Below are positions 1 to 44,443 of a stretch of 44,443 nucleotides of DNA, piece by piece. Positions within the stretch are counted from its first letter, which is position 1; every line of letters starts with the position of its first letter. The notes under the pieces were generated by a model. The model saw only the letters and a list, made by a program, of their open reading frames with translations, made no database searches and was not told where the DNA came from. Source of the stretch: a bacterium. Lineage in GTDB: Bacteria > Chloroflexota > Dormibacteria > Aeolococcales > Aeolococcaceae. The translations under genes were made by a program, and so were the position numbers. The stretch covers positions 1 through 44,443 of the forward strand of contig JACWAJ010000013.1 of NCBI GenBank assembly GCA_014874355.1, in the 5' to 3' direction.

Positions 1-1618
1 ACTTGGATTCCGGGCCGGGCTCGCCGATGTCACACAGAAGCTGTTTGAAGCGCTGGCGATTCTCCGCTAAATGGATGGCCTCCAGCGAAGTCCCCAGCAG
101 CGAAACGCCATGGCGTTTCAGCACACCGGCCTCCGCCAGTTCAACCGCCAGGTTCAGTCCGGTCTGTCCGCCCAGCGTCGCCAGCAGGCCGTCGGGATTC
201 TCCCTGGCGATGATGCGCTCGACCACGTCCACCGTAAGCGGCTCGACATACACCGCATCGGCAGTGTCGTCGTCGGTCATGATCGTCGCCGGATTGCTGT
301 TGACCAGAACGACGCGAACCCCCTCCTCCCGCAGTGCACGACACGCCTGGGTTCCGGCGTAGTCGAACTCCGCCGCCTGACCGATCACAACCGGGCCGCT
401 GCCGATGACAAGAACGCACCTGGGCTTTTCCACCATCTTGCGCGGCCGCAGGTTGAATCCGGGGACCTTCCACGTACCACCGGCCATCTCCAGAAACTCG
501 TCGAAGACCCGGGCACGGTCCTGCGGTCCGGGCGCCCCCTCAGGGTGATACTGCACTGAGAACGCCGGCAGTTCGGAATGGCGCAACCCCTCGACACTGC
601 CGTCGTTGAGATTGCGCTCGCTCACATACCAGCCCGAATCCGCCAGGACAGTCGACGAGTCGACCTGGAACTCATGGTTCTGGGCGGTGATCGAGACCGC
701 TCCCGAACGTAGGTCGATAACTGGGTGATTGCCGCCGTGGTGTCCAAAGAGCAACCGAGATGTGGTGGCGGCGATGGCCCTTCCGAGTACCTGGTGACCG
801 AGACAGATACCGAGCAACGGAATCCGCCGCTCCAGCAAGGACCGGACGAGTCCAACCTGTGGGGACAGCCGCGCCGGATCTCCCGGGCCGTTGGAGAGCA
901 GTACGCCTGAAGGCTCGTGCCGCATGACGTCGTCCGGTCGGGCGTCGTGCGGCACCACAATGACCTCGACACCGCGAGCGCTGAGTGCACGCAACTGGTT
1001 GTACTTGACGCCGAGATCGACCACGACAATGCGAACGCCCGCAAAGCGCCGATCAACCCCACGCATAAGCGACTCGTCCAGACCCTCATCCCAACGCCAC
1101 CCCGACTGCCTGCCCGAAACCGTGGCGACGAAGTCTTGGTCGGATATCGACGGCGTTTGACGCGCCAGATCGACCTGAAACTGGGCATCACACATGGCAG
1201 CGTTGGCAATGTTGCCGCGCAGCGTGCCGTGATCACGCAGATGCCGCGTCAAGGCCCGCGTGTCGACACCGCTGATTCCCACGACGCCGCAGGCGCGCAG
1301 TTCGGCAGCAAGGCTACGTTCGCCAAGCGGATGCCCCACCATGGCAGAAAGTTCGCGTACGACAAGGCCGCGGCAATGAACCCGCGCCGATTCGCGACAG
1401 TCGTCACGACACCCATAGTTGCCGATAAGCGGGTACGTCATGACCACCACCTGACCGGCATACGACGGGTCCGTGACGACCTCCTGGTAGCCGGTCATGC
1501 AGGTGTTGAATACAACCTCACCACCTACCGCCCCTTCGGGAATGGCTCCGAACAGCATGCCCGAAAAGGTCGCGCCCGACTCCAACGCCAGGCGCCCCAA
1601 GGGGATCGGTTCAGACAC
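1..1618 (-). CDS. carAB: Carbamoyl-phosphate synthase, CarA-CarB fusion (partial, C-terminus off the left edge)
   Basis: Makes carbamoyl phosphate from glutamine, bicarbonate and ATP. Reading from the GTG at 1618 the frame stays open to base 1 (539 codons). Residues 1-378 are a complete CarA: GEVVFNT near the N-terminus, LLSNGPGDP, the glutaminase nucleophile Cys272 in GICLGHQ, and His358/Glu360 in YHPEG. After a short linker (379-399) the same frame enters CarB at residue 400 with [19 protein letters not shown] and [10 protein letters not shown], the start of the first ATP-grasp half. I translated the whole junction by hand and found no stop and no frame change. The GTG overlaps the pyrC stop, so translation is coupled. 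In most bacteria carA and carB are separate genes; a fused arrangement is typical of eukaryotic CPS. An internal carB start at 487 or 436 cannot be excluded, but read-through as one polypeptide is unavoidable. Confidence 0.93.
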
Positions 1619-2981
1619 CTTCCACCATTTTCGCGGCCGTGTCTGGAAGACGTTCCCAGTCGCGATAGGCCGCAATCCCATCGATCAGCGTCAACAGAAC
1701 CTTGCCGGACAGCTTTGCACCCATTAGAGGCGTATTGCGTGCGCCAGAGAGCAACGGCCTTTCTCCGACAATCCATTCCGCCGCAGGGTCGAAGAGGACA
1801 CACGTGGCCGCCTCTCCAATGCGCAGGCGCGGCTCACGTAGACCAGCGGCCTCGCCGAGCACGTTGAAAGGACCGGTGGTAAGACGCTCGATCAGCACCG
1901 GAATCCAATCACCACCCATGCCGCCAAACGTAAGGCAGACGGACAAAGCGGTTTCGAGACCGATGAAGCCCGGAGTCGAAGTCTCGTAGTCGCCGGTCTT
2001 GGCGGTGTCGCGGTGTGGCGAGTGGTCGGTGGCGACCACATCAATCAGACCGTCGCGAAGTGCCTGGATGAGCGCGACACGATCACGCTCCTGGCGGAGC
2101 GGCGGGTTGACCTTGCCCAGCGACGCCGGCTGCGGCGTGTCCGCCAATGGCAACCACATTCCCAGGTGATGTGGCGTCACCTCGGCAGTGACTGGGATGC
2201 CGTCCGCCTTGGCCAGGCGCAACCGTTGCACCGCCAGCTCGGTGGACAGGTGTTGCAGGTGCAGCCGGCCGGCAACGGCGCGGACCGCCGCAGAGATGGC
2301 GAAATCCACCGCACGGTCCTCGACTATGGGTGGACGGATCGACGTGGCCGCAGCGTTGCAGGCCCGCCCGCCGGCGGCTGCGATCAACGCCTCGTCCTCG
2401 GGATGGACCATTACCGGGCGTCCAATCTTGGCCGCCGCCACAAGCGCCTGTGAGAGCAGTTGGGGAGGCGCCGCATTGCGACTGTCATCCGTAAATGCAG
2501 CGGCACCGGCTCTGGCACAACCGGCTATGTCAACTAGCTCGTCGCCTTCGAGGTTTCGCGTCACGGCTGCCGCCGTGAACATATCTACCGGTGTGTCCAC
2601 ACCTCGGAAGGTTTGAGCCGCAACCCGCTCCGGGGAGTCGACGGGAGGTCGCGTATCGGCCATGGTAAGAATGGCGGTGAAGCCCCCCGCAGCGGCGGCC
2701 ATCGCGGCGCTGGCGATAGCCTCGGACACGCCCTCACGCTGGTTGTCCGCGCCGTCTGGATCGGCTTCGCGGACGTGCGTGTGGAGATCGATGAACCCCG
2801 GGCAGAGAATGCAGGGAACCCGGCCACGCGGCGGGGTCAGGTCGAAGACGGGCAGCGTGCCTTCCCCGATGTGCTTGTAGATGGCGATGATCCGCCCGTC
2901 GGAGATCCAGACGTCCTGGCCCACGGCATCGAGACCAACCCGAAGATCGAGTACCCGCACACCGCGAATGATGCAGTTCAC
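1611..2981 (-). CDS. pyrC: Dihydroorotase, class I
   Basis: Catalyses reversible cyclisation of N-carbamoyl-aspartate to dihydroorotate in pyrimidine synthesis. The 456-residue product has the metal-binding HTHVRE motif near residue 68, FTDDSRN, the histidine-containing MVHPEDE, KVNPPLR and the catalytic-aspartate motif ATDHSPH, in the order expected for bacterial class I enzymes, whose usual length is about 430. The start is a GTG without a strong ribosome-binding site. It lies 28 bases after the phosphoesterase gene and its end overlaps the start of carAB by 8 bases. No pyrB (aspartate transcarbamoylase) is in the window. An allantoinase or hydantoinase is the alternative within this fold, but the neighbour carAB and the motif spacing favour dihydroorotase. 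Confidence 0.93.
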
Positions 2982-3009
2982 TACCGTTTCACCAAATGGT
3001 CCCGGAAGA

Positions 3010-4239
3010 TCAGAGGCCGAGTCCGCCCGGCCCCTTTACTCTACTGAGTTCGCGTTTTGGCCCGGGCACTGCAGGTGTGGTCGGCTGTGCCGGCGTAGCT
3101 GGAGACGGCTGACGCCGTCCCAAGAACCGCATCACCTTGTCGCGCAAATGCAGATCGCTAAGGCGCGCAATCGGCGGAGCCGCAGGCTGCTGCTTGAAAT
3201 CGAAGCAGTCCATCATGCTCGACGACTCCTCCAGGCGTTGCCGTTGGGACGGCCGCAGGCTGGAAGTGTCGAGACCGAAGTTGTCGACGATGAACCGGAG
3301 CAGACTGACATGCGACTTGTCAGGCTGACCCTCCTTGCCGGGACGGTATGCCTGGCCATCGACCGGCTGCTTGGCAAAGGCATTGAGGACGATGCACGAG
3401 CACCGCGGCCCCCAGCGGAGCTGGCGCTTCTTGGGCAGCCAGAAGCGGATGCCTCGCTTGGGCTGCTCGAACACCTCTTTCAGTGGCGGCTGCTTGGCGT
3501 CATAAAAACCGCCGTTCTCGTCCCAGGTGACGAACACAGCAGTGTTCTTCCAGCCCTTGCCGTCAAGGACGGCCTGAACTTGGGACGCCACCCAGTGCAT
3601 TCCATCACTGGATGTATCGGGAGTGTGCTCAGTTAAGGCAAAGCGAGGCGCCACCAGCCACGATACGTTGGGCAGTCGACCGGCACGAGCGTCCTGCGCA
3701 AACTCGGTCGAGTCGAAGTGGTTGTCGGAGCCGGCGATCTCGTTGAAGTCGAGGAAGGCGCCCATGCCGTAGTTCTTCCACGTCAAACCGTGCTTTTCGA
3801 GCAACCCGGGGATGGTCGGGATGTCAAATGGCGGTCTCTTCTGCTGACCTTTGAACCAGCCCAGCAGGCGACCATGCGGGTTGTCACCGATACCGCAGGC
3901 GTCCGCCGCGATCAGAGCCCAGTGGTTGGGCGTGGAGGGAGAGTTGTACTCGGCGTAGTAGTTGTCGCAAAGCGGGAATCGCTTGATCCAGTTGTAGTAG
4001 ATCGGCAACTCGGCCGCGGTGTAGTGCTGTCGCACGAAAAGAAAGTCGGCGTTGTCCATGGTGGGGGCACCATGGGTGGGCCATCCCGGCGGCAGGTCGG
4101 TGGGATCCTTGATCCTCGGTCCCAGGTCTTTGGGGGACTCGCCCAGATCGGCACCAAAGTAGTTGGTGGTCGAGTGGTTCTCCTGAAAGATGATGACAAC
4201 ATGCTCGATAGGCGTCTTGACGGACCGTCGAAACATCAT
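3010..4239 (-). CDS. Phosphoesterase family protein (phospholipase C / acid phosphatase-like, PF04185)
   Basis: The 409-residue product belongs to the family of bacterial phospholipase C and AcpA-type acid phosphatases. Family hallmarks visible are EHVVIIFQENHSTTNYFG at the N-terminus (metal and nucleophile region), DNYYAEYNSPSTPNHW, TWDENGGFYD and the C-terminal KSHVSLLRFIVDNFG. Members hydrolyse phosphate mono- or diesters; the substrate cannot be told from sequence. Most relatives are secreted, yet this one starts directly at the catalytic domain with no signal peptide. The start is the ATG at 4239, which overlaps the stop of the upstream membrane-protein gene, so the two are probably translated together. 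The C-terminus is a Pro/Ala/Gly-rich tail of about 40 residues. Family assignment is firm, function is not. Confidence 0.85.
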   Translation of the reverse strand: MMFRRSVKTPIEHVVIIFQENHSTTNYFGADLGESPKDLGPRIKDPTDLPPGWPTHGAPTMDNADFLFVRQHYTAAELPIYYNWIKRFPLCDNYYAEYNSPSTPNHWALIAADACGIGDNPHGRLLGWFKGQQKRPPFDIPTIPGLLEKHGLTWKNYGMGAFLDFNEIAGSDNHFDSTEFAQDARAGRLPNVSWLVAPRFALTEHTPDTSSDGMHWVASQVQAVLDGKGWKNTAVFVTWDENGGFYDAKQPPLKEVFEQPKRGIRFWLPKKRQLRWGPRCSCIVLNAFAKQPVDGQAYRPGKEGQPDKSHVSLLRFIVDNFGLDTSSLRPSQRQRLEESSSMMDCFDFKQQPAAPPIARLSDLHLRDKVMRFLGRRQPSPATPAQPTTPAVPGPKRELSRVKGPGGLGL

Positions 4240-4907
4240 CCAATTCCCTCTCGACTATTCGAAGACATGTTTGGACGGACCACAGGGGCGGTTGGCCTTG
4301 GCTTGCCTGCCGAGCCAACCTGAGGCGATCCGTGGGAGCGACATTCGGAGCACCGTGGCGTCCGAATGGCGGGTGACGTACGTGGTGATGGAACGGCATC
4401 GGGTCCGGCGACCGCCCGAGACTCCACATCGGCACGGTGCAACTCACCCCGCCGCACCGCCTTCATGTGGTTGGCGCCGCGACGCCTGAATTCGCCCTCA
4501 AACAACGAGATGAGCAATGGCCAGCGATGCAAGGCGGCGTTGATGGCGACCGACGCACCCGTGATAGGGACAAACGTCACCACCGGGCAGATCGGCAAAG
4601 AGACGGCACAGATCACCCCGCCCAGAAACGTCCCCGGCTTACCCATCTGAGCGGGTCCGGCGTAATACGGCCGGTCCAAGCCGAGGATATGCTCGATGGC
4701 ACCGGCAACCTTGGGGAACCTTTTCCCAATGCCACGCGTGGCCATCCGCATCGCCACAGCGTTGTGCGCCACCAGCACATCAAAGTTGATATGGAACTGG
4801 TGCGCCGCTGCCACCGTCCAGCCCGCCGAGGCAAGCACAGCCACCTTGGCAGCGTCGAGAAAACTCCCCTTCATGGCCACAGATTTTGCCTCATTGGACA
4901 CGGACAT
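4236..4907 (-). CDS. Uncharacterised small membrane protein with disordered tail
   Basis: I do not recognise this 223-residue protein. Residues from about 15 to 35 (AAKVAVLASAGWTVAAAH) and about 90 to 125 (FLGGVICAVSLPICPVVTFVPITGASVAINAALH) are hydrophobic and could span the membrane; after residue 150 the sequence becomes an Arg/Ser/Pro-rich tail without order-promoting residues. It begins 18 bases after hypE and ends inside the start codon of the phosphoesterase gene, so it sits inside the hyp-pyrC-carAB run and may anchor or accompany the phosphoesterase. The tail could reflect an old frameshift or simply drift, since the overlapping frame is constrained only at the very end. Start at ATG 4907; ATG 4874 is an alternative. 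Confidence 0.6.
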   Translation of the reverse strand: MSVSNEAKSVAMKGSFLDAAKVAVLASAGWTVAAAHQFHINFDVLVAHNAVAMRMATRGIGKRFPKVAGAIEHILGLDRPYYAGPAQMGKPGTFLGGVICAVSLPICPVVTFVPITGASVAINAALHRWPLLISLFEGEFRRRGANHMKAVRRGELHRADVESRAVAGPDAVPSPRTSPAIRTPRCSECRSHGSPQVGSAGKPRPTAPVVRPNMSSNSREGIG

Positions 4908-4925
4908 TGCACGGACAAGGCAGCC

Positions 4926-5981
4926 TCAGCAGATCCGGGGGAGTTGCTCGCCGATCAGCATGTCGACGACCCGGTGGGATCCCATCAGCGTCCGCATGAG
5001 GACCTGGCCGGGATGCGCTTCGACTGCCTCACCAATACGGACAGCGTGCTCGCCTTCGGGAAACTCGTGCATAGCGGCAAGTACGCTGTCGACTGCTTCC
5101 AGTGCGACGAACGCCACCAGGCAGCCCTCGTTGGCGACGTGCAGCGGATCGAGGCCGAGCATCTCGCAGGCCGAGGCGACCGTCTCCGGCACCGGTAACG
5201 CGGGTTCGTCGATCTCGACGCCAATCCCCGAAGTCACGGCCAGTTCGTTGAGCGACGAGGCCAACCCGCCACGGGTCGGGTCACGGAGCACATGAACGCC
5301 GGCAGGGGCAACCTCGAGCAGCCTGCGCACGAGCCGGTGCAGCGGCTGCGTGTCAGACGCAATCTCGGCCTCGAAGCCGAGTCCTTCTCGCACCGAGAGA
5401 ATGGTGACGCCGTGCAGCCCGATGGGCCCGGAGAGCAGGACGGCATCACCCGGCTTGGCGCCACAGGCATCCGGCGAGACACCCGGCAAACGCATGCCAA
5501 TGCCGGTGGTGTTCACGAACACACCATCGGCAGCGCCACGACCCACGACCTTGGTATCACCGGTGACAACCGGAACGCCCGCAGCGAGAGCGGCGCGGCC
5601 CACCGACTCGGTGATGCGCCGCAACTCGTCCAGCGGAAAGCCTTCCTCGATTACGTAGGCCAGTGAAAGCGCGGCAGGCCAGGCGCCCATCATCGCCACA
5701 TCGTTGATGGTGCCGTGAACCGCCAGCATGCCAATATCTCCACCGGGGAAGAAGCGCGGCGTCACAACGAATGAGTCCGTGGTCATGACGAGGCTGAGGC
5801 CGCCTATATCGAGTACCGCGGCGTCTTGTAGCGGGCCTCCGGGGCTGGCGGCCCCCAATGCGGGACCAATCACACCGGCTATGAGACCGGCTGAAAGTTG
5901 CCCTCCCGACCCGTGTCCAAGCAGAACACGCTCGGTTTCGACGCCGGGTACGGGGCAGGTGGCGGTGAGCGGATCGATCAT
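4926..5981 (-). CDS. hypE: Hydrogenase maturation protein HypE (carbamoyl dehydratase)
   Basis: HypE receives a carbamoyl group from HypF on its C-terminal cysteine and dehydrates it with ATP to a thiocyanate, the source of the CN ligands of the NiFe site. The 351-residue product shows the PurM-like ATP-binding features LGHGSGGQ at the N-terminus, [41 protein letters not shown] and the invariant C-terminal PRIC, which ends the protein. The reading frame extends upstream, but the ATG at 5981 overlaps the hypD stop in an ATGA arrangement and gives the family's normal N-terminus. It is followed 18 bases later by the small membrane-protein gene. Confidence 0.96.
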
Positions 5982-7090
5982 GCTCGGACCTCGCTTGTTT
6001 CCACGCGCTTGCGACCGGCACCGAAAAACGCCGCACACGTCCCTTCGGTCGAAACCATCGGGGCTCCAAGCGGCATCCGTGGAGTGCAGAGTGTGCCGTA
6101 GGCCGGGCAGTCGGTTGGCAACTTCACGCCCTGCAGGATCGCACCCGCGATGCACTCGGGGCGTTCGACAGCACTGACGCCGGTAACCGCAAACCGGGTC
6201 TCGGCATCGAAGCGTCGGTACGCCTCGGCTAACCGCAAGCCCGAAGAGGGAATCGTGCCAATCCCGCGCCAGGTGCGGTCCGAAACCGCAAACACCCGGC
6301 GGATTACATCGATAGCGTGGGTGTTGCCCGAACGCTGCACGGCGCGAACGTACTGGTTCTCGACCTCAGCCCTCCCCGACTCGAGTTGGCGGATGGCCAT
6401 CAGAACGCCTTCCAGCAGATCGAGCGGCTCGAACCCTGTCACCACAATGGGAACGTGGTAGCGCTCGGCAATCGGCTCGTACTCGGTCCACCCCATCACC
6501 GCACACACATGGCCGGCGGCCAGGAAGCTCTGCACCTGACAGGCCGGCGATTCGAGTATGACCGTGATTGCCGGGGGCACCAGAACGTGGCTCACCAGAA
6601 TCGAAAAGTTCGTGAGCCCAAGGGCTTCCGCCTGCAGCACCGACATGGCGTTGGCGGGAGCCGTTGTCTCGAAGCCAATGCCAAAGAACACCACCTCGCG
6701 ATCAGGATTCTTGATGGCCATCTGCACCGCCTCGACCGGCGAGTACACCACCCGCACATCGGCACCACGGCCCTTGAGCGCCAGCAAGCTGGTGTCTGAG
6801 CCGGGGACGCGCAGCATGTCGCCGTAGCTCGTGAAGATGACCTCGGGACGGGCCGCGATGGCAAGTGCCTTGTCGATGAGTTCGAGCGGCGTCACACACA
6901 CCGGACAGCCCGGTCCGTGGATCAGGCGAACTCCTTCGGGAAGCAACTCGTCAATCCCCTGACGCACGATCGTGTGCGTCTGCCCGCCGCAGACCTCCAT
7001 GATCGACCACGGCTTGGTCGTCTCCCGATGGATCTCATCGAGCAACTTGCGGGCCAAAACGGGGTCGCGGTACTCGTCGAGGTATTTCAC
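5978..7090 (-). CDS. hypD: Hydrogenase maturation protein HypD
   Basis: The scaffold, with HypC, on which the Fe(CN)2CO unit of NiFe hydrogenases is built; it carries a 4Fe-4S cluster. The 370-residue length is normal. Motifs seen: [32 protein letters not shown], and the C-terminal cysteine cluster region ending [17 protein letters not shown]. Starts with GTG at 7090 in a GTGA overlap with the hypC stop and ends in an ATGA overlap with hypE, so hypC, hypD and hypE are translationally coupled. Confidence 0.97.
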
Positions 7091-7356
7091 GAAGGTGCCA
7101 CCGGTTTGATTCCGAGTTCCGTGGCAAGCAGTTGCTCATCCATGGCCCGTAGCACCTCAAGGGTGCGCTGCGCCTCAGATTCGTTGACCATCGTGATGGC
7201 AAAACCGACGTGGATGATCACGTAGTCGCCGGCATTCGCATCGGGAACGAACGCCAGGTTGGCCTCTTTGCGCACGCCGCCGAAGTCGACCTTGCCGGTA
7301 CGCGACAATCCCTCGCCCCAGACCTCAACGATCCGACCGGGAATGCCCAGACACAT
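7087..7356 (-). CDS. hypC: Hydrogenase maturation chaperone HypC/HypG
   Basis: Small chaperone that shuttles the Fe(CN)2CO group between HypD and the hydrogenase large-subunit precursor. The start was set at ATG 7356, giving the family N-terminus MCLGIPGRI with the essential Cys2; a start three codons upstream (7365) would bury this cysteine and is rejected. An AGGAG lies 12 bases before this ATG. The product of 89 residues contains the usual [12 protein letters not shown] segment. It starts 15 bases after the hypF stop and overlaps hypD. Confidence 0.95.
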
Positions 7357-7371
7357 AACGCTCACATTCTC

Positions 7372-9696
7372 CTAAAGCCGGGCGGCGGCAATCGCAGCCT
7401 GGCCGTAACTGATGCCGCCATCGTTGGCCGGCACCAGTTGATTGATGAAAACCTCGAACCCTCCTGCTCCAAGCGTATCGAGAAGCAGGCTTGTCAGGGT
7501 ACGGTTTTGGAACACCCCGCCCGACATGCAGACGATCCCGGTGCCGCCTTCAGCCCGGATCCTCTCGCACACCGCGAGGGTGACGGCAACGATCGTGTTG
7601 TGGAACCGCACGGCCACTCCGGCGACATCGGCATGGTCAGCGACCGCCTCCAATACGGCAGCCAGCGTGGGCCGCACATCGTAAACGGTGAGATCTCCCG
7701 CCGAGGTCAACGTCCAGGGCAACTCTCCACCCACTCCCACCGCCGCACTGGCCTCGAGTTTGATAGCAGCTTCGCCCTCGTAACGGTTGTCGTCGCAAAC
7801 GCCAAGCAGGCTCGAAACCGCGTCAAACAGTCGCCCGGCACTCGAAGCCCTGGGGCTGTTCACCCCCCGATCCACCATCTGGCGCACAACTTGGGTTTGG
7901 CGATCGTCCAGCCTGTCGGTGAATCCAGCAATCAGCTCGGGATCGAGCTGCCAGTCGCCACCCGGAGCCTCGACGCCAAAGAGATAGCCCAGCGCCATGC
8001 GCGCCGGATGTCTGACGGCTGCCGCGCCTCCCGGCAGTGGCGCCGTGGCAAACCGGGCCACGCGCCGGTAGCCGGCAAGGTCTGCCACCAGAAACTCCCC
8101 GCCCCAGAGAGTGCCGTCGTCGCCCATCCCCAGACCGTCGTAGGCAATGCCGATGAACGGTTGCGTGATGCCGTGTTCGGCCGCGCACGAAGCGACATGC
8201 GCGTGGTGGTGCTGCACCCCTATCCGGCGGTCGGCGGGAAACGCGCGCATGGCGTACTGGGTCGAGAGGTAGCCCGGGTGCAGATCGTAAACGGCCATCT
8301 CGGGCTCGATGGCCTGCACCTTTGAGAGATGTTCGAGGTTGCCAAGGAACGCCACATTGGTGTCGGCGTCTTCCAAATCGCCGGTGTGAGGGCCGACCAC
8401 CGCCCGGCCACCCTCGGCCAGGGTGAACGTGTGCTTCAACTCGGCCCCCACCGCCAGCAGCGGAACCGGCGTCGCCTCCGGCAGCACCAGGGACTCGGGT
8501 GCATAGCCGCGCGCACGACGTATGACAGTGGAACGACTCCGAACAACCCGCGCCACGGAGTCGTCGTAACGCGATCGAATGGGCCGATCGTGCTGCAGAA
8601 AGCCGTCGGCGATGCCTTCAAGACGTTCAATCGCCACGGCATCGTCGATCACGATCGGCTCGTCGGATCGGTTACCGCTGGTGAACACCAGCGGTGCACC
8701 GAAGTCGTGAAGTAGTAGGTGGTGAAGTGGCGTGTAGGGCAGGAACAAACCCACCTCTCGAACTCCCAGATGAACGCCTGGAGCCAGCTCAGTACCATCG
8801 CAAGCTTCGAGCAACACGATCGGCCGTGCCGGCGAGGTCAGCAATCCGGCTGCCTCCGGCCCGATGATCGCAAGGTGTGATGCCGCATCGATGTCGCGCA
8901 CCATCACCGCCAGCGGTTTGGCCTCGCGACGCTTGCGCTGTCGCAACCGTTGCACCGCTGCCTCATTGGTTGCGTCGCACGCCAGTTGGTAGCCACCAAT
9001 CCCTTTCACTGCAACGATTTGGCCTTGACGCACCGCCCCTATTGCTGCCTGTAATGCGACGTCGTCAGCCGCCACACAACCTGCATACGTCCACGACAGT
9101 CGCGGACCGCACTCCGGACACGCGACCGGCTCTGCATGGAAGCGACGGTTGGAAGGATCTCCGTATTCCGAAGCACAGGCCACACAAAGATCAAATGCAC
9201 GCATGACCGTACGACCGCGGTCGTACGGCAGTTCGTCGATGATCGTGGCCCGAGGACCGCAATTGGTGCAGTTCAGGAATGGGTACCGGTAGCGACGGTC
9301 CAAAGGATCGAACAGTTCACGCAGGCAGTCGTCACACGTAGCGATGTCCGGCGGAATGTCGTGTGCTCCTCCCGGCTCCAGAGCACTGTCGACCACCTGA
9401 AATCCCGATCCGGCAACCGGAACCGGCCCATCGGACGCAACGACTTTCACCGCGTCGACACGCGCTCGCGGCGGTGCCATCGTCCGCAACTGATCGACGA
9501 ATCGGTCGAGTACCTGCGATTCGCCAAGCGCCTCAACGACAACCCATCCACCCGCGTTGCGGACCGACCCTTCGATACCCAGTTCGTTGGCAAGCCGGTA
9601 GACGAATGGCCTGAAACCAACGCCCTGCACAGTTCCGCTCACTTCGATGCGACGGACGATGCGATCACCCCCATCGACACGCACCCCAATCGTCAC
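7372..9696 (-). CDS. hypF: Carbamoyltransferase HypF
   Basis: Uses carbamoyl phosphate and ATP to carbamoylate HypE, the first step in CN-ligand synthesis for NiFe hydrogenase. The 774-residue product is full length and has all four parts in order: acylphosphatase domain (about 14-105, with VQGVGFRPFVYRLA), two CxxC zinc-finger pairs (about 120-215, ending in CPECGPRLSW), a YrdC-like domain (about 220-400, KGIGGYQLACDATN) and a Kae1-like domain (about 410-774) with the metal-binding HHHAHVASCAAEHG and a C-terminal NDGGISYGQA. Start GTG 9696. It is the first hyp gene after a 130-base gap holding two hairpins. No hydrogenase structural genes and no hypA/hypB are in the window. Confidence 0.97.
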   Translation of the reverse strand: MTIGVRVDGGDRIVRRIEVSGTVQGVGFRPFVYRLANELGIEGSVRNAGGWVVVEALGESQVLDRFVDQLRTMAPPRARVDAVKVVASDGPVPVAGSGFQVVDSALEPGGAHDIPPDIATCDDCLRELFDPLDRRYRYPFLNCTNCGPRATIIDELPYDRGRTVMRAFDLCVACASEYGDPSNRRFHAEPVACPECGPRLSWTYAGCVAADDVALQAAIGAVRQGQIVAVKGIGGYQLACDATNEAAVQRLRQRKRREAKPLAVMVRDIDAASHLAIIGPEAAGLLTSPARPIVLLEACDGTELAPGVHLGVREVGLFLPYTPLHHLLLHDFGAPLVFTSGNRSDEPIVIDDAVAIERLEGIADGFLQHDRPIRSRYDDSVARVVRSRSTVIRRARGYAPESLVLPEATPVPLLAVGAELKHTFTLAEGGRAVVGPHTGDLEDADTNVAFLGNLEHLSKVQAIEPEMAVYDLHPGYLSTQYAMRAFPADRRIGVQHHHAHVASCAAEHGITQPFIGIAYDGLGMGDDGTLWGGEFLVADLAGYRRVARFATAPLPGGAAAVRHPARMALGYLFGVEAPGGDWQLDPELIAGFTDRLDDRQTQVVRQMVDRGVNSPRASSAGRLFDAVSSLLGVCDDNRYEGEAAIKLEASAAVGVGGELPWTLTSAGDLTVYDVRPTLAAVLEAVADHADVAGVAVRFHNTIVAVTLAVCERIRAEGGTGIVCMSGGVFQNRTLTSLLLDTLGAGGFEVFINQLVPANDGGISYGQAAIAAARL

Positions 9697-9754
9697 GCAA
9701 GTGATGATACCGAGACCAGGAGTCCCTCAAGCAGATCTATAGCTTTGCCGCGAA

Positions 9755-9771
9755 GGCGGGCTTTGCCCGCC
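9755..9771. terminator. GC-rich hairpin upstream of hypF
   Basis: Inverted repeat with 7-bp arms GGCGGGC (9755-9761) and GCCCGCC (9765-9771) around a 3-base loop. It lies 58 bases upstream of the hypF start and downstream of the acyl-CoA mutase gene. No U-run follows on either strand, so it may be a Rho-assisted terminator, a processing site or a leader element for the hyp genes. Confidence 0.4.
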
Positions 9772-9795
9772 GCAAGCCGGCTCCGCTTACCCCCA

Positions 9796-9823
9796 GGCGT
9801 GAAAACCGGCAGATTTTCACGCC
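9796..9823 (-). terminator. Hairpin 3 bases after the acyl-CoA mutase stop codon
   Basis: Arms GGCGTGAAAA (9796-9805) and TTTTCACGCC (9814-9823) pair perfectly over 10 bp with an 8-base loop, starting 3 bases past the mutase stop on the minus strand. The position suggests an end-of-transcript stem for the meaB-mutase unit. On the minus strand the descending arm ends in CACGCC rather than a U-run, so it is not a textbook intrinsic terminator. Confidence 0.45.
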
Positions 9824-9826
9824 CAG

Positions 9827-11421
<1,595 letters not shown>

Positions 11422-11422
<1 letters not shown>

Positions 11423-12399
11423 CAGCCTTCGGCTCCTTGCTCCAGAATCTGGTTGGCGATCGCGTACGGGTCGATCGACCCCAGGTCGCCCTTCAGCATG
11501 GCAGCCATTGTCTCGCCGTGGAGCACTTTCCTGGCACGCTCGGCGGCGCGCTCCACCACGATGGCCTCCACCTCGGCGCGCAACTGCTCGGCACGGCGGC
11601 GAACGAGTTCGCCAGTGATGGAAAGCATCTCGCGATGGCGATCGATGGCGTCGACGAGTTCGTCGACGTGATCGCCAATCACCGCCTGGGTGAGGATGAC
11701 GGGCGGTTCCCACTCCCCGCGGCTTTGCCGGCCGTGAAGTGAAGTGGCCGAGAAGCGGGCCGAATGCACCATCTCGCGCAGTTCCTTGGCCACCCTGGGC
11801 GCTCCGGGCTGGTCCGCCTTGTTCACGACAAAGACATCCGCAATTTCGAGGATTCCCGCCTTGATGATCTGGACGGCATCGCCGGAGGATGGGGTGGTGA
11901 CCACGATTGTCGTATCGGCAGTCTGCATCACCTCCAACTCCGACTGGCCCACTCCGACGGTTTCCAGCAGGCAACGGTCGCGCCCCGATGCATCGAGAAG
12001 GCGAATCGCATTCCGCGCCGCCGAGGCCAGCCCCCCCAGGTGGCCTCGCGCCGCCATCGAGCGGATGTAGACATCGGCATCGCCGCTGTGCCGCTGCATC
12101 CGGATGCGATCACCAAGAATGGCACCCCCCGAAAACGGCGACGACGGGTCGACCGCGATCACCCCGACTCGGTGGTTTTCCCGGCGCCAGCACTCGATGA
12201 TGAGATCGCAGAGCGTGCTCTTGCCACTACCCGGTGGCCCGGTGATACCTACGACATGGGCACTGCCTGTGTGAGCGAGCACCCGGCGAAGCAGCCCTTC
12301 GGCCATAGGATCCCGCTCTTCCACAAGGCGGATGCCCCGAGCCAGCGCGCGAACGTCGCCCAAGAGCAGACGGCGGGCAAGATCGCTTACGGCGGGCAT
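11422..12399 (-). CDS. meaB: MeaB/ArgK-type G3E GTPase, mutase chaperone
   Basis: GTPase that loads and protects the adenosylcobalamin cofactor of acyl-CoA mutases. Motifs: Walker [10 protein letters not shown], switch region [29 protein letters not shown] and the NKAD guanine-specificity motif. The best start is ATG 12399 (325 residues); a TTG at 12453 would overlap the upstream remnant by 35 bases and add an unconserved stretch. Its stop overlaps the start of the mutase gene, so the chaperone and its client are co-translated. This pairing supports the B12-dependence of the mutase. Confidence 0.95.
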
Positions 12400-12418
12400 G
12401 GCGTTGGTGAGTCTAGGG

Positions 12419-13084
12419 CTATTCGAGCCCGGCCACCCGGATGCGAGCGTCAACCACCACTGCGCGATCCTCGGTCACCATCACCGGATTGCAGTCCAGC
12501 TCGGCGATTTCCGGCAGGTCGGAAGCCGTGTGGTACACGGCGGTATAAATCAGCAGGACCGCATCGACGTCGCCACCCGCGGCCACGGCGGTAACCGCTC
12601 TGGCGAAGGTCTCCTCGTTGGCAGCCGACCCCAGGTCCACCGGGTTCTCGGTGGCCACCGCCCCCAGCTCCCGAAGCTCGGCCTGGACGGATCCGGTAAG
12701 CGTGGGGAGCTGTAGCCCAGCGGTGTCTGCGACATCGGCGGCGAGGATTGCCATCCCCCCGGCGTTGCTGACCACGGCCAGCCGGTTGCCGCGCGGCAGG
12801 GAGAGGTGCGACAGCAGTGTGGTCGTGGCAAAGAGCTCATCCAGCGTCCGAACGCGGATGACGCCGGTTCTCTCGAAGATCGCGTCGACCAGCGCATTGG
12901 GTTCGGCCACGGCGGCGGTGTGCGATCCAGCGGCCCGCTGTCCGGCAGCAGAACTCCCCGACTTCAGCGCCAGCAGTGGCTTGCACAACGAAAATTCGCG
13001 GGCCACGCGTCGAAACGTACCCCACACCCCCGCAGAAGTAACTTGCACGACAGGTTCCGTGGCGTACCATGCCTCAAGAACGCC
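12419..13084 (-). pseudogene. Remnant of an ADP-forming acyl-CoA synthetase / Pat-like protein
   Basis: The frame encodes pieces of the NDP-forming acyl-CoA synthetase family: KSGSSAAGQRAAGSHTAA, then a stretch typical of the second CoA-ligase domain (RLAVVSNAGGMAILAAD, ENPVDLG), then a jump near 12544-12520 from LLIYTA directly into the family's extreme C-terminus (SDLPEIAELDCNPVMV). The CoA-binding N-terminal domain and most of the ATP-grasp domain are missing; intact members exceed 700 residues, while this frame offers at most about 275 and its first part overlaps the control region and start of the divergent LCP gene. There are no internal stops, so a small protein may still be made. It lies 20 bases before meaB. 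I read it as a gene with a 5' loss plus an internal in-frame deletion. Confidence 0.7.
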
Positions 13085-13090
13085 AGCGGA

Positions 13091-13135
13091 GCGTGCACCG
13101 GCGTGCACCGCCCCACTAGGGGGCCACACGCCCCC
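13091..13135 (+). promoter_or_regulatory. Tandem 10-bp repeat and GC hairpin before the LCP gene
   Basis: GCGTGCACCG occurs twice head to tail (13091-13100 and 13101-13110), each copy containing the palindrome GTGCAC. It is followed by a hairpin with arms GGGGGC (13119-13124) and GCCCCC (13130-13135). The pair ends 22 bases before the LCP start at 13158 and sits between divergent transcription units, a usual place for an operator or leader structure. No convincing -35/-10 pair was seen. Function is inferred from position only. Confidence 0.35.
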
Positions 13136-13157
13136 GTCATCAGTACGAGAACCGTTC

Positions 13158-14207
13158 ATGCGAGAGACTTCGAAACCTCGGCGAAAGCGGGCTAGTAATC
13201 CGCCCAAGATGCGCCTTCGCCGGCGCATCGGCCTGGGGCTGCTCATCGTCTTTGGGTTCGTGCTCTCTGGCGGGATCGGGGCCGGCAGCTACTACTTCTC
13301 CACCGCACTCGTGGCCCTCAAGATCACCGGCCAGAAGGTGGGGTCGATCGCAGCGCCATCGCCAAACCCAAATGGAGGGCGGACAGCCACACCCGCGCCG
13401 GCGACCCCGCCACCGGCGCCTGACCAGCCCTTCACCATCCTCCTGCTCGGGTCCGACAATGACGCCAAATTCAGCGGTGGTTCTCTGCTCACGCAGTCGA
13501 TGATCCTGGCGCGAGTCGATCCCGTGAGCCGGAAGGTCACCATGCTCTCGATTCCGCGTGACCTCTACGTACCGCTGTATTCCGGTGGCACCGATAAGAT
13601 TGACAAGGCCTACGCCTACGGCGGCGCCGACTCCGCCATCGCCACGGTCGAGATGGACTTCGGCGTACACATCGACCACTACGCCTGGATCGGGCTCCAG
13701 GGTTTGACCAACCTCATCGACAAAGTCGATGGTGTCGACGTCATCGCCAGCAACCCCGTCCTTGACGACTACTATCCCGCGGATATGTCGGGCTCCAACC
13801 CCTACGACTTCGAGCGGGTTTGCGTACTGCCAGGAGCACAGCACATGACCGGTGCCCAGGCACTCCAGTACGTCCGCTCCCGCCACGGCGACCTCCGTGG
13901 CGACTTCGGCCGGTCGTTCCGCCAGCAGCAGGTCCTCCTGGCGCTGCGCGCCAAGGCCAAGGCGCTTACCTATGCCGACATCCCCGATGTCGCCGCCGCC
14001 ATCCAGAGCGACTTCAAGACCGACGTCGGCATCACCGATGTGGGTTCGCTGATGCCACTGGCCGGTAACATCTCGCTCGACAACGTCACCCAGGTGGTGC
14101 TGCTCCCGCCCTTTACTCGGGGCCAGATGATCGGCGCCCAGGACGTACTCATGCCCAACTGGGACCTGATCCTGCCCGAAGTCCATAAGTACTTCCCCGC
14201 AACATGA
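13158..14207 (+). CDS. LytR-CpsA-Psr (LCP) family glycopolymer transferase
   Basis: LCP enzymes attach undecaprenyl-phosphate-linked glycopolymers to peptidoglycan outside the cell. The 349-residue protein has a basic cytoplasmic tail, one membrane anchor (about 19-45, LGLLIVFGFVLSGGIGAGSYYF), a Pro/Ala/Thr-rich linker, then the LCP domain with ILLLGSDND, SIPRDLYVPL, a DKIDKAYAYGG segment, HIDHYAWIGLQG and the arginine-rich YVRSRHGDLRGDFGRSFRQQ. Start ATG 13158 keeps the charged tail; ATG 13209 is possible. The stop overlaps the ATG of the following gene, so the two are coupled. A second LCP protein is encoded 3.6 kb away on the other strand. Confidence 0.92.
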   Translation: MRETSKPRRKRASNPPKMRLRRRIGLGLLIVFGFVLSGGIGAGSYYFSTALVALKITGQKVGSIAAPSPNPNGGRTATPAPATPPPAPDQPFTILLLGSDNDAKFSGGSLLTQSMILARVDPVSRKVTMLSIPRDLYVPLYSGGTDKIDKAYAYGGADSAIATVEMDFGVHIDHYAWIGLQGLTNLIDKVDGVDVIASNPVLDDYYPADMSGSNPYDFERVCVLPGAQHMTGAQALQYVRSRHGDLRGDFGRSFRQQQVLLALRAKAKALTYADIPDVAAAIQSDFKTDVGITDVGSLMPLAGNISLDNVTQVVLLPPFTRGQMIGAQDVLMPNWDLILPEVHKYFPAT

Positions 14208-15265
14208 TCCGGCGCCTTAACGTACTGCTACTGCTGATGGCCATGGTGGGCTTCGGCATCGGCGTCAATCGCTACATCGCCCAGCAAAAGAGCACGGTCG
14301 TCACACAGAAGGCGTCCAAGCCGACTGAAACGCGAGCGAAATTTGTGCTGCCGGGCACGATATTCGTGGCTCAGCAGGGGCAGATCTACGCGCTCCACGC
14401 AGGCAACTTCACACGACTACCGCTACCCAAACTGGGCGACTGGATGCAACCCTACGTCCTGCCCGACGGATCATTGCTGACCGTGGCGCACCAGCCGTCG
14501 TACTCCGACCTCTACCACATATCCGCCGACGGCAAGGTGCTGGCTCAACTGACTCACAACCACGTCAGCGACAAGACCATACAGCTCAACCACTGGGTCT
14601 ACTGGCCGAGCGCAACCGCTGACGGGCTCACGGTTTTCGCCTCCCACGACCGGCCCAAGCCGGCACTCAACGCCAGCTACGAGATCGATTTCTCGATTTG
14701 GTCGGGACCGCTCGCAGGCAACGTGGTGGCCACGCGCCAGACCACACCCGATCCCTACACAGGTGGGGACATCCAGCCGGCGCCATTGCCTGGCGGAGGG
14801 CTCTTGTACGTCACATACAGCATGTCCGCCGACAGCCACGCCGTCGCGCAGTTGGCATTCCAGGCAACGCCAAGGTCGAACACCGTCGTGCTCACCTCAC
14901 CCGAAGACGGCTGCAGCTCGGCAGCGGTGGCACCGGACGGCTCGACCATTGCCATGGTGTGTACCGCCGATACCCAGACCGCCAAGCTCAAGATCGCTCA
15001 CCTCGTAGGCGGCAAGCTCGACACCCCGACCGTGCTCGTCGATTCGTGCCTCTGCAGTGCCCCCGTCTGGGCGCCTGACGGCAGCGGCCTGCTCTACCTG
15101 GCTCCCAGCGATGCCACCGGCCACTTCCAGATGTGGTGGGTCAAGAATGCAGGGCTGCCAACCGCAGCGCCACCCAAGCAGGTGACCAGAGACGTGGACC
15201 TCGACGCCAATTCCGCGCCCACCTGGTACCTCCCGGCACCGTCGCCGGCACCGGGAGGTTCGTAA
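14204..15265 (+). CDS. Membrane-anchored beta-propeller-like protein (TolB/PD40 type)
   Basis: A 353-residue exported protein: an N-terminal anchor (about 5-25, LNVLLLLMAMVGFGIGV) and an extracytoplasmic domain with repeated blades such as YVLPDGSLLTV, DLYHISADGKVLAQLT, SSAAVAPDGSTIAMV and APVWAPDGSGLLYLAP, the pattern of WD40-like PD40 repeats. Such propellers bind other proteins or glycans; no enzymatic residues are recognised. It overlaps the LCP gene by four bases and so probably works with it at the cell surface. Residues near the C-terminus (LPAPSPAPGGS) are encoded by a strong hairpin. Confidence 0.7.
   Translation: MIRRLNVLLLLMAMVGFGIGVNRYIAQQKSTVVTQKASKPTETRAKFVLPGTIFVAQQGQIYALHAGNFTRLPLPKLGDWMQPYVLPDGSLLTVAHQPSYSDLYHISADGKVLAQLTHNHVSDKTIQLNHWVYWPSATADGLTVFASHDRPKPALNASYEIDFSIWSGPLAGNVVATRQTTPDPYTGGDIQPAPLPGGGLLYVTYSMSADSHAVAQLAFQATPRSNTVVLTSPEDGCSSAAVAPDGSTIAMVCTADTQTAKLKIAHLVGGKLDTPTVLVDSCLCSAPVWAPDGSGLLYLAPSDATGHFQMWWVKNAGLPTAAPPKQVTRDVDLDANSAPTWYLPAPSPAPGGS
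15228..15259. terminator. Strong hairpin at the convergent propeller/pfk junction
   Basis: ACCTCCCGG (15228-15236) pairs perfectly with CCGGGAGGT (15251-15259); two further C-G pairs close the inside above a small internal loop. It lies within the last codons of the propeller gene and just before the pfk stop (15270) of the opposite strand; the two stops are 4 bases apart. It can act on both transcripts. No U-run follows. Confidence 0.5.
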
Positions 15266-15269
15266 GCGC

Positions 15270-16304
15270 TCAGTAGAAGATGTGCGCCAGGTCGTAGAGC
15301 TTGCGAGGCACACGCCTCTGCTCGACGACGACATCGGCGATCTTGGCTACCTCGACGCCCCCGTTACGCACGACGGGCATTTCACCCCAGCGTGCCTGGG
15401 TTACCAGGTCGTACGCTGCGGCACCCACATGCGTCGCCCAAATGCGGTCGTACGCTGAAGGTGAGCCGCCGCGCTGCGTGTGCCCGAGAACGGTCGCTCG
15501 AGTTTCGTAGCCGGTGCGCTCCTCGATGAGGCCGGCAAGTCGCTCGCCCACACCACGCTTGCTCATCTGAACGTGGCCGAAAGCGTCGCGCTTCGAATCG
15601 CGAACATCTTCCAGCTCGACGCCCTTGATCTGGACGCCCTCTGAGGTCACGATGATGCTGAAGTCGCTGCCGCCGGCGCGGCGGTTCTCGAGGTGTTTCA
15701 CGACATCGTCGAGGCTGACGGGGAACTCCGGGATGATGATCAGGTCGGCACCGCCGGCAAGCCCGCCCATGACGGCAACCCAACCGGTATCGCGGCCCAT
15801 GACCTCGACGACCATGACGCGGTGATGCGACGCCGCGGTGGTGTGGAGACGATCGAGAGCCTCCGCCACAATGCTCACGGCCGAATCAAAGCCAATGCAG
15901 TACTCGGTGACCGAGAGGTCGTTGTCCATCGTCTTGGGAACGCCGACGACATGCGCACCGCGCTCGGCCAAACCCGCAGCCACGCTAAGCGTGTCGTCGC
16001 CACCGATGGCGACCAGCGCGTCGATCTCAGCGCGCTTCAGGTTGGCGATGACCTCGGGAATCCCATTCGGGCGCTTGAGCGGGTTGACCCGCGACGAACC
16101 GAGCATCGTGCCACCCAACTGGAGGATGCCCGACAGAGCACGTCTCTCGATGTCAAAGAAGTCTGGCTCATCGCAAAGCCCGGCCCAGCCGTTATGGATG
16201 CCGCGCAACGTGTCGCCCGCCAGAAATGCCTTGCGGCCTACCGCCCTGATGGCCGCGTTCAGTCCCGGTGCGTCACCGCCACCGGTGAGTATGCCAATGC
16301 GCAT
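15270..16304 (-). CDS. pfp: 6-phosphofructokinase, probably pyrophosphate-dependent
   Basis: Phosphorylates fructose 6-phosphate to fructose 1,6-bisphosphate. The 344-residue protein has TGGGDAPGLNAAIR, the catalytic PKTMDND (Asp127, Asp129), the MGRDTGW motif and HTQRGG. Numbering happens to match E. coli PfkA: residue 104 is Asp (GGDDT) and residue 124 is Lys (VPKT). In E. coli both are Gly; Asp104 with Lys124 is the known signature of PPi-dependent enzymes, while some actinobacterial ATP enzymes have Gly104 with Lys124. A GAAGGGAG ribosome-binding site sits 5 bases before the ATG at 16304. It follows the LCP gene by 14 bases and is likely in one transcript with it. Confidence 0.88.
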   Translation of the reverse strand: MRIGILTGGGDAPGLNAAIRAVGRKAFLAGDTLRGIHNGWAGLCDEPDFFDIERRALSGILQLGGTMLGSSRVNPLKRPNGIPEVIANLKRAEIDALVAIGGDDTLSVAAGLAERGAHVVGVPKTMDNDLSVTEYCIGFDSAVSIVAEALDRLHTTAASHHRVMVVEVMGRDTGWVAVMGGLAGGADLIIIPEFPVSLDDVVKHLENRRAGGSDFSIIVTSEGVQIKGVELEDVRDSKRDAFGHVQMSKRGVGERLAGLIEERTGYETRATVLGHTQRGGSPSAYDRIWATHVGAAAYDLVTQARWGEMPVVRNGGVEVAKIADVVVEQRRVPRKLYDLAHIFY

Positions 16305-16318
16305 GCGTGCTCCCTTCG

Positions 16319-17788
16319 CTAGTTGGTTGAGTTTCCGTTGAGATTGTTGAATGCGTGTTCTTCGTCGGCGCCAAGGATGACGGTAACACCGCGCACCTGC
16401 AGAGACGTCGTCACCGTCTGTTTGGGAGGTGATGGCGCCGGCAGCGTGGTCACCTTAACACCAAAGTAGTTTGCCAGCCACTTGGCTGTGGCCGCGTACT
16501 TGCCGCCACTGTTGTCGATCACCTGGGTGGTCGCCGACAGCGCCACGGGACCGCCATCGGTCGTAGTCAGGCCAAGCCCGTTGAAGATGCTCCCCCACCG
16601 TGCCGATGCGCCCAGTTGCATAGCACTGCCGTCCTGAATCGTAACCGGCGCCTTCTCGTTCAGCGCGGCAGGATCGACGAAAACGCCCTTGACGAAGTGC
16701 CACAGCGAGGCCAGCGTGCGGTCATGCGCATAGAGGTAGTAGGCGCCGCAATTGACCGGATAGCCACATTCGTAGAGGAAGTTGGTGTCGGCGAGACTGA
16801 CGTGTTCCACCGTGGCCGGATCAACATTCTTGACGAGTTCGTAGAGTGCCTTCATGTCATCCACTTTGAGGTCGGTGGAGACGTTGTCCCCCAGCGCGCC
16901 GAGCAGATCGGGCAAATGTCCCAGCCCCCCAATGCTCAGCACCTTCTGCTTGAGCGCGGCAACCACCAGCTGCTGTCGGGCGCTGCGGGCAAAGTCCGAC
17001 CCCTCGCCGTTATTGCCATGCCGGGAACGCGAGAATATCAGTGCTCGGGTTCCATCCATGTGCTGAACTCCGGCAGTGAAGCTCGCCACCATGAACCCGC
17101 AGTTGGAGTTATAGCCTCCACATTCGCCGGCCGGGTATTGGTAGTCGGTAAACGTCCGCGACACGTTGACGTCAACGCCTCCCACCGCGTCGACTGCCTG
17201 CTTGAAGGCATCGAAGTCGACACCCACGTAGTGGTCGATGTGTATCCCCAGCAGGCCCCCTACGGTGGGATTGGCCACCGCAGCGCCGGCGCCGGGTTGA
17301 TCTGCCGGGACCGGTCCCTCGTTGTTCATTCCAGCGGCATACGCGAAATTGACGCGCTGGTTTACGACCTGGCCGTTCTTCAGGGATATCGGCACGTACC
17401 AGTCGCGAGGAATGGAGATCTCGGCCACCTCAGGCGGAAGGCCACCACTCCGCGGCTGGAGCGAAACCACCATGATCGAGTCGGTAAGGTACGCCCCGTC
17501 GTGCCCCACACCACCGTAACCGTAGACCGCAATATTGATACGGCTGAGATCCTGGGCCTTGGCCTGGACCGCCGAACCCTTGCCGCCGCCAATCAGTTCA
17601 CCGACAACCTGAAAGGGGTTCTCGTGAGTCAGCTTGGCAAGCGGGGCAATCACCCTAAACGCGTAGGTGCCCCCTACCGCGACAGTCGCCAGTGCCACCA
17701 TCGCCACTATCCGCTTCGTCGTCAGCCAGTTTGGCCGCAGGTTGTAGCGGGAGCGGCGGCGCCGCCGTGGAATTATCGTCGTGACCAT
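16319..17788 (-). CDS. LytR-CpsA-Psr (LCP) protein with C-terminal LytR_C domain
   Basis: Second LCP-family glycopolymer transferase, 489 residues. A basic tail (IIPRRRRRSR) precedes one membrane anchor (about 28-50). The LCP domain (about 85-290) shows INIAVYGYGG, DSIMVVSLQP, SIPRDWYVPI, IHIDHYVGVDFDAF and FSRSRHGNNGEGSDFARSARQQ. Residues from about 385 to 475 look like a LytR_C domain, a small module often found after LCP domains. The four cysteines in the middle (GECGGYNSNCG and ECGYPVNCG) may form exported disulfides. It is divergent from the 477-residue gene at 18013 and precedes pfp. Confidence 0.93.
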   Translation of the reverse strand: MVTTIIPRRRRRSRYNLRPNWLTTKRIVAMVALATVAVGGTYAFRVIAPLAKLTHENPFQVVGELIGGGKGSAVQAKAQDLSRINIAVYGYGGVGHDGAYLTDSIMVVSLQPRSGGLPPEVAEISIPRDWYVPISLKNGQVVNQRVNFAYAAGMNNEGPVPADQPGAGAAVANPTVGGLLGIHIDHYVGVDFDAFKQAVDAVGGVDVNVSRTFTDYQYPAGECGGYNSNCGFMVASFTAGVQHMDGTRALIFSRSRHGNNGEGSDFARSARQQLVVAALKQKVLSIGGLGHLPDLLGALGDNVSTDLKVDDMKALYELVKNVDPATVEHVSLADTNFLYECGYPVNCGAYYLYAHDRTLASLWHFVKGVFVDPAALNEKAPVTIQDGSAMQLGASARWGSIFNGLGLTTTDGGPVALSATTQVIDNSGGKYAATAKWLANYFGVKVTTLPAPSPPKQTVTTSLQVRGVTVILGADEEHAFNNLNGNSTN

Positions 17789-18012
17789 TGAAACGAAGCG
17801 TAGTCCTCGGCCGTACCGACCCTTAAGTCAGAGTGGCAGACCCGTGGCAGAACGCCAGCGGCGCTGTCGTGGTTGACCCTGAGCTTGGACGTAGAGGTGT
17901 GACGTAGAGGTAAACCTTGCGAAGCCGCTTTAGGTTACATCAGGCCGGCGTCAGTGGCACACCCACAGGGGCAAACCCCTTGTCCGCCCCCTGTCCGTGA
18001 TGCTGCTTTAGC
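17789..18012. promoter_or_regulatory. Divergent intergenic region with 11-bp direct repeats
   Basis: Gap of 224 bases between two divergent genes. It holds GACGTAGAGGT twice, at 17888-17898 and 17901-17911, a 13-base period, and a TTGACC at 17873-17878 that resembles a -35 box but lacks a good -10 at the right distance. Direct repeats at about one helical turn are typical of regulator or response-regulator sites; here this is inference from spacing alone. Nothing resembling an RNA gene was seen. Confidence 0.35.
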
Positions 18013-19446
18013 ATGACGAGCATGGTCGGCTACCTTTCTTCCAACTCAGTCCGCCACCTGGCCGGTTTAGCGACTAGCCTGCCAACGATAGCCCGGTTTG
18101 TCGACGAGAACTGGCCAGGAGCGACACGGGGGAGTTCCAAACTCGAATTCGTGGCCGGACATCCAGATGACGGAAAACCATACCGGCTGCAACTCATCGC
18201 ATCCCGGGTGCTCGGCACCGCGGGGGGTAAGCGCGTCACCTGGACCCAGGCTCGCGTTATCGCGAACTTCAAGAATGACGACCCGCCAACGCCAGAGATG
18301 AAAGCCGAGGCCGAGGCCGAGGTCGAACAGGTGGTGAGCGCACTGGAATCGCGGTTGAAGCGGGACGTCCCCGTCGAGTTAGTGCAAGTAACCCGCCAGA
18401 AACCTGAATTACAAGCACCAGTGGTGCGCCTGGCCCACATCGCCGGTCAACACCTCGGCAAGCCCCAACTCTTTGAAGAGTTGCAGCAAAACGGAGCCTG
18501 GAGCGGGACCATCCGCAATGAATCCGGCGTCAAACTCAACATCCAGCTCCAGCTGGTCAATGCGATCGACGAGTCCAGCAAACAGTCAATCCGGATCGAT
18601 TGCGCCATCGACGGCGAGGATCTCGCGAAGATTGGGGAACGCAAAGCCCATGTGATGTGCGAAGCGGAGGCGGCAAAGCTCTTTGGCAGCATCGAGAAAC
18701 AGCTGCACTCCAGAGCCACCCGTGTGAGCACCGCCCACGTCACAGCCAGTCCCCACCAGCTTGAACCCACCTTTTATGACGTACCGGGTGCTCTCGACGG
18801 TCTCATCGGCCTCACCGCAGGACAGCGCTATCTGATCTGGGGACAGGAACACCGCAAGTTCATCGAGTTCCCTGATACCGCTACGCGAGCGGTCATAGAG
18901 GTGTCGCTGGCTCCAGTTGAGGATGGCCGCCTCGAGGCATCGGTCAGCGTCGAGTTGCAGCGCCTAGGCGCTACTCGCGCCAGTTTCCCGCCTGAAGAAC
19001 TGGCCAACTGGCAGAGCCAGGCCGACACCATCGCCGAGGCGCTACGCCAGCGCGCCGCCCAGGAAATGACGGCACCATCGTTTTCCATCCATGCGCCCAA
19101 GGCAGCGGTAAACAACCAGATGCGGCAGCAACTCACAGAGTGCTTTCCCAACGATGCGGTGTCCGCCACGGACACCGGTTTTGACACCCAATACTTCGCC
19201 CTTGCCGAGGGGGTATTTGGCAAACTCGAAGTCGATATCACATCGATTAGCGAATTCGAGACCCGGGTGACCTTTCGTGGAGATCTCACCGGTTACATGT
19301 TGCCCGCCGCGACAGATGAACATACTCAATCACGACGCGCATTCCGCGACACCATCGCCAGGTCGGCAGCGGAAATCCGCAATGAGTTGATCGCCACACT
19401 GTCGCCGGTTCTGCCGCCATCCCGCCCGGACGCCGGTTTGGAGTAG
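18013..19446 (+). CDS. Uncharacterised protein of four similar alpha/beta modules
   Basis: I do not recognise this 477-residue protein. There is no signal peptide or membrane segment, so it is probably cytoplasmic. The same pattern recurs about every 115 residues: a beta-strand pair followed by a long amphipathic helix. Matching strands are YRLQLIASRV (about 57-66), KLNIQLQLVNA (174-184), RAVIEVSLAPV (292-302) and GKLEVDITSIS (403-413); matching helices are about 95-117, 214-235, 327-351 and 440-464. Sequence identity between modules is low. No catalytic motif was found. The start ATG 18013 has no clear ribosome-binding site; ATG 18022 is also possible. It is flanked by a divergent LCP gene and a convergent peptidase gene and is alone on its strand. 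Confidence 0.7.
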   Translation: MTSMVGYLSSNSVRHLAGLATSLPTIARFVDENWPGATRGSSKLEFVAGHPDDGKPYRLQLIASRVLGTAGGKRVTWTQARVIANFKNDDPPTPEMKAEAEAEVEQVVSALESRLKRDVPVELVQVTRQKPELQAPVVRLAHIAGQHLGKPQLFEELQQNGAWSGTIRNESGVKLNIQLQLVNAIDESSKQSIRIDCAIDGEDLAKIGERKAHVMCEAEAAKLFGSIEKQLHSRATRVSTAHVTASPHQLEPTFYDVPGALDGLIGLTAGQRYLIWGQEHRKFIEFPDTATRAVIEVSLAPVEDGRLEASVSVELQRLGATRASFPPEELANWQSQADTIAEALRQRAAQEMTAPSFSIHAPKAAVNNQMRQQLTECFPNDAVSATDTGFDTQYFALAEGVFGKLEVDITSISEFETRVTFRGDLTGYMLPAATDEHTQSRRAFRDTIARSAAEIRNELIATLSPVLPPSRPDAGLE

Positions 19447-19452
19447 CCGGCG
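19431..19452. terminator. Inverted repeat over the stop codon of the four-module gene
   Basis: CGCCGG (19431-19436) and CCGGCG (19447-19452) form a 6-bp GC stem with a 10-base loop that contains the TAG stop of the plus-strand gene. The convergent peptidase gene ends at 19461. The stem is short and lacks a U-run. Confidence 0.3.
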
Positions 19453-19460
19453 AGAAGGTC

Positions 19461-20900
19461 TCAGCCCAGATGCCGCGGCTCCACGGCCGGTTTAACCTGC
19501 GCAACTCCCATGCGCTCAGCAATGCGACTGTACAGCCGGGCGAGGATGCGCACCCCGCGAAATAGCTGGGCGACATCGACGGTCTCATTGGGGCCGTGCA
19601 TCCGGCCATCCGGCAGACCCATGCCAACCAGAACCGCCGGCGCCTTGAGCACTTTTTGCAGCACCGTCACTGCCGGGATCGAGCCGCCCTCACAGGTGAA
19701 AGCAACCGGCTTGCCAAAGACCTCGGCCATCGACTCGGCAGCGGCTTTCATTGCGGGATGTTGCGCGTCAATCGACACCGGCTCACCCCGGCTGACCTCA
19801 CTCACCGACACTCGCACCCCGGGAAGCCGCTTGGCCACCGCATTGACATGATCGGTAACCAACTTCGAGATCCGGGCCGGATCCTGGCCTTTAACCAAAC
19901 GGCAGCTGAACTTCAGCACCGTGCCGGTCGGAATGATTGTCTTGGCTCCCTCACCCTGGTAGCCGCCCCTCTCACCGTGGTATTCAAGCGTCGGCCAGAA
20001 CCAGATCCGTTCCAGTGTGCTGCGCTTGGCGTCTCCCAGCAGGCTGGGGACATCGCCGGCATGTTTTTTGAACCGATCGGCATCAAACGGCAGCCGGGCC
20101 AGCGACTTGCGCACCGCCGGGGTCAACTTGGCAATGCCATCGTAGAAGCCCGGAACCTTCACCTCGTGGGTGAAGGGGTCCATCAGCGAGTTCATGATCG
20201 CAGCCTTGGCGTTGAGTGGATTCTCGACACTGCCGCCATACTCGCCCGAGTGCAGTTCGTGTTTGGGGCCTGAGATCTTGATCTCGAAGTAAACGAGGCC
20301 GCGCAGGCTGACCGACAGGCTGGGCACACCACGTTCGAACATGGTGGTGTCGGAAACTAAAACGACATCCGCGCGAAGGCGCTTGCGTTCCCGCCGCACC
20401 AGCGCCTCGAAGTGGTCCGAACTGATCTCCTCCTCGCCTTCGGCAAGGAACTTGAAGTTGACCGGCATCTCGCCGTTCACCTTGAGGTGCGCCCGGAGTG
20501 CCTCCAGATGCATGAGCAACTGGCCGTCGTCGACACACCCTCTGCCGTACATCTTTCCGTGCCGGATGGTGGGCTCGAAAGGATCGGTCTTCCACTGAGA
20601 AAGATTGCCTACTGGTTGGACGTCATAGTGGCCGTAGATCAGCACCGTTGGCAGGCTTGGATCGACTATGCGCTCGGCATAGACGGCAGGATGCCCACCC
20701 GTGGACAGAACCTCGGCGTGAGTACAACCGGAATCGCGAGCCAGTTGGGCCAGTTTCTTCGCAGAGCGGACCATGTCCGCACGGTGTTCGCGCTCCGCCG
20801 AAATGGCGGGGATACGCCTCCACTCGGTGAGTTCCGCAAGAAAGCGTTGGCGGTTCTGCACGTTCCGAACGTATCGATCGAGATCGGTAAACCGACCCAT
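19461..20900 (-). CDS. M20/M25/M40 family metallodipeptidase
   Basis: Zinc peptidase of the dipeptidase branch of M20 (carnosinase/ArgE-DapE relatives), 479 residues. Metal-binding and catalytic motifs: YGHYDVQPV, GRGCVDDGQ, the general-base pair in AEGEEEI, and HELHSGEYGG in the dimerisation domain; the C-terminal histidine lies in GRMHGPNE. The ATG at 20900 has AAGGGAA 7 bases upstream; a TTG at 20924 was not chosen. Substrate is unknown; such enzymes cut Xaa-dipeptides or release N-acyl groups. It is divergent from the small cysteine-rich gene and convergent with the four-module gene, so it is probably transcribed alone. Confidence 0.92.
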   Translation of the reverse strand: MGRFTDLDRYVRNVQNRQRFLAELTEWRRIPAISAEREHRADMVRSAKKLAQLARDSGCTHAEVLSTGGHPAVYAERIVDPSLPTVLIYGHYDVQPVGNLSQWKTDPFEPTIRHGKMYGRGCVDDGQLLMHLEALRAHLKVNGEMPVNFKFLAEGEEEISSDHFEALVRRERKRLRADVVLVSDTTMFERGVPSLSVSLRGLVYFEIKISGPKHELHSGEYGGSVENPLNAKAAIMNSLMDPFTHEVKVPGFYDGIAKLTPAVRKSLARLPFDADRFKKHAGDVPSLLGDAKRSTLERIWFWPTLEYHGERGGYQGEGAKTIIPTGTVLKFSCRLVKGQDPARISKLVTDHVNAVAKRLPGVRVSVSEVSRGEPVSIDAQHPAMKAAAESMAEVFGKPVAFTCEGGSIPAVTVLQKVLKAPAVLVGMGLPDGRMHGPNETVDVAQLFRGVRILARLYSRIAERMGVAQVKPAVEPRHLG

Positions 20901-21084
20901 GGATGAAATTCCCTTATCTGGCAACTGGGCTCGATGTCGAGAGTAATCACATCACAGGGACGTCGGACGCCCAATTCTTGGGTGAATTTTTCGCCTCGCA
21001 TTGTCCCTTTGCTGTCCGCGTGCCCCTGCTAGCCTAAGTCTTGCCGTGAGACACAGCGACGCCTCGAGAGAATGGGAGAACACG
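20901..21084. promoter_or_regulatory. Divergent promoter region between peptidase and cysteine-rich gene
   Basis: 184 bases without a convincing gene. For the plus strand, TTTGCT (21008-21013) and TAGCCT (21030-21035) are spaced by 16 bases and could serve as -35 and -10 boxes, a weak match. A GGGAG lies 6 bases before the ATG at 21085. Nothing structured was noticed. Confidence 0.25.
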
Positions 21085-21324
21085 ATGGCTGAAGAGCACC
21101 AGTGCAAGGGTACCTGCGGCGGAGCTTGCAAATGCGGCGGGCACGGACACGACAAGCCCCAGCCCGCAGCCAAACCGAAGCTACCGGCTCGCACCAAGCA
21201 CTGCTTGCTCCGTACGCTCAAAGGCGGTTGCACGCAGTTGCCCAAGCGCTGCTGGCGGCAAAAGCTGACCGGTCACTGTGCCAAGCAGCCCACGAAGAGC
21301 GTCCCTAGCCGCCAAATCCAGTAG
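21085..21324 (+). CDS. Small cysteine-rich, probably metal-binding protein
   Basis: A 79-residue basic protein with eight cysteines in two groups of four: C7, C11, C15, C17 in CKGTCGGACKCGGHGH, with adjacent histidines, and C41, C50, C57, C65 in the second half (CX8CX6CX7C). A Pro/Lys-rich linker joins them. The count and spacing suggest zinc or iron binding in each half, but I know no family with this pattern. The start is supported by GGGAG 6 bases upstream; the frame opens earlier (21001) without a ribosome-binding site. It is convergent with rnj, the stops being separated by only 12 bases. Confidence 0.65.
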   Translation: MAEEHQCKGTCGGACKCGGHGHDKPQPAAKPKLPARTKHCLLRTLKGGCTQLPKRCWRQKLTGHCAKQPTKSVPSRQIQ

Positions 21325-21344
21325 ATCTGACCGCGATCAGATCT
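21323..21344. terminator. Palindromic hairpin spanning both stop codons at the cysteine-rich/rnj junction
   Basis: AGATCTGA (21323-21330) pairs with TCAGATCT (21337-21344) across a 6-base loop. The left arm begins inside the TAG of the plus-strand gene and the right arm begins with the TGA of rnj on the minus strand, so one 8-bp stem serves the ends of both genes. No U-run. Confidence 0.45.
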
Positions 21345-22992
21345 CCGTCACCACCGGCAGGATCATCGGACGGCGCCGTGTGCAGCGCTGCAGGAACCGG
21401 CTCAGGTGTTCTCGGATGGTGTTCTGCCATACCGTCCACTCGGCGTCGGGCGAGAGCCGCTTGACCACATCGAGAACAACCTCGCGGGCCTCGTCGAAAA
21501 GTGTCTGCGTCGCCGAGTCGTCCACAAATCCCCGCGACACCAGATCCGGTCCGGCGACGACGTTGCCGGTCGACCGTTCCACCGTCAGCACCACGATGAC
21601 CACACCGTCCTGGGCCAGCGCGCGACGATCCCGCAAGATGACCTCGCCCGACTCGGCGATGTCGACCCCATCGACATACACATAGCCTGCAGGAGCACAC
21701 TCATCCGCCCGACGCATCCCCTCGCCGTCGATCTCCACGATGCTGCCGTTGTCGATGGGCATGACCCGTTCTGGCGCAATGCCGATACCACGGGCCAGTT
21801 CGGCATGGATGACCAGGTGGCGATACTCGCCATGCACCGGCACGAAGTAACGCGGCCGCGCCAGCGTGATCATCAGCTTCAACTCCTCACTGCTGGCGTG
21901 TCCTGACGCGTGAACATTGTGCCGGACTCCCTGAAACACCCTGGCCCCGCGCCGGTACAGCGTGTTGACCGTGCGATGCACCGCCTCCTCGTTGCCGGGG
22001 ATCGGGTTGGCACTGAGGATGACGGTGTCACCCGAATGTATCTGGACCATGGGGTGCTCGCGAGCGGCAATCCGGGTGAGAGCCGACAGCGGCTCGCCCT
22101 GAGAGCCGGTGCAGAGCACCACGAGATCGGAATCGCTAATGCCGTCAAGTTGCCGGGGTGAGACGAACGTACTGGGGCCCACGTGAAGGTAGCCCAGCTC
22201 CTGGGCAACTCGAACATTGTTGAGCATGGAACGGCCGGCGATAAAAACATGACGGTCGACGGCCTCGGCAGCATCGATGGCCTGCTGCAGGCGCGAGATG
22301 TTGGACGCGAAAGTTGCCATGAGAATGCGCCCTGCAGTGGAGGCGAAGATGGGTCGGAGCCCTTCGCCAACGGTGCGTTCGCTTCGCGTCATGCCCTCTG
22401 ACTCCACATTGGTGGAATCGCTGAGCAGGACGAGAACGCCCTCATCGCCAAGCCGGGCGATACGTGCCAGGTCGGGTGGGGCGCCGTGGATCGGCGTCTG
22501 GTCAAGCTTGAAGTCGCCGGTGTGCAAAACGATGCCCTGCGCCGTGTGCAGAGCCAGGGCGCAGGCATCGGGAATGGAATGCGTGGTGTGGATCCATTCC
22601 ACGCCAATGCCACCCAACTGCCGGGTTTCGCCTGCCATCACGGTATGGAGTTCGGTGCTGTCGAGAAGCCTGCGCTCACGCAACTTGTTGCGCAGCAAAC
22701 CCAATGTCAACGCTGTGCCATAGACGGGCACCGGGAGCCGGGGCAAGATGTAGGGCAGGCCGCCGATATGGTCCTCGTGACCATGGGTCAGGCAGATGCC
22801 AAGCACACGATCACGGCGCTCGATCAGCCAGCTTATGTCGGGGATGACGAGGTCGATCCCCAGCATCTCCTGCTGGGGGAACATGAGGCCGGAATCGATG
22901 ACGACGATGTCGTCGCCACATTCCACGGCGAGCATGTTGCGACCGATCTCGCCGAGACCGCCAAGAGCTATGAGACGCAGTGGTGCTGTCAA
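21337..22992 (-). CDS. rnj: Ribonuclease J
   Basis: Metallo-beta-lactamase/beta-CASP ribonuclease with 5'-exo and endo activity in RNA decay and rRNA processing. The 551-residue protein carries the zinc motif LTHGHEDHIGG, LHTGDFKLDQTP, LLSDSTNVESEG, the beta-CASP segment GRSMLNN, CTGSQGEP, and PVHGEYRHL. Starts at TTG 22992, overlapping the udg stop (TTGA). It closes the long minus-strand run that also holds pnp and nrnA, giving one locus for three RNA-degrading enzymes. Confidence 0.96.
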   Translation of the reverse strand: MTAPLRLIALGGLGEIGRNMLAVECGDDIVVIDSGLMFPQQEMLGIDLVIPDISWLIERRDRVLGICLTHGHEDHIGGLPYILPRLPVPVYGTALTLGLLRNKLRERRLLDSTELHTVMAGETRQLGGIGVEWIHTTHSIPDACALALHTAQGIVLHTGDFKLDQTPIHGAPPDLARIARLGDEGVLVLLSDSTNVESEGMTRSERTVGEGLRPIFASTAGRILMATFASNISRLQQAIDAAEAVDRHVFIAGRSMLNNVRVAQELGYLHVGPSTFVSPRQLDGISDSDLVVLCTGSQGEPLSALTRIAAREHPMVQIHSGDTVILSANPIPGNEEAVHRTVNTLYRRGARVFQGVRHNVHASGHASSEELKLMITLARPRYFVPVHGEYRHLVIHAELARGIGIAPERVMPIDNGSIVEIDGEGMRRADECAPAGYVYVDGVDIAESGEVILRDRRALAQDGVVIVVLTVERSTGNVVAGPDLVSRGFVDDSATQTLFDEAREVVLDVVKRLSPDAEWTVWQNTIREHLSRFLQRCTRRRPMILPVVTEI

Positions 22993-23651
22993 AGGATGTC
23001 GAGCTGCTCCCCACCCACTGGTGCCATGGCGTCGTCCTCTCCGGCATCTCGGACAGCGCGGGCTCTAGCCGCCTCGGCATCGTCGAGGTAGCCGCGCACG
23101 CGCTGCATGTCTGCCTCCAAGGTACGCATCAGCGAACCGTTGTAGAGCGCGGCGGCGGGATGATAGAGCGGCACGTAGAGCCGATCGCCACGCTGCTCGC
23201 GATTGCCGTGGATACGTGAGATCCCCGGCATTCCCGGGAGCAGTCGCGCCACGGCATGACGCCCCAGCAACAGGATGACATCGGGACGGATGATCTCAAT
23301 CTGCGCGTCGAGGTAGGCCGCGCAAGCCTCGACCTCGGCCGGTTCAGGATCGCGGTTCTTGGGGGGCCGGCACTTGACGGTGTTGCTGATGTAGATATCG
23401 TCGCGGGAGAGCCCGATGCCCTCCAGCAACCCGGTGAGGATCTGACCGGCGGCGCCCACAAAGGGACGGCCCGAGAGGTCCTCCTTCTCGCCAGGCGCCT
23501 CTCCCACCGCCATGATCCGGGCGGTTGCCGGGCCGAAGCCCGGCACCGCCTGGGTCCTGGTGCAGTGTAGCGGACAGGCGACGCAAGCGCGAATATGGGC
23601 GTGGACCGTGTCCAGCGCGCTTGCCGCCAGCGTCGTCGTCACAAGAGTCAA
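22989..23651 (-). CDS. udg: Family 4 (4Fe-4S) uracil-DNA glycosylase
   Basis: Removes uracil from DNA in base-excision repair. The 220-residue protein has CVACPLHC and two later cysteines (KCRPP and EACAAYL) for the 4Fe-4S cluster, the water-activating motif GEAPGEKED, FVGAAGQ, the NTVKCRPPKNRDP segment and the HPAA motif at the end of the core. The C-terminal 40 residues are an acidic/alanine-rich extension. The start is TTG 23651 or GTG 23642; neither has a strong ribosome-binding site. It lies 5 bases after pnp and overlaps rnj. Confidence 0.94.
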   Translation of the reverse strand: MTLVTTTLAASALDTVHAHIRACVACPLHCTRTQAVPGFGPATARIMAVGEAPGEKEDLSGRPFVGAAGQILTGLLEGIGLSRDDIYISNTVKCRPPKNRDPEPAEVEACAAYLDAQIEIIRPDVILLLGRHAVARLLPGMPGISRIHGNREQRGDRLYVPLYHPAAALYNGSLMRTLEADMQRVRGYLDDAEAARARAVRDAGEDDAMAPVGGEQLDIL

Positions 23652-23656
23652 CTTTT

Positions 23657-25795
<2,139 letters not shown>

Positions 25796-26102
25796 GGATC
25801 TCCTGTGTGTGACGCGAATGCGCCACTAAAAAAGTGTGATCCGGCTTCGGTTGGGCCTGATGCAACTCATGTGGTGGTGAGGTGTTGGGGGGTGGAGGTC
25901 GGGCTTATGGGGGTTCGCGCTTGGTCAAGCGCGTCGCCGGAGCCGAGGTCCACGCCCCAACCTCTCACTCACGAGTAGTGAGCAAACAGCCGACCGGAGC
26001 CGGGTTGGGGTGGTTCGGATACGTGGGTTTCCCCGTAGAGCGCTCACACCACGGTGAGCGAGCAGCCCTCCCGTGTGTGGCGTGAAAACGCGAGTCGAAG
26101 CA
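25796..26102 (-). ncRNA. Structured rpsO-pnp intergenic leader
   Basis: The only gap over 300 bases. No gene is apparent. It contains a nested fold: CGCCCCAACC (25953-25962) pairs over 10 bp (one G-U) with GGTTGGGGTG (26003-26012) and encloses a hairpin CTCACT/AGTGAG (25964-25969, 25977-25982). A separate hairpin CGCTCAC/GTGAGCG lies at 26041-26060, nearer rpsO. In E. coli the same junction forms an RNase III-cleaved structure through which PNPase represses its own synthesis; a similar role here is inference. An AAAAAAGTG stretch at 25829-25837 precedes the pnp ribosome-binding site. Confidence 0.45.
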
Positions 26103-26369
26103 CTAGCGCCTTAGCCCAAGCTGGGCGATGACCGTGCGGTAGCGCTCGATGTCGACGCGGGCCAGGTAGTCGAGCAGGCGACGGCGCTTGCCCACCAGCT
26201 TCAGGAGCCCACGACGCGAGGCGTGGTCCTTGGCGTGCTCGCGCAGATGCTCGGTGAGCGCAGCGATGTGGTCGGAGAGAAGCGCCACCTGGACCTCGCA
26301 CGATCCGGTGTCGGTGTCGTGGCGCCGATACTCGTCGATGATCTCAACTTTGGCGCGATCTTGGGTCAC
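26103..26369 (-). CDS. rpsO: 30S ribosomal protein S15
   Basis: Small-subunit protein that binds the central domain of 16S rRNA. The 88-residue product has the normal length and the conserved [15 protein letters not shown] and [21 protein letters not shown] segments. Starts with GTG at 26369, with AGGAGA 9 bases upstream. A stem-loop lies in its leader, and pnp follows. Confidence 0.98.
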
Positions 26370-26424
26370 TGTACTTTTTCTCCTCTGCCACGCTTGGGGG
26401 CGCTGACACCACAGAAAGAGCTAG

Positions 26425-26448
26425 CTTGGCCGGCCTGCCGGTTCCAAG
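26425..26448 (-). promoter_or_regulatory. Stem-loop in the rpsO leader
   Basis: CTTGG and CCAAG (26425-26429 and 26444-26448) flank an inner stem CCGG/CCGG with a 4-base loop; two unpaired bases bulge on one side. It ends 56 bases before the S15 start. S15 controls its own mRNA through leader structures in several phyla, so an autoregulatory role is possible. A weak promoter-like TACACT (minus strand, 26471-26476) precedes it. Confidence 0.35.
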
Positions 26449-26501
26449 GGCCCTCTCCGGGTCATAAGCGAGTGTACCAGTCCGCTCCGGCCCACTGTCT
26501 C

Positions 26502-26543
26502 GCATCTAAGTGGACCAGCTCAGCATCTAAGTGGACTAGCTCA
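26502..26543. repeat. Tandem duplication of a 21-bp unit
   Basis: Two adjacent copies, 26502-26522 and 26523-26543, differ at one base (C at 26516, T at 26537). Each begins GCATCTAAGTGGAC and ends AGCTCA. The repeat lies directly after the diacylglycerol-kinase-like gene and before the rpsO leader. No inverted ends or transposase accompany it. Confidence 0.75.
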
Positions 26544-26548
26544 ATTGG

Positions 26549-27520
26549 TCAAGCCCCCACAAACGGGATCGCCCCGGGCAGGCACGTCACCGTGGCAGCG
26601 CCCGCTCCGGCCAGTTCACCCTCGGCTTCGAAGCGTAACGGCCGGTCCCCGGTCGGCACTATGCGAACCTTCTTGCCCCGGAACAACTCGATCCCCGGCA
26701 TGCCGAGGTGGGTGCCGCGATAGAGGCGGGGAATGCCGAGCAGCATGCGCCAGTGTGGCATGGCACCTATGAGGACGATGTCGAAGGCCCCATCGTCGAG
26801 GCGCGCTCGGGGCGCAACGTGCATGCCGCCGCCAAAGTACTGGCCGTTAGCGACCACTACGTTGGACACCCGGCGCCGCAAGGTCATGCCATCGATCACG
26901 AGGTCGACTTCACGAACACCATAGCCCCAAAGCTCGCTCAGCGAGACTCCGAGGAAGATCGCGCTACCGCGAGGGCCGGCACGCTTGAACCGGCTGCGAT
27001 TGACCCTTGCCACCACTTCGCCGCCCACCCCCCAGTCGGCGACGTTGATGAAATAGCTGATCCGATTGCCTCCGGCAACGCTGGGGGTATCGACCTCGAT
27101 GCGACCGGCGTCCAATCGCCGCGTCCTGCCCTCGGTGAGCGCGGCAACCGCACGGTCGAGGCCGCCACCCCCCAGCGTGCGCCGGAAATCGCCGCCGGTT
27201 CCACTGGGGATGAGCCCCAGTTGCGCATCTGGAGCCACAGGGTTACCACCCGTTACCTCGAAGTAGCCGTTGACGACCTCGTTGATGGTTCCGTCGCCCC
27301 CTACAGCGACAACCCGGCCAACGCCCGAGCGCAGCGCTTCGCGACATCGCTCAGTCGCTTCGCCCGGCTCTGTGGTCAGGTGGACATCGAAAGCGATGTC
27401 CGTGTGCCGCAACGCATCGAGAATCTCGGGCAAGCGCCGCAATGTGGCGCCTCCCGCACTGGCGGGATTGACCATGAGCAGCGTGCCTGCGACTTCCGGG
27501 GCCTCCATGGCGTTGGTCAC
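26549..27520 (-). CDS. Diacylglycerol/lipid kinase family protein (DAGK catalytic domain)
   Basis: Lipid kinase of the DgkB/YegS type, 323 residues. Visible are MVNPASAGG at the N-terminus, the nucleotide motif VAVGGDGTINEVVNG, LIPSGTGGDFRRTLG and a C-terminal beta-sandwich with GGGMHVAPRARLDDGAFDI. It likely phosphorylates diacylglycerol or a related lipid and returns it to phospholipid synthesis; exact substrate is not shown. GTG 27520 overlaps the ribF stop (GTGA). Confidence 0.92.
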   Translation of the reverse strand: MTNAMEAPEVAGTLLMVNPASAGGATLRRLPEILDALRHTDIAFDVHLTTEPGEATERCREALRSGVGRVVAVGGDGTINEVVNGYFEVTGGNPVAPDAQLGLIPSGTGGDFRRTLGGGGLDRAVAALTEGRTRRLDAGRIEVDTPSVAGGNRISYFINVADWGVGGEVVARVNRSRFKRAGPRGSAIFLGVSLSELWGYGVREVDLVIDGMTLRRRVSNVVVANGQYFGGGMHVAPRARLDDGAFDIVLIGAMPHWRMLLGIPRLYRGTHLGMPGIELFRGKKVRIVPTGDRPLRFEAEGELAGAGAATVTCLPGAIPFVGA

Positions 27521-28467
27521 AGCCCCACAGGCGGCGGCAGCGTTCCAAGCAACTCCCGCGTCTTCACAACGTCACGCCGCAATTGCTCGACAAGCGCTGT
27601 CGCGTCAGGATAGGTGCGCTCCTCGCGGAGCCTCTCGACAAATGCAAGACGCAGCCGCTGGTGGTAGATGTCAGCATCGAAATCCAGCAGGTGAGCTTCG
27701 ACAACCAGTCGGTCGCCCCCAAAGGTTGGCCGGTAGCCGATGTTGACGGCCGCCATGTGCCAAGCCTCCCCCACTTTCGCAAAACCGGCGTAAATGCCAC
27801 GCTGGGGCAGGCACTTGTTGGGGGTGATCGAGAGATTCGCCGTGGGAAAACCGAGGCTGGCGCCGACATGCTCGCCGGGCTCGACGTAGGCGTCGATGAA
27901 GTACGGGTAACCCAGCCGCCGGTTGGCGGCGCTGATGCGCCCCTCGATGAGCGCGGCCCGAATGCGCGACGACGACACCGGCCGCGAACTCTCGGCAAGC
28001 GGGTGAACACTGGTGACGTCGAAGCCGTGAGTGTCACCGAAGTCGCGGAGGAACTCGACATCGCCCTGCCGGTTGTGCCCCAGCGCAAAGTCGTGGCCGA
28101 CGACGAGATGCTTGAGGTTCAGGCCGTCGACCAGCCGCTGGCAGAAGGCATCAGCGCCAAGGCGGCTGAGTTGTCGGGTGAAGGTCACGACGATGAGCCG
28201 GTCGATGCCTGCCGCCGCCAAACGCTCGCGCTTCTCGTCCAGCGTCGTGAGCGAGGCCGGGCAATCGTCAGGCCGCAGAACGCAGCGCGGATGGGGCTCG
28301 AAGGTGAGCGCAACGGACTCCCCGCCAATCTCCCGAGCCCGATCTATGGCCGCCCCGAGCAACCGGTGGTGACCGCGGTGGACGCCATCGAAATTGCCTA
28401 TACAGAGAACCACCGGCGGCCCGGCTTCACGCCTTGGCTCGGGTAGATCAAATTCGACATGCATCAC
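27517..28467 (-). CDS. ribF: Bifunctional riboflavin kinase / FAD synthetase
   Basis: Converts riboflavin to FMN and then FAD. The 316-residue protein has the nucleotidyltransferase motif IGNFDGVHRGHH, FEPHPRCVL, VVGHDFALG and SSSRIR in the first half, and the flavokinase signature GFPTANL with the PQRGIYAG segment in the second. TAGGAG, which includes the truB stop, lies 9 bases before the GTG start. No FMN riboswitch fits in the 12-base gap. Confidence 0.97.
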   Translation of the reverse strand: MMHVEFDLPEPRREAGPPVVLCIGNFDGVHRGHHRLLGAAIDRAREIGGESVALTFEPHPRCVLRPDDCPASLTTLDEKRERLAAAGIDRLIVVTFTRQLSRLGADAFCQRLVDGLNLKHLVVGHDFALGHNRQGDVEFLRDFGDTHGFDVTSVHPLAESSRPVSSSRIRAALIEGRISAANRRLGYPYFIDAYVEPGEHVGASLGFPTANLSITPNKCLPQRGIYAGFAKVGEAWHMAAVNIGYRPTFGGDRLVVEAHLLDFDADIYHQRLRLAFVERLREERTYPDATALVEQLRRDVVKTRELLGTLPPPVGL

Positions 28468-28479
28468 TGGGACACGCTC

Positions 28480-29367
28480 CTATGCCAGCGCGAGAACCTT
28501 GGTCGGACGCAGGAGGTTGCCCGTCAGCTCGCCTATCGCCAGCAAGTCTTCCCGGGGCCCGTAGGCGCGGCACTCGCCCTGGGGTCGGGGTTCAGGTAGC
28601 CGGGGCACAAAGACCGACTGCCCGCGACGCAACCGGGTGGCGAATTCTGGAGCGAGGTCGATCCGAGGCAGGCTGTCGACGGCGACATCGGCAGGCAGTA
28701 ACAGGGACTCCGGATCCGGGGAGGCGGCAAGCGCTTCGAGGCTGACCGAGTTCTCGATCGTCAGGCAGCCGTAGGCGGTACGCTCCAGCCAGCCCAGCAG
28801 ACCACCTACACCCAGCGCCTCCCCAAGGTCGGCGGCCAGCACTCGCATGTAGGCGCCCTTGCTGGATACGACTTTGACGTCTGCCTCCGCGACTCTGCCG
28901 GGGCGAAAGTCAGTGAGGCAGGCGGAGTAGATCGTCACCGCCCTTGGCTGGCACTCCACCTTCTCACCCTGGCGGGCCAACTCGTAGAGGTGGCGTCCCT
29001 GATACCGCACCGCAGAATGCATCGGCGGCACCTGTTGGATGTCGCCAACGAACCGCAAGAGTGCTTCGCGGACGGCGTCGGCGGTGAGCCCCGACGCATC
29101 ACCCGAGTCGACTTGTTCGCTCTCGGTGTCGAGGGTTTCGCTGGTCTGCCCAAGGCGTATGCCACAGGCGTAGTGCTTGGGTTGGAGATGGAAGTAATCG
29201 ACCAGGCGGGTCGCCCGACCAACGCAAATCGGCAGCATTCCCGTGGCCGCCGGATCCAGCGTGCCCGCATGACCGACCCGCTTCTCCCCCAGAATGCGCC
29301 GGACCTGATGCACCGCCTGGAACGACGTCATCCCTACCGGCTTGTTCAGGGGCAGAACCCCGGTCAC
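28480..29367 (-). CDS. truB: tRNA pseudouridine-55 synthase
   Basis: Makes pseudouridine 55 in the T-loop of tRNAs. The 295-residue product starts VTGVLPLNKPVGMTSF, then shows KRVGHAGTLDPAATGMLP with the catalytic aspartate, and PPMHSAVRYQGRHLYELARQG. GTG 29367 overlaps the nrnA stop; the frame continues upstream to 29487 but that stretch is antiframe to nrnA and is not conserved TruB. Confidence 0.97.
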   Translation of the reverse strand: MTGVLPLNKPVGMTSFQAVHQVRRILGEKRVGHAGTLDPAATGMLPICVGRATRLVDYFHLQPKHYACGIRLGQTSETLDTESEQVDSGDASGLTADAVREALLRFVGDIQQVPPMHSAVRYQGRHLYELARQGEKVECQPRAVTIYSACLTDFRPGRVAEADVKVVSSKGAYMRVLAADLGEALGVGGLLGWLERTAYGCLTIENSVSLEALAASPDPESLLLPADVAVDSLPRIDLAPEFATRLRRGQSVFVPRLPEPRPQGECRAYGPREDLLAIGELTGNLLRPTKVLALA

Positions 29368-30362
29368 GCCGATTCCTCGATAACTTGGCGGATAACGCCG
29401 AGCATTTCCGGCACCGCCTCGGCAAGCGGTTTTTGGATCTCGGCACCGGCCGCGCGATAGTGACCGCCACCGCCGAATTGCCGGCAAATGGCTGAGGCAT
29501 CGAACTCGTTCCGGGTGCGCATGGAAACCTTGGTCGAAGATGCCGAGGACTCTTTGAACATCACCGCAATCTTCATGCTGCTGACACTCTGCAACGAGTC
29601 GATGATGCCGTCCGCTGACTGGAGGTCGGTACCGGCCTGACCGAGCATCGTCCGGGTCACGCTGGACCAGACGAGTGTGCCGTTGAACTCGGTCTGCATT
29701 GCCGACAGCGCCAACCCCTCCAGCTTCACCTGCTCGATCGAACGCGACTTGTAGCTCTTGAGTGCGATGAAGGCGGGATCGGCACCGATCGCCACCAGGT
29801 CGGCTCCGAGCCGGAGCGCAGCCTCGGTTGTGTTCTCGTGCCTGAAACCACCCGTATCGGTGAACAGCGCGGCGTAGAGGTTGTTGGCCACCGCCGGTGA
29901 CACCGGAGCGTCAAGCGTCCTCAGCAGACGGTAGACCGTCTGACCGGTGGCGCTGGCGTCGGGCTCGATGAGGTTCACCGTGCCAAACCCACCGTTGCCA
30001 GGGTGGTGATCGATGTTGACAACTGGACGCATCGTTTCCACAAACGCGCGATGCTCACCGAAGCGATCCAGTGCCGCACAGTCGAACGTAAAGAGGGCGT
30101 CGAGATGTTTGGGCAAGGCAGTGCTGACCGTCTCGTAGCCGGGCAGGTGCGCCAGCATCCGCGGCATCGGCACTGGAACGAAGCAGTGGACCGTCTTGCC
30201 CATCTCGCGTAGAGAAAGGGCAAATCCAAGCACCGATCCCAGGCTGTCGGCATCGGCGTCCTTGTGAGCCAGACAACCGATCTCCGCGGAGTTTTCGATG
30301 ATGTCGCGAATCGCGAAAGCGATGCCGTCGAAACGAGGCTCCACCTCTCTCGTTGCGATCAT
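29364..30362 (-). CDS. nrnA: DHH-DHHA1 phosphoesterase, NrnA-type (oligoribonuclease / pAp phosphatase)
   Basis: Degrades very short RNA oligomers and 3'-phosphoadenosine 5'-phosphate. Residues: HKDADADSLGS (variant of the usual DxDGDxxGS metal motif), FTFDCAALDRFG, the DHH motif in NIDHHPGN, FTDTGGFRHENT and the DHHA1 glycine loop QFGGGGHYRAAGA. Length 332 is normal. ATG 30362 overlaps the rbfA stop (ATGA) and the gene overlaps truB. Its place between rbfA and truB is a common arrangement in monoderm bacteria. Confidence 0.94.
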   Translation of the reverse strand: MIATREVEPRFDGIAFAIRDIIENSAEIGCLAHKDADADSLGSVLGFALSLREMGKTVHCFVPVPMPRMLAHLPGYETVSTALPKHLDALFTFDCAALDRFGEHRAFVETMRPVVNIDHHPGNGGFGTVNLIEPDASATGQTVYRLLRTLDAPVSPAVANNLYAALFTDTGGFRHENTTEAALRLGADLVAIGADPAFIALKSYKSRSIEQVKLEGLALSAMQTEFNGTLVWSSVTRTMLGQAGTDLQSADGIIDSLQSVSSMKIAVMFKESSASSTKVSMRTRNEFDASAICRQFGGGGHYRAAGAEIQKPLAEAVPEMLGVIRQVIEESA

Positions 30363-30763
30363 CGATCCGTCTCCTCGGTGGGTGTCTTGGCAGCGGCACC
30401 GTCAGACGGCTTCGCATCCTTGAGATCGCGCAGCATCGCGCTGATCCGCACGGCATAGGCGATCGACTCGTCGAGTTCGAAACGCAGCGCCGGCGCGGAC
30501 TTGAGATTCTCGAGGCGGTCGCCGAGCTGAGACCGGAGGTAGCCCTCGGCATGGCGTAGTGCCGTGATGACGGCGTGCCGCTCGCTTTCGGTGCCAACCG
30601 CACTGACCATGACCCGGGCACTGCGCAAATCGGGACTTACGTGAACCTGGCTCACCGACGCCAAACGGACGCGAGGATCCTTCATTTCGAGCACCATGAG
30701 CCGTGAAATCTCCTGGCGCAATTGCTCGGCGACACGTTCGATGCGGAGAGTACGCGGGAGCAC
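30359..30763 (-). CDS. rbfA: 30S ribosome-binding factor A
   Basis: Late-stage 30S maturation factor. The 134-residue protein has RIERVAEQLRQEISRLM, MKDPRV, and the KH-like core continuing to the RFELDESI segment, followed by a short disordered tail. It starts with GTG 9 bases after infB and overlaps nrnA. Confidence 0.95.
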   Translation of the reverse strand: MLPRTLRIERVAEQLRQEISRLMVLEMKDPRVRLASVSQVHVSPDLRSARVMVSAVGTESERHAVITALRHAEGYLRSQLGDRLENLKSAPALRFELDESIAYAVRISAMLRDLKDAKPSDGAAAKTPTEETDR

Positions 30764-30772
30764 GGCTAACCG

Positions 30773-32545
30773 CTACAGGTTCTGCTGCTCGACGACGTAG
30801 GCCTCGAGCAGATCCCCTTCCTCGAAGGCACCGAAGTCCTCGAGGGTGATGCCACAGTCGTAGCCCTTGGCCACCTCGCGAACATCGTCCTTGAAGCGCT
30901 TGAGCGCGGAGACCTTGCCTTTGTAAATCCGCTTGCCATCGCGCATCACCGCACAGAGGGCCTGCCGGGACACCTTGCCCTCGATGACGTTGCAGCCGGC
31001 GATGGCGGACTTGCCATCGACTGCGAAGATCTTGCGAACCTCGGCCCGACCCTGGAAAACCTCGACGAACGTCGGCTCGTACAAGCCCTTGATCGACTTC
31101 TCGATGTCGTCGACCACCTGATAGACGATGTCGTAGTACCGGATGTCGACTCCCTGCTCATCCGCCGCCACCTGAGCGCGGTCATCGGGACGGACATTGA
31201 AGCCGATGACGGTCGAGCCGGTGACCAAGGCAAGGTTAACGTCGGACTCGCCGACCGCCCCCACACCCTCGCCTACAACCTTGATATGCACCGTCGGATC
31301 CTTGATCTTCTGGACTTGATCGCGCAACGCCTCCAGCGAGCCGTTGGCCTCGGCTTTGAGGATGAGGTTGAGGGACTTGCTACTGCCTTCGGCGACCTGA
31401 GCGGCAAGATCGGCCAGGGTTATGCGGCGCACCGGCTGGATCAGGCGCTGGCGCACCAGGATCGCCCGCTGCTCGGTGAGGGCTCGTGCCGCCCGCTCGG
31501 TGTCGACGACCTGGAATATCTCCCCGGCAGTGACCACGTCCGCGAGGCCGCTCACCACGACGGGCATGCTCGGACCGGCCTCCTTGACCCGCTTGCCGAG
31601 GTCGTTGATCAGCGACCGAACCTTGCCGAAGACAGGGCCGGCCACAACGATGTCGCCAACGCGAAGCGTGCCGTTCTGAACCAAAACGGTGGCGATCGGA
31701 CCGCGACCGCGTTCGAGGTGCGAATCGATGACGGTGCCCACCGCCAAACGATCGGGGTTGGCCTTGGGATCTGCCTCGGCGTCGGCTGTGAGCAACACCA
31801 TGTCGAGGAGCTCGTCGATACCAACGCGCGTCTTGGCACTGGTACGCACGACTGTGATGTCGCCGCCGTACTCGCTGGCGACAAGCTGTCGGTCGGCAAG
31901 CTGCTGGAGAATCCGATCCGGGTTGGCGCCATCCTTGTCGATCTTGTTGAGAGCGACCACGATCGGCACCCCAGCACTACGCACGTGCTGGATCGCCTCG
32001 TCGGTCTGGGGCATGACCCCGTCGTCGGCGGCCACAACCAGGATGGCAACGTCGGTTACATCGGCACCGCGCGCGCGCATTGCAGTGAACGCCTCATGCC
32101 CCGGCGTGTCGATGAACGTGATGCGCCGACCGTTCTTTTCTATCTGGTAAGCGCCAATCTTCTGGGTGATGCCCCCGGCTTCGCCGGCAGCCACCTTGGT
32201 GGAGCGGATGACGTCGAGCAGCGATGTCTTGCCGTGGTCGACATGGCCCAAAACGGCGACGACTGGTGGCCGGACCCGCAACCGGGTGGGGTCTTCCTGG
32301 GAGATGTCGAGTAGCGGATGACGACGACGGCCAGGCTGGTCGGAACTGATGGCGGCTTCCTCGCTCTGCGCCTCAAAGCCAAAGTGATCCGCCACCAGCA
32401 CCGCGGTCTCGAAATCGACCGTTTGGTTCAGAGTTGCCATGACGCCATTGGTCATGAGGTACTTGATGACGGCGGGTCCGGACTGACCGAGCCGGTCGGC
32501 AAGTTCCTTGACCGTGGTGGTGGCGGGCAAGGTGATTTTCTTCAC
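30773..32545 (-). CDS. infB: Translation initiation factor IF-2 (short form)
   Basis: GTPase that places initiator tRNA on the 30S subunit. The 590-residue protein has a small IF2N domain (about 1-60), then GHVDHGKTSLL, DTPGHEAF, NKIDKDGANP and C-terminal domains ending in LEAYVVEQ. The long, variable N-terminal extension of many bacteria is absent. GTG 32545 overlaps the rnpM stop by four bases. Confidence 0.98.
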   Translation of the reverse strand: MKKITLPATTTVKELADRLGQSGPAVIKYLMTNGVMATLNQTVDFETAVLVADHFGFEAQSEEAAISSDQPGRRRHPLLDISQEDPTRLRVRPPVVAVLGHVDHGKTSLLDVIRSTKVAAGEAGGITQKIGAYQIEKNGRRITFIDTPGHEAFTAMRARGADVTDVAILVVAADDGVMPQTDEAIQHVRSAGVPIVVALNKIDKDGANPDRILQQLADRQLVASEYGGDITVVRTSAKTRVGIDELLDMVLLTADAEADPKANPDRLAVGTVIDSHLERGRGPIATVLVQNGTLRVGDIVVAGPVFGKVRSLINDLGKRVKEAGPSMPVVVSGLADVVTAGEIFQVVDTERAARALTEQRAILVRQRLIQPVRRITLADLAAQVAEGSSKSLNLILKAEANGSLEALRDQVQKIKDPTVHIKVVGEGVGAVGESDVNLALVTGSTVIGFNVRPDDRAQVAADEQGVDIRYYDIVYQVVDDIEKSIKGLYEPTFVEVFQGRAEVRKIFAVDGKSAIAGCNVIEGKVSRQALCAVMRDGKRIYKGKVSALKRFKDDVREVAKGYDCGITLEDFGAFEEGDLLEAYVVEQQNL

Positions 32546-32835
32546 CGTGGAGGCGATGGTGGTGTCTCCTCGATCTGAGCGAGTTGTGACTGCAACTTCG
32601 CGTAGTTGATTACACCATGACCGAGCCTAAGGCTGCGTGCCAGCCCATGGTGGCGTCCGGCTAGAGCCAGGCATTCGACTGCTGTACCCGCGCAAAGATA
32701 GGCCCCGCGCCCCAGTCCCTGGCCGGAAACGTCGAAGCTCACCCCGCCTTCGGGATCGACCCCAAGCCGCATCAAATCCCCCTTGGGACGTTTCACGCGA
32801 CAGCCTACGCAACTGCGCTCGGGAACGTGGCTCAT
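32542..32835 (-). CDS. rnpM: YlxR/RnpM family RNA-binding protein
   Basis: Small protein of the nusA-infB operon; in Bacillus it binds and modulates RNase P. The 97-residue product has the family signature RSCVGCRVKRPKGDLMRL and the GRGAYLC segment. ATG 32835 overlaps the nusA stop; a start 11 codons further up was rejected because it lies within nusA and lacks conservation. Confidence 0.92.
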   Translation of the reverse strand: MSHVPERSCVGCRVKRPKGDLMRLGVDPEGGVSFDVSGQGLGRGAYLCAGTAVECLALAGRHHGLARSLRLGHGVINYAKLQSQLAQIEETPPSPPR

Positions 32836-33815
32836 GGCGTCTCTGGAGCGGCGATGTCGATGCGCCAACCGGTCAACCGTGCCACGAGGCGGGCATTCTC
32901 ACCGCCGCGACCGATCGCGAGCGAGAGTTGGTCGGACGCCACGCTGACGTGGGCGGTCCTGGTCTCCGCATCCAGATCGACGCCAAGTACGGTCGCCGGC
33001 GCCAATGCCTCGCCTATGTAGACGGCGACATCGTCGGACCAATTGACGATCTGAACTTGCTCACTGCCCAGCTCAGCACACACGGCGCGATGGCGCACGC
33101 CCTTGGCGCCGATACACGCGCCTCGGGGATCGACATCACCACGCGGCGCCGTGACGGCGACCTTGCTCCGCCGGCCGGCCTCGCGCGCGATCGCCTTGAT
33201 GACGACCTGGCCGGAGAGGATCTCGGGAACCTCCTGCTCCAAGAGCAGGTTGAGCAGTTGCGGATGCGATCTCGACACCACGAACAGCGCATCCTGGCCG
33301 CGCTCACGGACATTGATGACGATCACCTTGATGTGCTGATGGAGGCGCAACTCCTCACCCGACATCTGCTCCTCGGGAGGCAGCAGCCCGAAGTGTTCCC
33401 CCAGGCGCAGCATCCACACCCTGCCCTGACGGCTCTCCACGATGGCATCGAGAAGTTGCCCGTGGTGAAGTTCCGCCTCGCGGATGACGCTGTGCCGGGC
33501 CACATCGCGAAGCCGTTCGGCAACCGCAGTACGCACCGCCTGCGCGGACTGGCGCGCCAGATCACCGCGTAGTGGAATCGGCACCTGAGTACCGTCGGAG
33601 GCGACCCGGCTCAGCTCCCAATGGCCACGATCGAGATCGATCCGGGCCTGAACCACCGCCGCATCGTCGACGGCTTGGCGGCGATAGGTGCCGACCAAAG
33701 CGTCAGCCACCAGCTTCGCTATCTCGGCGGGGTCCAGATCCACCGACTGGCCCAACTCGGCGATCACGCCGTCGAGATCGCCGGTGTTCTTGGCCGTCTG
33801 CTCGGACGCGCCCAT
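32832..33815 (-). CDS. nusA: Transcription elongation/termination factor NusA
   Basis: Modulates RNA polymerase pausing, termination and antitermination. The 327-residue protein has the N-terminal polymerase-binding domain, an S1 domain (about 120-190), and two KH domains, the first with DPRGACIGAKGVRHRAV and the second with SDQLSLAIGRGGENARL. It ends just after KH2, as in many monoderms, with no acidic C-terminal repeats. ATG 33815 shares one base with the rimP stop. Confidence 0.96.
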   Translation of the reverse strand: MGASEQTAKNTGDLDGVIAELGQSVDLDPAEIAKLVADALVGTYRRQAVDDAAVVQARIDLDRGHWELSRVASDGTQVPIPLRGDLARQSAQAVRTAVAERLRDVARHSVIREAELHHGQLLDAIVESRQGRVWMLRLGEHFGLLPPEEQMSGEELRLHQHIKVIVINVRERGQDALFVVSRSHPQLLNLLLEQEVPEILSGQVVIKAIAREAGRRSKVAVTAPRGDVDPRGACIGAKGVRHRAVCAELGSEQVQIVNWSDDVAVYIGEALAPATVLGVDLDAETRTAHVSVASDQLSLAIGRGGENARLVARLTGWRIDIAAPETP

Positions 33816-34285
33816 CAGATGTCGACGACGATTCGAGCGGCGACGATATCTTCGAAGGGGATCGAAGTCAGTGCTTGACGATTGCGCGAGACGCGAACCT
33901 CGATGTCAACATGGTCGCCGGCGGTGGCCACGAGGCGTCCCTCGAGAATGGTCTCGCCGCTGCCGGCACGCCGGCGGACGTTGACGCGACGGCCTAGTGC
34001 CGCACGCCATTCTTCGGGGTTTCGCAGCGGACGTTCGGCGCCTGGCGATGAGACCTCCAGAGAGTAGCCCCCGGCGATGGGGTCGAACGCATCCAGAACG
34101 GCACCGACCGCGCTCGACACACGCTCACAATCGTCGAGTGACACCCCGCCAGACTTGTCGATCGTGAGGCGCAGCAGGCCGTGGCGCTTGTCCGGAGACC
34201 ACTGCAAATCAACCAGGTCGACGCCGCAGTGAGACAAAGAGGGGGCTACCAGGATGCGGATCTGGTCGATGAGTTCGCTATTCAT
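33815..34285 (-). CDS. rimP: Ribosome maturation factor RimP
   Basis: 30S subunit assembly factor. The 156-residue protein has LDDCERVSSAVGAVLD and the hallmark YSLEVSSPGAERPL, followed by the SH3-like C-terminal half. GGAGA lies 8 bases before the ATG. It starts the rimP-nusA-rnpM-infB block, 41 bases after secDF. Confidence 0.96.
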   Translation of the reverse strand: MNSELIDQIRILVAPSLSHCGVDLVDLQWSPDKRHGLLRLTIDKSGGVSLDDCERVSSAVGAVLDAFDPIAGGYSLEVSSPGAERPLRNPEEWRAALGRRVNVRRRAGSGETILEGRLVATAGDHVDIEVRVSRNRQALTSIPFEDIVAARIVVDI

Positions 34286-34326
34286 GATGTTGGTCTCCGC
34301 ACCCGGACTAGTTTGACGCGCAGCGG

Positions 34327-37251
34327 TCAGCCGGTGCCGCGGATGCGCCGCGGGCCACGAGCCGGCTCTTGGTTCTCACGCTCGACGTCGAGCGACTGCC
34401 AGGCCACCAGCAGCGTGGAGGCATTGAAGATCGAACTGTAGGTACCGGTGGCGATCCCGACCAGAAGCGCCAGCACGAAGCCGCGGATGGAGTCGCCGCC
34501 AAAAAGGACCAAAGACAGCAGCACGAAGACAACCGTGAGCGTCGTATTCAGCGAACGCGTCATGGTCTGTACCGTCGAGAGGTTGATGATCTGCTTGAAG
34601 CTGATTCTCGGCCCGGAACTGAGGTTCTCGCGAACCCGGTCGAAGACGACTATGGTGTCGTGGATCGAGAACACGACCGACGTCAGCGCAGCCACGACGA
34701 AGAGGATGTCGACCTGGCCGAGCGGCGAGAAATGGCCGAGGATGGCCCAGAGCCCGATCAGAACGAATACGTCGTGCAGCAGCTTGAAGAAGGTGCAGGC
34801 CGAGAACCGCCACCGCGAGATCTGGCGCTGACGCCCGAAGACGAATGCCAGGTACAGGGCTATGAACAGCGACGAAAGGAGCACCAGGGCCATCGCGGTG
34901 CGAACCAGGTCCGCCGCAATGGTCGGACCCACGGTGTCAATCTGGACGTCGGCGCGGCCGGTGGCAGGATCGGTGACGAACCCGTACTTCTTCTCCAGGG
35001 TGGAACTTATCTGCTGAACACGGTTGATGGGCGCCGGCAATGTACGGATCGAGAAACGATTACCGGACTCCGCCTGGATCGAGGGCTGCAGATCCCGGGC
35101 AACAGAGTCGACTGTCGTCTGCACCTGACTGAGGCTTGCCGGCGTCTTCAGGTGCGCATCGACAAGGTTGCCACCCGAGAAGTCGAGCCCGAGACGGAAT
35201 CCCCAAAAGAGGATCGCCAGTAAGCCGGGCACGATGATCAAGAGCGAACCGAGGAAAAAGAGATTGCGCGACTTGACGATGTCGAAGCGACCCCGGGGCG
35301 GCTTCTCACGGTACTCGTCGTGGATCTCCGTATAGGCCCTGGGGTTGCGTCCGAACTTGCGCTTGAGCGCCCCCGCGAAGAGGGCCTGGGTTATCACCAC
35401 CGCGCTCAGGAAGGACACCGCAACGCCGATGCCGAGCGTGATCGCAAAACCACGTACCACGTCCGAGCCCAGCCAGTAGAGGATGGCGCAGGCGATGCCA
35501 GTGGAAATGTTGCTGTCGCGAATCGCCGGAAAGGCACGTCTAAAACCGGTCTCGACCGCGGTTCGCATGGGCCGCCCATGGCGCAGTTCGTCCCGAATAC
35601 GCTCGAAGATCAGGACGTTGGCATCAACCGCCATGCCCACCGAAAGCAGGAATCCGGCAAGTCCCGGTAGCGAGATGGTGACCCCTATCAGCTTGAAGAC
35701 GGCCAGCACGATGGCTGCATAACAGATCAGTGCCAGCGACGCCAGGATTCCCGGGAAACGGTAGTACCCGATCATGAAGAAGATCACGATGATCAGACCG
35801 ACGCCGCCGGCGATCAGGGCCTGACGCACCGTCTGCTGCCCCAGGGTGGCGCTCACCGATGTGCTCTGGATGGTCGAGATATCGGCGGGCAGCGCGCCGG
35901 CGCTGATCTGGTTGGCCAGGTCCTTGGCGGTCTGGGTGGTAAAGCCACCGGTGATCTGCGTGGCGGCAGAGGAAGGCTCGTTGACCTGCGGAGCGGTCAG
36001 AACCTTGTTGTCCAGGAAGATGGCCACCCTGTTCTTCGGCTCGCCTTTCGCCACCTTAGCCGCAGCGGTGGTGATCTTGCCCCACTCGCTGGCGCCCTGC
36101 CCGTCGAAGTTGATGTTTACAGAGGGCTGCCCACCCTGGTCGATACCCGCAGCAGCACTACTGACATTGGTCGCCTGGATGTTGTCGTCGATCTTCCAGT
36201 GGAATCCCGGCGGGTAGAAGCTGGGGTCACTGAACTGGTTTACGTCGTAGAGGCCCTGCTGGTCGCTGAGGAAGGCCGGACTGTTGGGGTCGGGGGCCCC
36301 CTCCACAGCAGTGGCAAAGTGCAGCTTGGCCGTGGTGCCGATGGTCTTCACGGCCTCGTCGAGGCTGATGCCCGGGAGTTGCACCACGATCTTGTCGTCG
36401 CCCTGGGCCTCCAACACCGCTTCGGCCACACCGAGGCCGTTGACGCGTTGCTGCAGGATGGGAAGGGTCTCCGCCTGGGCCTTGGGGTAGTCACCACCAT
36501 GGGCGTCGAGACCGCTACGACAAGTGCTGCCCGGCGGGTTGTTGGGACCGTGGCAGATGACGATCGTGAGCTTGCTCCCGCCAACGAGATCGAGTCCCTT
36601 GCGGAGTGTGACGGTCCACGGTTGCCCCAAGATCGACGGCGCGCCATAGCCGTCGATCCAGAAGCTGCCGGCCACTTTGGGGCCTGTAATCGGTGGTGGT
36701 GGTGGGGTCGGCGTCGGCTTGGGCGTGGCCGGCGGTCTGGCGGTGGGCGAAGGCTTTGGGGTAGGTACAGGCGTGGCCGTAGGCGAGGGCTTGGGAGCAG
36801 GGGTGGCGGTGCAGCCCAGCCAGAACGTGCGAACGTCGTTCGCAGCACTGCCGATGGTGGCTTCGAGGTGGTAGCCGGCCTTGTCACGCTTGATGCCCAG
36901 CTTCGCTGCGGCGTCGGTCAGCGCCTGCTTGGGTACGACCGCGATCTGCTGGCCCCCTCCCTTGCTGAGGTTGTAGCTCCACTGGTCGCTCCAACTCGGC
37001 TTCTGAGTGGTCGCGTCGATGGGCACGTCAATAAGCTTGTTGAGGTTCGGCGAGTCAGCCCCACGGATCGTGAACGAGCCCGAGGCGGCACTCAATCCAG
37101 AGGCGCGCAGGCTGACGTCATTGCAGCCGATGTTGGGGTCGTTTACATGCGACGCGTAATACTGATAGCCGGCGCCGAAACCATCGACGAACAACGCTCC
37201 GACTATTACAAGTATTACGAGCCCGATCAACCATCGGGTCAGACGAACCAT
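34327..37251 (-). CDS. secDF: Fused protein-export subunit SecD-SecF with an extra N-terminal exported domain
   Basis: Uses the proton gradient to help Sec-dependent export. The 974-residue fusion has SecD to about residue 625 and SecF from about 640 (FDIVKSRNLFF). Core SecD motifs are RKGLDLVGG (217-225) and a polytopic region with GMAVDANVLIFERIRDEL; SecF has GFRLGLDFSGGNLVD and a second set of membrane segments. Unusually, between the first membrane segment (about 6-22) and RKGLDLVGG lie nearly 200 residues: a globular-looking stretch (about 30-147) with Cys43 and Cys147 near its ends and a Pro/Thr/Lys linker (148-189). In typical SecD the glycine-rich motif follows the first membrane segment within about 40-100 residues. 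No yajC is nearby. Confidence 0.95.
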   Translation of the reverse strand: MVRLTRWLIGLVILVIVGALFVDGFGAGYQYYASHVNDPNIGCNDVSLRASGLSAASGSFTIRGADSPNLNKLIDVPIDATTQKPSWSDQWSYNLSKGGGQQIAVVPKQALTDAAAKLGIKRDKAGYHLEATIGSAANDVRTFWLGCTATPAPKPSPTATPVPTPKPSPTARPPATPKPTPTPPPPPITGPKVAGSFWIDGYGAPSILGQPWTVTLRKGLDLVGGSKLTIVICHGPNNPPGSTCRSGLDAHGGDYPKAQAETLPILQQRVNGLGVAEAVLEAQGDDKIVVQLPGISLDEAVKTIGTTAKLHFATAVEGAPDPNSPAFLSDQQGLYDVNQFSDPSFYPPGFHWKIDDNIQATNVSSAAAGIDQGGQPSVNINFDGQGASEWGKITTAAAKVAKGEPKNRVAIFLDNKVLTAPQVNEPSSAATQITGGFTTQTAKDLANQISAGALPADISTIQSTSVSATLGQQTVRQALIAGGVGLIIVIFFMIGYYRFPGILASLALICYAAIVLAVFKLIGVTISLPGLAGFLLSVGMAVDANVLIFERIRDELRHGRPMRTAVETGFRRAFPAIRDSNISTGIACAILYWLGSDVVRGFAITLGIGVAVSFLSAVVITQALFAGALKRKFGRNPRAYTEIHDEYREKPPRGRFDIVKSRNLFFLGSLLIIVPGLLAILFWGFRLGLDFSGGNLVDAHLKTPASLSQVQTTVDSVARDLQPSIQAESGNRFSIRTLPAPINRVQQISSTLEKKYGFVTDPATGRADVQIDTVGPTIAADLVRTAMALVLLSSLFIALYLAFVFGRQRQISRWRFSACTFFKLLHDVFVLIGLWAILGHFSPLGQVDILFVVAALTSVVFSIHDTIVVFDRVRENLSSGPRISFKQIINLSTVQTMTRSLNTTLTVVFVLLSLVLFGGDSIRGFVLALLVGIATGTYSSIFNASTLLVAWQSLDVERENQEPARGPRRIRGTG

Positions 37252-37309
37252 CGGGCGCGGAGTTTACCAGGCTGCCAAGCCGGGTCCATATTTCAGCCTG
37301 AACACGTTC

Positions 37310-39802
37310 TTAGACCGGCGGGCTCTCGTCCGCGTCAACGCCCTGCGCTTGGCGTACTCGCAAGGCGTACTCGTCCAGCAGGCGGCGGCCCGACTCCTCG
37401 TCGGCAACGCTGGCGACTATGTGGTACATGGGCCCGTCCGGATCCGGCCGCACCAGTACGAAACCGCCGTCCACGAAGATCTTGATGCCGTCGACGAGGT
37501 CGATGGCATGGTCGCGGAACTCCTCGAGAAGTACGCGCATCACCCGGCCCTTGCTCTCCCAGGCGCAGAACTCCGTAGTCGCCAGGTACGGCGCCCACGG
37601 CAGGCAAGCGCGAGCCTGACTGAGCGACTCATCGCGAAGGGCACGCAGTTCGAGTAGCTTCACCAGGGTGTACATGCCGTCGAATGCCCCGAGATGGTGT
37701 GGCCACACGAAGCCACCATCGCAGTCGGAGCCGAGCCGGACGTCAACTGTCATGGACCCGTGAAGCACGGACGTCGAGTCGCTCTTGGTCGCCACGAATA
37801 CGCCCCCAGAACTCTCGATCATGTCCACGATCCACTGTGGCGTGGTCGCCGGCGCCACCACCACTCCCGGCCCCTCCGCCAGACGCCAGCGTACGAGTAG
37901 CCCGAACGCCTCGTGAGGATGCAACACAACACCCTCGTCGTCGATGAGGGTCAAGGCCTCCCCTGTGGGACTCATCTTGACGCCCACATCGGCATGCACC
38001 GTCTTGGAAATGAGCGCAACTTCATCGGAAACCTCGCGACGGAAAGGCCCCTCGCTGATCCCGGCATTGAGCGGGATGATCGTCACCCCGAGTTCATTGA
38101 GAACCTCGGGCAAAATCATCGACGCCGAGCTGTAGTCATAGTCGATGAGTACCCGGAACCTCGCGGTCCGAATGGCGTCGACGTCGATCGTACTCATGAG
38201 CCGCGCGCGATACGTGGCCATGGGATCGCCGTGTTCGATCGAGCCCATCTCGTAGAAGGCCGCACGCCGGAAATCCTCGCGGAAGAACAGATTCTCCAGC
38301 TTGCGCTCATTGCGTTTGTCGAGTGGCAGCCCGTCGCCGTCGAAGAACCGGATGTCAGCCGATCGCTGGTCGAGCGGCGAAACCAGAATATGCACACCGG
38401 CGTCGCAGCCATCGGTCTTGGTGCCGAACTGCGTCACCGGAACCGGAAGTTCACTGAAGTCACGCACCACCGCCCCGGCACTGACCATGCCGCTCACCAT
38501 CGCACGCTTGATCATTCGTGACGACCGTGCATGATCTCGGGATACGGCGATACAAGATCCCTTGGGCAGCGTGGCCCCGAAGGCAGCACCGAGCCGCGCG
38601 CAAAACTCCGGGGTCAACTCGACGTTGATCAGGCCCCCCATCCCGTAGGAGGCAAAAAGGCCGCGACGCCACTCCCCCGCCCAGACGATGGACTCGTTGA
38701 CTGTCGATCCCGGCTCGATGTTCTTGTGGGGCCACAGTTTCACGCCTGCCCGCAAACGCGAACCACGGCCAATCACACAGTCGTCACCGACGACCGCGTT
38801 GTCCTCGAGGAAGCAACTGTTCTTGACTGTGACATTGCGACACACGATGCTCTGGCGCAAACGGCAGTTTTCGCCGATATACGAATGCGGCCAGATGATG
38901 GTGTTGCTCACCTTGGCGTTGTCGTCGAGGATGACATAGCGGTCGATGACGGCGTGGTCGTTCACCAACGCATTGGCCTTGAGTTTCACCTCGTCACCGA
39001 TGAAAGCCGGCCCATCGATCTGGACCCCCATGCCGAACTCCACGCCCTCGCCAACCCACACGTTGCCGTCGCGCCGTCCCGGAATGTGGCAGTCGACCTT
39101 GCCGTCGAGGACGTCCCAGTTGGCCTGCATGTATGACTGGATGTTGCCCACGTCACACCAGTAGCCCTCTGCGACCACACCGAACAACGGCTGACGCCGG
39201 CGCAGCATCTGCGGAAAGACGTCCTGAGACCAGTCTGTGACGCGGCCGGGGCGGATATGGTCCAAAACCTTGGGCTCGATCACGTATATGCCAGTGTTGA
39301 CGTGATCGCTAAAAACCTCGCCCCACGAAGGCTTCTCCAAGAAGCGCTTGATGCTGCCATCCGGTTCGGTTACAACGACCCCGTACTCGAGGGGGTTGGG
39401 AACACTCTTGAGTACCAGGGTGGCCTGCGCTCCCAGCCGCTTGTGCTCGGCAACCGCCCACGTCAAATCGATGTCTGTCAGTGAATCTCCACTTATGATC
39501 AGGAAGGTGTCGTCGAGCAGTTCAGCGGCATTCTTCACGCTCCCGGCGGTGCCCATGGGGCGGTCCTCGACGACGTATTCGATATTCATGTCGAGATCGC
39601 TGCCATCGCCAATGCGATTGCGAATATCGGCGCCCAGATAAGCCAGGGTGACGACCACATCGGTGATGCCATGGCGTCGCAATAGCCGCAAGATGTGCTC
39701 GATGATGGGTATCCCCACAATCGGCACCAACGGCTTGGGGTACTGGCTCGTCAACGGCCGCAAGCGTGCCCCCTCACCGCCGGCCATGACAACCGCCTTC
39801 AC
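37310..39802 (-). CDS. Mannose-1-phosphate guanylyltransferase / phosphomannomutase-like fusion
   Basis: Three parts: a nucleotidyltransferase (about 1-235) with [26 protein letters not shown] and [10 protein letters not shown]; a left-handed beta-helix of hexapeptide repeats (about 250-370); and a phosphohexomutase-like C-terminal half. It probably makes GDP-mannose or another NDP-sugar for the neighbouring glycosyltransferases. In the mutase half the usual TASHNP phosphoserine loop is replaced by [11 protein letters not shown] and the DGDGDR metal loop by [11 protein letters not shown], as in this fusion family, so mutase activity is uncertain. GTG 39802, with GGAGG 7 bases upstream, gives 830 residues; a longer frame to 39856 lacks such a site. 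Confidence 0.9.
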
Positions 39803-39861
39803 TGCGAAGCCTCCGCGAGGACGCCCCAGCATCGCTGCTGGACGCGGACCCGACACTCGAT

Positions 39862-39890
39862 GATATACGGCTTGGCAAGCGAGACTGAAA
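39862..39890 (-). promoter_or_regulatory. Possible promoter before the guanylyltransferase gene
   Basis: On the minus strand, TATATC (39862-39867) stands 17 bases downstream of TTTCAG (39885-39890). The -10 is good and the -35 poor. Transcription from here would leave a leader of about 50 bases with a strong ribosome-binding site for GTG 39802. The site lies in the 99-base gap after the glycosyltransferase gene. Confidence 0.3.
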
Positions 39891-39901
39891 TAGCGCCTGC
39901 C

Positions 39902-41188
39902 CTACACGACATCGACCGCACCCACTCCTTGCTGGATGGCCATGAAGCGCAGCCGCTCGATCAACCCCTCGATCACATTGGGCCAGGAGAAATCCGCCGC
40001 GTCACGACGCGCCACGCGCCGCAAGGTTCCGGCCAGTGCTGGACGTTCGACCAGACTGCGCAAGGCGCTGGCCAGCTCGCCCCCCAGCTCGGTCTCGATA
40101 ACAATGGCATTGCCATAGGGTCGCGCGTACTCCTCGCCGGTTGCCCCCACGACAGCCACGCCCCCCGCAGCCATCGCCTCGAGTCCCACCAGACCGAACG
40201 GCTCGTGGCCAGAATTGGCCAGCACAGCGGTAGCGGCGGCATAGATCTCGGGAATGACACTGTCGGGCAGAAATGTGCACAAGTTGACAACTGCGCTGTC
40301 TTCGGTTTCGGATAGTGCTCGCGCCACCCCCAACGCACAGGCAATGGGTTCGGACCAGTTGGCCACCCCGAGCCCGAGATAGCCGGCATGGCCAAGTACG
40401 TCGTTACCAAAACCCTCGATCCCCCCCCGCATCAGTAGGCGCGCCGGCAAACCTTCCTTGCGTAGCTGAGCGACAGCGTCAAGCGCCTGGTGCCAGCGTT
40501 TGTCAGCACTAAACCGACCAATCTTGAAGGCCAAGCATGGAGTCCCAGCGGCGTGTTCGATAAGCCGCACCGCGTCTTTGTCGACAGGCCTGAGAGAGGA
40601 TTGAGGAATGCCGTTGGGCACGACGACAGGGTTGACACCATATGGCCACATGACGTGCTTCATGTACTTGCTCACCGTCGTCACCCCGGCGGCAGTGGTA
40701 AGCGCCGGCCAGTCGATCTCGTCGAAGCCAAAGTGGTTGTTGGCATTCCAAAGCAACACACACGACTCGCGCAACCTCTCGGCGCGAAGCAAAGCATCCA
40801 GCCGCACACAAATCGCCGCCGTGTGCCACTCCTCGAAGAGCACCAGGACCGTGCGCCCCGCAGCTGCCGCGGGTCGCACCACTTGGTCGATCAACTGGTA
40901 CGGCAGGCTGGTGGTGAGCGCCGCTAGCTTGTCGCGCTCACCCTCGTAGACGCCAGCCGGATAGCGCCGGCTGACCTCCCGAATGCACCGCACGAGATGG
41001 ACCCCGTCATCGTCCTCCTGCCCGGGACGTGAGGGATCGCCGACAAAGAAGTAGGTGGTGTCGAAACCCAGGGCCGCAAAAGCACGGCACATCTCACGAC
41101 CGCGAACCCCCAGACCGCCTGCCTGGCTGTACTGGTCAGGTCCCTCGAACGACACCATGGCCACTTCGAGAGTGCTGGGCTCAAACAT
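39902..41188 (-). CDS. GT4-type glycosyltransferase (GT-B fold)
   Basis: The 428-residue protein resembles family 4 and glycogen-synthase-like glycosyltransferases. The N-terminal half has FEGPDQYSQAGGLGVRGREM, a donor/acceptor loop seen in glycogen synthase-type enzymes; the C-terminal half has KIGRFSADKRWHQALDAV and the EX7E-type motif HEPFGLVGLEAMAAGG. The sugar cannot be told, but the adjacent guanylyltransferase suggests GDP-mannose. ATG 41188 is 25 bases after the hydrolase gene; ATG 41158 is an alternative start. Confidence 0.88.
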   Translation of the reverse strand: MFEPSTLEVAMVSFEGPDQYSQAGGLGVRGREMCRAFAALGFDTTYFFVGDPSRPGQEDDDGVHLVRCIREVSRRYPAGVYEGERDKLAALTTSLPYQLIDQVVRPAAAAGRTVLVLFEEWHTAAICVRLDALLRAERLRESCVLLWNANNHFGFDEIDWPALTTAAGVTTVSKYMKHVMWPYGVNPVVVPNGIPQSSLRPVDKDAVRLIEHAAGTPCLAFKIGRFSADKRWHQALDAVAQLRKEGLPARLLMRGGIEGFGNDVLGHAGYLGLGVANWSEPIACALGVARALSETEDSAVVNLCTFLPDSVIPEIYAAATAVLANSGHEPFGLVGLEAMAAGGVAVVGATGEEYARPYGNAIVIETELGGELASALRSLVERPALAGTLRRVARRDAADFSWPNVIEGLIERLRFMAIQQGVGAVDVV

Positions 41189-41213
41189 TCGACGACAGTT
41201 TAGACATCTACTA

Positions 41214-42050
41214 CTACTGGCCCCCGAAGAGCCGCCCCGCGTTGCCGCCGAGAATCGCCCCCATCTCCATCTCTGTCAAGGATGCTGCCTGCATAGCTGC
41301 TTTGTAGCGCGGCATGTCGAGCAGCGGATAGTCACTGCCAAAGAGGATCCGCTCATAGCCGACCATGTCGATCAGGGCACGGTACACCGAAGCCGCGTAG
41401 ACGAACGGCTGCGCGGCGGTGTCGAACCATAGCCGGGAGCAGAGTGCACGAACTTCGGGCATATGCGCGTACAGCGGCAGCCCACCTCCAAGATGAGAAC
41501 AAATCAGGGTCAGCTCCGGATTACGCTGTGCAAAGTTGGCGACCAGATTGGGAGTGGCAGTTCCCTTGCCGGCGTACTCATGCCCCACGGGCTCGCTGCA
41601 GTGCAGATTCCACGGCAATTCGCAACGCAACGCGGCGTCGACCACCGGCTGCAACCGTGCCTGGTCCGTAAGCGTGAAACCCTGAGCGTCGGCATTGAGT
41701 TCGCCGATGCCCCGCAACCCGATGCGAGCGCAACGCTCAATCTCGGCCGGTGCGCCCGGGTCACCGGGCGAAACAATGCCAAAGCCGATGATGCGCCCCG
41801 GAAAGCGCCGCTGCGCCGCCGCAACGTAGTCGTTGGCCCCGGCACAGAGTGCGGCGTCAGCAAACGGCCAACTGAAGCAGATCGCGGCATCTATGCCACG
41901 CGCATCGAGCCGCTCCACCAACGATTCGGCAGAGAGCATGCGCGCTCCGCCCGCATGGCAACGGGCAAACCAGGGGTCGTGCGCCGCCACGGTTTTGGGG
42001 TTGTCGCGAACTCGATCGGGAAGGATATGGACGTGTGCGTCGATGATCAT
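41214..42050 (-). CDS. Amidohydrolase-2 family metal-dependent hydrolase
   Basis: TIM-barrel protein of 278 residues (PF04909 type). Metal-binding residues are visible in MIIDAHVHI, NLHCSEP, LICSHLGGG and FGSDYPLLDMP. Relatives include decarboxylases and lactone or amide hydrolases, so the substrate is open. ATG 42050 overlaps the mannosyltransferase stop (ATGA), a tight link to membrane glycan genes that is unusual for this family; it may process a cell-envelope precursor, though this is only inference. Confidence 0.85.
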   Translation of the reverse strand: MIIDAHVHILPDRVRDNPKTVAAHDPWFARCHAGGARMLSAESLVERLDARGIDAAICFSWPFADAALCAGANDYVAAAQRRFPGRIIGFGIVSPGDPGAPAEIERCARIGLRGIGELNADAQGFTLTDQARLQPVVDAALRCELPWNLHCSEPVGHEYAGKGTATPNLVANFAQRNPELTLICSHLGGGLPLYAHMPEVRALCSRLWFDTAAQPFVYAASVYRALIDMVGYERILFGSDYPLLDMPRYKAAMQAASLTEMEMGAILGGNAGRLFGGQ

Positions 42051-43153
42051 GCCAGCCACTGCCCCTGCGCAAATATCGTGACGCCCCAGACAAAAAGCAT
42101 CGCGCCTATGGTGACGATGACCAGGCGAACCTCACGCCAACGGCGAGTGATGTCGGCCACAACGATGATGGCGGGGAAGAGTTCCAGTTCGTAACGCGGT
42201 ACCGATCGCCAGAAGCTCAGCGAGACGGCCATCAGGATCACAACCGAACAGTACGCCGCGAGAGACCGGGCGAACCGAGGGGCCAACCACAGCGCAAAGC
42301 CGGCCGTGATGCCCAGAACCCCGAATAGGAGCTCGCAGAAGAAGGTGAAACGATCGTCGCCATTTGACGCGATGAACGTATTCCAGGTGGACCAAAAGCC
42401 ATCCCAGGGCAAGCCAAAATTAATGCCGAAGAAGAGTTGATTGGCATGGAGCAAGGCCAGCCCGTCACCAACATGAAAGTGCATATACAAGACAAAGGCC
42501 AGCAGTGGCAATGGTGCGACCACCAGGATGAGGGCGTCGAACCGCCAGCGCAGGCCCCGCTGGCTCAGGTACTCGATGAGCAGGGCAGCGACAACCGCCA
42601 CGCCGGTGATGCGCGTCGAGCAAGCCACCGCCGCCGCCAGTGAAGCCAGCACGAAACGACCATCGCGCATGTAGTAGAGGGACGCCGCAGCCGCGGCGAT
42701 GAACATGCTCTCGGTGTAGACCGCACTGAGGTAGATGGCGAATGGAGCCAGTGCCACCAGCCAGACGGCAAACCTCGCGACACTGGGATCGCGCTCTTTG
42801 TCGACAAGACGGTAGATGTAATAGAGCGCCACCGCTTCGGCAACCAGGCTGACGATGAGGCCACCCACCACACGGTCCCCCACGACCGAGCCGGCCATGG
42901 CGACAAGCAGCGGGTAGCCGGGTAGGAACGCGTCATCCGGATCAAGCCGGGGCAGATACCCGTGGTCGGCTATCCGCAGAAAGGTTTGTGTGTCCCAGTG
43001 GAAGAAGGCGGAGTGGAGGGTGTCGTTCCAGGCAAGTCCCGTAAACGCGGCGGTGAACCATGTGAGCCACACAATCGCCCCCAGGATCAAGATTCGCGAT
43101 ACCACAAGCGGCGCCACAACACGCCGCCAAGCCTCGATCAGTGGTCGTTTCAT
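42047..43153 (-). CDS. PIG-V-like integral membrane mannosyltransferase
   Basis: Polytopic GT-C type protein of 368 residues with about eight to nine membrane segments. It shows the family features of bacterial PIG-V homologues: SAFFHWDTQTFLRIADHGY in the first outside loop, with the WD pair, followed by FLPGYPLLVAM, and LSAVYTESMF. Such enzymes use a polyprenyl-phosphate mannose donor to add mannose at the outer face of the membrane. It overlaps the genes on both sides by four bases. Confidence 0.8.
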   Translation of the reverse strand: MKRPLIEAWRRVVAPLVVSRILILGAIVWLTWFTAAFTGLAWNDTLHSAFFHWDTQTFLRIADHGYLPRLDPDDAFLPGYPLLVAMAGSVVGDRVVGGLIVSLVAEAVALYYIYRLVDKERDPSVARFAVWLVALAPFAIYLSAVYTESMFIAAAAASLYYMRDGRFVLASLAAAVACSTRITGVAVVAALLIEYLSQRGLRWRFDALILVVAPLPLLAFVLYMHFHVGDGLALLHANQLFFGINFGLPWDGFWSTWNTFIASNGDDRFTFFCELLFGVLGITAGFALWLAPRFARSLAAYCSVVILMAVSLSFWRSVPRYELELFPAIIVVADITRRWREVRLVIVTIGAMLFVWGVTIFAQGQWLA

Positions 43154-44443
43154 GGCTGGCGAACATCGTAGACAACGATGTCGTCACTGCGGGCCACGAC
43201 AGGGAGTGATTGCCTTGCCCACCAGTCGGAATCGATTACCGCAACTCCGTTGTTGCGGCCGGCACGCAGGTCCGTCTCGACATAGTCGACCCCGTACGCA
43301 TGCAGGATGCCGGCAATGGGGCAACCGGGATCGGCAAGCGTGAGCCTGCCGCACCCCTGCAGCACCGTCGCCGTGTCCGAGGGCCGGGTGCCCAACACGG
43401 TCCCATAGCTCCACAACCACCCGTAGTAGCCCATAACCGTGGTGCGACCGGCAAGCGTGAGGATTGGATCCTGCGGCGACTGTGACGTGACAAATACGGC
43501 GGTGCCCGGTGTCCGCGCCGCCACCTCACGGGCGAGTTCGATGTCGGCGACGGAGTCCAGCACAAAGGGTCCCGCCACCTGCGACCGCGATGTCGAAGCC
43601 TCCCACGGCGAAAGCCGGATCAGGCCGAGCATCCCGCTACCCAACACGCTCGTGAGCAAAACCACCGACAGTGCCACGCCCCACCACCGCCGACACAGAT
43701 GCACCACGACACACCCTGTCAGCAACCCGACGCCCAGGTACCAGTAGGCGAAGAGCTTGGTGTTGTCCCAGTCCCACGACTGGAATACAACGACGTTGGC
43801 CATGGCGAAGATCAGGATGCAGCCCAGCGTGAGCGGCAGCAGTTGCCGGGGGAAGGGTTCGAGAAGCCTCAAAGCCACGGAGCCCAGGCGACCCGGGATG
43901 TATCGAGCTATGACAGCAATCACCACGAACGCAGAGAGTGGCAGCGCAATGCCCAGGTTGACGATCCAGAAACCCCACCAGTCGAGGTGAAAGGGCAGCA
44001 CCAGGGAATGGCCGATGGCCTCGATGATCCCGGCCGGCGAGACGCTAAAAACAGAATCCAGGCCTTGACCCAGTTGGCTGGGATCGAAGTGATAGCGCCA
44101 GCCAACCGCAACCGACGGATAGATGTTGTTGTCCTGAGTATCGCCATGCGGAGCCAGGCTCAACTGCATAAGCCGCGGCGCCGCCACCATCATGGTGGTC
44201 ACTCCAAAGACGATCCATTCCCGACGACGCCGGAACACCAACAGGGCCAAGAGGATGACTGCCAGAGCAATGAAGCTGTGGACGTGGTACAGCGGCAGCA
44301 GGCCAGCTACCACACCGGCAACGCCCCAGACCAGGAATCTCCGACGCTGGCCGTGAAGTGCGACGACGAGAACGAGCAGGACCGCAACCACCATGGCAAA
44401 CGCATAGAGGAACCCGCGCTGCGGCAGCCACCATCCCATGAGC
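43150..44443 (-). CDS. Polytopic membrane protein, possible GT-C glycosyltransferase (N-terminus off the right edge)
   Basis: The frame is open to the end of the window; at least 430 residues are present. It has about eight hydrophobic segments up to residue 270, then an exported C-terminal part of about 140 residues with no membrane segment. The beginning LPQRGFLYAF resembles a mid-protein segment of large membrane glycosyltransferases, in which the catalytic acidic loop lies further upstream, here missing. The C-terminal segment (GILHAYGVDYVETDL) resembles their soluble domain. The apparent ATG at 44439 is unlikely to be the true start. Coupled to the PIG-V-like gene by ATGA. Confidence 0.65.
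   Translation of the reverse strand, partial: LMGWWLPQRGFLYAFAMVVAVLLVLVVALHGQRRRFLVWGVAGVVAGLLPLYHVHSFIALAVILLALLVFRRRREWIVFGVTTMMVAAPRLMQLSLAPHGDTQDNNIYPSVAVGWRYHFDPSQLGQGLDSVFSVSPAGIIEAIGHSLVLPFHLDWWGFWIVNLGIALPLSAFVVIAVIARYIPGRLGSVALRLLEPFPRQLLPLTLGCILIFAMANVVVFQSWDWDNTKLFAYWYLGVGLLTGCVVVHLCRRWWGVALSVVLLTSVLGSGMLGLIRLSPWEASTSRSQVAGPFVLDSVADIELAREVAARTPGTAVFVTSQSPQDPILTLAGRTTVMGYYGWLWSYGTVLGTRPSDTATVLQGCGRLTLADPGCPIAGILHAYGVDYVETDLRAGRNNGVAVIDSDWWARQSLPVVARSDDIVVYDVRQP

Follow-up and report, generated by a model that had tools for sequence, protein, structure and literature searches.

A lineage-restricted orphan protein that may be an array of four reduced helix-grip modules

Analysis of a 44,443-nucleotide stretch of DNA (the window) revealed a gene whose product, judged by sequence comparison, belongs to a new lineage-restricted family: one genome carries two paralogues, and no further member turned up in the sets searched. 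Predicted structures suggest that the building block of this sequence-orphan family is probably old as a fold, its four-fold arrangement being the unusual part, and we consider it likely that the window protein is built of four helix-grip modules. The binding or carrying of a hydrophobic ligand would be its most likely function, with protein-protein scaffolding a close rival. The full reading, a new lineage-restricted family with four reduced helix-grip modules in one soluble chain that would act as a four-site carrier or scaffold, falls slightly short of an even chance.

The gene, its two neighbours and its upstream region are arranged as follows:

18013..19446, plus strand: gene for the putative four-module protein (ATG start, 477-aa open reading frame; coding evidence from GC by codon position and from a paralogue)
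16319..17788, minus strand: divergent neighbour, LytR-CpsA-Psr (LCP) family gene (Pfam PF03816, E 5.9e-33)
19461..20924, minus strand: convergent neighbour, M20-family dipeptidase gene (Pfam PF01546; NCBIfam NF006053 above cut-off)
17888..17911, plus strand: putative control element, an exact 11-bp direct repeat, GACGTAGAGGT, with two copies at 17888 and 17901

The open reading frame at 18013-19446 is a real gene. Its GC content at codon positions 1/2/3 (0.649/0.458/0.695) shares the pattern of five neighbouring genes (0.639-0.690/0.433-0.458/0.727-0.844), with third-position GC below that of all five. A second full-length copy of 480 aa, 42-43% identical, is encoded in the same genome on contig C68 (L003:7595-9037), and the identity is spread along the full length (57/111, 42/115, 44/119 and 54/114 residues in modules 1, 2, 3 and 4, respectively, with module 1 counted over residues 8-118); the preservation of a 477-codon reading frame in two copies that have diverged supports a real gene well. 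The original prediction of a cytoplasmic protein fits the absence of any membrane stretch (maximum 19-residue hydropathy, 0.88). Of 31 listed family relatives, only one (1.4 Mb, 68% complete) has a smaller genome than this one, which spans 1.45 Mb in 76 contigs at a stated completeness of 98.8%; among 60 listed relatives none shares its genus.

In a first search for relatives of the window protein in 61 genomes, its own genome was the sole match. A two-row profile likewise matched only this genome among 400 sampled genomes of the phylum and, among 110 genomes of the class (the two sets overlap), this genome and one chance-like candidate at E 0.07; the latter, in genome G011, was rejected as chance, covering only 54 profile positions and containing an internal stop. 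Scans of GTDB 220 (two) and IMG/VR (one) with short exact peptide patterns, which detect close relatives only, yielded no relative of the window protein, and neither did tblastn against plasmids and phages. Comparison with family databases bore out the earlier statement that no known family is evident by sequence. For the window protein, Pfam returned up to E 1 only unrelated sub-threshold matches to DAP (0.14) and DraK_HK_N (0.18), NCBIfam had no match up to E 0.1, PHROGs gave two weak unknowns, and phmmer found nothing among PDB chains at E up to 10; for the paralogue, Pfam had no match up to E 0.1 and PHROGs none.

As first described, the gene stands alone between two neighbours, of which the LCP gene is divergent and the M20 peptidase gene convergent. 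The paralogue has an IMPDH-like gene on one side and a tRNA-Ser gene on the other; the two settings have nothing obvious in common, and in the part of the neighbours that was scanned no single family is represented next to both genes. Relatives in the family reach 63% identity to the neighbouring LCP protein, and those of the IMPDH-like gene reach 71% across almost all of its length and 76% across a part, indicating that neither contig is foreign. An LCP match at E 1e-20 or better is present in 31 of the 32 family genomes (in a few of them it only reaches the strength of a second LCP gene), and the M20 neighbour is matched in 27 of the 32, own genome included in both counts. We compared 20 loci around LCP (L066-L085) and 20 around M20 (L086-L105), several of which reach a contig end: LCP was present in 20/20 of the former, together with PFK in 16/20, and M20 in 20/20 of the latter. 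Among open reading frames of at least 80 aa in these 40 loci, none matched the two-row profile (lowest E 0.55, for an LCP gene), and the regions downstream of the IMPDH-like gene in 20 loci (L106-L125, with L106 and L120 stopping short) gave no match either (lowest E 0.58). Because no profile-matching reading frame was found in the relatives' LCP, M20 or IMPDH-like loci, it seems that the two paralogous genes were either inserted or have evolved very fast in this lineage.

Two reading frames of similar length (475 and 481 aa) in the IMPDH-like loci were rejected as orthologues: they are 80% identical to each other and unrelated to the family, and encode what we take to be an ATPase. Fewer than 800 bases downstream of the paralogue lie two tRNA-Ser genes (gct and tga), at L003:9042-9134 on the minus strand and 9696-9788 on the plus strand, the first of them tail to tail with the paralogue at a distance of 5 bases. 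In the window, a second LCP-family gene (12618-14207, plus strand) is located about 2 kb from the one at 16319-17788, on the opposite strand, and several family genomes carry two LCP matches 2-4 kb apart on one contig. A small reading frame at 21001-21324 (plus strand) has a Cys/His-rich middle, HQCKGTCGGACKCGGHGH, and is possibly metal-binding; it had no NCBIfam match up to E 0.1.

The gene had also been credited with a repeat-bearing control region. One short 11-bp direct repeat is indeed present, its copies starting 13 bases apart within the 224 bp that separate the orphan gene from its divergent LCP neighbour, but it is not common to the paralogue, being absent from L003, the contig on which the latter lies. 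This repeat length was reached in 1/1000 shuffles of the upstream region and in 8 of 395 half-overlapping stretches of the same size in the window, those covering GACGTAGAGGT counted; this second figure, together with the absence from L003, gives the repeat little weight. Promoter and terminator scans revealed nothing beyond shuffles, and Rfam had nothing at gathering scores.

Structure prediction divides the window protein into four candidate modules:

18046..18366, plus strand: module 1, residues 12-118 (half model; 10-residue block pLDDT 58-89 over 11-120)
18367..18711, plus strand: module 2, residues 119-233 (half model)
18712..19068, plus strand: module 3, residues 234-352 (whole model, low confidence; block pLDDT 33-66)
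19069..19410, plus strand: module 4, residues 353-466 (whole model, low confidence; block pLDDT 43-76 over 351-460)

AlphaFold2 was run on a two-row alignment for the whole protein (pLDDT 53.7, pTM 0.28) and for residues 1-236 (the half model; pLDDT 72.5, pTM 0.50); modules 3 and 4 come from the weak whole-protein model alone, and the two models share one sequence and are not fully independent. The first strands are predicted to start at residues 12 and 124 in the half model and at 237 and 356 in the whole model, and each is followed by a helix, three to five strands and a long helix. Module 1 is predicted to comprise strand 12-17, helix 19-33, strands 38-41, 45-49, 57-70 and 73-86, and the long helix 94-118; module 4, strand 356-359, helix 363-377, strands 383-387, 392-397, 404-411 and 417-424, and the long helix 435-463. 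Module 3 would contain strands 237-244 and 248-250 (short), helix 258-264, strands 273-275, 282-285, 291-301 and 307-319, and the long helix 327-350. Module 2 is predicted as strand 124-128, helices 136-148 and 153-160, strands 162-168, 174-182 and 192-199, and the long helix 209-231; it thus has three strands after its helices as against four in the other modules, and the whole model places a helix (121-129) where the half model has the strand 124-128.

The original prediction of four repeated modules about 115 residues apart therefore agrees with the predicted structure, in which the spacing is 112, 113 and 119 residues, but is not demonstrable from the sequence, which repeats no better than shuffles or decoys. 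In an ungapped self-comparison, the two-row profile scored 23.75 at best, compared with a median of 20.5 and a top five of 26.25-28.5 in 60 shuffles, and none of the six module pairs compared by hhalign beat the best of 12 reversed-module decoys (P 0.089 versus 0.034). The two best diagonals of the self-comparison, although not significant, pair equivalent elements, namely the long helices of modules 1 and 3 and the second strands of modules 1 and 2.

Fold comparison by VIA-align and Foldseek, with 50 matches listed per result, suggests that the modules are not a new fold, as modules 1, 3 and 4 match solved helix-grip/TBP-like domains at middling confidence. In the whole model, VIA-align matches to module 4 span about residues 351-469 and include the Lam4 StARkin domain (5yqj_C; residues 352-464, Z 10.6, 108 aligned, 2.6 Å), Flpp3 (Z 10.0) and Rv2186c (8jmy_A; Z 9.7, 109 aligned of a 117-residue chain, 3.5 Å). 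Module 3 matches Ara h 8 (4m9b_A; residues 239-354, Z 9.4, 114 aligned, 2.9 Å) and many other Bet v1/PYL/PR-10/cyclase chains over about residues 233-356. In the half model, the top match of module 1 is the KA1 domain of Kcc4p (3osm; Z 9.5, 97 aligned, 2.5 Å), followed by spermine synthase (Z 9.3), Lam4 StARkin (5yqj_B; residues 4-122, Z 8.5, 103 aligned, 3.2 Å), Ara h 8 (4m9b_A; residues 4-122, Z 8.4, 108 aligned, 3.8 Å) and the N domain of BamC (Z 8.4); KA1, StARkin, PR-10 and BamC chains cover residues 2-125. Most of the Z values lie little above 7-8, the range that the tool calls common.

Modules 1 and 3 share Ara h 8, and modules 1 and 4 share Lam4, as matched entries. These common matches stand in for a superposition of the modules, leaving out module 2, and point to a known fold with internal repetition rather than a single known fold without symmetry. 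The proposed new family holds for the sequence, with two paralogues in one genome; the fold does not look new. By Foldseek, di-domain aromatase/cyclases and BamC rank near the top for both models, a Mediator chain (7nvr_l) is the first match of the whole model and YwmB ranks second for the N-terminal half. The long Foldseek superpositions are loose (rmsd about 10-21 Å) and do not fix how the modules are arranged. No TBP chain is among the 50 matches listed in each fold comparison, which excludes nothing.

In another reading, shallow two-row models have produced the repeat and the fold as artefacts, and the protein has some other arrangement or a new fold. Low-confidence models can yield spurious fold matches, and the scores of both models, whole and N-terminal half, are compatible with this explanation, as is the lack of a repeat at the sequence level. 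From rank 9 on, the Foldseek results for the whole model also contain unrelated folds (fluorescent proteins, PAS/GAF proteins and a DNA polymerase clamp). Nor do the long helices show measurable amphipathicity: their hydrophobic moments were reached by 290, 980, 119 and 423 of 2000 shuffles for modules 1-4, and of eight helices only helix 19-33 stands out (24/2000). Amphipathic character would be expected of a helix that packs on a sheet, so these weak moments speak against packing, although bends could blur the signal. Against an artefact, one fold class is reached from separate segments, and many of its chains are among the 50 listed matches of each VIA-align result. We regard an artefact as unlikely, if a serious contender.

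If the modules are as predicted, the window protein would be a soluble cytoplasmic chain in which a reduced helix-grip module of about 115 residues occurs four times in a row. Each module would open with a strand and a short helix, followed by a small antiparallel sheet against which the long C-terminal helix packs. Helix-grip proteins often bind hydrophobic ligands, and a hydrophobic small molecule or lipid may be held between the sheet and the long helix of the modules. The protein could then serve as a multi-site carrier or buffer, in line with the proposal for the single-domain protein AhfA (PMC9671496). Two observations count against this: the scanned neighbours name no lipid pathway, and the best-scoring match of module 1 is to a KA1 domain and not to a START protein. 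Strand positions facing inward are more often identical between the paralogues (42/72) than those facing outward (24/72); inward positions were assigned by hydrophobicity, so that a plain structural core would produce this bias too, which fits a ligand-lined core and a plain core alike. Granted the fold, ligand binding by analogy would be possible, at somewhat less than an even chance, and the complete explanation, a four-module helix-grip protein that binds or carries a hydrophobic ligand, is tentative and well below an even chance.

The modules could instead bind partners through their sheet or helix surfaces, without an internal ligand, and make the protein a protein-protein scaffold. The tandem helix-grip protein BamC and KA1 domains have roles in partner contacts, and the small size and low strand number of the window modules fit KA1/BamC, as do the Kcc4p top match of module 1 and the BamC matches given by VIA-align and Foldseek for both models. 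Arrays of small modules suit scaffolding, and some outward strand residues (e.g. W77, Q79, R81, K404, E406 and R418) are kept in both paralogues. However, outward strand positions are overall the less conserved, and the neighbours scanned offer no shared family as a candidate beside both genes. Scaffolding is on this evidence also doubtful. That the protein is instead a nucleic-acid-binding or regulatory protein of TBP-like architecture, using an open sheet face as TBP does in binding, is improbable: the beta-alpha-beta4-alpha order and the Mediator chains among the matches of both models favour it, but the protein is net acidic (50 K+R against 62 D+E; 50 against 59 in the paralogue), which is unusual for a DNA binder.

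Comparison of the preferred carrier reading with known systems begins with the Bet v1/START group (SRPBCC, StARkin; Ara h 8, Lam4, PYL and aromatase/cyclases), in which a sheet grips a long C-terminal helix. An antiparallel sheet gripping such a helix is predicted, at middling confidence, in modules 1, 3 and 4, which align with these proteins over most of their length. The window modules differ in size, about 115 residues compared with 140-180 in most matched chains, and in standing four in tandem without a Pfam match. In SRPBCC and classic START proteins, the pocket has a seven-stranded sheet whose first strand is followed by two short helices. In the low-confidence models, which may miss strands, we count five strands and a short one (7-9) in module 1, four in module 2, five and a short one (248-250) in module 3 and five in module 4, and two helices after the first strand appear in module 2 only. 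No SRPBCC profile matched either paralogue in Pfam or the window protein in NCBIfam, and the protein is therefore not filed in SRPBCC; at most it works on a similar plan. To our knowledge, no helix-grip protein with a four-module array has been described. A search of one open-access literature library gave no paper on four tandem SRPBCC domains.

Closer in size is Rv2186c of Mycobacterium tuberculosis (PDB 8jmy and 8iha; chains of 116-129 residues), called a polyketone cyclase in the title of 8iha, for which Foldseek gave a TM of 0.53-0.58 by Rv2186c length. It is a single module, with 11-14% identity to the window protein in the matches listed. AhfA (DUF2505, PF10698) of Corynebacterium glutamicum is a helix-grip protein without a secretion signal, predicted to be cytoplasmic, that is needed for normal mycolic acid synthesis and proposed to be a lipid carrier (PMC9671496). 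AhfA and the window protein have in common a helix-grip fold, predicted for the window protein, and a predicted cytoplasmic location, and AhfA has one domain. PF10698 matched neither paralogue and none of the 32 family genomes, own included; in 14 control genomes it matched two, C. glutamicum and Thermus composti.

In module size, the nearest likeness is to BamC, KA1 and YwmB, and full-length BamC, which holds more than one helix-grip/TBP-like domain, is among the top Foldseek matches of both models. TBP-like and small helix-grip domains have a beta-alpha-beta4-alpha order in about 100-115 residues, an order predicted in modules 1 and 4, in module 3 with an extra short strand and not fully in module 2. 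Neither Pfam (both paralogues) nor PDB sequences (window protein) gave a BamC, KA1 or TBP-like match. For most readers, an orphan protein with a probable fold would be a modest addition, and, if the reading is true, a case of a sequence-orphan family with an old fold. BamC, a lipoprotein of the envelope, and KA1, a domain associated with kinases, have one or two modules rather than four; in the window protein, the helix-grip fold would have been reduced and multiplied into a four-module array, compared with the one or two copies known.
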